A DNA stretch of 64,000 nucleotides. It comes from a bacterium SCSIO 12741. Its GTDB lineage: Bacteria; Bacteroidota; Bacteroidia; Flavobacteriales_G; Salibacteraceae. Both the position numbers and the translations under genes were made by a program. Below are positions 1 to 64,000 of this stretch, one piece after another. Each line of letters begins with the position of its first letter. Positions within the stretch are counted from its first letter, which is position 1. The stretch is taken from NCBI GenBank assembly GCA_024398055.1, contig CP073749.1, forward strand, positions 3,286,594 through 3,350,593, in the 5' to 3' direction. The notes beneath the pieces are model-generated. The model was given only the letters and a program-made list of their open reading frames with translations, did not search any database and was not told the origin of the DNA.

Positions 1-1888
1 TGCCGCGAAGATGGCCGTTAAAGGCGGATACTACGTTCGGTTATCGGATTACGGCAGATACGCATCAATTAAAACTCCGAATTGAGACTTTCTACGGCGG
101 TTGTGCCGATTCGCTCATCATGCCCATTTTTATTTCCTATCCTCGAGCTAATTACACGATCGACGATTCCACCATATGTAGAGGAGATAGCGTTCTCTTT
201 CAAGATTTACTCATTCCTAATGGAGGGAGTATAAAATGGTATTTTGGAACAGGGGATAGCTCGACGGCTATTTCACCCAAATACAGTTATCCCACATCAG
301 GTAAGTACCAGACCAAATATGTCGTTTCCCATGGTCAATGTAGCGATACGATGGTCAAGAATTTGACCGTTCAGGGAATTGATACGGTTGCTTTTTACTC
401 CAATCTTAGAGATACCAATTGCTACCCGGCTCCGATGTTATTCTTTGATCAATCGGTGGGAGATTCGCTGAAGTGGTTTACCTGGGATTTTGGAGATGGT
501 AAAGTGCCCATCAGAACCCAGCAGCGTGATTCATTGAACAAGGTATACACAGAACCCGGTATTTTTGATGTTAAGCTGATTGTAGAAACCTCCAATGGTT
601 GTAAAGACTCTGCTACGGTGCCGCAATACATTCGCATCACAGGGCCATGGGCTTCTTACTCAATTGTTCCTGATTCCGTTTGTAAGTACGAGCCACTAAG
701 TTTTGTTCTGGATACGATGAATCCATTTGCCTATTCCTTTGTATGGGATTTCGGTGACGGAAGAGTGGATAGTACCGGAAGGTCTGTGGACACGCTTCAC
801 CATGTCTATACCCGTGTGGGAAAGATCAACGCCGTTATGGTCTTAGAAGATTCCCTCAAGACCTGTAAGGTTTTCAATACCCGGGAAGTTGTGGTGGAAG
901 AAGTGATTGCTGATTTCAGATTCAATCCAGATTCCATCGGTTGTATGCCTTTTGAGATGAAACTGCAGGATCGCTCGCAATTAGGAGATACCTGGACCTA
1001 TAGTTTTGGAGATGGCAACAGTTCTAATCAAGCTGATCCGGAGAATACCTATCTGCAAGATGGCGACTACACCGTTACCTTGGTCTATGAGAATAGCCAA
1101 AATGGCTGTAAAGACACCATTCAAAAACCAGTTCGGGTTCACCCTTTACCAGTAATCACAGCCTCTTCGGATCAATGGATTTGTTTAGAAGACAGTATTC
1201 GATTGACCGCAACTGGAGGAAATATTTACAACTGGTCGCCCAATAATCAAATTGACGATACCACCAAGACCTCTCCAACCGTTTGGCCTTCAGAAACCCG
1301 TGCTTACTACGTAGAGGGACGTGATAGTAATTGGTGTGCTAACTACGATACCACCTGGGTATTTGTACAGCAAAAACCAACGCTCACCATGCCCCGGACA
1401 CAGTAATAATTGTGGGTGAACAAGTTCAACTAATGCCGACGGCCTTCCAGGCTTATACCTGGAGCTGGACGCCTTCTACAGGTCTGTCTTGTGCCGATTG
1501 TGCAGAACCTATTGCTCAACCATTGCGGACCACCGAATACACCTTAACGATCAAGGATTCCTTGGGTTGCTTTGAGGCCATTCAAGTAGTAAAAGTGGAA
1601 GTGGAGGTAAAATACTCCGTCGATGTTCCTGAAGCCTTTACTCCAAATGGTGATGGGGTGAATGATGTCATATTTCCGGCGGGATGGGGAATCAAAGACA
1701 TCATCAGCTTTAAGGTATTCAACCGCTGGGGTGAAATGGTTTTTGAATCATCCCCTGATCAATTGGGCTGGGACGGTTACTACAAAGGAGAATTACAAAA
1801 CATGGAAACCTACATTTACGTGATCGAGGTGCGTACCTACGATGAAGAGGTATCCATTGAAGAAGGTTATTTTAGCCTCATCCGATAG
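1..1888 (+). CDS. PKD-repeat T9SS type B cargo protein (5' partial, frameshifted)
   Basis: Large secreted or surface protein, probably an adhesin-like gliding-associated protein. The reading frame is open from base 3, with no stop before the first ATG at 120, so the gene starts upstream of the window. At least four PKD-like repeats show the W-x-FGDG core (for example WDFGDGK and WDFGDGR). The C-terminal 90 residues contain EAFTPNGDGVND, FNRWGE and GWDG, the signature of the CHU_C/type B sorting domain used by the type IX secretion system. The frame stops at 1404-1406, but the next frame continues with APDTVIIVGEQVQL and runs to 1888. One base is missing between about 1383 and 1396, so I treat both halves as one gene. 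Ligand unknown. Confidence 0.85.
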
Positions 1889-1956
1889 TCCTGTCTGCCA
1901 GCTTACCCTTGTATCATAGCCAACGTTTTTAATTTTAGAGCGTTATTGGATTGAAC

Positions 1957-1964
1957 TACATTTG
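1957..1964 (+). promoter_or_regulatory. Candidate -7 promoter element TACATTTG
   Basis: The octamer matches the Bacteroidota -7 consensus TAnnTTTG. It ends 6 bases before the ATG at 1971, which would put the transcript start at or next to the start codon. No well-placed TTG -33 box is visible, so support is only moderate. Confidence 0.4.
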
Positions 1965-1970
1965 ACGTCA

Positions 1971-3797
1971 ATGATCAAGAAATTAGTACTCGGGATAATG
2001 ATGGTTGGTTTAATAGGGACTGTACAAGCCCAGGATGACCTGACCAAGGAATTAATTCAGGAAATTTTAAAAGAAAAATACCGTCCGGGTTCAGCAGGCC
2101 AAGATCAATCCATTCCAGCGTTGAATGAGTTGATGGGGAGCCGGGCAGAATCTACTGAATGGAAGGTGACATCATCCACTTCCGGTGGAACTTCCGAAGC
2201 AGAAGCTTTTATTGCCATGAATCCAACCGATTCTCAGAATTTGGTACTGAGTTTTATGTCAAGAACTCAATCCTTGAATTTCCCGGTATATTATTCATTG
2301 GATGGCGGAGTAACCTGGACGGAAAGTAATTTCAATACCAGAGACCCTTATCGGGCAGACTTTCCGAATGTGGCCGTTCAAGGAGGAGGAGATCCCGTGT
2401 TTGCCTTCGATGCAAATGGGAAATTGTTTTTCACTTGGATTTATCTAGGGTTCGATGCGGCCAACAATTCTTTGCCCATGACAATGTATTTCGCTACCAG
2501 TACGGATAAGGGTAAAACTTTTAGCTGGAACCCTGGAATTGATAACCACACGTTGGGTTATGGCGAATTCACTTTTAGCGGCACAGCCGGTAGAGTAGGG
2601 CAAGGGGTATTTGACCGTCAATGGATGGCGGTAGATCGCTCCGGCGGCCCGAGAGATGGAACATTGTACACCACTTGTTTGCTCATTCCTAACCCCGATA
2701 GTACACATCTCAATCAAGGAATTGTAATGAAGAAACTGGAGCCAGGCGCTTCCGATTACACCAATACCGTTATTCCCGTAAGCAGCGAAAATGGGGTTCA
2801 GTTTGGAAATGTTCAAGTAGATAAGGCTGGAAATCTTCATATCACTTATGTGGTTTTGGGCTCTGGTGAGGTATTTCACCTGTTGTCAAGAGATGGTGGG
2901 AAAACCTTTCCTCAAAAAAGCTCCTTGGGTGTATGTGTGCCTGGACTGGGCGGGAATAATGGGGTAAAGGTTCATGATCGAGCTAATGCCGCTGTGAATA
3001 TGGCCATTGATGACCAAGGTGGTGTTTACGTCGTTTATGGTTCCAACGATCAGGATCAAACCCGCGGGTATTTTATTCGGTCTTTGGATACTGGAGATAC
3101 CTGGAGCAACCGAATAGATCTTTCAACTCTGGATACCACTTTCACCAATACTCAGTCTCTAATGCCCTCTTTATCAGCTACGGGAGATGGAAAGGTGACT
3201 GTTAGTTGGCATGCTTTAGATCAGGCTCAGGATGGCGGGTATTACTACTCCGTACATTCCACTGATCAAGGGGCAACTTTTAGCAAGACTCAAAGAGTGT
3301 CCTTGGGAAAAACCATTTTTAGCCAATATGGGTCCTCTTCCTTTTTCGGGGATTACACCACAGCTGTTTCTCATAACAACAAAACCTGGGTAGTTTGGTC
3401 TGATGGTCGTGATAGCCAAGGTCCTAAAATGTACCTGGGGCGCCTAGATTGGGCCGCTATGCCTGCTGATACTACCGACACCACGGATACAACAGATACT
3501 ACCGTTATAAGCGGTATGGTGTACTCTCAAATCAATTCTACTTCGCAGTGGGGAGTGATCTATCCAAATCCGGTAGGAGAGGAGTTACACCTGTCTTATA
3601 TCGGCGAAGGCTCTGAAAATCTTCAAGTAGAGATACACAACCTGCAAGGAGGTTTGGTGAAGCGTTGGGATAATGTAACTTTGGAGGCTCATGAAAAGAA
3701 ACTTTCCCTTACCGTCAGTGATTTGCCCCCGGGGAATTACCTCCTCCATCTCCATGATGGCGTTCATCGGGCTGGCCGTTCTTTTATTAAGCGCTAA
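1971..3797 (+). CDS. Secreted sialidase-like Asp-box protein with T9SS type A sorting domain
   Basis: A 608-residue secreted protein. Residues 1-23 form a signal peptide ending in VQAQ. Five Asp-box (BNR) motifs of the form S-x-D-x-G-x-T-W/F (SLDGGVTW, STDKGKTF, SRDGGKTF, SLDTGDTW, STDQGATF) predict a six-bladed beta-propeller like sialidases and related exoglycosidases. The catalytic arginine triad of true sialidases could not be confirmed, so enzymatic activity is uncertain. A TDTTDTTDTT linker leads to a type A sorting domain (YPNPVGEELHLSY ... SDLPPGNYLLHL). The ATG at 1971 is preferred over an upstream TTG at 1962 because it starts the signal peptide. A TACATTTG element lies only 6 bases before this ATG. 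Confidence 0.85.
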   Translation: MIKKLVLGIMMVGLIGTVQAQDDLTKELIQEILKEKYRPGSAGQDQSIPALNELMGSRAESTEWKVTSSTSGGTSEAEAFIAMNPTDSQNLVLSFMSRTQSLNFPVYYSLDGGVTWTESNFNTRDPYRADFPNVAVQGGGDPVFAFDANGKLFFTWIYLGFDAANNSLPMTMYFATSTDKGKTFSWNPGIDNHTLGYGEFTFSGTAGRVGQGVFDRQWMAVDRSGGPRDGTLYTTCLLIPNPDSTHLNQGIVMKKLEPGASDYTNTVIPVSSENGVQFGNVQVDKAGNLHITYVVLGSGEVFHLLSRDGGKTFPQKSSLGVCVPGLGGNNGVKVHDRANAAVNMAIDDQGGVYVVYGSNDQDQTRGYFIRSLDTGDTWSNRIDLSTLDTTFTNTQSLMPSLSATGDGKVTVSWHALDQAQDGGYYYSVHSTDQGATFSKTQRVSLGKTIFSQYGSSSFFGDYTTAVSHNNKTWVVWSDGRDSQGPKMYLGRLDWAAMPADTTDTTDTTDTTVISGMVYSQINSTSQWGVIYPNPVGEELHLSYIGEGSENLQVEIHNLQGGLVKRWDNVTLEAHEKKLSLTVSDLPPGNYLLHLHDGVHRAGRSFIKR

Positions 3798-4388
3798 TCC
3801 ACTTTTAGCCCAGAAGTCAGGTAAAGCCGAATACCTGATTACCATTGAAGCGGGCAAGAGTAAAAAACAGGCTGAACTTGTTAATACCCTTCCAGAAATG
3901 CTGAAAGTTAAAAACAGCATGTATTTCTACAAGGGCAAGGGAATCTACGTCCAATTCAGTGATCAAACCTTGGATTCTATCGAAGAGAAGGGGAAGACCT
4001 ACATCTGGAAAAGTGGTAGCAACTCCTACAAATATGAGGCGATGGATACCAACTGTTGCATCCTTTACAGCAACTTAAAAGATCGCTATACCATTGAATC
4101 TACTTCAGTAGTAGAGGAAATTGCTGGTTATAAGGCGAAGAAGGTGATTCTCAAAGATTTGGTAAACAACATTGAGTACCTCGTTTGGTATACTCCAAGA
4201 TTAAGGGCGGACTTTCTCCTATTGGAGTTCTTCCCGTAAAAGGACTCGTTTTACGACTCAAAAACGAAAACATCGTTTATGAAGTCAAGTCGGTTGAAGA
4301 GATGGATTTGGACGGAGATCAATTCGAAGTATCGGAGGATCACCTCAAGTTTTCTGAAAAAGCCTTCCGTCGTGGCTACATACCTTGA
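3754..4388 (+). CDS. Small secreted protein, GLPGLI/DUF4412-like (frameshifted)
   Basis: After repair this is a protein of about 211 residues with an N-terminal signal peptide (MMAFIGLAVLLLSANPLLAQ). The ATG at 3754 (or 3757) is chosen because it starts that peptide; the longer frame from 3691 adds an implausible basic leader. The first frame ends at 4239 as LRADFLLLEFFP. The neighbouring frame continues logically from WYTP as KIKGGLSPIGVLPVKG, if one A is added in the CCAAGATT stretch at 4194-4201. The body (GYKAKKVIL, PVKGLVLRL) resembles small Bacteroidota secreted proteins of the GLPGLI/DUF4412 kind, but the family is not certain. It overlaps the end of the Asp-box gene by 44 bases, suggesting co-transcription. 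Function unknown. Confidence 0.65.
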
Positions 4389-4431
4389 TCTGGGTATTTC
4401 TCGCCCTACTTACGGTAATTGATTATTGTCA

Positions 4432-4463
4432 TTGTTCATTCAATGGGGGTTTCCTTACTTTTG
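4432..4463 (+). promoter_or_regulatory. Bacteroidota-type promoter of the cupin gene
   Basis: TTG at 4432-4434 and TACTTTTG at 4456-4463 are separated by 21 bases, fitting the TTG-N(17-23)-TAnnTTTG pattern recognised by the Bacteroidota primary sigma factor. The gene starts 24 bases downstream at 4488. Confidence 0.7.
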
Positions 4464-4487
4464 TGGTCAGATTCAGATTAAGACATT

Positions 4488-5366
4488 ATGCCCATAGATT
4501 TTAGCAAAGAAATTGAAACCGTCGACCGAATTTCCTACAAGGATTTTCAGGAGAACTTCATGAAGCCCCAAAGGCCAGTGAAGATTAAGCATTTGCTGAG
4601 TGACTCAGAGGCAAACCGCAAATGGACGCCTGATTACTTCAAAAGAGAGTTGGGGCATCACGAAATTGGCGTGTTTAACGGAGACAAATCTTACCTCGAT
4701 AGATCTTACAAAACACCACCTGAAATAATGAAGTTCTCCCAATATATAGACCTCATTCTTTCAGAGCCCACGGATAAGCGCTTATTCCTTTTTGATGTGT
4801 TTAAGCTAAAGCCAGAGTTGAAAAACGACTTCGAATTTCCTGACATTGCGGACCGTATCTTGAAAAAGATGCCCTTCACCTTCTTTGGAGGACAAGGTGC
4901 TGTAACGCGTATTCACCGCGATATGGATAATGCGAATGTCTTTCTGACCGAGTTTTGGGGTAAAAAATTCATTGCCCTATTTCCACCTTCTCAAGACGAA
5001 GCTTTGTACCGCTATCCATTTAGCGTGCATAGTGCCGTTGAAATTGAGGAACCGGATTATGATAAATTCCCAGCACTTCACCATGCTCGAGGTCAGCATA
5101 CGGTTTTGGAAAAAGGCGAAACCTTGTTCATGCCTTGTAAATACTGGCACTACATCCGTTATATGGAGCCTGGAATTGGAATGTCTTTCCGTAGTTTAGG
5201 TGGAGCAGGTAATACCATTTCTGGTCTTTGGCAAGCAGGAGTTATCTCTACCGTTGATGATTTGATGAGAAAATCATTGGGAGAAAAGTGGTTTGATTGG
5301 AAAACCAAGCAAGCTGCAATCAATGGTGACAAAGTAGTCCAGAAGAGTGGGGCACTGGCTCACTAA
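4488..5366 (+). CDS. JmjC/cupin_8-like Fe(II)/2-oxoglutarate oxygenase
   Basis: A 292-residue cytoplasmic protein of the cupin-like/JmjC superfamily, whose members hydroxylate proteins or small molecules using Fe(II), 2-oxoglutarate and O2. The metal-binding H-x-D is H143-R-D145 and the distal histidine is H221 in the KYWHYIR segment. The N-terminal part (FMKPQRPVKI ... WTPDYF) matches the entry region common to cupin_8 proteins, including the FIH-like group. It stands alone behind its own promoter. The substrate cannot be told from the sequence. Confidence 0.8.
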   Translation: MPIDFSKEIETVDRISYKDFQENFMKPQRPVKIKHLLSDSEANRKWTPDYFKRELGHHEIGVFNGDKSYLDRSYKTPPEIMKFSQYIDLILSEPTDKRLFLFDVFKLKPELKNDFEFPDIADRILKKMPFTFFGGQGAVTRIHRDMDNANVFLTEFWGKKFIALFPPSQDEALYRYPFSVHSAVEIEEPDYDKFPALHHARGQHTVLEKGETLFMPCKYWHYIRYMEPGIGMSFRSLGGAGNTISGLWQAGVISTVDDLMRKSLGEKWFDWKTKQAAINGDKVVQKSGALAH

Positions 5367-5372
5367 ATTCTT

Positions 5373-5471
5373 TTAGCCGTGTAGTTGGGCCGAGATGCCC
5401 ATGAGAAAAATAAACATGAAAAAGGCTGAAAGGAGAAGTATCAATAGAACTTTTTCGATATTTCGGGTCAT
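5373..5471 (-). CDS. Possible 32-residue single-pass membrane peptide
   Basis: A short frame below usual gene-calling limits: MTRNIEKVLLILLLSAFFMF followed by IFLMGISAQLHG. It has a basic start and one strongly hydrophobic segment (residues 8-26). It lies in the 204-base gap between the cupin gene and the DUF547 gene, on the strand of the latter. The frame is open upstream to a stop near 5536 but has no other ATG. No homology is recognised. It may be a real small membrane protein or chance. Confidence 0.3.
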   Translation of the reverse strand: MTRNIEKVLLILLLSAFFMFIFLMGISAQLHG

Positions 5472-5570
5472 GGCAATTAGGGTGTTGCGTACATCGGCAA
5501 TAGTAATTGAGCCATGAGAAATCCAAGTTAACTAATCGTCAACTTATTCAATCTTTCGACACGAGGAGAT

Positions 5571-7160
5571 TTAGCCGCCTAAGAGTCGGATACCCAAATT
5601 GAAGGTTTGACCAGCACCGCTGTTGCGACCATAATAGAAATTGGTATAGGAGGTTTCCAATTCCATAAAACCTGGAATGAGCTGAAACTTAGCACCTAAA
5701 CCACCCTGAAGAAAATAACCGCTGGGTTCTCCATTTTCCTTGATTTGGGGCCAGAATTGATTCTGAGCATAAAAGGACAAACGCTGAGTGGGAAAATAGG
5801 TCAGGAATATGTCCACCGGCAATTCCAATTGGTTGGGCGTGGCTTCCCCAGGCTTTCCAACGGTATACCAAGAGGCCATCTGGAAGAACCATTGAAACTT
5901 TTGTCCCATCATCATGTCATAATTCAGGCGAACCGTCCAGAGATAGGCATCCCGGCTCAACCAAGGTAGTTCTGGATCATCACTCCCGTCCTGATTATCG
6001 GCAACCGGAATTAAGAAGGTAGTTTGTACCGCAAAATGCGACCATTTTTTTATCGGGTTGACTCGAATTCTTGGTCCTACGGCACTCAAAGCCGTTCGGC
6101 TATCCGGAGTATTCTGAAACCGGAAAATCTGTAGGGGAGAGTCGTCAGGATTGTGGTAAAGCACACTTTTTACCCAGAGATCAGCACCCACGTTAATTCG
6201 GCGATTAATACCATAGGTAAATTGATTGATTGAGGTAAAGAAAGTACTGCGCTGACCAAAGGCCGCAAATTCACTGTTGTCGTCGTAGCCCCCTTTTTGG
6301 GTGTACAAATTTTGAAAGAGCTTGACCTCCCATTGTCCTGAGCTTAGCAAAACGGATGGGGTGTATTGTTGCAAGTTCAGTTCATCCGAAGCGCTACTGG
6401 TGGCGGAGTTGCTTGTTCTACTCTTACCATTCAAGGACCAGTCGTATTCGTAATACTCCTCTTTGTAATGGCCAGGAACTGCTGTTTCACGGTATGTATT
6501 AAGGTAAGAGATCAATCCATCCGATTCGTTAAGAAAATCGCTTTTATACCATTTAAAAATGGATGAGAATAGAACCGTTTCCTCTCCGTCTTTAACCTGA
6601 ATGAACTTGGGATCGTTCAAAGCTGCTTGGGTTTGACGAGTCAATTGATCATCCAGTTGAGAACTGCGGTAAGCTTCTGGTATAATCGGAGGACATCCTA
6701 TTGCTCCACATACTAGCACGAAGTGGATTCTTGAATCCTTCCATTGCTTGCGGAGAATTTTGTTTTCAATATCGTTGAGGGAGAGTTTGTTTCCAGCTAC
6801 AACGTAGTTTTTGCGTTCAAAAAATCCCTGTACGTCTTTTACAGAAGAGAGGGGGTAGTTTTGAATTACCTCATAGATAACCAGAACATTGTACGCGTTG
6901 ATCCAAAAGGCCTTTTGATCCGTTGAGTCTTGAGGGAGTTGGGAAGCCGGCTCGAGTTTTTTTACCAGTGCCTTAAGTTGCTCCGGATGATTGTGTAGTT
7001 GGTCGTAGTCAACCCGGCCGTTCGTTACTGATTGCTTAAAGAATGAATCCATCTCATCCTCCAGCTGCACAGAGGATTGGCCTAATAATGCCAAAGGACC
7101 ACCTATTAGCAGTCCTATAAAAAACGTAGTGAAAATCTTACCCATCAACATAAATCTCAT
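5571..7160 (-). CDS. DUF547 domain fused to an outer-membrane beta-barrel
   Basis: A 529-residue exported protein. Residues 1-28 are a signal peptide (a second in-frame Met lies at residue 6). DUF547 follows (about 40-235) with its typical KAFWINAYNVL and HFVLVCGAIGCPPI segments. That domain is usually found alone, and its activity is poorly defined. From about residue 265 to the end the sequence alternates aromatic and polar residues in strands (GINRRINVGADLWVKS, GLGAKFQLIPGFMEL), as in an outer-membrane barrel without a plug. The two modules in one chain are unusual. It lies 91 bases downstream of the barrel gene of the ECF unit on the same strand and could belong to the same transcript. 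Confidence 0.75.
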   Translation of the reverse strand: MRFMLMGKIFTTFFIGLLIGGPLALLGQSSVQLEDEMDSFFKQSVTNGRVDYDQLHNHPEQLKALVKKLEPASQLPQDSTDQKAFWINAYNVLVIYEVIQNYPLSSVKDVQGFFERKNYVVAGNKLSLNDIENKILRKQWKDSRIHFVLVCGAIGCPPIIPEAYRSSQLDDQLTRQTQAALNDPKFIQVKDGEETVLFSSIFKWYKSDFLNESDGLISYLNTYRETAVPGHYKEEYYEYDWSLNGKSRTSNSATSSASDELNLQQYTPSVLLSSGQWEVKLFQNLYTQKGGYDDNSEFAAFGQRSTFFTSINQFTYGINRRINVGADLWVKSVLYHNPDDSPLQIFRFQNTPDSRTALSAVGPRIRVNPIKKWSHFAVQTTFLIPVADNQDGSDDPELPWLSRDAYLWTVRLNYDMMMGQKFQWFFQMASWYTVGKPGEATPNQLELPVDIFLTYFPTQRLSFYAQNQFWPQIKENGEPSGYFLQGGLGAKFQLIPGFMELETSYTNFYYGRNSGAGQTFNLGIRLLGG

Positions 7161-7251
7161 GATTCAGACTCAAAATTGAAGGGTTAAGTAATGGGAAATT
7201 GTTACTTCCCTTACAAAACGGGAAATACGAATGTCGTCTTAACAGCCTTTA

Positions 7252-8790
7252 TTAAAAATCCAACCGAATTCCACAGCTCAAACCTAAACCTGAGTGCTTG
7301 TAGATGATCGGGGAGGAGTTTTTGTAGGCTGAGGTTAAATTACCTCTATACTGAGCTCCGGCGAAAACTCTCCATTGCGGGAAAAAACGATACATCACCC
7401 GAGCTTGCACTTGATAATCCAAAGCCACAGGATTCAAAATGTCGTCACCCAAGTTGAGTGGAAAAGCAACCCCTTCACTTGTGTAATTCGCTCCTTTGGA
7501 ACCGGCAAGTACTTTAGGAATTACACCACCAACGGCCTGAAATCCTAATTTTCCTTTTTCCAATTCGTAACCGACCAATAGAGGCACTTCAACATAATGG
7601 GTGCGCAGATGGCTTTTCAAAGCTCTTACGTATGAGTCTGTGATCTCTTGGGATACAGTATCGCTAATTTGAGTTACCGTAGTGTCTGGATGACGAATGA
7701 CCTGAACCCACTTTCCATTTTCATTCACCACCAATGGTAAGGTGTCATTGGTATTGATCGTGTAAATGGTTTCGTTGGTAATCGTCTCTACCGTTTTCGT
7801 TTCATCGTAGTGGTAGTTCCAGCTAAACTTTTGGTTTTCATAGCGGTATCCTATTCCAGTCATAAAGAGGAAGTCTTTAACCTTGGTTCCAACTCTAATT
7901 CCTGTATTGAATGCATACCCATCTTCCATTTGGAAATCGCTGATGGATTGATGGTTAATCCCACTTCCTGATACTGAAGTCCGATTCAATTGATTGGCCG
8001 AAGCGTAATATTCTGCAAACCAATCCATTTTCCGGGCATATCGGGCAGGGGCAACGGCGGCCTCAGTATTAGACAATCCTGGATTATACAACTCACCTTG
8101 AAGCGGAACAGCGAAGAGGCCTGAAGTTCTTGGTGACAGTAAACTCAGGTTTGAACCCATTTCTGAAGACACATCGGTGCGCTCGGTTTGAGTTGAGTTT
8201 ACACTTGAGGCTTGCTCGGAAGCAACAGATGTTTGTCCTCCCACATGGGCCGCCGCAGCGATTGTGGTGGACGTGGGCTCAGGTTGATTCTCCGAACTCG
8301 GGGCAACTGATGATGGGTTAGGCTCCATACCCGTATCCGAAGAAGTTTCGACCGGTACATGACTTCCTATTCCACCAGACTGACCAGGCGAATGAGTTTC
8401 AATGTTCTCCGTTTGATTGGAGTTATTAGCCAGTGATTCAGTAGGTTGATTGCTGTTCGATGCATTTTGGGCATCGGTAAATGAAGTTGTTTCATCCGAG
8501 ACTTGAGCAAATGATTGATCCGCTTTTGGAGATGAAATAACTTGATTGTTTTGGGATGCTTGGGCATCCGCCAATACGGCAGGTGCAGCAACATCACTGT
8601 TGGTCAGCCATAAGGCCGATCCAGCCGACGCCAGCACTAAGGCTCCCATGGCGATCCAGGCAAATGGCTTGCTCTTCTTATTTACCAGATAATCTGCCTC
8701 AAACTGCTTCCAGTGGCCCTCATCAAATGGGACCTCCGATTCCTGGAAGTAGGAGTTATACAGCTTATCTATCCAATCCTTCTCGTTCAT
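7252..8790 (-). CDS. Putative anti-sigma factor/outer-membrane barrel fusion
   Basis: A 512-residue protein with unusual topology. Residues 1-42 look cytoplasmic and contain EVPFDEGHWKQFE, like the short sigma-binding tails of Bacteroidota anti-sigma factors. Residues 43-63 form one transmembrane helix (WIAMGALVLASAGSALWL). Residues 65-240 are a low-complexity linker rich in Ser, Gln, Asn and Thr. Residues 245-512 read as an OmpA/PorT-like outer-membrane beta-barrel ending in CGIRLDF. No cleavable signal peptide is visible, so the chain would run from the cytoplasm to the outer membrane. Its start overlaps the stop of the ECF sigma gene in an ATGA. It would hold the sigma factor inactive and respond to the outer membrane; this role is inferred. 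Confidence 0.75.
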   Translation of the reverse strand: MNEKDWIDKLYNSYFQESEVPFDEGHWKQFEADYLVNKKSKPFAWIAMGALVLASAGSALWLTNSDVAAPAVLADAQASQNNQVISSPKADQSFAQVSDETTSFTDAQNASNSNQPTESLANNSNQTENIETHSPGQSGGIGSHVPVETSSDTGMEPNPSSVAPSSENQPEPTSTTIAAAAHVGGQTSVASEQASSVNSTQTERTDVSSEMGSNLSLLSPRTSGLFAVPLQGELYNPGLSNTEAAVAPARYARKMDWFAEYYASANQLNRTSVSGSGINHQSISDFQMEDGYAFNTGIRVGTKVKDFLFMTGIGYRYENQKFSWNYHYDETKTVETITNETIYTINTNDTLPLVVNENGKWVQVIRHPDTTVTQISDTVSQEITDSYVRALKSHLRTHYVEVPLLVGYELEKGKLGFQAVGGVIPKVLAGSKGANYTSEGVAFPLNLGDDILNPVALDYQVQARVMYRFFPQWRVFAGAQYRGNLTSAYKNSSPIIYKHSGLGLSCGIRLDF

Positions 8791-9368
8791 AGCACACTTG
8801 GCAATATATTCTTCAACGACATGCTTAATAGCTCTTTAAGTTTGGTTCGGGCATTATTCAAATGCCACTTGGAAGTTCCTTCTGAAATATTGAGTAACTC
8901 AGCAATTTCAGCATGGGAGTATCCTTCCATTGTGTAGAGTTGAAAAACCTCCTGAGATTTATCCGGGAGTTTTTTCATTTGAAAGCGCAGAACTTCACGA
9001 ATCTTATCGTGCTTGGCCTGGGTGTAGGCAGCTTCAAACGGATCCGCGGCGATGCTTTTAAAGTCAAGTTCTTCATCAAAAGGAAGAAGCTCGGTTTCCG
9101 TTTTGTTCTTGTGATAATCATCAATACAATAGTTGATGGTTACCCGCTTTGCCCAGGCTTTAAAAGGAACACTTTCGTCCTTTTTTTCTAAGCCTTTCAA
9201 TACCTTGTAGAAGGCGCCATTCAAGAGAAAGGCGGCTTCTTCACGGTCACGTTTATACCTTAGACAGATCAGAAGTAATGGGCCATAGCAAGCCTTGTAC
9301 AAGGTCAATTGAGCCTTGCGATCTCCTGCTATACAGGCGTCCAAAATCTCCTTCCTAATTCTGTCCAT
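8787..9368 (-). CDS. ECF-family RNA polymerase sigma factor
   Basis: A 193-residue sigma-70 factor of the extracytoplasmic-function type. Region 2 covers about residues 25-95 (LLLICLRYKRDREEAAFLLN, then AWAKRVTINYCIDDYHK). Region 4 covers about 130-185, with the helix-turn-helix GYSHAEIAELLNISEGTSKW. Length and domain order are normal for the family. It starts 8 bases after the stop of the upstream T9SS cargo gene and overlaps the membrane-anchored barrel gene by 4 bases, so the three genes are very likely one operon with the barrel protein as partner. Target promoters are unknown. Confidence 0.9.
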   Translation of the reverse strand: MDRIRKEILDACIAGDRKAQLTLYKACYGPLLLICLRYKRDREEAAFLLNGAFYKVLKGLEKKDESVPFKAWAKRVTINYCIDDYHKNKTETELLPFDEELDFKSIAADPFEAAYTQAKHDKIREVLRFQMKKLPDKSQEVFQLYTMEGYSHAEIAELLNISEGTSKWHLNNARTKLKELLSMSLKNILPSVL

Positions 9369-9376
9369 TAGAACAT

Positions 9377-10939
9377 CTATCGGCTCTTCACTACTCTCAT
9401 GGCAGTATCCTCACCGAGGGAACTTTCAATTTTCAATACGTATAATCCGGGCAACAGTTCCTGCGTATCCCAATTGATTTGAAGGCTTTGGGTGGTTTCT
9501 TGCATAACCACCTTACCGGTCAAGTCCAACAGAGAAATGGTGCTGTTTACCTCTAAGTTACGGATATTCAATTTATTCTCAAACGGGTTTGGATATACTT
9601 CCGTGCCCGGTTTTGTTACTTTTTCTTGGGTTCCCAGGTAATCTCCAAAGGTTACTCCCTTCCGACTCACCCGAATAGGTTCGGTCGTTTGATCTGGGGT
9701 CGACTGGTTGATTTGGATGGTCGGGGCCTCTGTAGGTAATCCCGGAACATCGAGATACACCTCGTACTCACCGTCTGGAAGTTGGCTGAATTCAAATTTT
9801 CCAAATTCATCTGACTGGGTATAGCTAACCAGTGTTTTGTCACTGCTTTTTCTCAATAAGAGTGGAGCATGTGGAAGAATTTCTCCACTGGAATTCACCA
9901 TTGAAGTATAGGTGGTTCCTGTAATGGTCCCAGTTCCTGAATGAACTGGAAATTCGGCTAAATCGACCACATGATTTGCCGGTTGATCTTCTTTCACTTC
10001 AATCACCGTGCTGGTTTCCCAGGTTAGGAGGCTTCCGCCATATCCTGCCGCACTTTGATTAAGGTTATCCAAAGGCAAGGCCTTGATCAGGTATTCGCCT
10101 TCCTTTTTCAAATTCACTTTGTAGGTTCCGTCGGTCAGTGTGGTATCAATTTCTGTCAGGCTAAAAAATTGCGTCGATGGATTGTAGAAGTAGGTCTCTA
10201 CCCGTGCTCTTTGACCGTTCAACATTTGCCCGCCCGTGGTAATTCTTCCAAAAATAACCAAGGTGTCATCCTTACAGTAGTTTAGATCAAACTGCAAGGA
10301 CTCGCCCAAAAGGAAGGATACATCCTTATCGAGGTTATTCTTTTCGCAATCCACAAAACGAACGGTGAGTGTACCCTGAGGGTGGCCAGTCATATTGAGC
10401 GTATGATTGAAGTTCCCACCTGCATCGGTGCTTACTGAATCCAGGACGCTGGTAAAACCATCCACTGAAAACCAGATTAACTCGTTGGGTTTTCCCTGAC
10501 CCAAATGGGAAAGGAGCCCGGAGACATTCAGGGTGTTTTGAGGGCAGTAGGTGGTATAATCCGCTGTAAATTGAGTGGAAGACGTGGTGAAGTTGAAGCT
10601 TTGTTTTTGATCCGATTGTTGGCAATCTTTCATTACCACTTCTAATACACCAGAGTTGGCCGGAGTATTTAGGGTTATGGAGTAATTCCCATTGACATCT
10701 GTATAAGCCGAATCTTGCACCCCGGGTGCGTTAGCCTTAACGAGGATGCCTTGTAAGGGGACACCGCCGTGACTAATTACACCCGATGCTTCCACATTCA
10801 GAGCGGATAAGGAAAGAGAGCCCAAAACAAAAAACAGGGTAAAGGCCAACCGAAATACACCGTTGCCCCAACCAAATGAGGCCGTGGTTAGTGGGTGGTT
10901 TTTCCTATATGGTCTGTATACTCCGTTCAAAACTAACAT
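9377..10939 (-). CDS. T9SS type A cargo with carboxypeptidase-regulatory-like repeats
   Basis: A 520-residue exported protein. The N-terminus is long and basic (about 25 residues) before a hydrophobic signal segment (LAFTLFFVLGSLSLSALNVEA). The body carries several Ig-like modules of the carboxypeptidase-regulatory/CnaB kind, each with a G-x-Y-S/K-x-x-L core (VNGNYSITL, DGTYKVNL, DGEYEVYL). The last 75 residues form a T9SS type A sorting domain (VYPNPFENKLNIRN ... ELLPGLYVLKI). No catalytic site is seen; a structural or adhesive surface role is likely. It is the first gene of the ECF unit, so it may be both target and trigger of the regulator behind it. Confidence 0.8.
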   Translation of the reverse strand: MLVLNGVYRPYRKNHPLTTASFGWGNGVFRLAFTLFFVLGSLSLSALNVEASGVISHGGVPLQGILVKANAPGVQDSAYTDVNGNYSITLNTPANSGVLEVVMKDCQQSDQKQSFNFTTSSTQFTADYTTYCPQNTLNVSGLLSHLGQGKPNELIWFSVDGFTSVLDSVSTDAGGNFNHTLNMTGHPQGTLTVRFVDCEKNNLDKDVSFLLGESLQFDLNYCKDDTLVIFGRITTGGQMLNGQRARVETYFYNPSTQFFSLTEIDTTLTDGTYKVNLKKEGEYLIKALPLDNLNQSAAGYGGSLLTWETSTVIEVKEDQPANHVVDLAEFPVHSGTGTITGTTYTSMVNSSGEILPHAPLLLRKSSDKTLVSYTQSDEFGKFEFSQLPDGEYEVYLDVPGLPTEAPTIQINQSTPDQTTEPIRVSRKGVTFGDYLGTQEKVTKPGTEVYPNPFENKLNIRNLEVNSTISLLDLTGKVVMQETTQSLQINWDTQELLPGLYVLKIESSLGEDTAMRVVKSR

Positions 10940-11362
10940 TGTGATTCTAAAGTTCAGTTCAATTTATCCGCGTTCAAGGCAGAGATTTTACAATCTCCAG
11001 CTGCCACAGAGACCGCATACCTGCCGGCGGAAACCGGGTTAAAAGTATAACGAAATGCGCTAAGGAGAGGATGTAGTATCCGATCTTGAATGAGTGATAA
11101 GTAATGAATCATAAAGCTGTTCTTCATCAGCATTTACCCTGTTTATTAAAGTAGACCTAAGCAAACCCGGATAGGTTGGGGAAAATTCCCGGTTGGAGCG
11201 GATTTTTTCGGTAAGCGGTGAAGGAAATAATCTATTTTTGATAGGATCCCGGTTTTTTGTCGCGTATTTGACCCTTCGGTAGGGATCTCCAAAGTCTGAT
11301 TTGATTGTAACGATTATGACAACGATTGTCATGTCTGACTTATTTATTTGTTATCCAAGAGC
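10940..11362. other. 423-base divergent intergenic region
   Basis: This gap separates the leftward ECF unit from the rightward redox/glycosyltransferase operon and must hold both promoters. A TATTTTTG element (11233-11240, + strand) matches the -7 consensus but has no well-spaced -33 box. A palindrome lies at 11316-11332. A 90-codon minus-strand frame (11060-11332) has no protein-like features and is not called. No tRNA or terminator is seen. Confidence 0.6.
11316..11332. promoter_or_regulatory. Palindrome ATGACAA-CGA-TTGTCAT, candidate operator
   Basis: A perfect 7-3-7 inverted repeat 30 bases upstream of the first gene of the redox/glycosyltransferase operon. The symmetry suits a dimeric regulator, and the position suits repression or a promoter-proximal operator. 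The core AACGATT also occurs as a direct repeat just upstream (near 11309). No specific regulator can be named. Confidence 0.45.
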
Positions 11363-12694
11363 ATGAAAAATCTGGTTATCATAGGAAACGGCATTGCCGG
11401 TATTACCACGGCTCGGACTGTACGCAAAAACAATCCGAATTATCGGATTACTGTGATTTCTTCCGAGACCAAACACTTCTTTTCTCGAACGGCGCTCATG
11501 TACATATACATGGGGCACATGAAGTTTGAGCACACCAAACCTTATGAAGATCACTTCTGGAAAAAGAATCGTATTGATCTCCTTCAACAGCATGTTCAAC
11601 AGATTGATTTCGATCAAAAGAATCTTCATTTTTCGGACGGTACCAATATGGCCTACGATCAGTTGGTATTGGCTTTGGGATCAGCGCCAAACAAATTTGG
11701 ATGGCCGGGTCAAGACCTTAAAGGAGTGCAGGGATTGTATTCTTATCCCGATCTGGAGCTGATGGAAGAAAATACCAAGGGAATCAAACAGGCGGTCATT
11801 GTTGGAGGAGGACTTATTGGTGTGGAAATGGCTGAAATGCTCAGATCCAGAGGTATTGATGTCACTTTTTTGGTTCGAGATCAATGGTTTTGGGGAAATG
11901 TTCTTCCGGAAAAAGAAGGCGAATTGGTGGCCCGGGAAGTTAGGCGCCATGGAGTTGACCTTAGATTCAATACCAATATGCTGGAGATCCTGGCCGACGA
12001 AACCGGAAGAGCCAAATCGGTAAAGACGGACCAGGGAGACGAAATTCCCTGCCAGTTTGTAGGATTGACAGCCGGAGTCCACCCAAATGTTGGGTTTTTA
12101 AAGGATTCTTCCTTGGAAATTAATCGGGGAATTGTGGTCGATGAATTTCTGCAAACCAATATTCCAGATGTTTTTGCCGCCGGCGATTGTGCTGAAATGA
12201 AGTATCCCTCTGCGGGTAGAGCACCTTTGGAACAGGTATGGTACACTGGTAGAATGATGGGGGAGGCCTTGGGAAAAACCTTAGCCGGAAACAAAACAGC
12301 TTACAAGCCTGGACATTGGTTCAACTCAGCCAAGTTTTTTGATATCGAATACCAAGTGTATGGTAGTGTTCCGTCGCGGCCTGTTGAAGGGCATGCTCAA
12401 TTTTATTGGGAATCGGCGGATGGAAAAAAATGCTTGAAACTGGTTTTCGATAGCGAGTCTCGATTGTTAATAGGAGTACATGCCTTTGGCATTCGAATGA
12501 GACATGAAGTGTTGGATCGATGGTTTGGCCAAAAGAAAAAAGTGGATCACCTGATCCGCTACTTTGAGGATATCAATTTTGATCCTGAGTTCTATCGTTC
12601 ATCAGGGCCGGAAATCAATCGATTGTTTAATCAGGAATGGGGCACAGCCCTTCAATTGGAGAAGAAAAGTTGGAAAAGAATATTAGGAATTTAG
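11363..12694 (+). CDS. FAD-dependent pyridine nucleotide-disulfide oxidoreductase
   Basis: A 443-residue two-dinucleotide-fold flavoprotein. The FAD site is GNGIAG at residues 8-13. The NAD(P)H site is VGGGLIGVEMAE near residue 150. The second FAD motif is VFAAGDCAE near 270. No CxxxxC disulfide-reductase motif is seen, so it resembles ferredoxin/rubredoxin/nitrite-reductase-type NAD(P)H oxidoreductases. It would pass electrons from NAD(P)H to a protein partner, plausibly the 4Fe-4S membrane protein two genes downstream. The ATG at 11363 gives the proper MKNLVIIGNG start; the frame can be read from a TTG at 11348. First gene of a six-gene run with overlaps or an 8-base gap. Confidence 0.85.
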   Translation: MKNLVIIGNGIAGITTARTVRKNNPNYRITVISSETKHFFSRTALMYIYMGHMKFEHTKPYEDHFWKKNRIDLLQQHVQQIDFDQKNLHFSDGTNMAYDQLVLALGSAPNKFGWPGQDLKGVQGLYSYPDLELMEENTKGIKQAVIVGGGLIGVEMAEMLRSRGIDVTFLVRDQWFWGNVLPEKEGELVAREVRRHGVDLRFNTNMLEILADETGRAKSVKTDQGDEIPCQFVGLTAGVHPNVGFLKDSSLEINRGIVVDEFLQTNIPDVFAAGDCAEMKYPSAGRAPLEQVWYTGRMMGEALGKTLAGNKTAYKPGHWFNSAKFFDIEYQVYGSVPSRPVEGHAQFYWESADGKKCLKLVFDSESRLLIGVHAFGIRMRHEVLDRWFGQKKKVDHLIRYFEDINFDPEFYRSSGPEINRLFNQEWGTALQLEKKSWKRILGI

Positions 12695-13500
12695 TTGGAG
12701 TATGGTGTTTTATGATGTTGACCCTGGGAGCTTGGGCTCAACCGCCTATCGATGGGTTTTCCAAGGGCAAAGGAAACCTGGATTTGGTGGGTGGACTCAC
12801 CTTTGAATCTTTTAGCAAGTACTTTGCTCATGATGGGCCTGTTTCCATAAACCGGGCAACCACAGCGTTTAGCATTTTTGCCGCGGCTGGAATCACCGAT
12901 CGACTTGATGCCCAAATCAATATTCCGGTGATCTATACAAAACCCGATCAGAGTGGCTTACAAGATTTGTCCATTTTCCTAAAATACGCCTGGATAAAAA
13001 GATCGTCAGATAACCATCATTTCACTTTGGGTACGGCCTTAGGTTTTAGCACGCCCATGATGGATTACCCAACACAATCACTCTTTGCAATAGGACAGCA
13101 GGCTACTTCTTTTGACGGTAGGATCTATGGGCAATACCGCTGGCCATCGGGATGGTTCGTAATGGCCCAAACCGGTTATACTTACCGCTTGGACCCGGTA
13201 CCCTCATCTACCCCTGCAGCACTGAAGATTGGATTGGCCAAAGCCAAGTATTATTGGGATGTATGGTATGATTTTCAGCATGCTTATGGTGGAAACGATT
13301 ACCGGGATGGAAACAACGCTTCCTTCCGGACCTTTGGTGTATCCTACCACAAGGTGGGAGGAACCTTTTACAAACCCTTTTCTTCCGGAAAATCCGGAGT
13401 AGCTTTAGGAGCCTTTTTTGTGATTTCCGGTCGAAATATCGGGCAATCCATTGGTGTTTCCGGGGCTTATATCTACAAAATTAAATACCGCAAGAATTGA
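12637..13500 (+). CDS. Outer-membrane beta-barrel protein of the redox/GT operon
   Basis: Up to 287 residues. A signal peptide (LVGVWCFMMLTLGAWAQ) is followed by amphipathic strands typical of a small outer-membrane barrel (WFVMAQTGYTYRL, SIGVSGAYIYKIKY). The ATG at 12637 lies 58 bases inside the upstream gene; a TTG at 12670 gives a shorter, more usual signal peptide and may be the true start. The stop overlaps the next gene in a TTGA, which suggests translational coupling. No enzymatic motif is visible. A porin-like or anchoring role for the operon is inferred only. Confidence 0.7.
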   Translation: MGHSPSIGEEKLEKNIRNLVGVWCFMMLTLGAWAQPPIDGFSKGKGNLDLVGGLTFESFSKYFAHDGPVSINRATTAFSIFAAAGITDRLDAQINIPVIYTKPDQSGLQDLSIFLKYAWIKRSSDNHHFTLGTALGFSTPMMDYPTQSLFAIGQQATSFDGRIYGQYRWPSGWFVMAQTGYTYRLDPVPSSTPAALKIGLAKAKYYWDVWYDFQHAYGGNDYRDGNNASFRTFGVSYHKVGGTFYKPFSSGKSGVALGAFFVISGRNIGQSIGVSGAYIYKIKYRKN

Positions 13501-14861
13501 ACGTCAAGCAGATATCAGGAGTAGGTTTTAGTCTTTTTTCGCTGGGAATTCTATTCGCAGCCTGGTTAAATTGGGGAATTACAGGACACAGTATGGCACT
13601 TGTTCTCTGCTTGTCAGGGTTACTGGCTGGGGCCATTCTCTATTCTTATGGAACCTATGCTGGTAAAAGCGTTGGAATCAAAAACGATGGTGTTTGGTTT
13701 AATGCCTTAAGCAATCGGGGTTGGTTGGGTTGGATTGTGGGCGTGGTTTTGACTTCGTTTTATGTTCTACTTTATTGGTTTCCTGAGTACTTAGGTTTAG
13801 GTTCTGACGGAACGGCCAATACCGGTTTGATCGCCTTGTTTGATCCGTTGAGCCAGTTCTTTTCCGGAAAGCCCGCATCACATTGGTTTGCCTATGGTAC
13901 ACTTTATACGGTAGCTATTATTTCTTTGGGTATCAAGTTTCTATGGAAGTATAGAGGCAATCGTTATCAAGTTATTCGTACGTGGTCGGTTATGCTATTT
14001 CAGCTTCTTCTGGCTTATTTAATTCCCGAGATTCTGGAAGGCCTGAATCAAGGGCAAGCTTACTTTGCCAAGGACTTGAAATACATGTGGCCACTCAACT
14101 ATTTCTTTTTTGATACCTGGCACCTAAACAACATGACCCAAGGTGGAAACTTGGGAATGTTTTACCTGGTTTGGGGAGTATTGCTGGTTCTCTTTGTAGC
14201 TCCTGTGATTACCTATTTTGTGGGAAAACGCTGGTATTGCTCTTGGGTGTGTGGCTGTGGCGGATTGGCCGAAACTGCGGGTGACTCTTTCCGTCAATTA
14301 TCCGATAAGTCCTTGAAAGCCTGGAAAATTGAACGCATTTTAATCCATGCCGTATTGGTTTACATCGGCTTGGCAACGGCTATTGTACTTTATGGCTACT
14401 TCTTTAACACAGGCCAACTCTGGGGATTTGATATTTACCATTACGTTAGTCGGCCCTATGGATTTTTGATTGGAGCTGCTTTTAGTGGAGTTATTGGAGT
14501 TGGCTTTTACCCAGTTTTGGGTAGTCGGGTATGGTGTCGATTTGGTTGTCCTTTGGCAGCTTACCTCGGAATTATTCAACGGTTCAAATCTCGCTTTCGA
14601 ATCACCACGAATGGAGGGCAGTGTATTTCCTGTGGAAATTGTTCTACCTATTGCGAGCAAGGTATAGATGTTAGATGGTATGCCCAGCGTGGGCAAAACA
14701 TTGTTAGGGCCTCCTGTGTGGGCTGTGGTATCTGTTCCTCGGTTTGTCCACGCGGGGTGTTGAAATTGGAGAATGGACCTGAAGAAGGTCGTATCAATGA
14801 TAACCCTATAATCATTGGAAAAGAGGTGAAAATTAACGAGAACCTATTGGGTGGTGAGTAA
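13497..14861 (+). CDS. Polytopic membrane 4Fe-4S ferredoxin-type protein (NapH/NosR/CcoG-like)
   Basis: A 454-residue inner-membrane protein with about eight hydrophobic segments. The cytoplasmic tail has two ferredoxin clusters: CISCGNCSTYC from residue 376 and CVGCGICSSVCP from residue 407. Earlier cysteine motifs are CSWVCGCGG (residue 248) and CRFGCP, the pattern shared by NapH, NosR, RdxA and CcoG. It should carry electrons into or across the membrane. Start is a TTG at 13497 overlapping the previous stop; the next ATG is internal. A clear CcoG is present elsewhere in the window, so this is a different member. The flavoprotein at the operon start is the likely electron source. Confidence 0.85.
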   Translation: MNVKQISGVGFSLFSLGILFAAWLNWGITGHSMALVLCLSGLLAGAILYSYGTYAGKSVGIKNDGVWFNALSNRGWLGWIVGVVLTSFYVLLYWFPEYLGLGSDGTANTGLIALFDPLSQFFSGKPASHWFAYGTLYTVAIISLGIKFLWKYRGNRYQVIRTWSVMLFQLLLAYLIPEILEGLNQGQAYFAKDLKYMWPLNYFFFDTWHLNNMTQGGNLGMFYLVWGVLLVLFVAPVITYFVGKRWYCSWVCGCGGLAETAGDSFRQLSDKSLKAWKIERILIHAVLVYIGLATAIVLYGYFFNTGQLWGFDIYHYVSRPYGFLIGAAFSGVIGVGFYPVLGSRVWCRFGCPLAAYLGIIQRFKSRFRITTNGGQCISCGNCSTYCEQGIDVRWYAQRGQNIVRASCVGCGICSSVCPRGVLKLENGPEEGRINDNPIIIGKEVKINENLLGGE

Positions 14862-15180
14862 GTATTGGATGATTGGAGTTCAGGTTCTCCTGCTTGCAGT
14901 TGCTGGATATACTGCTTGGGCCAAACCTCACTGGGCAGATTGGTCTCAATGGGGACGAAATCCGGAGGATTTGCATAAGTCCTACCACAAGGCTTATTTT
15001 GACAATGGTCAACTACAGCTCGAGGGTTGGATGCACCAGGAGGAGAAATCAGGTTGGTGGTCTTCCTATTATTCCACAGGTCAATTGAAGACTCAGGGAG
15101 AATATGCTAAGGGAGATACCATTGGCACCTGGACTTTTTACGATTCCACCGGTTCCATTCGGGAAGTAAAAGTATTTTAG
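14851..15180 (+). CDS. Membrane-anchored MORN-repeat protein
   Basis: A 109-residue protein with an N-terminal hydrophobic helix (residues 7-24) and then three MORN_2-like repeats of the Y-x-x-G-Q-L-x-x-x-G type (YFDNGQLQLEGW, YYSTGQLKTQGEY, FYDSTGSIREV). Such repeats occur in YwqK-like proteins and usually bind proteins or lipids. The GTG start at 14851 overlaps the end of the 4Fe-4S gene by 11 bases, and the next gene starts 8 bases downstream. It is probably a small membrane-side accessory of the operon; its precise job is unknown. Confidence 0.75.
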   Translation: MVSKYWMIGVQVLLLAVAGYTAWAKPHWADWSQWGRNPEDLHKSYHKAYFDNGQLQLEGWMHQEEKSGWWSSYYSTGQLKTQGEYAKGDTIGTWTFYDSTGSIREVKVF

Positions 15181-15188
15181 CCGTCTGG

Positions 15189-15881
15189 ATGAAGCAGCAG
15201 GAAATTGTGGTGATTATTCCGGCGTTTAATGAAGAGAATGCCATTGGAAAAGTTCTGGCGGATATTCCCTCTAACTGGGTTAACGAGGTAATTGTGGTTG
15301 ACAACAATTCCTCCGATCAAACCGCCCAAGCCGCAACTGATGCTGGGGCTACTGTGCTTCAGGAAACCTTTCAAGGTTATGGAGCCGCTTGCCTGAAGGG
15401 CATAGAGTACTGCCGCCAGCGATCGCCTCGCCCCGATATCATTGTATTTTTAGATGCCGATTATTCCGATTATCCGGAAGAATTACCCCATTTGGTCAAT
15501 CCGATAAATAAAGATGGAATCGACATGGTGATCGGAAGCCGGGCTTTGGGTCAGCGTGAACGAGGATCTATGACTATACCTCAAGTATTTGGAAATTGGC
15601 TGGCAACCACTTTACTTCGATGGATTTATGGAGCAAAATTTACCGATTTAGGCCCATTTCGTAGTATTCGTTTTCCAGCTCTATTAGATTTGAATATGCA
15701 AGACAAAACCTATGGTTGGACGGTGGAAATGCAATTGAAGGCCGTGCGAAATGGGTTACGTTATGCCGAAGTTCCTGTGAACTACAGAAACCGGGTTGGT
15801 AAATCGAAAATATCCGGAACCGTAAAGGGTACCGTAATGGCTGGGTATAAAATTTTAATGACAATCTTTCAGTATAGTTGA
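15189..15881 (+). CDS. GT2 glycosyltransferase, DPM1/polyprenyl-phosphate type
   Basis: A 230-residue family 2 glycosyltransferase with the short single-domain form of dolichol/polyprenyl-phosphate sugar synthases. The nucleotide-sugar fold starts with VVIIPAFNEENAIG. The metal-binding D89-A-D91 sits in FLDADYSDYP. A GSRALG segment and the late VEMQLKA segment match the DPM1-like group. No C-terminal transmembrane helices are present. It likely transfers a sugar from a nucleotide donor to a polyprenyl phosphate; sugar unknown. Its end overlaps the second glycosyltransferase by 4 bases, so the two probably act together. Confidence 0.85.
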   Translation: MKQQEIVVIIPAFNEENAIGKVLADIPSNWVNEVIVVDNNSSDQTAQAATDAGATVLQETFQGYGAACLKGIEYCRQRSPRPDIIVFLDADYSDYPEELPHLVNPINKDGIDMVIGSRALGQRERGSMTIPQVFGNWLATTLLRWIYGAKFTDLGPFRSIRFPALLDLNMQDKTYGWTVEMQLKAVRNGLRYAEVPVNYRNRVGKSKISGTVKGTVMAGYKILMTIFQYS

Positions 15882-17353
15882 TGATGCAAGTGTTGATCTG
15901 GATTCTTTTTGTGGTTTATGGATGCTTGATGCTCTTCGTATTTAGCTATTCCATTATCCAGTTAAGTCTGGCTTTAAAATACCTCAAAAAGAAAAAAGAA
16001 CTTCCAACAGATAGGGCGCAGGGGCCACTTCCCCAAGTAACTATTCAGTTGCCTGTTTTCAATGAAAAATACGTGGTGGAGCGGTTGATCAAGGCCACAC
16101 TAAACATGGATTACCCTAAAGAGCTACTGGAGGTTCAGGTATTGGATGATTCAACCGATGAAACCCAGGAAATTACCCAGAAGTGGGTTGATTTTTATCA
16201 GGCGCAGGGATTCGATATTGTGAGAATTCACCGGACCAATCGTGCTGGATTCAAAGCGGGAGCCTTGGCCGAAGGTACTGAGGTAGCGAAGGGGGAATTC
16301 ATTGCCGTTTTTGATGCCGATTTTCTGCCTCGAACCGATTTTCTTAGAGCTACTCTTCCTTCCTTTAAGGATGAACAGATAGGTATGGTGCAAACCCGCT
16401 GGGAGCATTTGAACCAGAATTACAATATGTTGACTCGCCTTCAGGCCTTTGGTTTGGACGCTCACTTCACAGTAGAACAGGCAGGGCGGAATGCTCTGGG
16501 GCATTTTATCAATTTTAATGGCACTGCAGGAATCTGGAGAAAGAAAACCATTTCGGATGCAGGAGGCTGGAATGCCGATACATTAACTGAAGACCTGGAT
16601 CTGAGTTATCGAGCTCAACTAAAAGGATGGAAGTTTCTTTACCTGGAAGATCACGGTTCTCCTGCTGAACTGCCGGCTGCTATTCATGCTCTTAAAACCC
16701 AGCAATACCGCTGGACCAAAGGGGCTGCTGAATGTGCGGTTAAGAACCTACCCAAAGTTTTAAAGCAAAAAGAGTTACCCTGGGCCACCCGGATGCATGC
16801 CACTTTTCATTTGCTCAACAGCTTCGTGTTTGTTTGCATTTTGGTGACCGGAGTTTTAAGCGTTCCACTCTTGTTGATCAAGAGCGAATTTGCGCAGTAC
16901 AATTTGGTTTTTGAAGTAGCTGCTATCTTCTCCATTAGTTTCTTGTTTTTGGCCCTTTTTTATGGGGCTGCTTGCCGGGTTCAATTCGATAATACCTGGA
17001 AGATGATACGGTATTTCGTTCAACATTTTCCACTCTTTTTGGCCATTTACATGGGGCTGTCTCTTCACAACGCCGTGGCTGTAGTGGAAGGATACCTGGG
17101 ACGAAAAACTCCTTTTGTGAGAACACCCAAGTTCAATATTGTAGCCGAAAAGGGTGGATGGAAGGGCAATGCTTATCTCAAAGGGAAAGCCGGATTGTTT
17201 ACCTATCTGGAGCTCATTCTTACCTTTTACTTTATTGCTGCTTTAGGAATCGGATATTACGTAAAGGATTGGGGGTTGTATCCCTTTCACATCATGTTGG
17301 CTTTTGGCTTCGGAACTATTTCGCTTTACTCATTGGTTCAGGTAAAAAATTAG
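15878..17353 (+). CDS. Processive GT2 glycosyltransferase, cellulose-synthase-like
   Basis: A 491-residue inner-membrane glycosyltransferase. An N-terminal helix (residues 5-32) precedes a GT2 catalytic domain with DD90-91, D146-A-D148, TED at 238-240 and the QxxRW motif at 275-279, the full D,D,D,QxxRW set of processive enzymes such as cellulose synthase and CslA. Four or five helices follow (about 305-490) and could form a small translocation channel. No PilZ domain is present, so c-di-GMP control is not indicated. It is the last gene of the operon, ending 1 base before the convergent rhomboid gene. It may build a beta-linked glucan, mannan or a glycolipid; the product is not predictable. 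Confidence 0.85.
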   Translation: MMMQVLIWILFVVYGCLMLFVFSYSIIQLSLALKYLKKKKELPTDRAQGPLPQVTIQLPVFNEKYVVERLIKATLNMDYPKELLEVQVLDDSTDETQEITQKWVDFYQAQGFDIVRIHRTNRAGFKAGALAEGTEVAKGEFIAVFDADFLPRTDFLRATLPSFKDEQIGMVQTRWEHLNQNYNMLTRLQAFGLDAHFTVEQAGRNALGHFINFNGTAGIWRKKTISDAGGWNADTLTEDLDLSYRAQLKGWKFLYLEDHGSPAELPAAIHALKTQQYRWTKGAAECAVKNLPKVLKQKELPWATRMHATFHLLNSFVFVCILVTGVLSVPLLLIKSEFAQYNLVFEVAAIFSISFLFLALFYGAACRVQFDNTWKMIRYFVQHFPLFLAIYMGLSLHNAVAVVEGYLGRKTPFVRTPKFNIVAEKGGWKGNAYLKGKAGLFTYLELILTFYFIAALGIGYYVKDWGLYPFHIMLAFGFGTISLYSLVQVKN

Positions 17354-17354
17354 G

Positions 17355-18188
17355 TCAAATCTTGTCGGTCAAATCCTTTAGGCGATCCCTTTCTTCCTGA
17401 GTGAGGTTTTCAATTCCCTTCTTTTGAATTTTGTCGAGTAGCGCATCAAGTTGTTGCTGCCTTGATGGCTCCGGGTCTCTGTAGAATTTGTTTCTGGGAG
17501 GAGGAGTCGCTTGAATGCCTTTGCTAAAGGACTTCAAAAGAAGGATGTTGGGGTAACGGTGAATCAGAAAGATAAAGATCACCGTAGGTAAAAATAGCAA
17601 CCAGAACACCCAGCTATTAGCCGAGTAGGCCTGCGGAACCAAAGCCAATCCCATTACCAATCCCACCAAAGCTCCTCCCAGGTGAGCTTCATGTCCAATT
17701 CGATCACGTTGATTCTTTATGCCATAAATAGAGTAGGCCAAAAACAAGCACCCAAAGATCCAAGCCGGAATACCTATCGGAATAAAAAGCAGTCCGATTT
17801 TGGCTCCCGGAGCAATGAAAATACTAGCAAATACCAATCCGCTCACTGCCCCCGATGCACCTACGGCACTGTAATCGCCATGAGACCGATGAACGAATAA
17901 AGCCAAGAGATTTCCACCTATCATACTGGCAAAATACATGACCAGAAAACCGATTACGCCTATCCCTCTCATTAGCGAAATGCCAAAAGAGTAGAGGGCA
18001 AACATATTGAAGGCAAAATGGATCCAATCCACATGCAGAAATCCCGAGCTTACCATACGGTCATACTGCTTGAATCGCAAAACGCCATCTACAAGAAACA
18101 TGTAGCGATTGAGAATCGAATACGATTGAAGTCCTTTGTAGGTAAAGTAGGCGGTAACCGCAATGATCAGTAAAAGAATGCCTTCCAT
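17355..18188 (-). CDS. Rhomboid-family intramembrane serine protease
   Basis: A 277-residue inner-membrane protease with six hydrophobic segments. The catalytic serine is S112 in GASG and the catalytic histidine is H169 in the HEAHLGG helix. The N-terminal fold shows the H-x-x-F-N-x-F segment (IHFAFNMF) typical of rhomboids. A C-terminal cytoplasmic tail (about 235-277) is charged and predicted helical (QEERDRLKDL). It cleaves transmembrane helices of unknown clients. Convergent with the glycosyltransferase operon. Confidence 0.9.
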   Translation of the reverse strand: MEGILLLIIAVTAYFTYKGLQSYSILNRYMFLVDGVLRFKQYDRMVSSGFLHVDWIHFAFNMFALYSFGISLMRGIGVIGFLVMYFASMIGGNLLALFVHRSHGDYSAVGASGAVSGLVFASIFIAPGAKIGLLFIPIGIPAWIFGCLFLAYSIYGIKNQRDRIGHEAHLGGALVGLVMGLALVPQAYSANSWVFWLLFLPTVIFIFLIHRYPNILLLKSFSKGIQATPPPRNKFYRDPEPSRQQQLDALLDKIQKKGIENLTQEERDRLKDLTDKI

Positions 18189-18237
18189 GGTTCTGCTAAT
18201 TTAGAAGGCTTTTCTCACATTTACCTCATAAAAAAGC

Positions 18238-18834
18238 TCAATTGTAAATCCACATTAAAACCGGCTTGTCGGAGGATGAAATCAAGTGATCCAGTTTTCG
18301 CATAAAATCGTTAGCAACGGCGGGACAGCCCCAGCCTTCCGGAGTACCTTCCGGGTAGACTTCATCATTGGAGACGGCCTCCCAAGAGTGTAGCACAATG
18401 ATTCTGGAATAGGCTTTATTGTTGGATGACTCCAGCCCATGGAGTTTGTAGTTCACATGAATGCCCCATTGGCTATAACCTCGTTTACCAATCTTGTATT
18501 TGCCCAGGGAAGAGCAGTGACTTTCCGGAACATTGCTGAAAATAGGATTCTCCTTCGTTTCTGTACCCGACCAAGGGTGCTCGCAACTTCCATGGCTCAC
18601 CATTCCTGATTGATCCGCAGATTGGCTTTCCAAATTCCATACAAAGAGTCGCTTTTTACCCGAATGGATGCCCATATCGATCAAAATGCAGAAATCGGTA
18701 TTCATTCCATTCTCCTGGGCAAAAGTCAAGGCCTCCAGGCCCTTTTGAGAACGAATTTCAGGTCTCGATTCTTCCGATGGTTGGAAGGATCCCAGTAAGA
18801 AGAGGACTGCAACACCGAGCAAAGTACGAATCAT
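18238..18834 (-). CDS. Murein L,D-transpeptidase catalytic-domain protein (YkuD_2 type)
   Basis: A 198-residue exported protein. The ATG at 18834 starts a signal peptide (MIRTLLGVAVLFLLGSF); the frame upstream only adds a TTG-initiated leader. The fold carries the HSWE segment and the catalytic cysteine in EGWGCPAVAN, as in the YkuD_2 family, which makes 3-3 cross-links or anchors proteins in peptidoglycan. Length is normal for the family. Followed on the same strand by the rhomboid gene 49 bases downstream. Confidence 0.85.
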   Translation of the reverse strand: MIRTLLGVAVLFLLGSFQPSEESRPEIRSQKGLEALTFAQENGMNTDFCILIDMGIHSGKKRLFVWNLESQSADQSGMVSHGSCEHPWSGTETKENPIFSNVPESHCSSLGKYKIGKRGYSQWGIHVNYKLHGLESSNNKAYSRIIVLHSWEAVSNDEVYPEGTPEGWGCPAVANDFMRKLDHLISSSDKPVLMWIYN

Positions 18835-18874
18835 AGTACCCAAGCAAACGATGGAGCACAAGAACTATTGCAGT

Positions 18875-19768
18875 CTATTCAGAATCGCCCACTAAGTAGT
18901 CAAGTGGGTCTCCTTCTTCATTTCCAACAATATCGGCATAGCGGTAGTATAGACCAACCATTAGAGAAACCATGAAGGCAGTGATAACTCCAGTGAGCAC
19001 CACTTGCAAAGCATAGTTGAAAACCACGCCTACAAAAGGGATGAAGTTCAAAGCCATTCCCAAGAGTCCAATGATAAAAAACAAGGCCATGAGTACCAAT
19101 CCAAAAAGAATGGATGCACCAAACAGTTTAAGCGCTCTGATCCAGGTAATGTGGCGGTGACTGAAGGTAATAGCATCGGATAAAGACTTGTTTCCTATGA
19201 GAAATGCAGGCAGGATGAGCAACCAGCGGTAAACGTACACAATGACGATGATACTACCGAAAAATGCACCTATGCCTCCAGCCAAATAGGATAAACCGGC
19301 AACCAAACCACCAAGCACGGCCAGCACCAGGTAAGAGAGAAGGATGAACCCGATAATGCGGAATATGCCACGATTCATAGAATCTTTAAAAGCTTTGCTA
19401 AAATCCACGGTATCATCAAAAACACGACGATTAACCAAGAGGAAATTTAGGTTGTATTGCCAAGCGGAGATAAGAATCATGATTAAGAAAAGAACCACCA
19501 TTCCAGCGATGAAAGCCGGTGATTGAAACATGCTTACCATTTGAAGTCCAAAAGCCTGTGCAGCGGCAGGATCATTTTGAAGGTTTTGGATGGTCGTAAG
19601 ATCGAAGTTCGCCGATTGGGCAAAAACGATGGCAAAAATTCCTGCTAACGGAATAAGGGTTAAAATGAAAAACAGGAGGGAGGCCAGAATTACTTGTGGT
19701 GAGGTCTTTTTGGTAAGTCCCATCACTTCATCGAAGATTCCACCTTTAAAAACAGAAGTATCAGACAT
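18875..19768 (-). CDS. Polytopic membrane protein of unknown function
   Basis: A 297-residue inner-membrane protein with about six transmembrane segments (residues 26-50, 86-108, 135-160, 165-195, 210-240, 250-275) and short acidic ends. It resembles the DUF975/glycerophosphodiester-phosphodiesterase membrane-domain class by helix layout (KAFKDSMNRG ... SFSHRHITW), but no family is assigned with certainty. The L,D-transpeptidase gene follows 40 bases downstream on the same strand. No catalytic motif is seen. Confidence 0.7.
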   Translation of the reverse strand: MSDTSVFKGGIFDEVMGLTKKTSPQVILASLLFFILTLIPLAGIFAIVFAQSANFDLTTIQNLQNDPAAAQAFGLQMVSMFQSPAFIAGMVVLFLIMILISAWQYNLNFLLVNRRVFDDTVDFSKAFKDSMNRGIFRIIGFILLSYLVLAVLGGLVAGLSYLAGGIGAFFGSIIVIVYVYRWLLILPAFLIGNKSLSDAITFSHRHITWIRALKLFGASILFGLVLMALFFIIGLLGMALNFIPFVGVVFNYALQVVLTGVITAFMVSLMVGLYYRYADIVGNEEGDPLDYLVGDSE

Positions 19769-19844
19769 GGTAAACGCGTTAGTTCGAAAAAGGTAAAGAT
19801 AGATAATTGCTCAAGTTGCTTGCAAGAGCCGAGAGGAGAAAATA

Positions 19845-19879
19845 AAAACCCCTTGACGGACAAGCCGAAAAGGGGTTTT
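19845..19879 (-). terminator. Intrinsic terminator after gap
   Basis: AAAACCCCTT (19845-19854) pairs perfectly with AAGGGGTTTT (19870-19879). Read on the minus strand the hairpin is followed by a T-rich run (TTTTTATTTT). It lies 22 bases after the GAPDH stop. Confidence 0.85.
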
Positions 19880-19900
19880 ATGCTATGATAATCAGTCTAC

Positions 19901-21370
19901 TTAGTAGTACTGCAATCTTCTTACTTTGGCAACGTATTTGGCCAAACGAATAACCTGCTTGGTGTAGCCATATTCGTTATCATACCATACGTAAAGTACC
20001 ACGTTGTTTCCGTCTTTGCTCACGATAGTAGCAGGAGCATCGAATACAGAACAGCAGGTATTTCCAATGATGTCGTTAGATACCAATTCCTCATCCAAAG
20101 AGTAGTGGATCTGGTTTACCAACTTACCTTCCAAAGCTGCTTTCTTCACTTCAGCCAAAACCTCTTCTTTAGAAGTAGTCTTGTCAACAGTCAAGCTCAA
20201 AATGGCCAAAGATCCATTTGGAGTTGGAACACGCACAGCGTTAGCCGTCAACTTGTTCTCAAAGCTTGGAATTACTTTAGTTACCGCTTTACCAGCACCT
20301 GTTGAAGTGATAACCATGTTGATGGCAGCAGAACGACCACGACGTGGTTTCTTGTGCATGTTGTCCAACAAGTTTTGGTCATTGGTATAAGCGTGAACCG
20401 TTTCAATGTGTCCTTTAACTACACCAAAAGCGTCATCTACTACCTTCAATACAGGAGAGATAGCGTTAGTAGTACAAGAAGCAGCTGAGTAAATGTTTTC
20501 AGTTTCCAGATCTACAGTATCCTGGTTAATCGCGTAAACGATGTTTGGAATCTCTTTACCTGGAGCAGTCAACAATACTTTAGAAACACCTTTAGCTTTC
20601 AAGTGACGAGACAAAGCTTCACGGTTGTTGTAAACACCAGTGTTGTCAATCAAAAGTGCGTCGTGAATTCCGTAGGATTCGTAATCTGCATCTTCCGGTT
20701 GCTTGGCCTCGATCATGTTAATACGCTGACCGTTTAACAACAAGCATTTGTTTTCAACGTCAACTTCAACCGTTCCGTCGAAAGGACCGTGTACAGAATC
20801 GTTGCGCAACAAGGCAGCACGCTTGATAATTTGTTCTTCAGAAGCATTACGGGTAACGATAGCTCTCAATCTCAATTGCTGACCTTTACCAGCTTGCTTG
20901 ATCAACTCACGAGCAGCCAAACGACCAATACGTCCAAATCCGAAAAGAACTACGTCACGAGGGGTGATTGGATCAGTATCGGCGTTGATGATATTGTTAA
21001 GCTTTTGCGAGATAAAGTCGTCTTGGTTTTCGAAATTGGCACTTTCGGTGCTCCATTCGTAAGCCAGTTTTCCGATGTCAATTTTAGCCGGTGGCAAATC
21101 CAGATTAGCCAATTTCTTAGCTAGCTCTGCAGATTCGTGAGCGTCAATTGGTTTACCAACAACGTTGGCTGCATAGTCGTGCAAGCGAAGGATTTCGGAT
21201 GTGTTTTGATCCAACAAGTGGTTGCGGAACAAAACCAACTCAACCTGCTTTTCATACATGAGTTTTCCAACGGCAGCAATCAATTCAACGGCGGCTTGCT
21301 CACGGCTAACCCATTTGTTCAGAGCGGTGCTGTATTCAAGGGCTTCCTGGTTTAGGACTTCTGAAGACAT
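19901..21370 (-). CDS. gap: Glyceraldehyde-3-phosphate dehydrogenase, long form
   Basis: Oxidises glyceraldehyde 3-phosphate to 1,3-bisphosphoglycerate with NAD(P)+ in glycolysis or gluconeogenesis. At 489 residues it is about 150 longer than classical GAPDH. The Rossmann motif FGFGRIGR is at 143-150, so an N-terminal extension of about 135 residues precedes the catalytic core. The active-site Cys is C299 in SAASCTTNAISP, and WYDNEYGY is near the end. Long forms of this kind are known in several bacterial groups; the extension's role is unclear. It has its own terminator, and a TACTTTTG element lies upstream at 21430-21437. Confidence 0.93.
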   Translation of the reverse strand: MSSEVLNQEALEYSTALNKWVSREQAAVELIAAVGKLMYEKQVELVLFRNHLLDQNTSEILRLHDYAANVVGKPIDAHESAELAKKLANLDLPPAKIDIGKLAYEWSTESANFENQDDFISQKLNNIINADTDPITPRDVVLFGFGRIGRLAARELIKQAGKGQQLRLRAIVTRNASEEQIIKRAALLRNDSVHGPFDGTVEVDVENKCLLLNGQRINMIEAKQPEDADYESYGIHDALLIDNTGVYNNREALSRHLKAKGVSKVLLTAPGKEIPNIVYAINQDTVDLETENIYSAASCTTNAISPVLKVVDDAFGVVKGHIETVHAYTNDQNLLDNMHKKPRRGRSAAINMVITSTGAGKAVTKVIPSFENKLTANAVRVPTPNGSLAILSLTVDKTTSKEEVLAEVKKAALEGKLVNQIHYSLDEELVSNDIIGNTCCSVFDAPATIVSKDGNNVVLYVWYDNEYGYTKQVIRLAKYVAKVRRLQYY

Positions 21371-21401
21371 GTGTTTTTAATTTTTACTTAAGCAATAAAA
21401 A

Positions 21402-21428
21402 AGCGCCTTCTCTTCATGAAAAGGCGCT
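21402..21428 (-). terminator. Intrinsic terminator after sigA
   Basis: AGCGCCTT (21402-21409) pairs with AAGGCGCT (21421-21428); on the minus strand a T-run (TTTTTTATT) follows. It ends the sigA transcript 41 bases after its stop. The hairpin also lies just downstream of the presumed gap promoter element. Confidence 0.8.
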
Positions 21429-21429
21429 G

Positions 21430-21437
21430 CAAAAGTA
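21430..21437 (-). promoter_or_regulatory. Candidate -7 element of gap (TACTTTTG on minus)
   Basis: Matches TAnnTTTG about 60 bases upstream of the GAPDH start. No clear TTG box at the usual distance. It abuts the sigA terminator hairpin, so the gap leader would begin inside or next to the hairpin. Confidence 0.4.
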
Positions 21438-21468
21438 CTACAATAATCTTGTAAGTAAATGATATAAA

Positions 21469-22332
21469 TCAGCCCAAGTATGCCTTCAGCAATTTGCTAC
21501 GCGAATTGTGCCGCAATCTGCGAATGGCTTTTTCTTTCAGCTGTCGTACGCGTTCTCGGGTAAGGTCAAAGCGGTCTCCGATCTCGTCCAGGGTAAGGCC
21601 TTGTTTTCGACCAATTCCATAAAATAATCGAACAACTTCTCTTTCCCTTTCCGATAGGGTAGTGAGGGACCTTTCAATTTCCTTGATCAGTGATTCGTGC
21701 ATCAGGTTGTCGTCTGTGCTGGGCGAGTTTGAACTACTCAACACATCCAACAAACCGTGGTCTTCGCCTTCCTTAAAGGGTGCGTCCACCGACACGTGCC
21801 TTCCGGATACCCTCATGGTATCAGCTACTTTGATGCTGTCCATCTCGAGCGTCTCCGCAATTTCCGAAGCAGATGGTTCGCGTTCAAAGTGCTGCTCAAG
21901 CTGAGAGAAGGTTCGATTGATTTTATTCAACGAGCCTACCTGATTGAGCGGCAAACGAACAATCCGGGCCTGTTCAGCCAAGGCTTGCAAGATGCTCTGC
22001 CTGATCCACCAAACGGCGTAAGAAATAAATTTAAATCCTCGGGTTTCGTCAAACCTTCCTGCGGCTTTAATCAAGCCCACATTGCCTTCATTAATAAGGT
22101 CAGGAAGACTGAGTCCCTGGTTCTGATATTGTTTCGAAACCGATACTACAAATCGAAGGTTGGCCCTCACGAGCTTTTCGAGCGCTCTTTGATCGCCTTC
22201 CTTGATCCGCTTTGCCAATTCTACTTCCTCGTCGGCAGTAATCATTTCTTCCCGACTAATATCCTGAAGATATTTATCGAGTGATTTGCTTTCGCGGTTT
22301 GTGATCGACTTCGTGATTTTTAATTGCCTCAT
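21469..22332 (-). CDS. rpoD: Primary RNA polymerase sigma factor (group 1, short Bacteroidota form)
   Basis: A 287-residue housekeeping sigma factor. Region 1.2 starts at [14 protein letters not shown]. Regions 2.1-2.4 include [36 protein letters not shown] and [10 protein letters not shown]. Region 3 and region 4.2 ([20 protein letters not shown]) follow. It lacks the long region 1.1 of proteobacterial RpoD, as is typical in Bacteroidota, where the protein reads TTG/TAnnTTTG promoters. Several such promoters occur in this window (dnaN, cupin gene, 37963 gene). Monocistronic by its terminator. Confidence 0.95.
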
Positions 22333-22408
22333 AACAACTTAGTATTCGTTCATTAATCGTTGTGCTACCCCTAGCTAAATCGGCTTTCAAAAATCTATGC
22401 TCTATCCT

Positions 22409-23863
22409 CTACATACCTATACCATAATAAGCAGCCCTACCGTTGGGGTAAATTCCTTCCACCAGTACGCCTCCTTTTTTATTATCGAGGGCATTTGACA
22501 AGTCTTGATAACTGCCAATGCGCTGCCCATCAATGCGTAAGATGATAAATCCTTCCCTAACTCCGGCCTTCATCAATTTTCCCGATTGGAGATCAATTAC
22601 TTGAACTCCCGATGAAATTCCGAGGCGGCTTTTCTGTTTTTCTGTAATTTCCTCAAAATTCGCGCCAAGAACGGTCCGAATTCCTTCGTCCTTGCGGTCG
22701 ATGATGTCGGTGTTTCCAAACTTGTTGCGAAGTACCAACGGAATCTCAATCGATTCATTGTCCCGAATCAAAGTAACCTTCACCTTATCTCCTGGGCGGA
22801 AATTACTTAGCTGTTCTTGCAATTCAGGTACATCATTGACCTGGCGGGAGTTAATGTGTGTAATCACATCTCCAGCCTCGATTCCAGCTTCTCGGGCAGA
22901 TCCTTTTTCAGCCAAACCGGCTACATAGATTCCATCCCGGGTTTTAAGTTTTTCGCGTTCGGCCAATTCCGGTGTGATGTTTCGAATAGAAACTCCAATA
23001 AAGGCGCGTTGAACGCTGCCAAACTCCATTAAATCCTTTACCACCTTTCGGGTAATGTTTGCCGGTATAGCAAAGGAGTATCCCATAAAAGATCCGGTAT
23101 TGGACTTAATCGCTGCATTGATCCCAATTAATTCTCCTTGAGCATTTACAAGTGCTCCACCACTGTTACCTGGGTTAACGGCAGCATCGGTTTGGATAAA
23201 AGCCTCCACAGCCGAGCTCCCATTAGGGTCATTCGTGGTCAAAATATTAATGTCTCTTCCTTTGGCGCTGATGATTCCAGCGGTCACGGTAGAGTTTAGG
23301 TTAAAGGGATTTCCTACTGCCAGTACCCATTCACCCACTTTGAGCATATCGGAATTTCCGTAGGACAAGTAGGGCAAGTTTTCTGCATCTACTTTCAATA
23401 GAGCCAAATCCGTAGAAGGATCTCGACCAATCACCTCGGCTTCAAAAACTTGCTTATCGTGCAAGGTTATTTTTACATTTTCAGCGCCCTCTACTACGTG
23501 ATTATTGGTTACAATGTATCCATCATCCGAGATAATCACACCGGATCCTGTTCCCTCGGGTTGAGGATTGTAGCGAGGTCTTCCATAAAAGAGGTCAAAC
23601 AGGGGATTGGACTGGTAATATTCCTGTCCAGAGTACACCGTTCTAACGTGTACAACCGATTCCAGGGACTTTTCAGCCGCAAAGGTTAAATCGGGTAGTG
23701 GATTTGGAACTCCAGGATTTCTGACCAATTGAGCAGGCACGGTTTCCTGCTGCACGACTACAGCCTGTTGCACAGGCTCAGGTTTGGCCACAAAATGGTA
23801 ACCGGAAAGAGCGATGGCTCCTCCCAACAAAGCACTCAGAAATGTTTTCCAGGTCTGTTTCAT
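22409..23863 (-). CDS. Periplasmic Do/DegQ-type serine protease with two PDZ domains
   Basis: A 484-residue HtrA-family protease and chaperone. A signal anchor or signal peptide covers residues 8-25. The trypsin-like domain has the catalytic triad H122 (TNNHVVEG), D152 (TDLALLKV) and S234 (NPGNSGGAL). PDZ1 covers about 285-375 (GIYVAGLAEKGSAREAGIEAGDVI) and a divergent PDZ2 about 395-484. It degrades or refolds misfolded envelope proteins. Size and order are normal for Bacteroidota DegP/DegQ. It lies upstream of sigA on the same strand, 76 bases away. Confidence 0.9.
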   Translation of the reverse strand: MKQTWKTFLSALLGGAIALSGYHFVAKPEPVQQAVVVQQETVPAQLVRNPGVPNPLPDLTFAAEKSLESVVHVRTVYSGQEYYQSNPLFDLFYGRPRYNPQPEGTGSGVIISDDGYIVTNNHVVEGAENVKITLHDKQVFEAEVIGRDPSTDLALLKVDAENLPYLSYGNSDMLKVGEWVLAVGNPFNLNSTVTAGIISAKGRDINILTTNDPNGSSAVEAFIQTDAAVNPGNSGGALVNAQGELIGINAAIKSNTGSFMGYSFAIPANITRKVVKDLMEFGSVQRAFIGVSIRNITPELAEREKLKTRDGIYVAGLAEKGSAREAGIEAGDVITHINSRQVNDVPELQEQLSNFRPGDKVKVTLIRDNESIEIPLVLRNKFGNTDIIDRKDEGIRTVLGANFEEITEKQKSRLGISSGVQVIDLQSGKLMKAGVREGFIILRIDGQRIGSYQDLSNALDNKKGGVLVEGIYPNGRAAYYGIGM

Positions 23864-24038
23864 ATTCTTCAGGTAAATTTTTTGTTATTGGAATTAGGAT
23901 GAACAATTCCTATACCTATAACTCCAATCTTACCCGATAGTTCAGATTTGGCAGGTTAACTAATGTTAAGCTCCCTTCCTGCCTATTTTCAAAAACCAAA
24001 AGGTGATTGTTTACTTACCCGTTCCATCTATAAAAACG

Positions 24039-24046
24039 TAATTTTG
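24039..24046 (+). promoter_or_regulatory. Candidate -7 element of dapF (TAATTTTG)
   Basis: Matches TAnnTTTG 18 bases before the dapF ATG. The nearest TTG (24007-24009) is 29 bases away, longer than ideal. Confidence 0.45.
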
Positions 24047-24064
24047 GAGGCATTAGTTGGTTCA

Positions 24065-24844
24065 ATGATTGAGTTCTATAAATACGAAGGTGCCGGAAAC
24101 GATTTTATATTGATCGATAACCGTGACCATATTTTCCAAGCGACCCCAGAAAAAGTAGAAGATATGTGCGACCGCCATTTTGGCATTGGAGCAGATGGAT
24201 TGATCCTACTTGAAAACGCCGAGGGTTATGATTTTCGAATGGTTTATTTCAATTCGGATGGTCACGAGAGCACCATGTGTGGCAATGGCGGACGCTGCAT
24301 TGTCAAGTTTGCTTATGACCTGGATCTGATTGGAATCAATACCTCATTCGTGGCCATAGATGGTCCCCATCAGGCAGAGGTATTGGGGGAGTCCAAAATT
24401 AGCCTGGAGATGATCGATGTTGTTGAAGTGGAACAGGTAGGGAGTGACTATTTCCTGGATACTGGTTCACCTCATTACGTGAGAAAAGTGCCGGACGTGG
24501 GCGGAATGGACTTGGTTCGTTCAGCTCGATCCATTCGCTACAACGAGAGATTTCAACAGGAAGGAACGAACGTCAATTTCTTCGAACCTCTGGAAGATCG
24601 ATTAATGATTCGGACCTATGAAAGAGGAGTGGAGGACGAAACCCTGGCTTGTGGTACAGGTATTACCGCGGTAGCTCTGGTAGCTGAGCTTACCGGTCAA
24701 AATACCCATGAAGGCCACTCACACCTGGTCGCCAGAGGTGGAACACTGGAAGTTTATTATGATCGTGAAGGAAACGAGTTTAATAACATCCGCTTGGTAG
24801 GTCCTGCCAAATACGTGTTCAAGGGCGAATGGCCTTCTGAATAA
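24065..24844 (+). CDS. dapF: Diaminopimelate epimerase
   Basis: A 259-residue PLP-independent epimerase converting LL- to meso-diaminopimelate for lysine and peptidoglycan synthesis. The two catalytic cysteines are C72 in MCGNGGRC and C196 in LACGTGIT. The start motif YKYEGAGNDF is canonical. The ATG at 24065 is chosen over the frame opening at 23963, which would add 34 unrelated residues. The lysC-lysA pair lies separately about 6 kb away. Confidence 0.95.
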   Translation: MIEFYKYEGAGNDFILIDNRDHIFQATPEKVEDMCDRHFGIGADGLILLENAEGYDFRMVYFNSDGHESTMCGNGGRCIVKFAYDLDLIGINTSFVAIDGPHQAEVLGESKISLEMIDVVEVEQVGSDYFLDTGSPHYVRKVPDVGGMDLVRSARSIRYNERFQQEGTNVNFFEPLEDRLMIRTYERGVEDETLACGTGITAVALVAELTGQNTHEGHSHLVARGGTLEVYYDREGNEFNNIRLVGPAKYVFKGEWPSE

Positions 24845-24845
24845 A

Positions 24846-25487
24846 TTATCCTGGAATTTTATCTACCCCAAAGCGAAGAATAGTCTTAAGTTTTTCTGGG
24901 TCCACTTTTCTAAAATCGGATAAGTAGATCTCACGGTGGATTTTGGATAATCGGGTACTGCCCATTTTTTTAGTAAAATCTTCCATTCGGGCAAAACTTG
25001 CTGGTTCGTCATCGTAACTTCCGACGTGCATCATTTGTACACATGGTCCTTCCTGAATACGTTCAATCTTGATCTGTTCCACCAGTGGATTGCTTTTCTT
25101 TTTCAAGACTTCCTGGCGGATGTGTTCCATGTATTCCAGAGGAATATAGTCAGGCTGCCGAATCATTAGGTTGAAAACCAAATCGTCCTTGGAAAATGTT
25201 CCCGTAAACGTCCTTTTGGCTTCTTCGTTAAGGTCCCAAACTCCTTCCAGCGGATAAACTGTGAAATCCTGGTAGCCTTCCGGTTGCAACGCCTCTTTTT
25301 TGAGGTTCATTTTTAGGCCATAAGCCAGGGAATATAAAGCTCCAATGTATTCAGAAAAGGACTCGCTATTTGGGTTCCCTTCTCCCGCCAGGGTGATAAA
25401 TTGAAAGGATGGAACATCGATAAACTGAGGTTCAGTTTTAGGCTGATAAATGGATTTCTCCTTTTTGCGCCATTCGTGCTTTGTCAT
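24846..25487 (-). CDS. GyrI-like small-molecule-binding domain protein
   Basis: A 213-residue cytoplasmic protein of the GyrI-like superfamily (SOUL/BacR-type ligand-binding fold). Typical features are the FQFITLAGEGNPN start of the domain, a TVYPLEGVWDL segment and the late PCVQMMHVGSYDDEPASF block. The DNA-binding domain found in MerR/AraC relatives is absent, so it is a stand-alone binder or hydrolase-like member. It follows the NTF2-like gene by 1 base, forming a two-gene operon, and is convergent with dapF. Confidence 0.8.
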   Translation of the reverse strand: MTKHEWRKKEKSIYQPKTEPQFIDVPSFQFITLAGEGNPNSESFSEYIGALYSLAYGLKMNLKKEALQPEGYQDFTVYPLEGVWDLNEEAKRTFTGTFSKDDLVFNLMIRQPDYIPLEYMEHIRQEVLKKKSNPLVEQIKIERIQEGPCVQMMHVGSYDDEPASFARMEDFTKKMGSTRLSKIHREIYLSDFRKVDPEKLKTILRFGVDKIPG

Positions 25488-25488
25488 A

Positions 25489-25869
25489 TCACAAAATGCT
25501 TTGATAAACGATGGTTTGAATTTTCCATTGGCCGTCTTCCTTAATCAAGTTGATGTAATCACAGCCTTTTAAGCCTTGCGACCATTCCATTTCCAATTTG
25601 ACTACTGCCGTTCGATCCTGTGCATCCAGAATGTTCATGGTCCTTGGGGTGTCAGGCATAATGTTGTCTTGGTTGAAGGTGACGACCCACTCTTTGATTT
25701 CGGCAATACCAACGGTTGAAACATCCAGCCATTTTTTGTTTTCATGGTCGTATATGAAACCTGTTTTGGTGGCATCTTTCGTGAATTGATTGTCGATTAA
25801 ATCCGTGTCCATTTTCTGAAATGCCAGGGGGTAAGATTGTGCGGCATTCAGAATTTCATGCTTTTCCAT
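25489..25869 (-). CDS. NTF2-like protein (putative lumazine-binding/SnoaL-like)
   Basis: A 126-residue single-domain protein of the NTF2-like fold. Typical elements are an N-terminal helix (ILNAAQSYPLAFQKMD), a W-x-D-V-S segment, and a C-terminal hairpin with D-Y-I-N-L-I-K-E-D-G-Q-W-K-I. The ATG at 25869 follows the family start; the frame can be read 9 codons further upstream. Ligand and reaction unknown. Paired with the GyrI-like gene downstream. Confidence 0.75.
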   Translation of the reverse strand: MEKHEILNAAQSYPLAFQKMDTDLIDNQFTKDATKTGFIYDHENKKWLDVSTVGIAEIKEWVVTFNQDNIMPDTPRTMNILDAQDRTAVVKLEMEWSQGLKGCDYINLIKEDGQWKIQTIVYQSIL

Positions 25870-25933
25870 TTTGCGTCGTTTGATTTGTTGACCCAAAAGT
25901 AGAACGGGGATGTGACAGCCCTATGTCAGGGGG

Positions 25934-25950
25934 AGGCGACTTTGTCGCCT
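25934..25950. repeat. Short palindrome AGGCGAC-TTT-GTCGCCT
   Basis: A perfect 7-base hairpin with a 3-base loop in the gap between the NTF2-like gene and dnaN. No T-run follows, so it is not a clear terminator. It may be a dispersed repeat. Confidence 0.6.
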
Positions 25951-25991
25951 AGTGCGAGTGTGAGGTTCGAGAAGCGAGGGAAGGGGGAGTT

Positions 25992-26040
25992 GAGAATCGA
26001 GAATTGAGAATCGAGAGTGGAGAGTTGAGAATCGAGAGTG
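25992..26040. repeat. Heptanucleotide tandem repeat (7 x GAGARTN)
   Basis: Seven contiguous 7-base units, each GAGAATC, GAGAATT, GAGAGTG or GAGAGTT, fill 49 bases. They lie downstream of dnaN and upstream of the NTF2-like gene. A related sequence in the opposite orientation (TTGAGAGTCGAG on the minus strand) occurs near 26152. No coding potential. Confidence 0.85.
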
Positions 26041-26179
26041 AGAATAAAAATGCGGGATTGCTTGATTAAGGGCATAGTAAATTTGCTCCCTTAATTGGGA
26101 AATCTAATTCAGTAAAATAAGGGGATAGCTTTTAGGCCAAAGAATAAACCTCGACTCTCAAGACTCGGGCTCGCTCCTC

Positions 26180-27304
26180 CTAATGGTTCAGCATCACCGG
26201 CATAACCAGCATCAGCAAGTTCTCGTTTTCGTCGTTTCCATCGGCTGGAAGTAATAATCCGGCACGATTCGGAACTGACATTTCGAGAACTACATGCTCG
26301 CTTTCGATGTTGCTTAACATCTCGATTAAGAAGCGGGAGTTGAATCCGATTTCGATATCTTCTCCTTCGTGGTCACAAGTCAAGCGTTCGTTTGCTTCGT
26401 TGGAGAAATCCAAGTCCTCGGCAGAGATGGCCAACTCGTTTCCAGTAATCTTCAAACGAACCTGGTGAGTAGTCTTATTGGAGAAGATAGAAATACGCTT
26501 GATAGAGCTCAAGAAAGAAGAGCGATCAACCGTTACTCGATTTGGGTTTTCCTTTGGAATTACCGCATCGTAGTTCGGGTACTTTCCATCAATCAGACGA
26601 CAGATCAAGGTCACATTTTCGAAAGCGAAGAAAGCGTTTGTATCGGTAAATTCAACCTTTACTTCACCATCAGCGTTAGACAAAAGTCCCTTAAGCAGAG
26701 TCGCTGGTTTTTTAGGTAGAATGAAAGATGCACCCTTATCGGACTTAGCATCCATTCTGCGGTAACGTACCAGTTTATGAGCATCTGTGGCCACGAAGGT
26801 CACATTATCTGTATTCAATTCGAAAAACACGCCTGACATCACCGGACGCAATTCATCATTGCCACTGGCAAACAAGGTCTTGTTCACCGCATTGTACAGA
26901 ATGTCCATGTTCATGGTAATTCCCGTTGGAGATTCCAATTCAGGAGTCTTTGGGAATTCCTCACCATTGTGACCGGCCAATTTATATTTACCATTGTCGG
27001 TAACAACCTCCACTGAAAAATTATCCGGATCTACGTTGAATGTCAACGGTTGCTCAGGAAAAGTTTTTAGCGTGTCAAGCAAAAGCTTAGCAGGGATGGC
27101 CACATGAATATCTTTTTCAGCTTTATCCAGCTTAATGGATGTGGTCATAGTGCTTTCCAGGTCAGAAGCAGAAACAGTCAACTCTTCACCTTCAATGTGA
27201 AAAAGGAAATTTTCTAAGATAGGAAGGGTACTGCTTGCGTTTAATACACCGGAAATGGCGCTCAATTCTTTCAGTAATACAGAGCTCGAAACAATGAATT
27301 TCAT
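26180..27304 (-). CDS. dnaN: DNA polymerase III beta sliding clamp
   Basis: A 374-residue processivity clamp with three equivalent domains, of normal length. Recognisable elements are the start MKFIVSSSVLLKEL, VSASDLESTM in domain 1, FVATDAHKL in domain 2 and DGKYPNYDAVIP at the 2-3 linker. The end MLVMPVMLN is the variant of the usual C-terminal hydrophobic pocket strand. It dimerises around DNA and tethers polymerase. Here it is not next to dnaA or recF. It is preceded by a well-formed promoter, and DUF4340, gldG and gldF lie upstream on the same strand. Confidence 0.96.
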   Translation of the reverse strand: MKFIVSSSVLLKELSAISGVLNASSTLPILENFLFHIEGEELTVSASDLESTMTTSIKLDKAEKDIHVAIPAKLLLDTLKTFPEQPLTFNVDPDNFSVEVVTDNGKYKLAGHNGEEFPKTPELESPTGITMNMDILYNAVNKTLFASGNDELRPVMSGVFFELNTDNVTFVATDAHKLVRYRRMDAKSDKGASFILPKKPATLLKGLLSNADGEVKVEFTDTNAFFAFENVTLICRLIDGKYPNYDAVIPKENPNRVTVDRSSFLSSIKRISIFSNKTTHQVRLKITGNELAISAEDLDFSNEANERLTCDHEGEDIEIGFNSRFLIEMLSNIESEHVVLEMSVPNRAGLLLPADGNDENENLLMLVMPVMLNH

Positions 27305-27336
27305 AAATGACTCAAGTTAGGTGAGTGTTACGCAAA

Positions 27337-27366
27337 CAAAATTATTTTTTTGATGGGTAGGCCCAA
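27337..27366 (-). promoter_or_regulatory. Promoter of dnaN
   Basis: On the minus strand TTG (27366-27364) and TAATTTTG (27344-27337) are spaced exactly 19 bases apart, the Bacteroidota consensus arrangement. The -7 box ends 32 bases before the dnaN ATG, giving a leader of about 25 bases. Confidence 0.85.
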
Positions 27367-27446
27367 ACAATTTTGCCGCGATGGGCCGGGTATTTATCAA
27401 CAAAAGCTAAGCAGTTGTTCACAGTTTTTCGAGTGCCCTTCCCGGT

Positions 27447-28472
27447 TTAGGGAGTTGGAGTACCTCGAAAAAAGGAAAGCGGAGCGGTAAGTGGGTCAAA
27501 AACAAAATATTGGGCAATGACCAGTCCCTCTCCATTTATGGAAATGTACATCCGGTCCATATCATAGTCCAAAATTTGCTGCTCGAAGTCCTGGTAGCCT
27601 TCTGGAACGGGCTTTTTGTAGGTGGCAACTTCAGTTTTGTTTCCACTTTCATCCGTTACAGTAAACACATGCTGAACAGGAGATCCAATTTGCAGAGAAT
27701 CAAGAAATTGCTGCGATTTTGTTTCTTCTCGACCCTCGTAGCTAATTTGCTTAAAACGAATTACATAATCGCGGATAATGGCTTGATTGGCGTCTGGGAC
27801 AACGTTGCCATTAGCATCCTTCAATAAGTAACTTTCCTCTCCATTCTTCACGATTTCGAACGACTTACCAGGTTCTTGAACATGCTCTAATTTGATGGAA
27901 GAAATGGTTTTGACCAATTCCCCAGGATAAGACCAAATCGAGTTGTCTTGCCACAAGTTTGGATTCGTTGGATACCGAGGTCCTAAATAACCATAATGCC
28001 CTTCTATGTGCATCAGAAAGGGAACAGTGGAATTATCCAACAGCATGTAGGTACCAGTATGTTCAGCATTTGCGCCACCCACGAAATAGACTTTGGTAGG
28101 CACATCCTGGTAGTTGCTATAGACCTCCACTTTTGTCGATTTAGCGGCCAGTTTTTTTACCACCAAGTCAAATTGAGCCTTAGATACCGGAGTACGAACT
28201 TTGATGTTTTTTAGGGTACTCAAAAGCACATTAACCACATCTTGACGAGCTTTAATATCTCCATTAACCATCCAGCCGTTTTCGGTTCGTTCTACCGTTA
28301 GAGTTCTGTTGGCTTTATCAGCGAGAAAAACTTTAGTAACTGCACCCGTATCTTCAATGGCAAAATCGGTCAATTGAGATTGAATGGTGGAATTGTTTTT
28401 CCCTCCTAAAATCCAGGCTGCAACTCCCAGAATTACGGCCAGTACCAACAAAAAGACAAATCCTTTTTTCAT
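27447..28472 (-). CDS. DUF4340 domain protein, GldG-associated
   Basis: A 341-residue envelope protein with one N-terminal helix (residues 4-22) and a large exported part. The TVERTENGWMVNGD segment and repeated beta-rich modules match DUF4340, a family commonly encoded beside GldG-type ABC components. It overlaps gldG by 4 bases (ATGA), so it belongs to the gldF-gldG operon. A role in the same ABC complex, possibly as an extracytoplasmic subunit, is inferred. Confidence 0.8.
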   Translation of the reverse strand: MKKGFVFLLVLAVILGVAAWILGGKNNSTIQSQLTDFAIEDTGAVTKVFLADKANRTLTVERTENGWMVNGDIKARQDVVNVLLSTLKNIKVRTPVSKAQFDLVVKKLAAKSTKVEVYSNYQDVPTKVYFVGGANAEHTGTYMLLDNSTVPFLMHIEGHYGYLGPRYPTNPNLWQDNSIWSYPGELVKTISSIKLEHVQEPGKSFEIVKNGEESYLLKDANGNVVPDANQAIIRDYVIRFKQISYEGREETKSQQFLDSLQIGSPVQHVFTVTDESGNKTEVATYKKPVPEGYQDFEQQILDYDMDRMYISINGEGLVIAQYFVFDPLTAPLSFFRGTPTP

Positions 28473-30157
28473 CGACGGGTATATTTTCTTCTTCTCCAGT
28501 AATAGCTAATTAAGCCGTACAGCAATATGATCAATACGGGAACGACAGTGTTCACCAGCTGCCAGGAGAATTTTTGTTTTTCAATTCGGGGACGGTCAAG
28601 CAAGCGCATTTTAAACTCCTTGGCTCGTACATTCAGCAATCCGGAATCATCGAGTAGGTAGTTCATGCAATTCATGATAAAGTCTTTGTTGGCATAAATT
28701 CTACGGGTGTAGCGGTCAAATCCAAGGGCGTAGAATTCGTTGGTATTTCGGTTTACCCGGTTGCGGATGATGTCAGCGTCGGCTACAAAAATCTGCTTGG
28801 TCGGATAACTCGATTCACGGAAAGCGATTCCTTGATTCTGGGCAATTTTATCCACCAATCGATTCTTAAAATTGGAGGTGAATTTTCCTTCTACAAGAAC
28901 GGCCAGAGGTTGTGGGCCGAGGTTAAACTGCCGTGGATCGGGCTCCATTCTCAAAATGTTTAGGCTCACTCGATTAGGTGTGCTAACTACTTTGGAGTAA
29001 TCCGATGAGGTAAGCAAAACGGTCTTTTTGATCGCCGTATCCTTTCCTACAAAGTCAATGGTAGAAATGAATTCCGATTTAATGGCATCCAGGTTCTTAA
29101 CAATAGCATGCTGTTTTCCCGGAATAATCATGGGGAAATAGAACCAAGGGAATAACTCTTGTCGTGGTTGATTTCCAATTTGACCTGTAACAACGGGAAT
29201 GGGCATAGACTGCATATCCATCACCAAATCCCGATTGATTCGAACCCCATAGCGGAAAAACTGATCATCCAGGTTCAAGTCTCTTGGAAGTGCCAAAGTG
29301 GTTGAAGCCGATTGCAAAGAATCCATGGTAATGGAAACGGGTTCAACTAACCAAAGTGCCTTTCCACCATACATCACGAATTGATCCAGAATGAACTTGT
29401 TCTTCTCGTCAAAAGCTGAATCCGGACCGGCTACAATAACCGCATCATATCCTTCCAAAGCCCGAAGTTGGTGATTAAGAGTAACCTCCTCAACAGCGTA
29501 AAATTCAAGCAGCGATTTTTTAATGTCCGCCATAGAGGCTTCATCCAGTTCTCCGTGCCCTTGCAAAATGGCCACCCGCTTTTTGTTCACGGTCATCAGA
29601 TTGCGAAGAATACTTGAGAATTCATACTCCAACTGCTGGATGGAGTTGTTGATCATTAAAGGCTCTGGAACACCCAATTGAGTGCGCAGTAATTGCCAGG
29701 GGAGGGTGCGGTCTTTGTAAGTGACCATGGCACCGGCAAATATGACTTTCTGAGAAGCTTCTTCCACCGATTCTTTTCGGAGGGTAGTGGGCTTGAGTCC
29801 TTCTTTAACCAGTTTGTTGTAAACCCTTTCACGCTCTTCCTCATTGGGATTAGCTGATGGGTCGATAAATTCATATTGAAGATTGTCGCCGGTATAGGCT
29901 CGGAACTCATCCAACAATTCTTGGGTGGCTTCTCTCAGCTTTTTGTAGTCGGCTGGAAGATCTCCGTCGAGGTAGACACGAACGTAAACGAAATCGTCTA
30001 ACTCCTGAGCCTGTTCGAGGGAAACTTCAGAAAGTGAATAACGCTTATCGGAAGTAAGGTCTATTCGGGAAAAGAAAAAAGAACCCAAGTAGTTGAGAAG
30101 AATCAAAACGACGATTCCCACCACCAATTGCAATATGTCGGTATACTTACGACTCAT
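28469..30157 (-). CDS. gldG: Gliding motility ABC transporter substrate-binding protein GldG
   Basis: A 562-residue protein with an N-terminal helix (about 10-28), a large periplasmic domain of the ABC_transp_aux type, and a C-terminal helix (about 533-552, VPVLIILLYGLISYYW) ending in a basic tail. Motifs include RYSLSEVS, VAILQGHGELDE and YGVRINRDLVMD. In gliding Bacteroidota it works with GldF and the ATPase GldA. gldA is not in the window. It starts 3 bases after gldF. Confidence 0.9.
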   Translation of the reverse strand: MSRKYTDILQLVVGIVVLILLNYLGSFFFSRIDLTSDKRYSLSEVSLEQAQELDDFVYVRVYLDGDLPADYKKLREATQELLDEFRAYTGDNLQYEFIDPSANPNEEERERVYNKLVKEGLKPTTLRKESVEEASQKVIFAGAMVTYKDRTLPWQLLRTQLGVPEPLMINNSIQQLEYEFSSILRNLMTVNKKRVAILQGHGELDEASMADIKKSLLEFYAVEEVTLNHQLRALEGYDAVIVAGPDSAFDEKNKFILDQFVMYGGKALWLVEPVSITMDSLQSASTTLALPRDLNLDDQFFRYGVRINRDLVMDMQSMPIPVVTGQIGNQPRQELFPWFYFPMIIPGKQHAIVKNLDAIKSEFISTIDFVGKDTAIKKTVLLTSSDYSKVVSTPNRVSLNILRMEPDPRQFNLGPQPLAVLVEGKFTSNFKNRLVDKIAQNQGIAFRESSYPTKQIFVADADIIRNRVNRNTNEFYALGFDRYTRRIYANKDFIMNCMNYLLDDSGLLNVRAKEFKMRLLDRPRIEKQKFSWQLVNTVVPVLIILLYGLISYYWRRRKYTRR

Positions 30158-30160
30158 GGT

Positions 30161-30892
30161 TTACCACTTCCGAGTGTCTAATTTCAATTTGGTGAGGAGC
30201 ATGAACAAAACGATCAAGCTCAAAAAGTAGATGACATCGCGGGAATCAATTACCCCACGACTCATGGAGATGTAGTGCTCGTTGATACCCAGTTTTAAGA
30301 TAACGTGATCCGCAATTCCTAAAATCTCGAGGCTACTAATCGACTCCAATCCAACGTAAAGAAAGAAGCACAGGAAAACGCCGAGAATAAAAGACACAAT
30401 TTGATTAACCGAAATAGAAGAGGCAAATAAACCAATAGCGACAAAGGCGGATGCTAAAAAGACCAAGCCGGCATATGATCCCCACATGGCTCCGGTGTCC
30501 ACATTAAAAGGAGGTGCGCCTAATACACTAACCGTGTAGAAGTAAAGCAGGGTGGGAACCAGAGTGAAAATTACCAAGAGGATTCCAGCCAAATATTTGC
30601 TTACAATGATTTGCCAGTCGCTCACGGGCTTGGTCAGAAGAAGTTCAATAGTTCCGGTTCTTTTTTCTTCCGAAAACATCCGCATGGTAATGGCCGGGGC
30701 CAGAAACATAAATACCCAGGGAGCTAATACAAAGAGGGAATCAATATTCGCATAACCGGCATCCAGCAAATTGTAGCTACCCGGAAATACCCAGAGGAAC
30801 AATCCTACGGCGAGCAGAAAGATGATCATGACTATGTATCCGATCAGGGAATTGAGGAATCCGCTTATTTCTTTTCTCAGTAGGGTGACCAT
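30161..30892 (-). CDS. gldF: Gliding motility ABC transporter permease GldF
   Basis: A 243-residue inner-membrane permease with six hydrophobic segments. The cytoplasmic loop MRMFSEEKRTGTIELLLTKPVSDWQI is the typical coupling region of ABC-2 permeases. Together with GldG it forms the membrane part of the Gld ABC transporter. It is first in the operon gldF-gldG-DUF4340. A TAATTTTG element lies 18 bases upstream at 30910-30917. Confidence 0.9.
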   Translation of the reverse strand: MVTLLRKEISGFLNSLIGYIVMIIFLLAVGLFLWVFPGSYNLLDAGYANIDSLFVLAPWVFMFLAPAITMRMFSEEKRTGTIELLLTKPVSDWQIIVSKYLAGILLVIFTLVPTLLYFYTVSVLGAPPFNVDTGAMWGSYAGLVFLASAFVAIGLFASSISVNQIVSFILGVFLCFFLYVGLESISSLEILGIADHVILKLGINEHYISMSRGVIDSRDVIYFLSLIVLFMLLTKLKLDTRKW

Positions 30893-30909
30893 AAATGGAA
30901 ATCAGCGGC

Positions 30910-30917
30910 CAAAATTA
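30910..30917 (-). promoter_or_regulatory. Candidate -7 element of gldF (TAATTTTG on minus)
   Basis: Perfect TAnnTTTG match, leaving a leader of roughly 10 bases. It forms a divergent promoter pair with the lysC element at 31002-31009. Confidence 0.5.
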
Positions 30918-31001
30918 GTACAAAATGCCAGTGTCCGTCTCGAAATAAATGTGAATAAGCCAGTGGCGGGATTTGAATGACGGCAGGTCAACGAAGTATG
31001 C

Positions 31002-31009
31002 TAATTTTG
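31002..31009 (+). promoter_or_regulatory. Candidate -7 element of lysC (TAATTTTG)
   Basis: Perfect TAnnTTTG match 20 bases before the lysC ATG at 31030. The nearest TTG (30973-30975) is 26 bases away, somewhat long. Confidence 0.5.
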
Positions 31010-31029
31010 CAGCCAATTTTTTACAAGTT

Positions 31030-32346
31030 ATGGAAGTCTTAAAATTTGGGGGTACCTCGGTTGGAAGTCCGGAGCGTATGAGGCAGATAGCCACGCTTAT
31101 TACGGGCGGAGAGAAGAAGATTGTGGTGTTGTCGGCGGTTAGTGGAACCACGAACACATTGGTTGAAATCTGTCAGTCTCTTTATAAGAAGGATCAGGAT
31201 CGTGCACTTGAATTGATCGACGGACTCGAAGAGCGTTACCGGGAATTTATTTCGGAATTAGTTACAGAAAGCCGTGAGGGGGAAGAAGTATTGGAGCTTG
31301 TTCTCGCCATGATCAATGGAATTCGCTCGTTTACCCGAAAACAGATTAACCTCTTCATTGAGCGTTCCATTTTGGCTCAGGGAGAGTTGATTTCCACCCA
31401 TATTTTCTACTACTACCTAAAGAGTATTGGAGTAAAGGCTGTGTTGCTACCAGCCCTCGATTTTATGCGGGTAGACGATAAAGACGAGCCAGACAGCCGT
31501 TTTATTGAAGAGAATCTGGAATTTGAAGTTTCTAAGTATCCAGGGAAAGAACTGTTTATTACCCAGGGATACATCTGCCGTAATGCCTATGGTGAAATCA
31601 GCAACCTCAAAAGAGGAGGAAGCGACTACACGGCTTCTTTGATTGGTTCTGCCATTCGGGCCAATAGTATTCAGATCTGGACCGATATCGACGGTATGCA
31701 CAACAACGACCCTCGGGTAGTTGAGCAAACTATGCCGATAAGTGAACTGTCTTTTGAAGAAGCAGCAGAGCTTGCCTACTTCGGTGCCAAAATTCTACAC
31801 CCGGCGAGTATTCGTCCAGCAAAGGAGCAAAATGTTCCGGTATGGTTGAAGAATACCATGAAGCCCGAGGCTCACGGTACCTTGATTCACAGCAAAACTT
31901 CGCAATCCGGATTCAAGGCCGTAGCTGCTAAGGATGGCATTACCGCGATTAAGATTCGCTCCGGGCGAATGCTTATGGCCTACGGTTTCCTGAGAACTGT
32001 TTTTGAAATTTTTGAGCGTTACAAAACGCCAATCGATATGATCACCACCTCTGAGGTGGCGGTTTCTGTTACCATTGACGATGATACTCATTTGGCAGAA
32101 ATCGTGAGAGAATTGGAAGAAATCTCTAATGTGGAAGTGGATAGCGATCAAACCATTGTTTGTGTGGTTGGAGACTTCGTACACGGTGGCCATGGATATG
32201 CTGCACGCATTTTTGAGGCCTTGAACAGCATTCCTATCCGTATGATTTCTTACGGCGGGAGCAGCCACAATATCTCTGTCCTCGTGAAATCGGAATTCAA
32301 ACAAGAAGCCCTGCAGCAATTGAATACTCACCTTTTTAATCTGTAA
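31030..32346 (+). CDS. lysC: Aspartate kinase
   Basis: A 438-residue monofunctional aspartokinase, the first step of lysine, threonine and methionine synthesis. The kinase domain opens with MEVLKFGGTSVGS and contains RGGSDYTA and WTDIDGMHNNDPR. Two C-terminal ACT domains (about 295-438; ITTSEVAVSVTID, SYGGSSHNISVLV) suggest feedback inhibition by lysine or threonine. The ATG at 31030 gives the canonical start; the frame upstream of it is not protein-like. It is followed by lysA after 2 bases. Confidence 0.95.
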   Translation: MEVLKFGGTSVGSPERMRQIATLITGGEKKIVVLSAVSGTTNTLVEICQSLYKKDQDRALELIDGLEERYREFISELVTESREGEEVLELVLAMINGIRSFTRKQINLFIERSILAQGELISTHIFYYYLKSIGVKAVLLPALDFMRVDDKDEPDSRFIEENLEFEVSKYPGKELFITQGYICRNAYGEISNLKRGGSDYTASLIGSAIRANSIQIWTDIDGMHNNDPRVVEQTMPISELSFEEAAELAYFGAKILHPASIRPAKEQNVPVWLKNTMKPEAHGTLIHSKTSQSGFKAVAAKDGITAIKIRSGRMLMAYGFLRTVFEIFERYKTPIDMITTSEVAVSVTIDDDTHLAEIVRELEEISNVEVDSDQTIVCVVGDFVHGGHGYAARIFEALNSIPIRMISYGGSSHNISVLVKSEFKQEALQQLNTHLFNL

Positions 32347-32348
32347 GT

Positions 32349-33500
32349 ATGAATTCAAAAAGGATAGAGGAATTCGAGGGGCATGAAACGCCCTTTTATT
32401 TCTACGATTTGCCCTTGCTTCGGGAAAATCTTGAATCGCTCAAAGCGGCCAGTGATCCTCATGATTACCAGGTACACTATGCCCTAAAAGCGAACACCAA
32501 TCCTAAGATTCTGGAAATTGTTCAGTCCTATGGATTGGGTGCCGATTGCGTAAGCGGAAACGAGGTTAAGGCTGCTGTTGAAAGTGGTTTTCCTTCAGAT
32601 CATATTGTTTTTGCCGGAGTAGGTAAAGCCGATTGGGAAATCAATTATGCTTTGGATCAAGACATCTTTTGTTTCAATTGCGAAAGTCTGGAAGAGCTTA
32701 AGGTTATTAACGAATTAGCTCGGGCCAAAGGCAAAAAGGCGAATGTGGCGTTACGATTGAATCCCAACGTAAATGCGCATACCCATGCCTATATCACCAC
32801 TGGATTGGAGGAAAACAAGTTTGGGATCAATCTTTGGGAATTGGATCAAGTGTTGGAATTGCTCAAAGAATGTGAGCAAATTGAGCTTAAAGGTCTTCAC
32901 TTCCATATTGGATCGCAGATAACCGAACTATTCCCTTTCAAAAATCTATGCAATAAGGTAAATGAGATTCAGGAATGGTTTTACAATCATCGAATCATTG
33001 TAGATCATATTAACCTGGGCGGTGGCTTGGGAATTGACTACATGAATCCGGATGAGAATGCCTACCCGGATTATAAAGCCTACTTCGATCTGTTCAAGCA
33101 ATTTTTAAAATTGCGCCCACATCAGCAGGTTCATTTTGAATTGGGACGCAGCATCATGGGCAATATGGGAACCTTGGTCTCACGAATTCTGTACGTGAAA
33201 AGAGGACTCAAAACCAATTTTTTGGTGCTCGATGCTGGCATGACTGAACTTATTCGGCCCGCTTTGTACCAGTCTTATCACAAGATTGAGAACTTGAGTA
33301 AAGGACATTTGGACGGTGAGCGTGAAAAGTATGATGTTGTGGGGCCCATTTGTGAGTCTTCAGATTCCTTTGGCAAAGCCGTTGAACTCCCTCTATCAGA
33401 ACGAGGAGATTTGATTGCCATACGATCGGCTGGAGCCTATGCCGAAGTAATGGCATCTTCTTACAATATGCGGGAAAAGGCTGAAGTGTTATTTGGGTAA
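32349..33500 (+). CDS. lysA: Diaminopimelate decarboxylase
   Basis: A 383-residue PLP enzyme converting meso-diaminopimelate to lysine. The PLP lysine is K47 in HYALKANTN. The fold-III barrel includes GLHFHIGSQI and NLGGGLGIDY. The substrate-binding cysteine segment is GPICESSDSFG. It is shorter than enterobacterial LysA but normal for Bacteroidota. Operon with lysC. Confidence 0.93.
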   Translation: MNSKRIEEFEGHETPFYFYDLPLLRENLESLKAASDPHDYQVHYALKANTNPKILEIVQSYGLGADCVSGNEVKAAVESGFPSDHIVFAGVGKADWEINYALDQDIFCFNCESLEELKVINELARAKGKKANVALRLNPNVNAHTHAYITTGLEENKFGINLWELDQVLELLKECEQIELKGLHFHIGSQITELFPFKNLCNKVNEIQEWFYNHRIIVDHINLGGGLGIDYMNPDENAYPDYKAYFDLFKQFLKLRPHQQVHFELGRSIMGNMGTLVSRILYVKRGLKTNFLVLDAGMTELIRPALYQSYHKIENLSKGHLDGEREKYDVVGPICESSDSFGKAVELPLSERGDLIAIRSAGAYAEVMASSYNMREKAEVLFG

Positions 33501-33541
33501 CACTCTTTTTAAGAGGTGGCCTTTATACTTGCATCAAAATA

Positions 33542-34519
33542 TTGAACATGGATTCCTATTTACGGACGACTGAAAACGTATACAAAGAAGCTGCCCTAAC
33601 TCCTGATGTAGGGCTTTGCTGTACCACAACTCCCATTTGGCAACTGCCAGGTTTGGAGATTCCTAAGATTATGCAGGAAATGAATTACGGTTGCGGAAGC
33701 ACCGTCAATTCCCGGGACCTGGTCAATGAGCCTACAGTACTGTATGTTGGAGTAGGAGGAGGAATGGAGTTGTTGCAATTCAGTTATTTCAGTCGACGTA
33801 AGGGCGGTGTTATTGGTCTCGACGTAGTAGACGAAATGCTGGAAGCTTGCGAACGAAACTTTGTGGAAGCGGAGGCTCAAAACGATTGGTTCAAGAAAGA
33901 CTTCATCGATTTACGTAAAGGCAATGCCTTGGAACTTCCCATTGAAGACTCCACGGTAGATGTTGCTGCTCAGAATTGCTTGTTCAATATTTTTACTCAA
34001 GAAGATCTCAAAAAGGCCTTGGCCGAAATGTACCGGGTGCTTAAGCCTCATGGTCGTTTGGTTCTATCCGATCCGATTTGTGATCAGGAGATGCCTGAAA
34101 ACTTACAGAAGGACGAAAAGCTACGTGCCTTGTGTTTGAGTGGAGCTATGCCGCTTAAAGATTACTTGAAAATGATTACTGATGCTGGATTTGGAACCGT
34201 GGAAGTACGGGCCAAAAGACCCTACCGTATTCTTGATCCGGAGCATTACGATACTAATGAGCTGATCTACATTGAAAGTGTGGAGGTATGTGCCATTAAA
34301 GATCCAATGCCCGAAGATGGACCGTGCGTTTTTACGGGAAAAACGGCCATTTATTACGGTAATGAGGAATACTTGGATGATCACAAGGGGCATATCATGA
34401 TGCCGAATCAGCCCTTGTCGGTATGTGATAAAACGGCTGGTGCACTGGCTTCCTTAAATCGCTCTGACTTATTTATTTCCGATTCCACCTGGTTTTATGA
34501 TGGTGGTGGATGCTGCTAA
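33542..34519 (+). CDS. arsM: Arsenosugar-type arsenite S-adenosylmethionine methyltransferase
   Basis: A 325-residue class I SAM methyltransferase. The SAM-binding motif is VLYVGVGGGMELL (residues 66-78), with LDVVDEML after it and a GRLVLSDP strand later. Cysteines that could bind As(III) are C26-C27 in PDVGLCCTTTP and C51 in NYGCGSTV, and the protein ends in GGGCC (C324-C325). This layout fits the arsenosugar-pathway ArsM found in marine Bacteroidota, which methylates arsenite. The usual radical-SAM partner ArsS is not adjacent. It is a single gene with its own terminator. An ArsM-like role is likely; the substrate is not proven. Confidence 0.8.
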   Translation: MNMDSYLRTTENVYKEAALTPDVGLCCTTTPIWQLPGLEIPKIMQEMNYGCGSTVNSRDLVNEPTVLYVGVGGGMELLQFSYFSRRKGGVIGLDVVDEMLEACERNFVEAEAQNDWFKKDFIDLRKGNALELPIEDSTVDVAAQNCLFNIFTQEDLKKALAEMYRVLKPHGRLVLSDPICDQEMPENLQKDEKLRALCLSGAMPLKDYLKMITDAGFGTVEVRAKRPYRILDPEHYDTNELIYIESVEVCAIKDPMPEDGPCVFTGKTAIYYGNEEYLDDHKGHIMMPNQPLSVCDKTAGALASLNRSDLFISDSTWFYDGGGCC

Positions 34520-34522
34520 ATA

Positions 34523-34557
34523 AAAAAGGCCGGAGAGACGCATTCCCCGGCCTTTTT
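34523..34557 (+). terminator. Intrinsic terminator after arsM
   Basis: AAAAAGGCCGG (34523-34533) pairs perfectly with CCGGCCTTTTT (34547-34557). With A-rich and T-rich flanks it can act in both directions and would also serve the convergent YHYH gene. Confidence 0.88.
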
Positions 34558-34605
34558 GGTCCCACATGACCCAAAAACTCCCCCTGAGCGGGTCAATGGG
34601 TTTCT

Positions 34606-35991
34606 TTAGTCCCTGTAGATCACTATTCGGTGCACTTGACTTTGTCCGCTCCTTTCCACTCGGATTAGGTATTCACCGTTATAACAGGTTCTGGTGTCTA
34701 AGTAGTTGATAGTACTCCCAGGTTGAATGATTTTGGATTGTACCAAACGACCATCCATGCTGAATAGGGAAATCTTAATCTCTTCTTTTACTAAATTACC
34801 TAAAGCTTGAACCGCAATAAAATCGGTAGCAGGATTTGGGTAGATTAGAATTTTGTAGTCTTGGTTCGCTGCATTCTCAGTTGATGTGGTTCCACCAGAG
34901 GGATCGTAGGTGTCCACGGTTTCGCTAATAGAAACGGAGTTTTGACCGCCCATAGCTACGAAATTATCTTCTTCGACCACACCGTAGTATTCGGGGCCTA
35001 CCACATAGGGATAGGCTGAATTCCAAAATTCATCAACGGTAGTATAGTAAGCATAGGTGCCTCCGGGATATTCAGGGGTAATGGCAAATCGTCCATTGTA
35101 TTCATCCAGATCACCATTTCCGGTAAACTCATAGTCTTCTCTAAAAAAGCCAAGCGGGTAGGTGGCATCCACCACTGGGCCTGCACTTACTGACTGTCCG
35201 TTTGCATAGGTGGTACGGGTTGTAATGTTTCTCAATTCGTAGCCTGAAACCATTCTTTTAATTCCACCGGTTCCATCCGTATTGGCGTGGGCAAAAGCTC
35301 CGTATACGGGATAACCATCAAATGCATAACCGAGCAGGGGAGAGTGTTTGGTACTGTCCATCGCATAAAGGCCATCAGCAAGGTAGAGGTCACACACATT
35401 GGAAACCTGCTGAAGGTCAAGATTAAAAGCTGTTGGATTTTGATGGTGATGATAGCTTCCGCCTTCCAAGGTTCCACCAGGTCCCGGAGGTCCGCTGAAG
35501 ATGGGAGAGGGATGTCCCTTGGCACAGTCAAAGCCATCATTTTCGGCCACGATCGCATCCCGATTCCAAACGCCTTCATTGTTGTACGAATATCCATCCT
35601 TGTAATCGTAGATAGGCACTCCATTGATGAATACTCCAATGGGGCCCAAAGGTGTTTCGGTCAATGTTCCCGAGTTTTTAACCGGATTTCTTGGAATCTG
35701 AAATAACCAGTTGTTATTGGTCGCCATGGCGGGATTGCCATCTAAATAGGGACCAATTATGTAAGAGGGGATACCACTACAATTGACATAGACATTGTCG
35801 TTGGAGTAGCGTATTTTTTGCACATTGGCCTTGGCCGTATCTGAAATAGGAGTAGAGTTTCCTGATACATAATGTTGCCCCGTAATACCCGTGGTATTGA
35901 TGATCCACTGGGTTATTTCCGGGTCGGAAATTTGGCCCTGAGCCCATGAAACGAGCAAAAGAGAAAGGAGTAGAGAGAGAATGCTTTTCAT
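34606..35991 (-). CDS. YHYH-domain secreted protein with T9SS type A sorting domain
   Basis: A 461-residue exported protein. Residues 1-20 are a signal peptide (LLLSLLLVSWAQG). The central YHYH domain contains GGSYHHHQNPTAF and LLGYAFDGYPVYGAF; its clustered histidines suggest metal binding. A T9SS type A sorting domain ends the chain (IYPNPATDFIAVQ ... YNGEYLIRVERSG). It follows the MbnP-MbnH pair on the same strand after 119 bases. YHYH proteins are of unknown function; a surface copper-handling role is inferred from histidines and neighbours. Confidence 0.85.
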   Translation of the reverse strand: MKSILSLLLSLLLVSWAQGQISDPEITQWIINTTGITGQHYVSGNSTPISDTAKANVQKIRYSNDNVYVNCSGIPSYIIGPYLDGNPAMATNNNWLFQIPRNPVKNSGTLTETPLGPIGVFINGVPIYDYKDGYSYNNEGVWNRDAIVAENDGFDCAKGHPSPIFSGPPGPGGTLEGGSYHHHQNPTAFNLDLQQVSNVCDLYLADGLYAMDSTKHSPLLGYAFDGYPVYGAFAHANTDGTGGIKRMVSGYELRNITTRTTYANGQSVSAGPVVDATYPLGFFREDYEFTGNGDLDEYNGRFAITPEYPGGTYAYYTTVDEFWNSAYPYVVGPEYYGVVEEDNFVAMGGQNSVSISETVDTYDPSGGTTSTENAANQDYKILIYPNPATDFIAVQALGNLVKEEIKISLFSMDGRLVQSKIIQPGSTINYLDTRTCYNGEYLIRVERSGQSQVHRIVIYRD

Positions 35992-36110
35992 ATCCGAGTA
36001 ATTTGTTTCTGTACTATTAGACGGTATGTTTTTCGAATTCCTTCGAAGGATCTAAAAAAATAAAACAATTTCCTTAACGATCTTAAATTAAGAAGGTTGC
36101 GATGTATTAT

Positions 36111-37133
36111 TTAACGTGGGAAGGAGTGTTTTGGATTGAATAGAAACTCCTTGTCGGTAAGGGTAAGCAAAAAGACCTGTAGATCGATTCTATCATGGGA
36201 AGAAAGTGGGATTCCCTCTTGAAGTTCTGGTGAAAGGGTAGGGTGAGCTTGGATGCCTTTTGAATAATGCTTAAGCACATCATACAGGTTTTCGAAGCGT
36301 CCATCGTGCATGTAGGGATAGGAAAATTCAATGTTTCGCAGGGTGGGCACTTTGAACAATAGGGAATCAGCTGGGCTTTGGGAAATTCTCATTCGGCCCC
36401 AGTCGTTGAGTGTAGTATCCACCGGTAAGCCATTATTGCGAAACTGATGGTTGGTAAAAAGAGGTTCGGTGTGGCAATTGTTGCAGTGTTTTTGAAAGAG
36501 TTGATATCCTTTCATCTCTTGATCTGTGAAGGCAACACCACTATCTCCTCTTCTAACTTGGTCGTACTTTGAATTGGCACTGATTAAGGTGAGCTGAAAT
36601 TGGGCCAGAGCCTTAAGCAAATGTTCGCCGGTAATGCTGTCTGAACCGAAGGCTTTTTTGAACCATTGCGGATATCGCCTGGTTCCTTGCAGTTTGGTTA
36701 GTACCTGAGGTAGATCTTCGCCCATTTCATCAGGGTGAGAAATAGGAGCCAAGGCTTGTACGTCGAGGTGATTAATTGCACCATCCCACATCAACAAGTC
36801 GCTCCAGGCCAGGTTGATCAAAACGGGAGAATTGCGAATTCCAATACGACCATCAATCCCATGACTTAGGTCGTGATCTACATGGGTAAACGCCGTGAAT
36901 TGCAAATGGCAACTGCTACAGGATATAGTACTGTCTTTCGATAGGATTGGGTCATAAAAGAGTTGCCGGCCGAGTTCAATTTTTGCTGGGCTAAGATTTT
37001 GGAGGGTTGCTTCATATTTGGAATCCGGCCAACCTTTGGGTATAGGAATTTGATATCCCACCTCTCTTTTGGCCATCCAGGATAGGCAGAGCAGAACAGA
37101 GATTAGAGAACCGTATTTCAGCAAAATTTTCAA
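36111..37133 (-). CDS. Di-haem cytochrome c peroxidase, MbnH/MauG-like
   Basis: A 340-residue periplasmic di-haem c protein of the CCP/MauG superfamily. A signal peptide occupies residues 1-20. Haem motifs are C72-S-S-C-H76 and C217-N-N-C-H221. The LLMWDGAINHL segment and the late PYMHDGRF loop are characteristic of the family. It overlaps the MbnP gene by 4 bases. In the methanotroph pair MbnH oxidises a tryptophan of MbnP to kynurenine, creating a copper site. The same role is likely here by pairing. Confidence 0.85.
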   Translation of the reverse strand: MKILLKYGSLISVLLCLSWMAKREVGYQIPIPKGWPDSKYEATLQNLSPAKIELGRQLFYDPILSKDSTISCSSCHLQFTAFTHVDHDLSHGIDGRIGIRNSPVLINLAWSDLLMWDGAINHLDVQALAPISHPDEMGEDLPQVLTKLQGTRRYPQWFKKAFGSDSITGEHLLKALAQFQLTLISANSKYDQVRRGDSGVAFTDQEMKGYQLFQKHCNNCHTEPLFTNHQFRNNGLPVDTTLNDWGRMRISQSPADSLLFKVPTLRNIEFSYPYMHDGRFENLYDVLKHYSKGIQAHPTLSPELQEGIPLSSHDRIDLQVFLLTLTDKEFLFNPKHSFPR

Positions 37134-37840
37134 GGTGAAGTGCGAAAGATTTGTGAACTAATCGTGGCCAATTCACTGGCCCTTTGTCCAGGTATCATTA
37201 GTTCAGGTTCCTCCGTCAAATTCAATTGCGAAAGGAATTCATCCAGGTAAATGCCAATTTCAAGATTTTCTCCCGGTGCGCTCTTGATCGTTACCGATTG
37301 AGCAGTAGAATAGGGGGGGAGATAGCCACCTATATGGTATTGAAAACGATTTTTCCGGGTAGTACAGAGTTCACTTTTTCCTTCCAACTTAAAGTTAATG
37401 TAGCCGCTGTTCCAGGTCCAGTACATGCCCAAGGTGGGATCCAAATCACCTCCATAGGCACCGGATACGTTCGTTAAACTATCTACCCCAATTTGAAAGC
37501 GTACCTGATCATAAAACACTTGGGGAGGAAGTGATACTTTCCGGCTTAATGTGTTTGGTTTCCAGGCATCCAGCAGAAAATAGCGCGTTTCTTCCTTCCA
37601 CACGACCTTACCATTTTTTAAAAACTCCAGGCCAGATACATAGCATCGGAATTTTGACAGTTTTAAGGGCTTCTTCTGGTAGCTAAAATCGCTGTTTTTA
37701 GGGGATAGTTTCTGTCCTGCAAATTGAGGGATATAAGTCACGTTGATCTCCGATTGCGCCCAGGAATTGCCCATCGGAAGCCATACCAGAACTGCCGCAA
37801 CCAACAGAACGCTAATCTCTTGTAGCTTTTTGGTGTTCAT
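37130..37840 (-). CDS. MbnP-like copper-binding protein
   Basis: A 236-residue exported protein with a signal peptide (residues 11-29, ending SWAQ). The conserved MYWTWNSGYIN (139-149), FLLDAW and FQIGVDS segments match MbnP, the periplasmic protein modified by MbnH in methanotrophs and widespread in other bacteria. Two tryptophans sit in the central motif. There are few cysteines or histidines, in keeping with a modified-residue copper site. First gene of the mbnP-mbnH pair, with the YHYH gene beyond. Confidence 0.85.
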   Translation of the reverse strand: MNTKKLQEISVLLVAAVLVWLPMGNSWAQSEINVTYIPQFAGQKLSPKNSDFSYQKKPLKLSKFRCYVSGLEFLKNGKVVWKEETRYFLLDAWKPNTLSRKVSLPPQVFYDQVRFQIGVDSLTNVSGAYGGDLDPTLGMYWTWNSGYINFKLEGKSELCTTRKNRFQYHIGGYLPPYSTAQSVTIKSAPGENLEIGIYLDEFLSQLNLTEEPELMIPGQRASELATISSQIFRTSP

Positions 37841-37895
37841 ACCTGCCTATTAGACGTAAAAGAAATGGAAATCCTTCGATACTACAGGCAATTCC

Positions 37896-37927
37896 TTGGA
37901 TTTAATTCCGGCATATACCTATTTTCG
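37896..37927 (+). promoter_or_regulatory. Promoter of the 37963 secreted-protein gene
   Basis: TTG (37896-37898) and TATTTTCG (37920-37927) are separated by 21 bases. The -7 box differs from TAnnTTTG at one position. The gene starts 36 bases downstream. Confidence 0.55.
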
Positions 37928-37962
37928 CACTGGATCTATCAAAAACAATCAAAACCAAAATC

Positions 37963-39516
37963 ATGAAAACATTTTCTATTTGGCTCGCCCTTTTGGGGTT
38001 AACACTCTCATTGCATGCCCAAGAGGTTGCACATACCGACCTGGCTTGGTCTAATTTATTGAAACCCAAGACACTAAATAACGTTTACAAAGAAAAATTT
38101 GGGAATAAGTTCTGTATGTTCTGGGCTTATGAAAACTACATCAGCATGCGTGTATTCAACGACGAAATGCAGATGACCGAAGAGCATGAAATTAAATGGA
38201 TGCACCCAGCTGACGGAGAAGTGATTTACTCCAGTCATGTTAATGCCTATGGCGATTTCTACATGATTACCCGGGTAGAATTGAAGGAAAAGAAACGCTT
38301 TGATTTCTTCTTGCAAAAGGTAAATACTGAAACCTTTGAGGTAGAAGGTGATCCTATATTCTTAACCACCATCAACTACTTACGCGAAGGATTTTTGGAG
38401 CATCCAGAATTCTATTTTTCCGAAAATGAGGAACACATTCTGGTTGCGCACAATAACATCAAAGATGGGAACCGATTCTACACCTTGAGGGTGTTTGACA
38501 ATGCATTCGAGTTGAAGGATGAGTTGAGCATGGAGCACGGAAGTGAGGACTACTTGAGAACTCGTGAATTCGTGATTTCTAATTCTGGCCGGATTGCGGC
38601 TTTTTACGTTTATGAAATTCCTAAAAAACTAAGACAAAAAGGAAAGCCATCGAAAGCTGCTGTATTGGTGGATATGGCTGAAGGGCAGATCAATCCTCTG
38701 GATATCGGAGACATCGATTTCTATGTGAACGATGCAGAATTGGTACTGACTGAAAAGGACGAAGTTGTGGTAATGGGTTACTACTCATTGGAAAATACTG
38801 ATTACAATGTGGGGATCTTTGTGATGCGAGAAGAGTCTGCTGGTTCTGGGTTTAACTCAGAGTTATATCCCTTTACCCAAAGCGATATTGGCTACTTCAT
38901 GAATGATAAAGATAGGGCAGCACTTAAAAAAGATTTGGCCAAAGGCGATGATCGTCATATTGAGCAAGGAGGTTTTATGGTACGTCACATTATTCCGCTA
39001 AGTGATGGTGGTTATTACTTGATTGGTGAAGTATCAAACCGTCGTAATGAAATTTCCTCCTTTGGCCTGCAAGTGGGTAGTGCCTATGGATTGGATGGTA
39101 TTATTATGGTTACCCGCTTTGATAAGAATTTTGAAATGAGTTGGAATAGCCAGATTGGTAAGAAGAACCTGGACGGAACTTTTGGCGGTCGTTGGGGATC
39201 TTTCCAATACATGAAAGGGGCAGACAACTCTCTTTACTTCTTGCATACCGACAGTAAGGAAAATGCTACCCGTAAAGAGCGTGATGGAATTATTGATGCT
39301 CGGGTTAAAGGCAAGGACGCAGCTACTGTTTTAACCAAAGTGGATAACGAAGGTGAGGTAACCAAAGAGGTTCTGTTTACTGAGCCTGATGTAGAGTTGT
39401 TAACTGTTCCACGATTCAGCTTTGCTGATGAAAGAACCAAGCAATTCACCGTTTGGGTAATGGCCGTTTATGCTCCGCTTCGAGTAAAACTGGGTTCCTT
39501 TACGATAGAGGATTAA
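37963..39516 (+). CDS. Secreted protein of unknown function (with a look-alike convergent neighbour)
   Basis: A 517-residue exported protein with a signal peptide at 1-19 (ALLGLTLSLHAQ). The rest is beta-rich with repeated aromatic/acidic stretches (FYMITRVELKEK, FFLQKVNTETFEV, IDFYVNDAELVLTEKDEVVVMGYY), suggesting a propeller or repeated-sheet fold. No C-terminal T9SS sorting domain is seen. Its length, signal peptide and module order resemble the convergent gene at 39573-41189. A role cannot be assigned. Confidence 0.7.
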   Translation: MKTFSIWLALLGLTLSLHAQEVAHTDLAWSNLLKPKTLNNVYKEKFGNKFCMFWAYENYISMRVFNDEMQMTEEHEIKWMHPADGEVIYSSHVNAYGDFYMITRVELKEKKRFDFFLQKVNTETFEVEGDPIFLTTINYLREGFLEHPEFYFSENEEHILVAHNNIKDGNRFYTLRVFDNAFELKDELSMEHGSEDYLRTREFVISNSGRIAAFYVYEIPKKLRQKGKPSKAAVLVDMAEGQINPLDIGDIDFYVNDAELVLTEKDEVVVMGYYSLENTDYNVGIFVMREESAGSGFNSELYPFTQSDIGYFMNDKDRAALKKDLAKGDDRHIEQGGFMVRHIIPLSDGGYYLIGEVSNRRNEISSFGLQVGSAYGLDGIIMVTRFDKNFEMSWNSQIGKKNLDGTFGGRWGSFQYMKGADNSLYFLHTDSKENATRKERDGIIDARVKGKDAATVLTKVDNEGEVTKEVLFTEPDVELLTVPRFSFADERTKQFTVWVMAVYAPLRVKLGSFTIED

Positions 39517-39540
39517 TCCTTAGCTAAAAGAAAGATTTGG

Positions 39541-39570
39541 AAAGCGGGACCCATTTGGGATTCCCGCTTT
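39541..39570 (+). terminator. Intrinsic terminator between two convergent genes
   Basis: AAAGCGGGA (39541-39549) pairs with TCCCGCTTT (39562-39570), followed by TTTTATTTTT. It ends the rightward gene; the stop of the leftward gene (39573) lies inside the T-run. Confidence 0.85.
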
Positions 39571-39572
39571 TT

Positions 39573-41189
39573 TTATTTTTCCCGGATCCGGGTTAGCTGA
39601 AACCCGTCTTCCTTAGTCATGGTTATGATCAGTACCTCTTTGCCGTTGTTGATTACAGGAAAATCATAATCATGAGCGATAAAACCTTTCTTGGAAGAAA
39701 AATCGATTAGACTGCCTGCATCAGCTGTAGGTCCCGAAAAGGTACCGATTCCCAAATGATCCCAGCTGGCGTATTCGGTGAAAGGACCGGATACTTTTCC
39801 TTTGAGGTTGTCGCCGTGATTGGAAAAGAGAATGGCAACTCCACCGTTGGCTCTTAAAACGGGGTAAAAATCTGAACCATTGCGAGCATAAGGGATCTTA
39901 GAATCCCAGACATGTTTGCCCTTAGCATCAAACTTGGAGCAAAAAAGGTGACTTTTCACGTAATAAGATCCGAAGGCAAACTCCTGATAGATCACGTAAA
40001 CATTATCCTCTTCATCAATAACTACATCCCGGATTACAGGACGGTAAATACCCACGTAGTTTTTGGTCTCCATTGGATCACTCACATCAAAATCTTCGGT
40101 TCGATCCACCTCTTCACCGGCAGCCACCTGAAGTCCAATCTCTTTGAGTTTGTTGGCTTTGTAGATCTTAGATAGGCTCTTTTGTTCATCTTCGCTTCGG
40201 TAGTCCATAACCATATCTACCGAGAACGGGTGACCGCTGGAATAGCTCAAATCGCCTCGCTCTTTATCGACTTCGAAGGTGAAAACACCTTTACCCCAGC
40301 CTGCCAGGGTTACATCCGATCGATCGGCACCGCAGTAGTCGTAGATGGCTGCTCCTTTTACTCCACCATTTGGCGTATTACGCAGTTCTACGCGGCTTAG
40401 GTGCAAATTGCCAATCTCCATTTCGACTCGTGTAAATTGATCTCCGTCCAAAATCAGGATAAGAAAATCTCCGTATTCCTGCTGAACCCCGTCAAACATG
40501 ACCTTGCCTTCCTGCTTTTCTTTAACCACGAAATACACGTTGCCATCATTGCCCAGGAGCGTTTGGAAGAGAGAAATCTGTTTGTCGTAATTTTTGATGG
40601 CCTGAGAGAGGTTGGATATCATCTTAAAGTCTGAATCGTAGAAGAGTACGAATTGAATCGTTCCCTGGTAAAGGCCCTCGATATAGGTAAGCAGAAAGTA
40701 CTCATCATTCGGTGAACTTTCAATTTCGATACGGTGGTATTCCTGGTAATGCTCTCTGGAAAAAGAAAACAGGTCCATTCTTTTGGGTTCTAAGGTTTCG
40801 CCTTGAATTCGATCCACGAAGAAGAAGACCTTATCCGCCTTTTTGTCTACCACACTGTAGAGTACAGCAATATCATCCTGAACCTTGAAAACCGTTTCTA
40901 CGCGGAATTCCTTTTTTTCATTGGAGTTTTTCAGTTGAATTTCATTCTCAAAGCTGAGATCTTCGTTGTAGAGTTCCACAAAATAGCGATAGCCTCCAGG
41001 ACCTTTAATCGCCTCCTTGCGAACAACCACATAGTCATCACCTACTTTAAAGATATTTTGGACATCGGGAGTAGCCTTACGTTCAAAGAGTTTTCCATAG
41101 TCTACTTCAAACTGTTCGTTTTTGACTTGTGCCTGTGAAATGAAGGTGGTGAGAAGGGTGATTAGGAGGAGGTAGGAGATCTTTTTCAT
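39573..41189 (-). CDS. Secreted protein of unknown function, possible paralogue of 37963 gene
   Basis: A 538-residue exported protein with a signal peptide at 1-20 (LLLITLLTTFISQAQ). It is mostly beta-strand with repeated blocks (YVVVRKEAIKGPGGY, VFFFVDRIQGETLEP, GNVYFVVKEK, NVYVIYQEFAFGSYYV), again like a propeller. The segment about ESSPNDEYFLLTYI corresponds in position and character to YFSENEEHILVAHN of the convergent gene. No sorting domain is seen. A TAGCTTTG element (41212-41219, minus) could be its -7 box. Function unknown. Confidence 0.7.
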   Translation of the reverse strand: MKKISYLLLITLLTTFISQAQVKNEQFEVDYGKLFERKATPDVQNIFKVGDDYVVVRKEAIKGPGGYRYFVELYNEDLSFENEIQLKNSNEKKEFRVETVFKVQDDIAVLYSVVDKKADKVFFFVDRIQGETLEPKRMDLFSFSREHYQEYHRIEIESSPNDEYFLLTYIEGLYQGTIQFVLFYDSDFKMISNLSQAIKNYDKQISLFQTLLGNDGNVYFVVKEKQEGKVMFDGVQQEYGDFLILILDGDQFTRVEMEIGNLHLSRVELRNTPNGGVKGAAIYDYCGADRSDVTLAGWGKGVFTFEVDKERGDLSYSSGHPFSVDMVMDYRSEDEQKSLSKIYKANKLKEIGLQVAAGEEVDRTEDFDVSDPMETKNYVGIYRPVIRDVVIDEEDNVYVIYQEFAFGSYYVKSHLFCSKFDAKGKHVWDSKIPYARNGSDFYPVLRANGGVAILFSNHGDNLKGKVSGPFTEYASWDHLGIGTFSGPTADAGSLIDFSSKKGFIAHDYDFPVINNGKEVLIITMTKEDGFQLTRIREK

Positions 41190-41401
41190 GGAAGATATTT
41201 TGTTCGTTATTCAAAGCTAATCCATTTTGGAGAGAACAGCTGTTTGTACTTACCGGAACGAGGACTCTAACACGAAAGTTTCTGGGAATAGGGTTATTTC
41301 TGAAATCATAGATCGAAGGAGAATTTGAAGTGGCGACATTTTTCAAGCTTCCTGCCGAAAGAACCTTTTTTCATACATTTAATGCAGATTAACCTAACTC
41401 T

Positions 41402-41773
41402 ATGACTACTAACGATGTAAAAGTGTGCCAGGAATGTGGTACAGAAATTAGAGGCCGAGCGGACAAGAAATACTGTGATGATAGTTGTCGCAACGCCTGG
41501 TTTAACCGCCACAACCGAACCACTGGAAATTATATGCGAAAAGTAAACCGAATCCTAAAAAACAACCGAAGAATTCTCGAAGAGCTTAACCCCAAAGGAA
41601 CTTCGAAAAGTACACGCAAAGTGCTGCATCGAGAGGGCTTTAATTTCGATTTCTACACCAACATTTACCGAACCAAAACCGGAAAAGAATACCACTTCTG
41701 TTACGAACAAGGCTACCTGGACATCGGCAATGGTCATTATGCCCTGGTACTCAAAAAAGATTACATCGAATGA
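41402..41773 (+). CDS. Small zinc-ribbon protein
   Basis: A 123-residue cytoplasmic protein. The N-terminus holds a four-cysteine zinc ribbon (C9, C12, C25, C29) in the form CQECG ... KYCDDSCRNAW, seen in small Bacteroidota proteins. A basic helical region follows (RKVNRILKNNRRILEEL) and then a beta-rich tail (YRTKTGKEYHFCYEQGYL). Nucleic-acid binding is plausible. It overlaps the SRPBCC gene by 4 bases (ATGA). Confidence 0.75.
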   Translation: MTTNDVKVCQECGTEIRGRADKKYCDDSCRNAWFNRHNRTTGNYMRKVNRILKNNRRILEELNPKGTSKSTRKVLHREGFNFDFYTNIYRTKTGKEYHFCYEQGYLDIGNGHYALVLKKDYIE

Positions 41774-42168
41774 AAACACGAGACCTTATTCAGGAAGTCT
41801 ATTTTGAGGCAAAACCTGAGGAATTATATGATGCACTCATGACCGCTGAGCAACATGCCGCCTTTACCGAGGGAGAGGCTAAAATTGATCCTAATCCAGG
41901 AGGTCAGTTCACCGTTTACAATGGCTACATCGTAGGCAAAAACATACTCCTTGAGCGAGGTAAAATGATCGTGCAAGAATGGCGGGCTATTGAAGAAAAC
42001 TGGCCGGATTACCACTTTTCAACGGTTCAGTTTAAAATGGCCTACCTGGATGGAGGAACTTATTTGACCTTTATTCATAAGGGAATTCCCGAAGAATATG
42101 TCGAGTCGATTTCAAACGGGTGGGAAGAGTATTATTGGAATCCGTTGAAAGCTTTTTTTGCGGCGTAA
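41770..42168 (+). CDS. SRPBCC (AHSA1/START-like) family protein
   Basis: A 132-residue single-domain helix-grip protein of the AHSA1 type. Markers are the opening strand IQEVYFEAKPEELYDALM, the GGQFTVYNGYIVG turn, the ERGKMIVQEWRA strand and the final long helix SNGWEEYYWNPLKAFF. Members bind hydrophobic ligands or assist Hsp90-like chaperones; which applies is unknown. It is translationally coupled to the zinc-ribbon gene. A palindromic repeat cluster follows it. Confidence 0.8.
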   Translation: MKTRDLIQEVYFEAKPEELYDALMTAEQHAAFTEGEAKIDPNPGGQFTVYNGYIVGKNILLERGKMIVQEWRAIEENWPDYHFSTVQFKMAYLDGGTYLTFIHKGIPEEYVESISNGWEEYYWNPLKAFFAA

Positions 42169-42253
42169 CGAGAAGAATAGAAATTCATGAGTTTTACTCT
42201 TTCAGATTTGCAACTGCCTCATGACGGTAGGGAATAATCTGAAAGTCGGAACT

Positions 42254-42373
42254 GCGGATTACAAATCCGCGGCTCTTTGCATTCGGATTACAAATCCGAA
42301 TGAATATGGGGAATAAGGTCTCATGCTCAGTTTGAAATCCGCGACTCAAAACATTCGGATTACAAATCCGAAT
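42254..42373. repeat. Cluster of REP-like palindromes (CGGATT-ACA-AATCCG)
   Basis: Three perfect palindromes share the core CGGATTACAAATCCG: 42254-42270 (17 bases, GC-flanked), 42281-42301 and 42353-42373 (identical 21-mers). A half copy (AAATCCGCG) lies near 42335. The 214-base gap holds no gene and may also terminate transcription from both sides. Confidence 0.8.
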
Positions 42374-42382
42374 AAGTGGAAA

Positions 42383-44329
42383 TCAATTCCCCAAAGACCG
42401 AAAATTCCTTAAAATCAATACCAGATCTAAATAGCCTCTGTAATCCCGGGCATACATGGCATTGAGGCGTGCTGCTTCATCTGGGTTGGCTTTTTCAAAC
42501 GATTGAGAAGGAGATATAACCCCTTGGCGAATGGTGGGCAGCTCATGAATATTCTTTCCTGCCGGATCATAGCCTACCCAAGTTTTCTGCCCGAAGAGGG
42601 TTCCAAACAGATTTCCGATAAATGCCATTTTTCGCTGAACGAATAGAATACTCAATGGAAGAGTAATCAACCCTGATAAACTGAAGAAAATGTCAATCAT
42701 CCGCTTGTTTCTGCGGTTTCTGGAACTGGTCACAGAATTGATACTGGATAGGGAATAGAGTTCTCCAGAGGTATTGATCGAGTTACTTCCAATCACAAAC
42801 AAGCTCTCGGGAGGAGCGATTTTGAACTCCAGATTTTTGTAGTCCAATTGAGACATGTGCTCAATGATGAAAGAAGAACTTAAATCCTCGGCACAAAAAA
42901 TGACTTCGTCAATGTTGAAGATCGAAATTACCTCGCGGAGCTGCCCCCAGTGTCCCACGAAAAACTCGTCTTCATTGTGCGGTTCCGGAGAAACTCGGGC
43001 AACGAAATCGGGCTGAAAGGAGGATCGCTTGAGTAAGTCGATAACCCGTTGAATTTCAGGTTTGTTTCCTACGATAGCAATGCGTTTGTGTTTAACTGCT
43101 CCGAGTCTAAAGCCCCACAATCCGGTAAGGTGAAGCAGGTAGCGAAGCACCGTGCCCAATACAAAGACAGATAAACTTCCTCCAATGATGATGGCTCGGC
43201 TAAATCGGTAACTCTCGGGCAATAGGGAGTAGAGGATCAGAATGACTCCGGTTCCTGCGGCCGTGCCCAGCAAAAAGCGTTTGACCTGATAGGGTTTATC
43301 ATATCCTCCGCCAAACAAAATAGCAATGATCCAAACCAGAGTATACACCGGAAAAAACAGCTGATAAAGCTGATCCGGAGTGTCAATACCGGTTAGGTGA
43401 TTGTGCAGCTGCATCACCCCAAACAAGGCGAGGAGGATGACGAATCCGTCCAAAATAGCAAGGTATCCTTCCCGGATAAAATTGGTGAGTAAGGTGAGAG
43501 AGGCTCTAAAATAAATGGCCAGATTGATCAGCGCTCCAAAGAGGCGAGCGTTGTTTTTGGAAAAGTGCTTACTGGCAAAAATGACCATGGCCCGGTAGAA
43601 CACAAAAACGTAGTTGATACTCGTCTTTTTGGTGCTTTCACCCTTATAATGGATAATTTTCGTTTCCGGGAAATAGTAGTTTTTGTAGCCCGCTTTTTGA
43701 ATTCGGTAGGAAAGGTCGATGTCTTCACCATACATGAAGAAGGTCTCGTCAAGCAGACCAATCTTGTCTAAAACCGTTTTTCGAAGCAACATAAAAGCCC
43801 CGGAAAGCACATCCACTTCGTGAATCTCATTGGGATCCAGAAAACTCAGGTGATACTGCCCAAAGGTTTTGGATTTGGGGAATAACCGGGCCAAACCAAA
43901 CATTTTGAAAAATGCCACGGGTGGAGTAGGAAGGCCCCTTTTGGATTCGGGAAGAAAACGCCCTTTTCCATCAATCATTTTTACCCCTAATCCACCACAG
44001 TCTGGATGATCGTCCATGAATTGAACGACTCGGGTGAAAGTATCTTCTTCCACCAGGGTATCAGGGTTGAGCAACAGGATGTATTCCCCTTTGGCTTCAG
44101 CGATTCCCAGGTTGTTTCCTTTGGAAAAACCCAGATTATGCTTGGAGGCAATAAGCCTAACTTCTGGAAATCGATTCTCCACCATTTGAACCGATCCGTC
44201 CAGGGAATGATTGTCCACCACAATGATCTCTGTATCCACTTGCCGCGAAGCTTTGAGTGCAGAAACCAAGCATTGTTCCAGAAAATGCCTGACGTTGTAG
44301 TTAACAATTATGACCGAAAGTTTTGCCAT
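42383..44329 (-). CDS. GT2 glycosyltransferase fused to degenerate polyprenyl glycosylphosphotransferase
   Basis: A 648-residue inner-membrane protein. Residues 1-245 form a rhamnosyltransferase-like GT2 domain (SVIIVNYNVRHFLEQCL, LLNPDT, MYGEDIDLSYR). Hydrophobic segments follow (about 270-400), then a CoA-binding-like Rossmann domain (RIAIVGNKPE) as in WbaP/PglC-type initiating transferases. The end keeps KRMIDIFFSLSG and LPTIRQGVISP, but the phosphotransferase active-site core between them is short and lacks the usual acidic pair. The ATG at 44329 is chosen over a TTG at 44356. It likely adds a sugar to a surface polysaccharide. Confidence 0.8.
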   Translation of the reverse strand: MAKLSVIIVNYNVRHFLEQCLVSALKASRQVDTEIIVVDNHSLDGSVQMVENRFPEVRLIASKHNLGFSKGNNLGIAEAKGEYILLLNPDTLVEEDTFTRVVQFMDDHPDCGGLGVKMIDGKGRFLPESKRGLPTPPVAFFKMFGLARLFPKSKTFGQYHLSFLDPNEIHEVDVLSGAFMLLRKTVLDKIGLLDETFFMYGEDIDLSYRIQKAGYKNYYFPETKIIHYKGESTKKTSINYVFVFYRAMVIFASKHFSKNNARLFGALINLAIYFRASLTLLTNFIREGYLAILDGFVILLALFGVMQLHNHLTGIDTPDQLYQLFFPVYTLVWIIAILFGGGYDKPYQVKRFLLGTAAGTGVILILYSLLPESYRFSRAIIIGGSLSVFVLGTVLRYLLHLTGLWGFRLGAVKHKRIAIVGNKPEIQRVIDLLKRSSFQPDFVARVSPEPHNEDEFFVGHWGQLREVISIFNIDEVIFCAEDLSSSFIIEHMSQLDYKNLEFKIAPPESLFVIGSNSINTSGELYSLSSINSVTSSRNRRNKRMIDIFFSLSGLITLPLSILFVQRKMAFIGNLFGTLFGQKTWVGYDPAGKNIHELPTIRQGVISPSQSFEKANPDEAARLNAMYARDYRGYLDLVLILRNFRSLGN

Positions 44330-44416
44330 AGTCCTGATTCGGGACGAAAATACCAAAAAGACAGGCGGTAAAAGGCCGAAGTATGCGGAGATTCTCCGTG
44401 AGAGACTTTATTGAGC

Positions 44417-45799
44417 CTATACGGTCATAGAAAAGAGCTGGGTTTCAGGCTTATTGCGGTGTAGTCTTTCATCGAAACACATGCAAATATTCCGGACAAA
44501 TGGTTTCCCCAAGTCATTGACCAAAAGCTCGTTTTCCTCCATCTGAAGGAGACCGTCTCCAATTAGTGGTGTTAGACGTTCTTTGATTTTTTCGGCGAAA
44601 TCTTCTGGAAAATTAACCTGATCGCTTCCACGACCAACGGAGCTAAAGTCGGTGGCAAAATGACACATAACATCCAGGATTTTTTGGCGGATCAATCGAT
44701 CTTCATCCGTAAGAAGATGACCTCGGAAGATGGGGATTTTTCCCTCGGCTACCCGGTTTTGATAGTCCTCAACCTTTTTTTCGTTTTGGGCAAAGGCATA
44801 CCAACTGTCCGAAATGGAGGACATCCCAAGCCCAATCATTAGCTGAGTGGTATTGGTGGTATAACCCATGAAATTTCGGTGCAATTTTTTATCCTTCCAG
44901 GCTTGGTAAAGGGTGTCCGTTGTCAAGCTAAAATGGTCCATGCCAATTTCCACGTAGCCAGCCTCTTCAAGAAGTTCCTTCCCTCGTTCATAAAGCGTGC
45001 TTTTAGCCTTTCCAAGAGGTAAATCGCTTTCATCAAATTTCCGCTGACCTACACCTTTTACCCAAGGTACGTGGGCATAGCTGTAAAAGGAAAGCCGATC
45101 GGGGCGCAATTCCCGGGTTTTGTTGATGGTGTCGCGAACGTCGTCCAGGGTTTGAAAGGGAAGGCCAAAAACCAGGTCATGGCTTATCGAGGTATAACCC
45201 ATTTCCCGAGCCATATCGTGCACTTCTTTTACCTGCTCAAAGGATTGAATTCGATTGATGGCATCCTGAACTTTCGGTGCGTAGTCCTGTACTCCAAAAC
45301 TCACTCTTCTAAACCCTAAATCATAGAGCGTTTGGAGATGCTCACGAGTGGTGTTGTTAGGATGGCCTTCAAATCCAAATTCAAAATTGGAAGCCACCTT
45401 GGAGGTCTCCAAAATCCCGGTGATCATTCTTTCCAACTCTTCGGGTGAAAAGAAGGTAGGGGTTCCGCCACCCAAGTGAATTTCTTGAATGAGAGGTTTG
45501 TTACCTAGTACATCCAAATAGAGTTTCCATTCCTGCAGAACGGTATCGATATAGGGTGTTTCTACCCCATGGTTTTTGGTAATTCGTTTGTGGCAGCCGC
45601 AAAAGGTGCAAAGGCTTTCACAAAAGGGAAGATGGATGTAGAGGCTAATTCCTTGGTCCTGACTTTCCTCAAATGACTTTTTTACCGTAGAAATCCAGTC
45701 TTGAGGATCAATTCCCGCCTCGTTCCAATAAGGAACTGTAGGATAACTGGTGTAACGAGGTCCAGGAACGTTGTATTTGCGAATAAGAGCTTTGTCCAT
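44417..45799 (-). CDS. hemN: Oxygen-independent coproporphyrinogen III oxidase
   Basis: A 460-residue radical-SAM enzyme for anaerobic haem synthesis. The 4Fe-4S site is C60-ESL-C64-TF-C67, and GGGTPTFF follows. The length and the N-terminal YNVPGPRYTSYPTVP are typical of true HemN. It follows the TauE/SafE-like gene by 3 bases, at the end of the cbb3 oxidase locus, which fits a need for haem under low oxygen. Confidence 0.95.
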   Translation of the reverse strand: MDKALIRKYNVPGPRYTSYPTVPYWNEAGIDPQDWISTVKKSFEESQDQGISLYIHLPFCESLCTFCGCHKRITKNHGVETPYIDTVLQEWKLYLDVLGNKPLIQEIHLGGGTPTFFSPEELERMITGILETSKVASNFEFGFEGHPNNTTREHLQTLYDLGFRRVSFGVQDYAPKVQDAINRIQSFEQVKEVHDMAREMGYTSISHDLVFGLPFQTLDDVRDTINKTRELRPDRLSFYSYAHVPWVKGVGQRKFDESDLPLGKAKSTLYERGKELLEEAGYVEIGMDHFSLTTDTLYQAWKDKKLHRNFMGYTTNTTQLMIGLGMSSISDSWYAFAQNEKKVEDYQNRVAEGKIPIFRGHLLTDEDRLIRQKILDVMCHFATDFSSVGRGSDQVNFPEDFAEKIKERLTPLIGDGLLQMEENELLVNDLGKPFVRNICMCFDERLHRNKPETQLFSMTV

Positions 45800-45802
45800 A
45801 AA

Positions 45803-46510
45803 TCAGTGGCATTCCGGGGCTTCTGTTTGCGCATTGGGTTGGCTCTTTGGACTGAGGTAGGGAATTCCCAGGTTAGATCCTCTCAGTATTAGCAATAGCC
45901 CCATACCGATGGCAATAATCGGAAGAAATTTACGAATACGAGCCCGCAGAGGAGAGGTTAGTTTAGACACCACTAACGGGAGTGAAAACATAACGGGTAA
46001 GGTTCCAGCTCCGAACAAGGCCATGAACAAGGCTCCTTGCTGCCAGCTGGAGGCTGCCAAGGCACCAGCGAGCGCAATGTAAACCATTCCACAAGGCAAA
46101 AGACCGTTGAGCAGGCCGATCATAAACAGGGAGGAATAGGACGATTTCCTGAAGTGCTTTCCAAACTCGGTTTTCAGGTTTTGGGTCCATCGATAAATTC
46201 CGCCCCCTACGATTTGTTCTTTCTGAAGTAATCCCGGGAGCAGCGCAAAAAGGATGATGAGAGCGCCCAGTACGATGGAAAATGTTTGTTGTAATCCGAA
46301 GAAATGTAAGCCTTCGCCAAACAGACCTAAAACAGCACCCAGAGCTGCATAAGTGAGAATCCGGCCACTGTTGTAGGCCAATACTCCCAACGTTCGGGTG
46401 AAGAAGTTGCTTCGGTTTAATGGAAGAGCTAAGGCAATAGGACCACACATCCCCAAGCAGTGCAAGTTGCTGAGTAATCCTATTGCTATGGCTCCGCCCA
46501 GATAGATCAT
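45803..46510 (-). CDS. Sulfite exporter TauE/SafE-type membrane protein of the cbb3 locus
   Basis: A 235-residue inner-membrane protein with about six helices. It has HCLGMCGPIAL near the N-terminus and LLPCGMVYIALAGA in the middle, the paired cysteine signatures of the DsbD_2/TauE-SafE type often encoded with cbb3 oxidases. It could move copper or reductant for oxidase assembly. It lies 1 base after ccoH and 3 bases before hemN. Confidence 0.8.
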   Translation of the reverse strand: MIYLGGAIAIGLLSNLHCLGMCGPIALALPLNRSNFFTRTLGVLAYNSGRILTYAALGAVLGLFGEGLHFFGLQQTFSIVLGALIILFALLPGLLQKEQIVGGGIYRWTQNLKTEFGKHFRKSSYSSLFMIGLLNGLLPCGMVYIALAGALAASSWQQGALFMALFGAGTLPVMFSLPLVVSKLTSPLRARIRKFLPIIAIGMGLLLILRGSNLGIPYLSPKSQPNAQTEAPECH

Positions 46511-46511
46511 A

Positions 46512-46952
46512 TCAGGGTATATAAATGTCCTTTTCCAAGAAGTAGGGGACCTCTTGATGAGTCCATTCTACTTTTACGGTATATCTACCGCTGGAAAAGG
46601 CCGTACGGTCAAACGTCTGACGCTGATTGTTCAATTTCAAATCAAAAAGGCGATCCATGGAGGCATCATCTGCTCGATAAAACTGAACTTTTCCCTGTAT
46701 ATCCCCAGAGGTAATGGCGGCAGGCATTTCAAGAGAAACCTCCTGTGCGGTTGCCTTCACCTTCCATTGATCCTGGTAGGGATTACTGTTTTTTTTCTGA
46801 TCGATACGATTCTGATATTCAATCTCTTGCTGGTAGTAATCTTCAGCATACAAATCAGTGCTTACACTGCTAATGCTGATTACCAAATAAAGAATGAAAC
46901 ACATGAAAGCTACTATGGCAATGGTAATGCCTGTTCCCCAGTTAAGCTTCAT
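46512..46952 (-). CDS. ccoH: cbb3 oxidase assembly protein CcoH/FixH
   Basis: A 146-residue FixH-family protein with one N-terminal helix (residues 7-28) and an Ig-like periplasmic domain. The characteristic region VEWTHQEVPYFLEKDIYIP ends it. It stabilises the cbb3 complex during assembly. It overlaps ccoG by 4 bases. Confidence 0.88.
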   Translation of the reverse strand: MKLNWGTGITIAIVAFMCFILYLVISISSVSTDLYAEDYYQQEIEYQNRIDQKKNSNPYQDQWKVKATAQEVSLEMPAAITSGDIQGKVQFYRADDASMDRLFDLKLNNQRQTFDRTAFSSGRYTVKVEWTHQEVPYFLEKDIYIP

Positions 46953-48343
46953 AGTGATGGTCCTAAAAATGTTGTTTCTACTTCTTCGATCAATTCACCA
47001 TTGCCATAGATACCGAGTGTAATTGGGGTTTTGCTTCCCGTAAAATCGCTCTGACGAGCAATGATGATGAATTTCCCTTTTACTTCCGCCTGAGCGTGAA
47101 GGAATAAAGGATCACCAACAGGTTGCAATTCTCCAATTCCATCGATAATTTTTATCTCAATGGGCATGTCGTCGTTTGTTTTGTTTACTAAGGTAACATC
47201 GTACACGTTACTGTAAACTCCTTTTTCAACCTTGTTGTACAAACTTCCACGAGTTCGCAAAATGGTTGTTTCAAAATCAGAACGACCTACAATCAAGAAA
47301 CCAAGTAAGCCCAACAATGCGAATAGAACCGCAATGTAAGCCTTCATTCTTAACGTTAATTTCCAAGGTGCTTTGTCCTTAATTCCATCTTCAGATGCAT
47401 AACGAATAAGGCCTTTTTCGAGACCCACGCTTTCCATCATGTGGTCACAGGCATCCATACAGGCTGTACAGTTGATACATTCCAACTGGGTTCCATTTCG
47501 GATATCGATACCAGTAGGGCAGACGTGTACACATTGCTTACAATCGATGCAATCTCCTTTGCCCAATTCCTGGCGGTCTTCGTTTTTACGAAATCTTGCC
47601 CGGTTTTCTCCACGTGCATAGTCGTAGGCTACCACCAGGGACTTGCTATCTAATAGCACTCCTTGCAGACGTCCATAGGGACACACTACGGTACAAACCT
47701 GCTCTCTCATTTTGGAGAATACCAGGTAAAATACAGTGGTGAAGATGACAATACTGATCAAGCCCGTTATATGCTCCATCGGATTGTCGGTAACGATGTG
47801 GAAGAGCTCTACATTTCCAATAATGTAAGCCAAAAAGGTATTGGCAATCAAGAAGGAAATCGTCCAGAAAATGACGTGTTTAATCGTCTTTTTACGGATT
47901 TTTTCTGCATTCCAAGGCGCCTTTTTCAGTTTCTTTTGCTGTTTCCAGTCGCCTTCAATCCAATACTCGATCCGCCGGAAAACCATTTCCATAAAAATGG
48001 TTTGGGGACAGATCCATCCACAGAACAATCGGCCAAATACCACAGTAAATAGTGCGATAAAGATGACCATTGCGATCATGGCCAGGGCAAACAAGTGTAA
48101 GTCCTGTGGCCAGAAGATTTGCCCGAAGATGATAAACTTTCTTTCGAGCACGTTAAACATCAGGACGGGTTCCCCGCCGATGCGTAGAAAAGGTCCGGAA
48201 AATAACAAGAGCAGCAGCAGGTAGCTGAGTAGTTTTCTCTTGTCGTAGTATTTTCCGAAAGGTTTTTTAGGGAATATCCAAATCCGTTTACCCTGCTCGT
48301 CAACGGTTGCTATGGAATCCCTAAAGGATTTTTGTTCCTCCAT
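46949..48343 (-). CDS. ccoG: cbb3 oxidase accessory 4Fe-4S protein CcoG
   Basis: A 464-residue inner-membrane ferredoxin of the RdxA/CcoG type. Several helices carry CGWICPQTIF and CTVVCPYGRLQG; the soluble part carries CIDCKQCVHVCPTGID and CINCTACMDAC. A C-terminal Ig-like domain (NVYDVTLVNKTNDD) follows two further helices. CcoG reduces Cu(II) to Cu(I) for oxidase copper insertion. The ATG at 48343 is preferred to a TTG at 48364; it sits 10 bases after the ccoP stop. Confidence 0.92.
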   Translation of the reverse strand: MEEQKSFRDSIATVDEQGKRIWIFPKKPFGKYYDKRKLLSYLLLLLLFSGPFLRIGGEPVLMFNVLERKFIIFGQIFWPQDLHLFALAMIAMVIFIALFTVVFGRLFCGWICPQTIFMEMVFRRIEYWIEGDWKQQKKLKKAPWNAEKIRKKTIKHVIFWTISFLIANTFLAYIIGNVELFHIVTDNPMEHITGLISIVIFTTVFYLVFSKMREQVCTVVCPYGRLQGVLLDSKSLVVAYDYARGENRARFRKNEDRQELGKGDCIDCKQCVHVCPTGIDIRNGTQLECINCTACMDACDHMMESVGLEKGLIRYASEDGIKDKAPWKLTLRMKAYIAVLFALLGLLGFLIVGRSDFETTILRTRGSLYNKVEKGVYSNVYDVTLVNKTNDDMPIEIKIIDGIGELQPVGDPLFLHAQAEVKGKFIIIARQSDFTGSKTPITLGIYGNGELIEEVETTFLGPSL

Positions 48344-48353
48344 TAAAGTGATG

Positions 48354-49445
48354 TTATTCCTCAACCTGAGCAGTGGCGGTACTATCCGCCGCTGCTACAG
48401 GAGTTTCTTCAGCTTGTGTGCTGTCCACTGGGGCAGCTGGAGCTTCCTCTACCGGAGCCACCAAATCACCTTGCGGATCTTTCCCTTCTGGTGGTGCTAC
48501 GTATTCTAGAGACATTACGTAAGATGCTACCTGTTGCATCTGTATTGGGTTAAGCTCATCCTGCCAACTCTTCATACCGTTTTGTGCACCATACTTGATA
48601 GTGGCAAAAACGTCGTTGATCGTACCTCCGTGAATCCAGTAATCATCTGTCAAGTTAGGACCAATGTTTCCTTGTCCTTTGTCTAAGTGACAGGTTTTAC
48701 AATATTGCTGGAACAGGCTTTCACCGCTAGCCAGAGCTCCTGCATCACTGAGGTAAGTAACTGTATTCTCATCTACACTCATTGCTTGAGATTCGAGGTA
48801 GGCTGCTTTTTCAATTTCTGCTTTAAGGCTGTCTTTGGTGTATTCTACGTGTTGAAGATCACCCCATCCTACCACGTGATAGTTGAATAGGTAGATCACT
48901 GCGAATACGATAGACAAATAGAATCCGTACTTCCACCAAGGCGGCAAGTTGTTGTCCAACTCCTGGATACCGTCGTAGTCGTGATCCATAAGAATAGAAC
49001 CTTCTTCTTCCATAGAAACACGGTCGGTAAGCACTTTAGACCAGCGCTCGGAAGCCTCCTTAGATTCTTTGGCCAATTCTTCCTCAGTTTTGTCTACGTT
49101 GATCAGAGAGTTCAACATATTCCTCAAATAGTAGAGGAAATAGAGCAAAATCAAGTTGATGATAAAGGCGGCCAGAATCATCTCATTTGTTGGTACAAAA
49201 CCAGTAGCTTCGGCGGTTGCTTCAGCAGCTGGTGACATAGCCAATCCGAATGTGGGAAGAGATAGCCCAATCAAAAGCAGTAACGCATTTAGGTTACTAT
49301 TTGATTGGCGGTTAGACCGTTCTAACTTTTTCTTAAAGGCATCGCTTCGTAGCAATCCTTTGATAGCTGATCCGGTCAATACAATTAGGAACAATAGCAG
49401 GGCTGCCATTGCTACCAGAGTCCAAAATATCCATTGCTTTTCCAT
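48354..49445 (-). CDS. ccoP: cbb3 oxidase subunit III (CcoP-like c-type cytochrome)
   Basis: A 363-residue membrane-anchored cytochrome. Helices near residues 8-28 and in the 50-110 region precede another helix (about 172-190, GFYLSIVFAVIYLF). A single C-terminal c-type haem domain has C-K-T-C-H (QQYCKTCHLDKGQG), with M289-type axial ligand candidates such as GMKSWQDEL. Proteobacterial CcoP has two haems; this form has one, as in other Bacteroidota. An Ala/Pro/Glu-rich tail ends it. Electrons pass to CcoO and CcoN. Confidence 0.9.
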   Translation of the reverse strand: MEKQWIFWTLVAMAALLLFLIVLTGSAIKGLLRSDAFKKKLERSNRQSNSNLNALLLLIGLSLPTFGLAMSPAAEATAEATGFVPTNEMILAAFIINLILLYFLYYLRNMLNSLINVDKTEEELAKESKEASERWSKVLTDRVSMEEEGSILMDHDYDGIQELDNNLPPWWKYGFYLSIVFAVIYLFNYHVVGWGDLQHVEYTKDSLKAEIEKAAYLESQAMSVDENTVTYLSDAGALASGESLFQQYCKTCHLDKGQGNIGPNLTDDYWIHGGTINDVFATIKYGAQNGMKSWQDELNPIQMQQVASYVMSLEYVAPPEGKDPQGDLVAPVEEAPAAPVDSTQAEETPVAAADSTATAQVEE

Positions 49446-49466
49446 GATAATCTGCTTGTTTCTTTA

Positions 49467-49634
49467 TTAGTCGTTTAATGGATAATCGCTTATCTCTTTA
49501 ATTTTTTCCTTATTCGCTACCATCACCCAAACCAGAAGTCCGGTAAAAAACAAAACGAATATGCTCATCGATATCAAGGGAAAGATTTCAATCCCTTCGA
49601 TTCCTGTCATGTGATGTTTGATAAATTTTAGCAT
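49467..49634 (-). CDS. ccoQ: cbb3 oxidase small subunit CcoQ
   Basis: A 55-residue protein, too short for routine calling. It reads MLKFIKHHMTGIEGIEIFPL, then a transmembrane segment (ISMSIFVLFFTGLLVWVMVA) and a charged tail ending YPLND. Its place between the NO subunit and ccoP and its single helix identify it as CcoQ (FixQ). Gaps to its neighbours are 12 and 21 bases. It stabilises the oxidase complex. Confidence 0.88.
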   Translation of the reverse strand: MLKFIKHHMTGIEGIEIFPLISMSIFVLFFTGLLVWVMVANKEKIKEISDYPLND

Positions 49635-49646
49635 GATCGTTCTTTT

Positions 49647-51841
<2,195 letters not shown>

Positions 51842-51842
51842 A

Positions 51843-52076
51843 TTAGTGAGATGTTTTGGAATCGGACTCTTTTTCTCCGGTTCCATTTGAGATTACGTGA
51901 TTATTCTTAGGGTAAATATTATCTGAAGAAGGGTTCTGCTGATCGTCAAAGAGTATTCGTACAGCTGGGCTGTAATCGTCCTCGTATTGACCACTTTTGA
52001 CGGCCCAAAGAAAGGCGATCAAAAAGCCGCCTGCTACTAGGAGGCTGACTAAAATTAAAAGAAAGATGACACTCAT
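51843..52076 (-). CDS. ccoS: cbb3 oxidase assembly protein CcoS
   Basis: A 77-residue protein with one helix (residues 3-25) and the CcoS signature FLWAVKSGQYEDDYSPAVRIL in the cytoplasmic tail. It is needed for insertion of haem and copper into cbb3. It begins the ccoS-NO-Q-P-G-H-TauE-hemN run. Confidence 0.92.
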   Translation of the reverse strand: MSVIFLLILVSLLVAGGFLIAFLWAVKSGQYEDDYSPAVRILFDDQQNPSSDNIYPKNNHVISNGTGEKESDSKTSH

Positions 52077-52271
52077 TGGTCTTCTATTTGCGTTCCCAAT
52101 TTACAACAAAGAGAAAGTATAAACAACTGTTAAAAAAGGTATGCAGTCATACAAAATTCTGATGTTTGTCAGTTTTTTAAAATCGGCTCGAAAGCCCTGA
52201 TTTTTCAGTATCCTTTGGCGTGTAAGGGTTTGCGGAATTGACACGATTTCTATTCATAGCTTTTAAAATAT
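52077..52271. other. 195-base upstream region of the cco operon
   Basis: Holds the presumed promoter of ccoS-hemN. An imperfect FNR-like site CTGAT-GTTT-GTCAG lies at 52159-52172, with TGA-N6-TCA spacing. No good TAnnTTTG match is evident on the minus strand. Confidence 0.5.
52159..52172. promoter_or_regulatory. FNR-like palindrome upstream of cco operon
   Basis: CTGATGTTTGTCAG matches the TTGAT-N4-ATCAA core at 7 of 10 positions and has the right half-site spacing. It lies 83 bases before ccoS. Confidence 0.4.
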
Positions 52272-54653
52272 TTAGGTGATTTTTGGGGCGTAATAATTAC
52301 TTCCGATTGTGGCAAAAACCACAATGGATACAGAACTAATCGGCATAAGTAGGGCAGCGATCACCGGAGAGAGGGTTCCGCTTACTGCAAACGACAATCC
52401 AACGATGTTATACAAGAAGGATATGACGAAACCAATTTTTATCAATACAAGGTTTTTTCGAGCGAATTCCAGAATTCTTGGAAGCCGGTTAAAATTACCC
52501 GCAGCAAATAGGGCATCACATGCCGGGGAGAACTGATGAACCTGGTCTGAAATGGCCACCCCAACATCACTTTGCTTGAGCGCTCCGGCATCGTTGAGTC
52601 CATCACCAATCATCATAACTTCTTTCTGATCTTTTTGTAAAGTCTGAATGAATTCCAGCTTGTTCATGGGTGATTGATCAAAATACATGGCTTCCCAGCC
52701 AAATTTTTGCCTCAATTCCTCTTTTTGATGGTCCTTATCGCCAGAAAGTAAATAGAGCTCGAAATGGGCCTTTAAAATGCTTAAAAGATCTTTGAGTCCT
52801 TTTCGGTATTGTTGCTTGAGCTGAAAACACCCTTTTACCTCACCATTGATCTCCAAATGAACCTCGGAGGTCAGGGTTGCTTCAGGTTGAGAAACTCCAA
52901 TAAATTCAGCTGAACCCATTCGAATGTGATCAGTCCCAATACGACCATCAATTCCGCGGCCCGGGATTTCCTCAAATTTGACCGTAGCCAGTTCCTGCGC
53001 ACCATTTAGGTGTTTGTGAATGGCAGTACTCAACGGGTGAATCGATTGACTCACCAGGGTGTAAATGGCATTTTGTTCGGTATCATTAAGTGGCTGACCC
53101 TGGTATTTGACTTGCATTTGGTTGTTGAGGGTAATGGTTCCGGTTTTATCGAAAACGATGTCGGTAATGCGAGCCATTTTCTCAATGACTGCCGCATTTT
53201 TCAAATAGAGTCCACGAGACCCTAAGAGACGCATGGAGTTTCCGAGGGTAAAGGGCACACACAAAGCCAAGGCACAAGGGCATGCTACGATAAGTACAGC
53301 TGTTATGGCATTCCACATTACGCTGGGATCATTCAGGTACCAATAAATACCGGTCACCGCAGTTATTCCCAATACAACAACCGTAAAATAGCGGCTCACT
53401 TGATCCGAAATTTGCTTGAGGTCTTTTGCTCCGCTCTGACCTTTAAAGGCGTCCTGATTCCACAGCTGAGTCAAATAGCTGTTGTCTACTTCCCGGGTAA
53501 GTTCCACTTGAATCTTACCACTGGTTTGACGACCACCGGCATAAAGCAATTCACCTTCATTCTTTTCAATCAAATCGGATTCTCCGGTTACGAAGCTGTA
53601 ATCGATCCAAGCCTCTCCTTGAAGCAGCACTCCGTCAGCGGGAATAAGCTCCTGATTGCGCAACTCAATCCGGTCGCCAGGTTTAAGCTCTTCGATCTTG
53701 GTCGGAATTCGTTCTTCGCCCTTAACCTTGTGCACGGCAATGGGGAAGTAGGATTTAAAGTCTCTATCAAAGGACAGGGATTGATAGGTTTTTTGCTGGT
53801 ACCATTTTCCGATGAGGAGAAAGAAGACCAGCCCGGCAAGAGAGTCGAAGTAACCGCTGCCTGTTGCCGTAAAAATTTCGTAGCTGCTTCTTAGAAACAG
53901 AGTGATCATTCCCAGAGCAATGGGAACATCCATATTGATGAAGCGTTGACGAATGCCCTTCCAGGCGCTAATCAAATAACCCTTGCCTGAGTAGAGCAGG
54001 ACGGGAAAGGATAGTACCCATTGAATGCGGCCAAAAAATGATCGGAAGCTTTCAAAACTGGTATCTATTCCCAGGTATTCTGGAAAAGCCAGCAACATGA
54101 TGTTACCAAAACAGAAGCCAGCGATACCAATTTGGTAAATAATGGTTTTGTCAGAAGAAGAACGTGATTCGGATTTACCTTTTTCGGTTCGTCCGCTGTT
54201 TCTTAAATCAGGTTCATAACCAATGGAAGCAAGAAGTTCCATGACCTGACGAAGAGAAATTTCCTGGTTTTTGAAAATGACATCGAGTCGGCGCCTTGGG
54301 AAATTTACTGACGCTGACTGGATTCCTGGCTGCAATCGATTTAGATTTTCCAATAGCCAAATACAGGAGCTACAGTGAATTTGCGGTACCATAAAGGATA
54401 CACGGGTCACCTGATGGTCTTCGTATTGGATAAAGCGAGAAGCCATGGACGGATCATCCAGAAAGGCAAATTGATCTTGATTTACCGTACCCTTCAATTT
54501 CAGCCCAGGAGCATTCTCCATGAGGTAGTAATCCTCCAATTGATTCTCATGAAGAATTTGGTAAACCGTTTGACAACCTTGACAACAGAAGTACTTGTCT
54601 TCTAATTGAAGGCTTTTGTCAGGACATTCATCACCGCAATGCGCACAATTCAT
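52272..54653 (-). CDS. ccoI: Copper-translocating P1B-type ATPase CcoI
   Basis: A 793-residue heavy-metal P-type ATPase of the FixI/CcoI kind. The N-terminus has a cysteine-rich zinc-like motif (CAHCGDEC ... CCQGC) and a degenerate HMA domain with CSSC (HCSSCIWLLENL). Transmembrane segments surround the CPC metal site in ACPCALALCVPF. The phosphorylation loop is DKTGT, and GDGLNDAGAL closes the hinge. It exports or delivers Cu(I) for cbb3 assembly. A short frame overlaps its start in an ATGA. Confidence 0.93.
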   Translation of the reverse strand: MNCAHCGDECPDKSLQLEDKYFCCQGCQTVYQILHENQLEDYYLMENAPGLKLKGTVNQDQFAFLDDPSMASRFIQYEDHQVTRVSFMVPQIHCSSCIWLLENLNRLQPGIQSASVNFPRRRLDVIFKNQEISLRQVMELLASIGYEPDLRNSGRTEKGKSESRSSSDKTIIYQIGIAGFCFGNIMLLAFPEYLGIDTSFESFRSFFGRIQWVLSFPVLLYSGKGYLISAWKGIRQRFINMDVPIALGMITLFLRSSYEIFTATGSGYFDSLAGLVFFLLIGKWYQQKTYQSLSFDRDFKSYFPIAVHKVKGEERIPTKIEELKPGDRIELRNQELIPADGVLLQGEAWIDYSFVTGESDLIEKNEGELLYAGGRQTSGKIQVELTREVDNSYLTQLWNQDAFKGQSGAKDLKQISDQVSRYFTVVVLGITAVTGIYWYLNDPSVMWNAITAVLIVACPCALALCVPFTLGNSMRLLGSRGLYLKNAAVIEKMARITDIVFDKTGTITLNNQMQVKYQGQPLNDTEQNAIYTLVSQSIHPLSTAIHKHLNGAQELATVKFEEIPGRGIDGRIGTDHIRMGSAEFIGVSQPEATLTSEVHLEINGEVKGCFQLKQQYRKGLKDLLSILKAHFELYLLSGDKDHQKEELRQKFGWEAMYFDQSPMNKLEFIQTLQKDQKEVMMIGDGLNDAGALKQSDVGVAISDQVHQFSPACDALFAAGNFNRLPRILEFARKNLVLIKIGFVISFLYNIVGLSFAVSGTLSPVIAALLMPISSVSIVVFATIGSNYYAPKIT

Positions 54654-54784
54654 CGTCTGTTGTTTTTCTCCAACAGCAAGTAATCAACGGGGTAGTTTTT
54701 AGGGCGTATCCGATTATAAACTACAGAATTACGTGCGTAAAGAGTGTTCCCGGTGAAGAAGTAAATGATGTGTTCCCAGTACAT
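54650..54784 (-). CDS. 44-residue ORF translationally coupled to ccoI
   Basis: MYWEHIIYFFTGNTLYARNS followed by VVYNRIRPKNYPVDYLLLEKNNRR. It ends in a TGA that overlaps the ccoI ATG (ATGA). A further in-frame TTG lies about 24 bases upstream. The composition is aromatic and basic. The clean overlap with ccoI argues for a real leader or small protein. No family recognised. Confidence 0.4.
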   Translation of the reverse strand: MYWEHIIYFFTGNTLYARNSVVYNRIRPKNYPVDYLLLEKNNRR

Positions 54785-54830
54785 AGTTTCCTTCTTGTCA
54801 TACAAAAGAACAACGGAAAACTTTCATGGC

Positions 54831-54848
54831 GTGTGTCCTAGGTCACAC
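54831..54848. promoter_or_regulatory. Crp/Fnr-type palindrome GTGTGTCCT-AGGTCACAC
   Basis: An 18-base palindrome with one mismatch, containing TGTGT-CCTAGG-TCACA, one base from the CRP-type TGTGA-N6-TCACA. It lies 46 bases upstream of the small ORF before ccoI and 16 bases from the lycopene cyclase stop. Confidence 0.5.
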
Positions 54849-54864
54849 AAGAATATGAGGTATG

Positions 54865-55557
54865 TCAGCTTTTTGGGGAAGATGGTTTGAAACGCTCGAA
54901 AAACCAGGTGTTCCAAAAGAGTAGAATGAAGCAATAAAAGAAATCTTCGAGGGGAATTGTACCCCAATTTGCACCTTGAGTTTCCAGGCGGTTGTACCAC
55001 ACAATTTCTTCTTCGATCCAGGAACCTGTAAGCAGGCTATTCACCAGAATAAAGGGAATAAGGCTAACGGCGAATGATACATAAAATTGACCAGTCCATG
55101 AGGCGTTTTGAATACCTATCCAAACCAGGGTCAAAACGGTTAACCCCGTCGCGAATAGGGTATAAACATCATCGTAGTGAATGAGGGTTAAAGGCAATAT
55201 GAGGAGAGCCCAAGCAAAAGAAAGGGCCCTGTATATCAAACTTTTTCTGGAGGTGCCAAAATAGGCGTTTAGACATTCGTAAATGAATAGGCAGGCAAAA
55301 GGCGCGGTAAAAAAGAATAGAATCTCTTCCAGGGGTAAACCTGCCAGACCGATGCCGATTAAATACCGCTCATTGAACCCCCAGATACCGTAATGGGTAA
55401 AAAGGATGTCCCATATGATAAAGGGAATGGCTACCCAAAGGAGGGCTTTTAAAATGGTGGGAAAGTACTGCCGAAAATGTACCTTTTTATCAAAGCTCAA
55501 GGCCAATGGCATTCCAATGGTAAACACGTTGACGAGCAAATAGAGATAAGATTCCAT
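54865..55557 (-). CDS. crtY: Lycopene beta-cyclase, CrtYcd type
   Basis: A 230-residue membrane protein with six to seven helices, the fused two-half form of the heterodimeric CrtYc/CrtYd cyclase. Each half contributes a P-L-E-E/D motif: LAGLPLEEILFFFTAPF and GTIPLEDFFYCF. It closes the psi end(s) of lycopene to beta-rings. Its start overlaps the crtZ stop by 1 base (TAATG). Last gene of the carotenoid cluster. Confidence 0.88.
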   Translation of the reverse strand: MESYLYLLVNVFTIGMPLALSFDKKVHFRQYFPTILKALLWVAIPFIIWDILFTHYGIWGFNERYLIGIGLAGLPLEEILFFFTAPFACLFIYECLNAYFGTSRKSLIYRALSFAWALLILPLTLIHYDDVYTLFATGLTVLTLVWIGIQNASWTGQFYVSFAVSLIPFILVNSLLTGSWIEEEIVWYNRLETQGANWGTIPLEDFFYCFILLFWNTWFFERFKPSSPKS

Positions 55558-56027
55558 TAGGCCTTGCGATAAGCTTCACGAAAGTAACGAATGGGAACAA
55601 CCAAGAGACCATAGCATTCTCCTGGATTTTGACCACGGTGGCGATGGTGAACCTGGTGTGCTTTTCGAATGGCTCTCAGGTAGGGATTTTTAACGGATTT
55701 AAAAATTACCAAGCGGCGATGAATCAGTAAATCGTGGAGCAAAAAATAGGTGACTCCATAAGCCGTTATTCCCGCACCGGCGGACACGGCAATCGGAAAA
55801 TGGTAAACCGACCCACCTACCATTAACAGGGCTCCGGGAATTGCAAAAAGAAGAAAGAAGCGGTCGTTTCGTTGCCAAAATCCAGGTGTGGGTTGATGGT
55901 GATCCTGATGCCATGACCATAAGGGACCATGCATAATGAATTTATGGGTGGACCAGGCAACGGCCTCCATGGCGATAAATGACAGAATAAAACTGAGAAT
56001 AATTAGGCCCACTGGTGCATCAGACAT
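55557..56027 (-). CDS. crtZ: Beta-carotene 3-hydroxylase
   Basis: A 156-residue di-iron membrane hydroxylase of the fatty-acid-hydroxylase superfamily. The histidine boxes are HKFIMHG, HQDHH, HDLLIHRR and HQVHHRH. It adds a 3-hydroxyl to the beta-ring. The ATG at 56027 is the family start; the longer frame to 56258 runs in a different frame through the hydratase gene. It overlaps the upstream hydratase gene by 25 bases. Confidence 0.92.
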   Translation of the reverse strand: MSDAPVGLIILSFILSFIAMEAVAWSTHKFIMHGPLWSWHQDHHQPTPGFWQRNDRFFLLFAIPGALLMVGGSVYHFPIAVSAGAGITAYGVTYFLLHDLLIHRRLVIFKSVKNPYLRAIRKAHQVHHRHRGQNPGECYGLLVVPIRYFREAYRKA

Positions 56028-56650
56028 AAACTTCCGAAAAACAACAATTGAACAAGGTATAAGGTTCCCGCCCGAGGAAAGTTTTCTTCCGGAGAACTTC
56101 GATAAAGCAACCAGGCAAAAACGCCTCCAATAATTCCCCAGGCAATGAAATTTTGAAGCGGAATGATTCCATCTTTCCAATGCCAGAAACCCAAAACGGG
56201 AGCTAAGGGTTCCATGAAGAAATCGAGGAATAATAGAAATACCGGGGCTATCATCCAAGGGTGTGAAAATCTTGGGAAAATGATTTTGCTAATGGCCAAT
56301 CCGCCACCTACTACGATCCACCAGTTCAAACCAATAATGGGAGGTACTTCAAGGAGTTTGAAACCCAGGTTTTCTCCGTATCCGTATGATCCGAAAATTT
56401 TACCGGTGTGCACACCTAACCACTCCACGGAAAAGCCGAGAATTATAATCAGGAGGCTGGTCAAATGAAATCGCAGAGAAGCTCCAAAAGGATAGACCAG
56501 AGCGAAGCTTATGATCAAAATAATCCAGGTTTGATCCCACAAATTTTTCTCGGGCATGGTAATTTTAATCCCTAAACCAATTCCATAAAGCAAGAGAAGA
56601 ATGAAGGTCTTCAGAAAGCCTATGGATATGTACTTTTTTAGATCAAGCAT
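56003..56650 (-). CDS. cruF: Carotenoid biosynthesis protein, CruF-like 1',2'-hydratase
   Basis: A 215-residue membrane protein with about seven helices, of the carotenoid_synth (DUF422) family that includes the C50 and gamma-carotene hydratases. Characteristic segments are EWLGVHTGKIFGSYGY and PPIIGLNWWIVV, and DFFMEPLAP. It adds water across the 1',2' double bond of the acyclic end. Together with CrtD and CrtZ it points to a saproxanthin/myxol-type product. It overlaps crtD by 8 bases. Confidence 0.82.
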   Translation of the reverse strand: MLDLKKYISIGFLKTFILLLLYGIGLGIKITMPEKNLWDQTWIILIISFALVYPFGASLRFHLTSLLIIILGFSVEWLGVHTGKIFGSYGYGENLGFKLLEVPPIIGLNWWIVVGGGLAISKIIFPRFSHPWMIAPVFLLFLDFFMEPLAPVLGFWHWKDGIIPLQNFIAWGIIGGVFAWLLYRSSPEENFPRAGTLYLVQLLFFGSLCLMHQWA

Positions 56651-58106
56651 CTGGAATCAAAGATGTTGCAATTTTTGCGGAATAGAGACAAAGTGGAACC
56701 CCACCACCCGGATGAACACTTCCTCCGCAGAAATAAAGGCCTTTCAAGTGACGCGAAAAATTGGGGTGCCTATGAAAAGCGGAAAACAACTCATTTGAAC
56801 TTGTTCCATATAACGATCCAAGATGAGACAAAGTTTCTTTCTCAATATCCTGAGGGCCTCTCACCTTTTCACAAACTATGTAGGGCCTGGGATCGAAACC
56901 CAAAATGCGGTGCAGTTTCTTAGCCACTATTTCCTTGAGTGATTCGAGTTGAATATCCTCAGATTGCCTTTCCAGAGAAGGGGCATTCACCATGACAAAC
57001 CAATTTTCCTTACCCTCAGGAGCATCCTTTGCATTGATTTTACTGGATACGTGCACGTAGATCGTTGGATCATCTGAAAGCACTCCCGTTTGGAATAAGC
57101 CCTGGAATTCCTCAACGTAATCTTCGCTAAAGAAGATATTGTGGGCATCCAATTCGGGCGTTGTCCGGTTCATTCCCCAATAGAATATGACGGCCGAGGT
57201 AGAGCGTTCACCTTGTCGCACATACTTGGGCATGGGAATCTCGGGCAACAACTTTTGATAGGTGGGGTATACATCCATATTGCTAACCACTACATTGGCA
57301 GCATAGAATCGGCCGTTGGATTGTATGCCTCTAACTTGCCCATTCTGGTTCTCCATTTTTTCGACGCAATGATTGAGATGAAATTCAACTCCAAGCTCCA
57401 CGGACAACCGATGAAGCGATTCGGGTATAGAGCGTATGCCTTCCTTAGGAAAGTAGGCGCCTTGTTTCAACTCAGGATAGGAAATAAGGTTGAATAGCGC
57501 AGAAGTCTGGTAAGGCGAGGATCCGTTGTAGGTGGCATATCGGTCAAACAGCTGAACCAGGTGAGGTTCTTTTAGCGCCTTTAGGTTGCGCTCATGCATA
57601 GATTCCATCAGGTGAAGTCTGGAAAGTTTAAACAAGGCTTTGAGGACTTTCCATTGGGTCCAGGTAGAAACCTTGTGCAAGGAATGCTCGAGAAAGGTGG
57701 AGCAGGTGAGCTCGTATTTTTCAGCGGTAGATTTTAAATACTTCGACAAGATTTGAGGTTGAACCTCAAACTTTTCCCAGGCATCTTGAGCCATGGCAGA
57801 AGCATTCCTCCGTGTGTCGAATCGGGTGCCATCTTCCCAAAAATACCGGCATATAATGTCCAGCTGCTCGTAGTTGAAGTAATCCGCTGGATTACGATCC
57901 GCCAGGATGAAAATTTCATCCATCAATTCGGGCAAGGTGAGTAGGGAGGGGCCCAAGTCAAATCGAAAGCCTTGTTCGTGCCACTCTCCGGCCTTACCGC
58001 CAATGGTGCTCTGAGCTTCAAACACCTGAACTTGGTAACCCTTTATCCGGAGTCGAATGGCAGCTGCCAATCCGGCAATTCCGGAACCGATTATTATGGC
58101 TTTCAT
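56643..58106 (-). CDS. crtD: CrtD-type carotenoid 3',4'-desaturase (phytoene-desaturase family)
   Basis: A 487-residue FAD enzyme of the CrtI family. The FAD motif is GSGIAGLAAAIRL at 8-20, then GGKAGEW and FDLGPSLLTLP. The C-terminal signature YFCGGSVHPGGGVPLC is strong. A second, distinct CrtI lies at 62373-63845. Its position next to the hydratase gene supports a role as 1-hydroxycarotenoid 3,4-desaturase rather than phytoene desaturase. It starts 2 bases after the SRPBCC gene. Confidence 0.85.
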   Translation of the reverse strand: MKAIIIGSGIAGLAAAIRLRIKGYQVQVFEAQSTIGGKAGEWHEQGFRFDLGPSLLTLPELMDEIFILADRNPADYFNYEQLDIICRYFWEDGTRFDTRRNASAMAQDAWEKFEVQPQILSKYLKSTAEKYELTCSTFLEHSLHKVSTWTQWKVLKALFKLSRLHLMESMHERNLKALKEPHLVQLFDRYATYNGSSPYQTSALFNLISYPELKQGAYFPKEGIRSIPESLHRLSVELGVEFHLNHCVEKMENQNGQVRGIQSNGRFYAANVVVSNMDVYPTYQKLLPEIPMPKYVRQGERSTSAVIFYWGMNRTTPELDAHNIFFSEDYVEEFQGLFQTGVLSDDPTIYVHVSSKINAKDAPEGKENWFVMVNAPSLERQSEDIQLESLKEIVAKKLHRILGFDPRPYIVCEKVRGPQDIEKETLSHLGSLYGTSSNELFSAFHRHPNFSRHLKGLYFCGGSVHPGGGVPLCLYSAKIATSLIPDA

Positions 58107-58108
58107 AC

Positions 58109-58579
58109 CTAAGCTGGATGCAGCTGACGGAAGAGCTGGTTAAGGACTTTTTTGCGGTGGCTAAAGATGTTTTCCACCTGTTGCTTTATGAAAAGAGTGT
58201 GAACCATTTTCCCTAACACGCCAAAGGGCAGGCGGTAGTGCAGAATGTCTCGCATTTCAGTTCCACCTTCCACAGATTCAAACCAATGCTGATGGTGCCA
58301 GAAAGAATAAGGACCAAACTTTTGTTCGTCAATAAAGAATCGATGTTCCTCTACTTGGGTAATTTCCGTCACCCAGTTTTGAGGAATAAATCCAAAGAGT
58401 TTTAGCCGGTATTCGATTATCATACCGGCATACATCTTTTCAGGCAAGTCCGATTTGATCTCAAAGGATAAATCCTCCGGAGTAATTACATCGAGGTTTT
58501 TGGGTGAACTAAAAAAATCCCAGGCTTCCTCAATGGAAAGTGGTAAAAACTGAACTCGCTCCAATCGCTGCAAATACAT
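58109..58579 (-). CDS. SRPBCC family protein of the carotenoid cluster
   Basis: A 156-residue helix-grip protein (polyketide cyclase/START-like). The opening RVQFLPLSIEEAWDFFSSPKNLDVITP, the MYAGMIIEYRLKLFGF strand and FGPYSFWHHQHWF are typical of the ligand-binding SRPBCC proteins often found in flavobacterial carotenoid clusters. It may carry or protect a carotenoid, inferred from position. Confidence 0.8.
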   Translation of the reverse strand: MYLQRLERVQFLPLSIEEAWDFFSSPKNLDVITPEDLSFEIKSDLPEKMYAGMIIEYRLKLFGFIPQNWVTEITQVEEHRFFIDEQKFGPYSFWHHQHWFESVEGGTEMRDILHYRLPFGVLGKMVHTLFIKQQVENIFSHRKKVLNQLFRQLHPA

Positions 58580-58640
58580 ACTTCTACAACAGCTGATTCG
58601 GAGGAAGGTTTAAGGATTTAAACTTTTGATCTGATCTCGC

Positions 58641-59369
58641 TTAGAATCTAATGGTAAGGAATAGGGCTACCGGTAAATTCAAGGTGAGGTTAGTCCCAAA
58701 ATTCGAGTCGTTGCTTTCCGAGTTTATTTCGGATTGACTTCCTGAAAAATCGGTTCTGAAAATTTGGGTTTCTACCGAGCTTTTCTCTTCGGTATACCAG
58801 AAGTAATAGGTGGCTTCCGTTCCAATTTTTATGTTTTTGGAGATGTAATAGGCAAAGTTAAATTGTGGTCCACCGCCAAATCCATCCACCGAAGCTTTGG
58901 TTTTGGTTATGGTTGAATCCTGTCCTCCAAACTGATTAATCGTAGTTCGGTTAAGTTCTGAGTTTGCGGCACGCATTTGGGTAGCAGCATCAACGCCAAC
59001 ACCGGCTTCAAAGCGTTTTCCAATTTGAAACTTTTTGCAATAGCCCAATCTCAAATCAATTCGATTGTTGATCGATTCTATTCCATCGCTTCCTTTGTTG
59101 GTGGATAAATTGGCACCCAAGCCTAAGCCAAACTCATTGTTGCTTCCATTGAACCTGACGGAGTATTTCAAAAGGTAGGGATTGTTGAACGCTGGGGTAG
59201 GGCCGAAACTAAAGATTTGTTGAATTAGCTGATTGGCCTGAATACTGGCGAAGTGGCTGATTTGTTTATCCGGATTGATGTTGTAAGCTGGCTTAGGTTC
59301 GGCTTTTTGGGCATAGGCGATACTCAGGCCGAATAGGGCCAGTGAGCACAGGGCTAATTTTCTAATCAT
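58641..59369 (-). CDS. Outer-membrane beta-barrel protein of unknown function
   Basis: A 242-residue exported protein. A signal peptide covers residues 1-20 (LALFGLSIAYAQ). The remainder has strands with alternating pattern (GLGLGANLSTN, FEAGVGVDAAT, NIKIGTEATYYFWY) and ends in LNLPVALFLTIRF, typical of a small outer-membrane barrel. It begins 10 bases after the di-haem peroxidase gene, so the pair is likely co-expressed. No known family. Confidence 0.7.
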   Translation of the reverse strand: MIRKLALCSLALFGLSIAYAQKAEPKPAYNINPDKQISHFASIQANQLIQQIFSFGPTPAFNNPYLLKYSVRFNGSNNEFGLGLGANLSTNKGSDGIESINNRIDLRLGYCKKFQIGKRFEAGVGVDAATQMRAANSELNRTTINQFGGQDSTITKTKASVDGFGGGPQFNFAYYISKNIKIGTEATYYFWYTEEKSSVETQIFRTDFSGSQSEINSESNDSNFGTNLTLNLPVALFLTIRF

Positions 59370-59379
59370 GGTATAGGGA

Positions 59380-60482
59380 TTAAGGTGTTACAAAAGGATC
59401 GGAAAACCGAGGGTCTGTTGGAAATACTGGATCGGTTAGGGTGCCCAGAAAATCGATCAAACGATCTCGATCATAGGGAGAAATATCAAACCGGTTTACG
59501 GCTCCATTCGGTCCGCGTAATCTGGGGTCAAGGTTGGGGTTGTCATTCACGCCATGGGCATAATGGTCCAATACTTCTTCCAGGGATTGAAATCTTCCAT
59601 CGTGCATGTAAGGTGCGGTAAGCATTACATTGCGAAGGTTCGGAATTTTGAAAACACCACGGTCTTCTTCCTGTCCGGTTACGGCTTGGCGTCCAGCATC
59701 TCCATGGTCAGCCAGTCCAATATTGGCCATATTTGGTCCTGTAGCAGTAGGTCCTGGTTGATTGTTTTCCAGGGGGCGGGAAGGAAGAAATCCACGGAGT
59801 AGCCAGCAGGGTTAAACAAATTGTGGCAGTTTCCGCAATTGTACTTTCCAAAAAACAAACGCATGCCCTCTTGTTCATCCGGTGATAATCCAATAAATCC
59901 CATTTGGTCAAACTTGCTTCCGGTAGATTCTAATTGGGCTAGAAATGCCGCAATGGCTTGGGCAATTCTTTCGGAAGAAATCAAGTCACTTTCAAAGGCC
60001 CTGCGAAACAGGTCCTGATAATACGGTTTGCTTCGAATGATTTGAATTAATTCCTTTTCCGAAATGAGACCCATCTCCACGTGATTAAAAATAGGATCGA
60101 GGGCCAAATCTTCCAGGCTTGTTCTGCGACCATCCCAAAATAGGATTTCGCTATTTCTTAGGTTTTGAATAGGTGGTGTATTACGTTCGCCTTTTACGCG
60201 TTCAAATCCAGTACTTACCGTCCGAAAGTCAGAAAATGCCAAGGATTGGGAGTGGCACGATCCACAGGAAATAGCACCATTTCGAGAGAGGGCTTTGTCG
60301 TAGAACAATACTCGTCCCAGATATTCCACGGGGCTTACTCGAAATGTGTTTTCGACCAATGGAACGGATGATTCTGTTACTTCTGCAGTTGGTGTAGCTT
60401 CTTCCTTTTGACAAGAAAATAGGGTAATGAACGCCACGGCAATAAGAGCAGTGGTTGTGGGGAAGGTGTTAGTTAATTTCAT
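59380..60482 (-). CDS. Di-haem cytochrome c peroxidase lipoprotein (frameshifted)
   Basis: About 367 residues after repair. The start MKLTNTFPTTTALIAVAFIT ends in a lipobox (LFSC), so it is a lipoprotein. Haem motifs are SCGSCH and NCGNCH, and the late PYMHDGRF is typical of CCP/MauG proteins. The first frame runs off at PAPWKTINQD; adding one base in the G run at 59772-59776 (+ strand) restores PAPLENNQPGPTATGPNMAN and continues to 59380. A TTG start at 60494 is rejected in favour of the ATG at 60482. It is the second MauG-like protein in the window and sits inside the carotenoid cluster. Confidence 0.85.
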
Positions 60483-60554
60483 GGCGGACAGCAATTTATC
60501 CTTTAAAGTTAGTTTTTTATCCGAAAGAGAAAAAACTCTTTTTCCAGCCCTTAT

Positions 60555-60971
60555 TTAAGATCTTGGGTGGGAGAACGAAACGCTGTTTCGGGGAGTTTCG
60601 TACAAAATAACCCGCAAGTCAAGCTGTTTATCCAGCTTAGCATCAAGCAATTGCCAAATAACCACAGCGATGTTTTCCGCTGTAGGATTCAGGTTGGCAA
60701 ACTCCTCGCATTGTTGGTTGAGGTTTTTGTGATCAAAACGGTTGACCACCTCATTATCAATAAGGTGTGAAAGGACTTTAAGGTCTACAACAAAACCGGT
60801 AACTGGGTCAATTTCACCCGTTACCTCTACCTCCAATTCATAGTTGTGCCCGTGAAAATAGGGGTTGTTGCACAAGCCAAATATTTCTTCGTTTTTTTCT
60901 TCACTCCATCCTGGATAGTGGAGTCGGTGAGCGGCATTAAAATGCGCTTTTCGTTTTACTGTTGCCTTCAT
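60555..60971 (-). CDS. 6-pyruvoyltetrahydropterin synthase/QueD-like protein
   Basis: A 138-residue T-fold enzyme. Zinc ligands are H14 or near it in HFNAAHRL and HGHNYELEV; the catalytic cysteine is in FGLCNNPYF. It makes 6-carboxytetrahydropterin (queuosine path) or 6-pyruvoyltetrahydropterin; which one cannot be told. The ATG at 60971 gives the standard MKATVKRKAHF start; it overlaps the idi gene by 35 bases, so it is read through in the carotenoid operon. Confidence 0.88.
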   Translation of the reverse strand: MKATVKRKAHFNAAHRLHYPGWSEEKNEEIFGLCNNPYFHGHNYELEVEVTGEIDPVTGFVVDLKVLSHLIDNEVVNRFDHKNLNQQCEEFANLNPTAENIAVVIWQLLDAKLDKQLDLRVILYETPRNSVSFSHPRS

Positions 60972-61503
60972 TCCCGGTAGCATTGAGGTGTTGCATAACC
61001 TTGGGGAGTGCGATTCGAAACCAAACGGTAAAGTCTTCTGGTTTTTTGTCTATTTGCCCCTGCAGTTCATCTAAGGATACAAAACGATAGTCCGCCACTT
61101 CTTCAGGATTTGGCGTTACAGGCCCGTCAAATGTTCCAAGAACCACGTGGTCGAATTCGTATTCGGTCATTTCGTGGTCCAACTCGGCTCTGTAGGTAAA
61201 GGAGAAGGCTTCTTGCAAGTCACAGTCAAAGCCCATTTCCTCCTGAAGGCGACGGTGAGCAGCTTGTTCTACGGTTTCCCCCGGACGTGGATGCGAACAA
61301 CAGGCATTGGTCCAAAGACCTCCTGAATGATACTTATCTTCAGCCCGCTTGTGAATCAACATTTCACCCCGGGTGTTGAAAAGAAAAACAGAAAATGCCC
61401 GATGGAGGAGACCGTTTTCATGGGCCACCATTTTTTCCATCAGACCGAGTTCACGGTCCTGCGGATCTACTAAAATGACCAATTCTTGTGCTACATCGTT
61501 CAT
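60937..61503 (-). CDS. idi: Isopentenyl-diphosphate delta-isomerase, type I
   Basis: A 188-residue Nudix-fold isomerase that interconverts IPP and DMAPP for isoprenoid supply. Motifs include LLHRAFSVFLF, the active-site cysteine in TNACCSHPRPGE, and the EEMGFDCDL Nudix-like box. The ATG at 61503 is used rather than a TTG at 61512. It lies in the operon behind crtB and gives its substrate to carotenoid synthesis. Confidence 0.93.
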   Translation of the reverse strand: MNDVAQELVILVDPQDRELGLMEKMVAHENGLLHRAFSVFLFNTRGEMLIHKRAEDKYHSGGLWTNACCSHPRPGETVEQAAHRRLQEEMGFDCDLQEAFSFTYRAELDHEMTEYEFDHVVLGTFDGPVTPNPEEVADYRFVSLDELQGQIDKKPEDFTVWFRIALPKVMQHLNATGNEGNSKTKSAF

Positions 61504-61525
61504 ACGCTTCAAAGCTAATACATTG

Positions 61526-62368
61526 TTAGAGCAATCCTACGTTGTGGCGGATGTAAGACGCAACAAAAAGGGTGAATTTTCCAGTGTTGGGTATTCGGAT
61601 TCTTTTTTGACGAATAGTAGAGCCGGGAGTTCTTCTGATTTTTCGGAGCAATCCTCGGTAGTAGACATAAGCCAGGTATACACCGAGTCGGGCTCTTTTG
61701 GGAAGTTGCTTAATGCCCTCCAAGCCAATTTGGAAATCGTCTTCGATGTCTTGTTCAATCATCTTTTTACTGTGATCATCCAAAATCTGAAGATCTACAT
61801 TGGGAAAATAATTTCTGCCCAAATTCTCAAAATCGTCTTGAACGTCGCGTAAAAAATTGACTTTTTGAAAGGCTGAACCCAATTTCATGGCGAAAGGTGT
61901 GAGCTTCCGATACAGGCTTTCATCACCAAGGGTAAAAACCTTAAGACACATTAATCCCACCACTTCGGCTGACCCCAGAATGTATTCTTCATACTTCTCC
62001 TGATTGTATTCTTGATCATCCAAGTCCATTTCCATCGATTTCAAAAACGTATCGATCAACTTTCGATCAATGTTGTATTCATTGACGGTGTGCTGAAAAC
62101 TATTCAGAATGGGGTTTAGGCTAATCCCATCATCAATGGCCTTGTGAGTATCACGTTTGAATTCGATAAGCAGATCCCGTTTGGGATAGTTGTGAAAGGT
62201 ATCTACAATTTCATCGGCAAATCGAACGAAGCCATAGATGGAGTAAATCGAATTGCGGATGTCGCTGCTCAGAAAACGAATCCCCAATGAAAATGAAGTG
62301 GAGTAGGAGTGCGTTGTCACTCGACTGCATTGCAGGGAAACCTGGTCAAATAATGCCTTGCTGTTCAT
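61526..62368 (-). CDS. crtB: Phytoene synthase
   Basis: A 280-residue squalene/phytoene synthase, condensing two geranylgeranyl diphosphates. The two aspartate-rich motifs are RFADEIVDT and LRDVQDD. The opening HSYSTSFSLGIRFL is typical of CrtB. It starts 4 bases after crtI and precedes idi by 22 bases. Confidence 0.94.
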   Translation of the reverse strand: MNSKALFDQVSLQCSRVTTHSYSTSFSLGIRFLSSDIRNSIYSIYGFVRFADEIVDTFHNYPKRDLLIEFKRDTHKAIDDGISLNPILNSFQHTVNEYNIDRKLIDTFLKSMEMDLDDQEYNQEKYEEYILGSAEVVGLMCLKVFTLGDESLYRKLTPFAMKLGSAFQKVNFLRDVQDDFENLGRNYFPNVDLQILDDHSKKMIEQDIEDDFQIGLEGIKQLPKRARLGVYLAYVYYRGLLRKIRRTPGSTIRQKRIRIPNTGKFTLFVASYIRHNVGLL

Positions 62369-62372
62369 CGAA

Positions 62373-63845
62373 TTATGGGTTTGAGTGTTTGGACAATAAA
62401 TCAGCAGCTACCTGTCCGGATATGATGGCGGGCGGAACGCCTGGACCGGGTGAGGTAAGCTGACCGGTATAGTAGAGGTTTTGAACCTTTTTACTTTTGA
62501 GTTTGGGCTTGAGAAAAGCAGTTTGGCGCAGCGTATTGGCCAGGCCGTATGCGTTGCCACGGAAGGAGTTGTAATCTTTTTTGAAATCGTTGATGCAGTA
62601 GGATCGCTTATACACGATTCTATCCGTTAGTTTTTCACCCGTGTGGCCCTCCAGACGAGTCATGAGCAGGTCAAAGTATTTTTCCCGTATAGACTCGTGG
62701 TCATTCAATCCTGGTGCAAGCGGCATGAGGATGAATACATTTTCGTGATTTGAAGGAGCTATTCCATCATCCGTTTTGGAGGGAACGCAAGCATAAAACA
62801 GGGGCTGCTCCGGCCATTTCGGGTGGGTATAAATTTCATCGGCATGTTGGTCGAATGATCGGTCGAAAAAGAGGTTGTGGTGCTTGAGGTTGGAGATGGA
62901 TCCTTTTACTCCCAGGTAGAAGATCAAGGCCGATGGAGCCATGGTTCTTTTCTTCCAGTAGGGATTTGAATAGGACCGTAAATCCGGACTTAGTAATTGG
63001 TTTTCCACAAATTCATAATCAGCACCCGCAATTATTTGATCTCCAGGAAAAAACTGTTCGCCCGATTGTAGCCCGGTAGCCCGATTTCGATGGACTGAAA
63101 TTTCGGTAACCGGTGTGTTGAAGTGAAATTCTACTCCTTGTTCTAAAGCCAGTTGGTACATAGCATCCACTAAGCGATACATGCCACCCATGGGGTACCA
63201 GGTGCCCAATTTGAGGTCGGCATAATTCATTAAACTGTATAGAGCTGGTGTGTTTCCAGGAGTTGCTCCTAAAAACAAGGATGGAAATTCAAGCAGTTTT
63301 ATGAGCTTATCATTCTTGAATTGTTTTCGGATACTGGACCCCACCGATTGGAACAAATCCATGTGAATCATACCGGACAGCACCTGCTTATTCACAAATT
63401 CCAAAGGAGACAGTGCAGGCTGATAAACCAAATGATTTACGCCTACCTGATACTTTATGGCGGCCTGTTCTAAGAAGCGTTTGAGTTTTTTACCGCTCCC
63501 TTCTTCCATGGATTCAAATAGCTCGTACAATTCAGCTTCACCGGCGGGAACATCCACGCGATCACCATCTTCAAAAAAGATGCGGTAGGAAGGATCCAGG
63601 CGTTTGAGATCAAAATAGTTGGAAGTGTGTTGGTCGAATCGCTCGAAAAAGCGCTCCATCACGTCAGGCATCCAGTACCAGCTTGGTCCCATATCGAAGG
63701 TGAACCCGGCTTCTTGAAATTGGCGTGCCCGTCCTCCAGGTGTCGCATTCTTTTCCAACACCTTCACACGGTGTCCCTTTTGGGCAAGTACCGATGCGGC
63801 TGCCAGGCTACTAAACCCTGATCCTATGATGGTTACGGTAGACAT
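62373..63845 (-). CDS. crtI: Phytoene desaturase
   Basis: A 490-residue FAD desaturase turning phytoene into lycopene. The FAD motif is GSGFSSLAAASVLAQKG, followed by GGRARQF and DMGPSWYWMPDV. The C-terminal LYYTGQLTSPGPGVPPAIISG is the CrtI signature. Its ATG overlaps the stop of the preceding sigma gene (TAATG), so the ECF gene and crtI are coupled. Confidence 0.94.
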   Translation of the reverse strand: MSTVTIIGSGFSSLAAASVLAQKGHRVKVLEKNATPGGRARQFQEAGFTFDMGPSWYWMPDVMERFFERFDQHTSNYFDLKRLDPSYRIFFEDGDRVDVPAGEAELYELFESMEEGSGKKLKRFLEQAAIKYQVGVNHLVYQPALSPLEFVNKQVLSGMIHMDLFQSVGSSIRKQFKNDKLIKLLEFPSLFLGATPGNTPALYSLMNYADLKLGTWYPMGGMYRLVDAMYQLALEQGVEFHFNTPVTEISVHRNRATGLQSGEQFFPGDQIIAGADYEFVENQLLSPDLRSYSNPYWKKRTMAPSALIFYLGVKGSISNLKHHNLFFDRSFDQHADEIYTHPKWPEQPLFYACVPSKTDDGIAPSNHENVFILMPLAPGLNDHESIREKYFDLLMTRLEGHTGEKLTDRIVYKRSYCINDFKKDYNSFRGNAYGLANTLRQTAFLKPKLKSKKVQNLYYTGQLTSPGPGVPPAIISGQVAADLLSKHSNP

Positions 63846-64000
63846 TAGTTACTGAATTCTTCCAATCGTTTCATTAATTGCTTGCGAGCCAGAAAAATTC
63901 GACTCTTTACCGTTCCAATGGGAATTCCCATTTCATCGCCAATCTCTTTGTATTTGAAACCTTGTAGTTTCATTTTAAAGGGCTTGCTGTAATCCTCTGA
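63845..64000 (-). CDS. ECF sigma factor, C-terminal part (5' partial)
   Basis: Only the last 51 residues are in the window. They form region 4.2: EDYSKPFKMKL, then the helix-turn-helix FKYKEIGDEMGIPIGTVKSR and ARKQLMKRLEEF. This is the classical DNA-binding end of an ECF sigma factor. The TAA stop overlaps the crtI ATG. It probably controls the carotenoid operon behind it. Confidence 0.85.
   Translation of the reverse strand, partial: SEDYSKPFKMKLQGFKYKEIGDEMGIPIGTVKSRIFLARKQLMKRLEEFSN

Follow-up and report, generated by a model that had tools for sequence, protein, structure and literature searches.

In methanotrophs the di-haem enzyme MbnH reportedly makes kynurenine from a tryptophan of its partner MbnP, and experimental work on the two proteins is said to have shown that this gives a copper site. 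Pairs of these genes were described far beyond methanobactin producers in 2013 (PMC3621798), so the occurrence of such a pair outside methanotrophs, which a sequence-only reading of the DNA studied here had pointed to, was already documented. A comparable arrangement is found in MopE with SACCP of Methylococcus capsulatus and CorA with CorB of Methylomicrobium album, where a copper protein with a Trp-derived kynurenine is encoded beside a MauG-like di-haem protein. The copper site of CorA and MopE consists of two histidines, a water and kynurenine, and scarcity of copper induces both proteins (PMC3912023). YHYH domains are present in Bacteroidota as well as in cyanophages and diatoms; a literature search found no tested function for them. 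The sole mechanistic proposal found concerns phage YHYH proteins, for which a role as a tail zinc hydrolase was put forward with a predicted Zn site made of a His triad and an Asp (PMC7824862). No literature linking YHYH to MbnP or SCO1 was found in a search that covered few subscription journals.

The window analysed here is a 64,000-nucleotide stretch of the genome of bacterium SCSIO 12741. On its minus strand, three intact open reading frames lie in the order MbnP, MbnH, YHYH, with the following features.

37130..37840, minus strand: MbnP-like protein, 236 aa, with an N-terminal signal and without a T9SS tail; PF20243, E 1.4e-35; member of the MbnP clade of the trio
37394..37426, minus strand: MYWTWNSGYIN motif, MbnP residues 139-149; W141 or W143 could be the kynurenine precursor, and M139 could bind copper
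37334..37336, minus strand: H169 of MbnP, candidate copper ligand, the sole histidine of the window MbnP; kept in 68/68
37130..37133, minus strand: overlap of the MbnP stop and the MbnH start, 4 nt (TTGA), read from the sequence
36111..37133, minus strand: MbnH-like di-haem enzyme of the CCP_MauG family, 340 aa, TTG start; PF03150, E 8e-53
36906..36920, minus strand: first CxxCH haem motif of MbnH, C72-H76; kept in 72/72
36471..36485, minus strand: second CxxCH haem motif of MbnH, C217-H221; kept in 74/74
36264..36266, minus strand: Y290 of MbnH, at the axial-ligand position of the six-coordinate haem by alignment with 6e1c and peroxidases; kept in 73/73
34606..35991, minus strand: YHYH-domain protein, 461 aa, with a signal peptide and a T9SS sorting tail; PF14240, E 1e-48
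35023..35703, minus strand: YHYH domain, residues 97-323, Pfam match
34936-35934, minus strand: region of YHYH modelled with AlphaFold2, residues 20-352
35434..35454, minus strand: YHHHQNP motif, YHYH residues 180-186, core of the predicted metal site together with D155 and H160
34618..34845, minus strand: T9SS C-terminal sorting domain, YHYH residues 383-458; PF18962, E 1.2e-11

The sequence-only reading had located the three genes correctly, and the open reading frames and Pfam matches confirmed its description of an MbnP-like gene overlapping an MbnH-like gene by 4 bases and followed by a YHYH gene with a T9SS signal. It had also called the YHYH protein histidine-rich, which does not hold for a protein with 8 His in 461 aa. 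In all 56 relatives compared, MbnH starts no more than 20 nt from the MbnP stop or overlaps it.

Among 42 genomes of the order, Pfam searches found MbnP in 41 and YHYH in 19. Twelve of the 17 full-length-type YHYH genes of the order were located within ~3 kb of MbnP, with MbnH between the two. A thirteenth case, in genome G011, is broken up by contig ends: one contig has the tail of an MbnH ahead of YHYH, and MbnP-MbnH runs off the end of a second. The window genome contains six MbnP genes and one YHYH gene, and this sole YHYH adjoins an MbnP. An alignment of YHYH was also searched against 84,980 species genomes and yielded 80 loci, nearly all named as Bacteroidota. As the sequence-only reading had proposed, YHYH co-occurs with the pair: MbnP and MbnH lay on the same strand beside YHYH in 56 of the 68 loci with sufficient flank, and the adjacent pair was absent at 12 of these 68. 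The linked loci come from at least four classes (Flavobacteriia, Chitinophagia, Saprospiria and Sphingobacteriia). The 80-locus sample was ascertained through YHYH, while the Pfam counts for the order are independent of that selection. When 296 genomes were sampled evenly across the phylum, 34 contained YHYH and 78 contained MbnP, and the two genes were adjacent in several unrelated families. In a tree of 78 MbnPs, all 51 YHYH-linked proteins fell into one clade (SH-aLRT 96), and the linkage label required 2 changes compared with 22.6 when shuffled. The only unlinked row inside this clade is cut by a contig end. Since all linked MbnPs belong to one clade, linkage to YHYH is a property of that clade. 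Chance adjacency of YHYH and MbnP-MbnH is ruled out by the order counts, the frequency of linked loci and the MbnP tree. We are virtually certain that MbnP, MbnH and YHYH form a real and conserved unit.

The profile of the trio MbnHs aligns over its full length with the MbnH crystal structure 6e1c (E 3.4e-51), and the window protein has the CCP_MauG domain and two CxxCH motifs of a MauG-like di-haem protein. Y290 aligns with the Tyr of 6e1c, at a position where the peroxidases 1iqc and 3o5c have Met, and a Tyr-His haem is required for the bis-Fe(IV) state (PMC6405878). W116, E136, Y290 and both CxxCH motifs are kept in nearly all of 74 relatives (73-74/74 as grouped). MbnH shares two c-type haems, a Tyr axial ligand, a bridging tryptophan and the superfamily with MauG, the enzyme of tryptophan tryptophylquinone maturation. 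MauG differs in substrate and product, and the window MbnH reaches 184 bits on its family model TIGR03791, which has a cut-off of 444.

The pair resembles that of Methylosinus trichosporium OB3b and the pairs of GenProp0940 in gene order, in the combination of PF20243 and CCP_MauG, in the WxW tryptophans, in the Tyr axial ligand and in the full-length match to 6e1c. In contrast to these, it is linked to YHYH and, in relatives, often to ECF genes; it is not part of a methanobactin operon, and both proteins score below the NCBI cut-offs, MbnP with 26 of 140 bits for the equivalog TIGR04052 and MbnH with 211 of 363 bits for TIGR04039. Consequently, we treat both as superfamily members outside the curated families. 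Neither MbnB/MbnC nor a precursor peptide was found beside MbnP-MbnH within the window. The single PF05114 (MbnB-family) gene of the genome lies at C1:2738097, beside a Cys-rich EGKCG-repeat protein in a bufferin-like cluster. Membership in a methanobactin operon was rejected on these grounds.

The window MbnP scored 123 bits against PF20243 (gathering cut-off 27) and shows both marks of the family, the WxW tryptophans and the adjacent MbnH gene. M139, W141, W143 and H169 are conserved in all 68 MbnPs in an alignment of relatives. The tryptophan that the sequence-only reading had expected to be conserved in MYWTWNSGYIN is thus present in two candidates, W141 and W143. We predict that one or the other is oxidised to kynurenine in the window protein, and we consider this likely. 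H169 is the only conserved His across the relatives, and with a single histidine in the whole window protein a two-histidine site of the MopE/CorA kind is impossible. A site composed of His, Met and kynurenine and suited to Cu(I) is putative. No match to PDB chains was obtained with the MbnP sequence, either as a single sequence or as a profile. The locus resembles MopE-SACCP and CorA-CorB in pairing a copper protein, here a putative one with a predicted kynurenine, with a MauG-like di-haem protein and in having a surface component, but membership in that group was rejected because of the absent PDB match and the single histidine. A search of plasmid sequences with MbnP gave no match.

The YHYH protein has the PF14240 domain with the Y-H-x-H motif (YHHHQNP), and its PF18962/TIGR04183 tail, together with a signal peptide judged by eye, identifies it as T9SS cargo. 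The tail was present in 94 of 94 linked-type YHYH proteins and in none of 68 YHYH-linked MbnPs, which probably places YHYH at the surface and MbnP in the periplasm, where it would do its work. The cell-surface copper scavenging proposed in the sequence-only reading is thus not supported, as the tail is confined to YHYH, and the operon may serve either scavenging or detoxification. Across 109 diverse YHYH proteins, D155, H160, Y180, H181, H183, D225, D296, Y313 and Y315 are invariant. In the long type H182, C156 and C200 are conserved as well, and in most cases so are H298 and C303; the window protein deviates at the last two positions (Y298, A303). D155, H160, H181 and H183 are predicted to form a metal site.

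AlphaFold2 modelled residues 20-352 with a pLDDT of 90.7 and a pTM of 0.90 from the alignment of 109 sequences. From an alignment of 14 close relatives the pLDDT was 42. Comparison of the model with PDB folds gave no usable match, which would not by itself prove a new fold, and the viral matches in the fold search were YHYH proteins themselves. A sequence search of the PDB with the YHYH domain also gave no match.

The invariance of D155, H160, H181 and H183 in the 109 proteins would also suit a zinc-dependent secreted hydrolase that is merely co-regulated with MbnP-MbnH in a metal or oxidative stress response, since a hydrolase role was proposed for the phage proteins on the basis of a predicted Zn site of the same composition (PMC7824862); sulfatase genes are neighbours in 8 of 89 loci. 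However, the model matches no hydrolase fold in the PDB, and in Bacteroidota both types of YHYH sit with copper genes, namely MbnP-MbnH, SCO1 and multicopper oxidase. We therefore consider a zinc hydrolase unlikely. Cyanophage and jumbo phage YHYH proteins share the domain, the His triad and the Asp with the window protein. They differ in being often fused to tail proteins, whereas the window long type has additional Cys/His residues, a signal peptide, a T9SS tail and a place in an operon of copper genes.

W142 of YHYH is invariant in 82 of 82 long-type rows, and at two loci (L145 and L150) MbnH directly precedes YHYH without an adjacent MbnP. Both observations would fit an MbnH that modifies YHYH itself as a second Trp/Tyr substrate, with MbnP as a parallel one. 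The two loci belong to sister genomes, however, MbnH also pairs with MbnP clades that have no YHYH, and YHYH leaves the periplasm through T9SS. We regard modification of YHYH by MbnH as very improbable.

Upstream of MbnP, and on its strand, 25 of 50 testable loci carry an ECF sigma gene together with a sensor gene whose product has ~155 aa. Where recognisable, a gene between these two encodes a small anti-sigma-like protein with one helix (~90 aa). The sigma domains are clear, while PF13801 was matched weakly by two of the trio sensors. Among 34 sensors, H65 is kept in 33, H116 in 31 and C124 in 34. The cassette resembles cnrYXH in its ECF sigma factor, its small one-helix anti-sigma-like protein and its periplasmic helical sensor with metal-ligand residues. 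It differs in its putative ligands (His, His, Cys) and in being absent beside the window trio. The single sensor homologue of the window genome is at C1:483390, away from the trio, and lacks the Cys. Two relatives have a trio without a cassette and a Cys-type cassette elsewhere in the genome, so that the trio may be regulated in trans. Such cassettes are also found without MbnP and are thus no copper-specific proof. The sensor Cys was rejected as a mark of MbnP alone because some Cys-type cassettes lie away from MbnP. With the operon behind such a cassette in about half of the relatives, its expression should follow extracytoplasmic metal.

All-against-all clustering of the neighbours of 89 loci gave five families beyond the trio in at least 10 loci: the sensor (33), ECF (32), the anti-sigma-like protein (14), redoxin (13) and multicopper oxidase (10), the last being of the T9SS type. 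Independent evidence for a copper role comes from the metal-sensor/ECF cassette, the multicopper oxidase neighbours and the YHYH-SCO1 operons described below, and recurrence of the trio across Bacteroidota, often with a metal-sensing switch, points to such a role for YHYH. Copper handling by the operon is, in our view, quite probable.

As the best explanation, which we favour with moderate confidence, we propose that MbnP, MbnH and YHYH work as one unit that handles copper outside the cytoplasm. MbnH, as a MauG-type di-haem enzyme, would probably convert W141 or W143 of MbnP to kynurenine in the periplasm, with H2O2 as the oxidant. The copper, most likely as Cu(I), would then probably be bound by MbnP, with H169, M139, the kynurenine and perhaps M215 as ligands. 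The type IX system would carry YHYH, with its predicted site of D155, H160, H181 and H183, to the cell surface or into the medium, where it may act as the partner protein and accept, bind or use the copper. The ECF factor, the anti-sigma-like protein and the CnrX/Metal_resist-like periplasmic sensor, present in about half of the relatives, would make expression metal-dependent there.

ECF systems of the cnrYXH type respond to metal excess. This suggests that the operon could serve to detoxify excess copper or peroxide, with MbnP as a copper sink and MbnH also removing peroxide, a reading that differs from the best explanation only in direction and purpose. It is in keeping with the redoxin and multicopper oxidase neighbours, and the copper-responsive ECF factor CorE activates genes for a multicopper oxidase and a copper ATPase (PMC10141476). 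Against it, MopE and CorA, which are characterised relatives by analogy, respond to scarcity (PMC3912023), and none of the conserved neighbours of the 89 loci was recognised as an efflux ATPase or as belonging to a CusCBA family. Detoxification is a serious possibility that we place somewhat short of even.

The sequence-only reading had further suggested that the system might feed a cbb3 oxidase, and in the window cco genes and a copper-type P-ATPase do lie at 46949-54653, ~9-17 kb from the trio. In relatives, however, cco genes were found within ~8 kb in only 1 of 89 trio neighbourhoods, and the genome has its own SCO1 elsewhere. Supply of cbb3 was thus rejected as a conserved link, and delivery to the nearby oxidase is extremely unlikely. 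The same genome also has a separate MbnP with its own T9SS tail, in a cluster ordered multicopper oxidase-MbnP-MbnH-MbnH.

A short type of YHYH (~255 aa) has no T9SS tail. In 17 of 20 short-type neighbourhoods, YHYH is followed by a MORN-repeat lipoprotein and SCO1/SenC, an order confirmed by Pfam for four. YHYH is therefore tied to copper genes twice, with MbnP-MbnH and separately with SCO1. Outside Bacteroidota, seven plasmid records with YHYH showed no evident copper neighbours, with PEBP, HupE or two-component genes nearby, so YHYH may be linked to copper only in Bacteroidota. As a possibility of less than even odds, we suggest that YHYH could represent a so far undescribed class of copper proteins or copper enzymes outside the cytoplasm, with a fold absent from the PDB. 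Exchangeable modules would provide its copper, SCO1/SenC for the short type and a MauG-modified, kynurenine-containing MbnP for the T9SS type, and an ECF factor with a metal sensor would in some cases control either operon. YHYH may thus be a copper store, a copper enzyme or a zinc hydrolase. The two operon types provide a specific, testable metal hypothesis for YHYH, and the ECF cassette provides a regulatory read-out. They also suggest that MauG-type modification of Trp for copper is used in regulated operons of freshwater and marine Bacteroidota, beyond methanotrophs. At one of the 17 short-type loci (L229), an ECF gene and a PF13801 sensor also lie upstream, and at one short-YHYH locus the sensor exceeds the PF13801 gathering score. 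In genome G003, two YHYH genes follow a set of ECF, anti-sigma, sensor and EF-hand genes.

In the window genome, MbnP genes were found next to genes for MbnH-like (MauG-type di-haem) proteins in the following extracted neighbourhoods, each with its own coordinates.

L081 5914-9739 (genome C1 about 5084900-5088740): tandem array of three MbnP genes with one MbnH-like gene
L080 3196-8824 (genome C1 about 745200-750820): T9SS multicopper oxidase/MbnP/MbnH-like cluster

The tandem MbnPs, of 286-293 aa, adjoin the single MbnH-like gene and looked lipoprotein-like when their sequences were judged by eye. The L080 cluster consists of the multicopper oxidase, a 101-aa protein, a T9SS-tailed MbnP and two consecutive MbnH-like genes. 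In a degenerate MbnP paralogue (L082 5270-6139) the tryptophans of the WxW motif have been lost, as has the conserved histidine, and no MbnH gene adjoins this paralogue. In two sister genomes (L145 6865-9350 and L150 6913-9350), MbnH is directly followed by YHYH, with no adjoining MbnP.

Other settings of YHYH, and a gene set of the MbnB/TglH family, were as follows.

L227 4388-6447: short-type YHYH-MORN-SCO1/SenC operon, example
L100 5107-5838: bacterial rhodopsin gene, between MbnH and YHYH
L140 3003-3731: bacterial rhodopsin gene, between MbnH and YHYH
L253 4813-6969 (genome C1 about 2737300-2739470): MbnB/TglH-family gene set

The conserved three-gene operon of short-type YHYH, a MORN lipoprotein and SCO1/SenC was present at 17 of the 20 loci inspected (L223-L242), from many Bacteroidota families. 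Outside Bacteroidota, Loktanella (L245 3217-6639) shows a different association, with two PEBP-family genes lying between two YHYH genes. The L253 set comprises an MbnB/TglH-family gene, a second gene of ~275 aa and a third whose product carries repeated EGKCG motifs; it resembles a bufferin-type copper peptide operon.

Within the window, a second MauG-like di-haem gene (59380-60494) is split into two overlapping frames, apparently by a frameshift. The 242-aa protein encoded after it (58641-59369) matched no Pfam family; a pair similar to these two genes is located after YHYH in L092 (9542-11367). The cbb3 oxidase CcoN-FixO fusion (49647-51886) also appears to be broken, with its N-terminal part seemingly in a separate ORF (51527-51886); this seems to be another frameshift and may be a sequencing error. 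Convergent with the YHYH gene is a gene for an arsenosugar-type arsenite methyltransferase, ArsM (33542-34519; NF038099, 575 bits).
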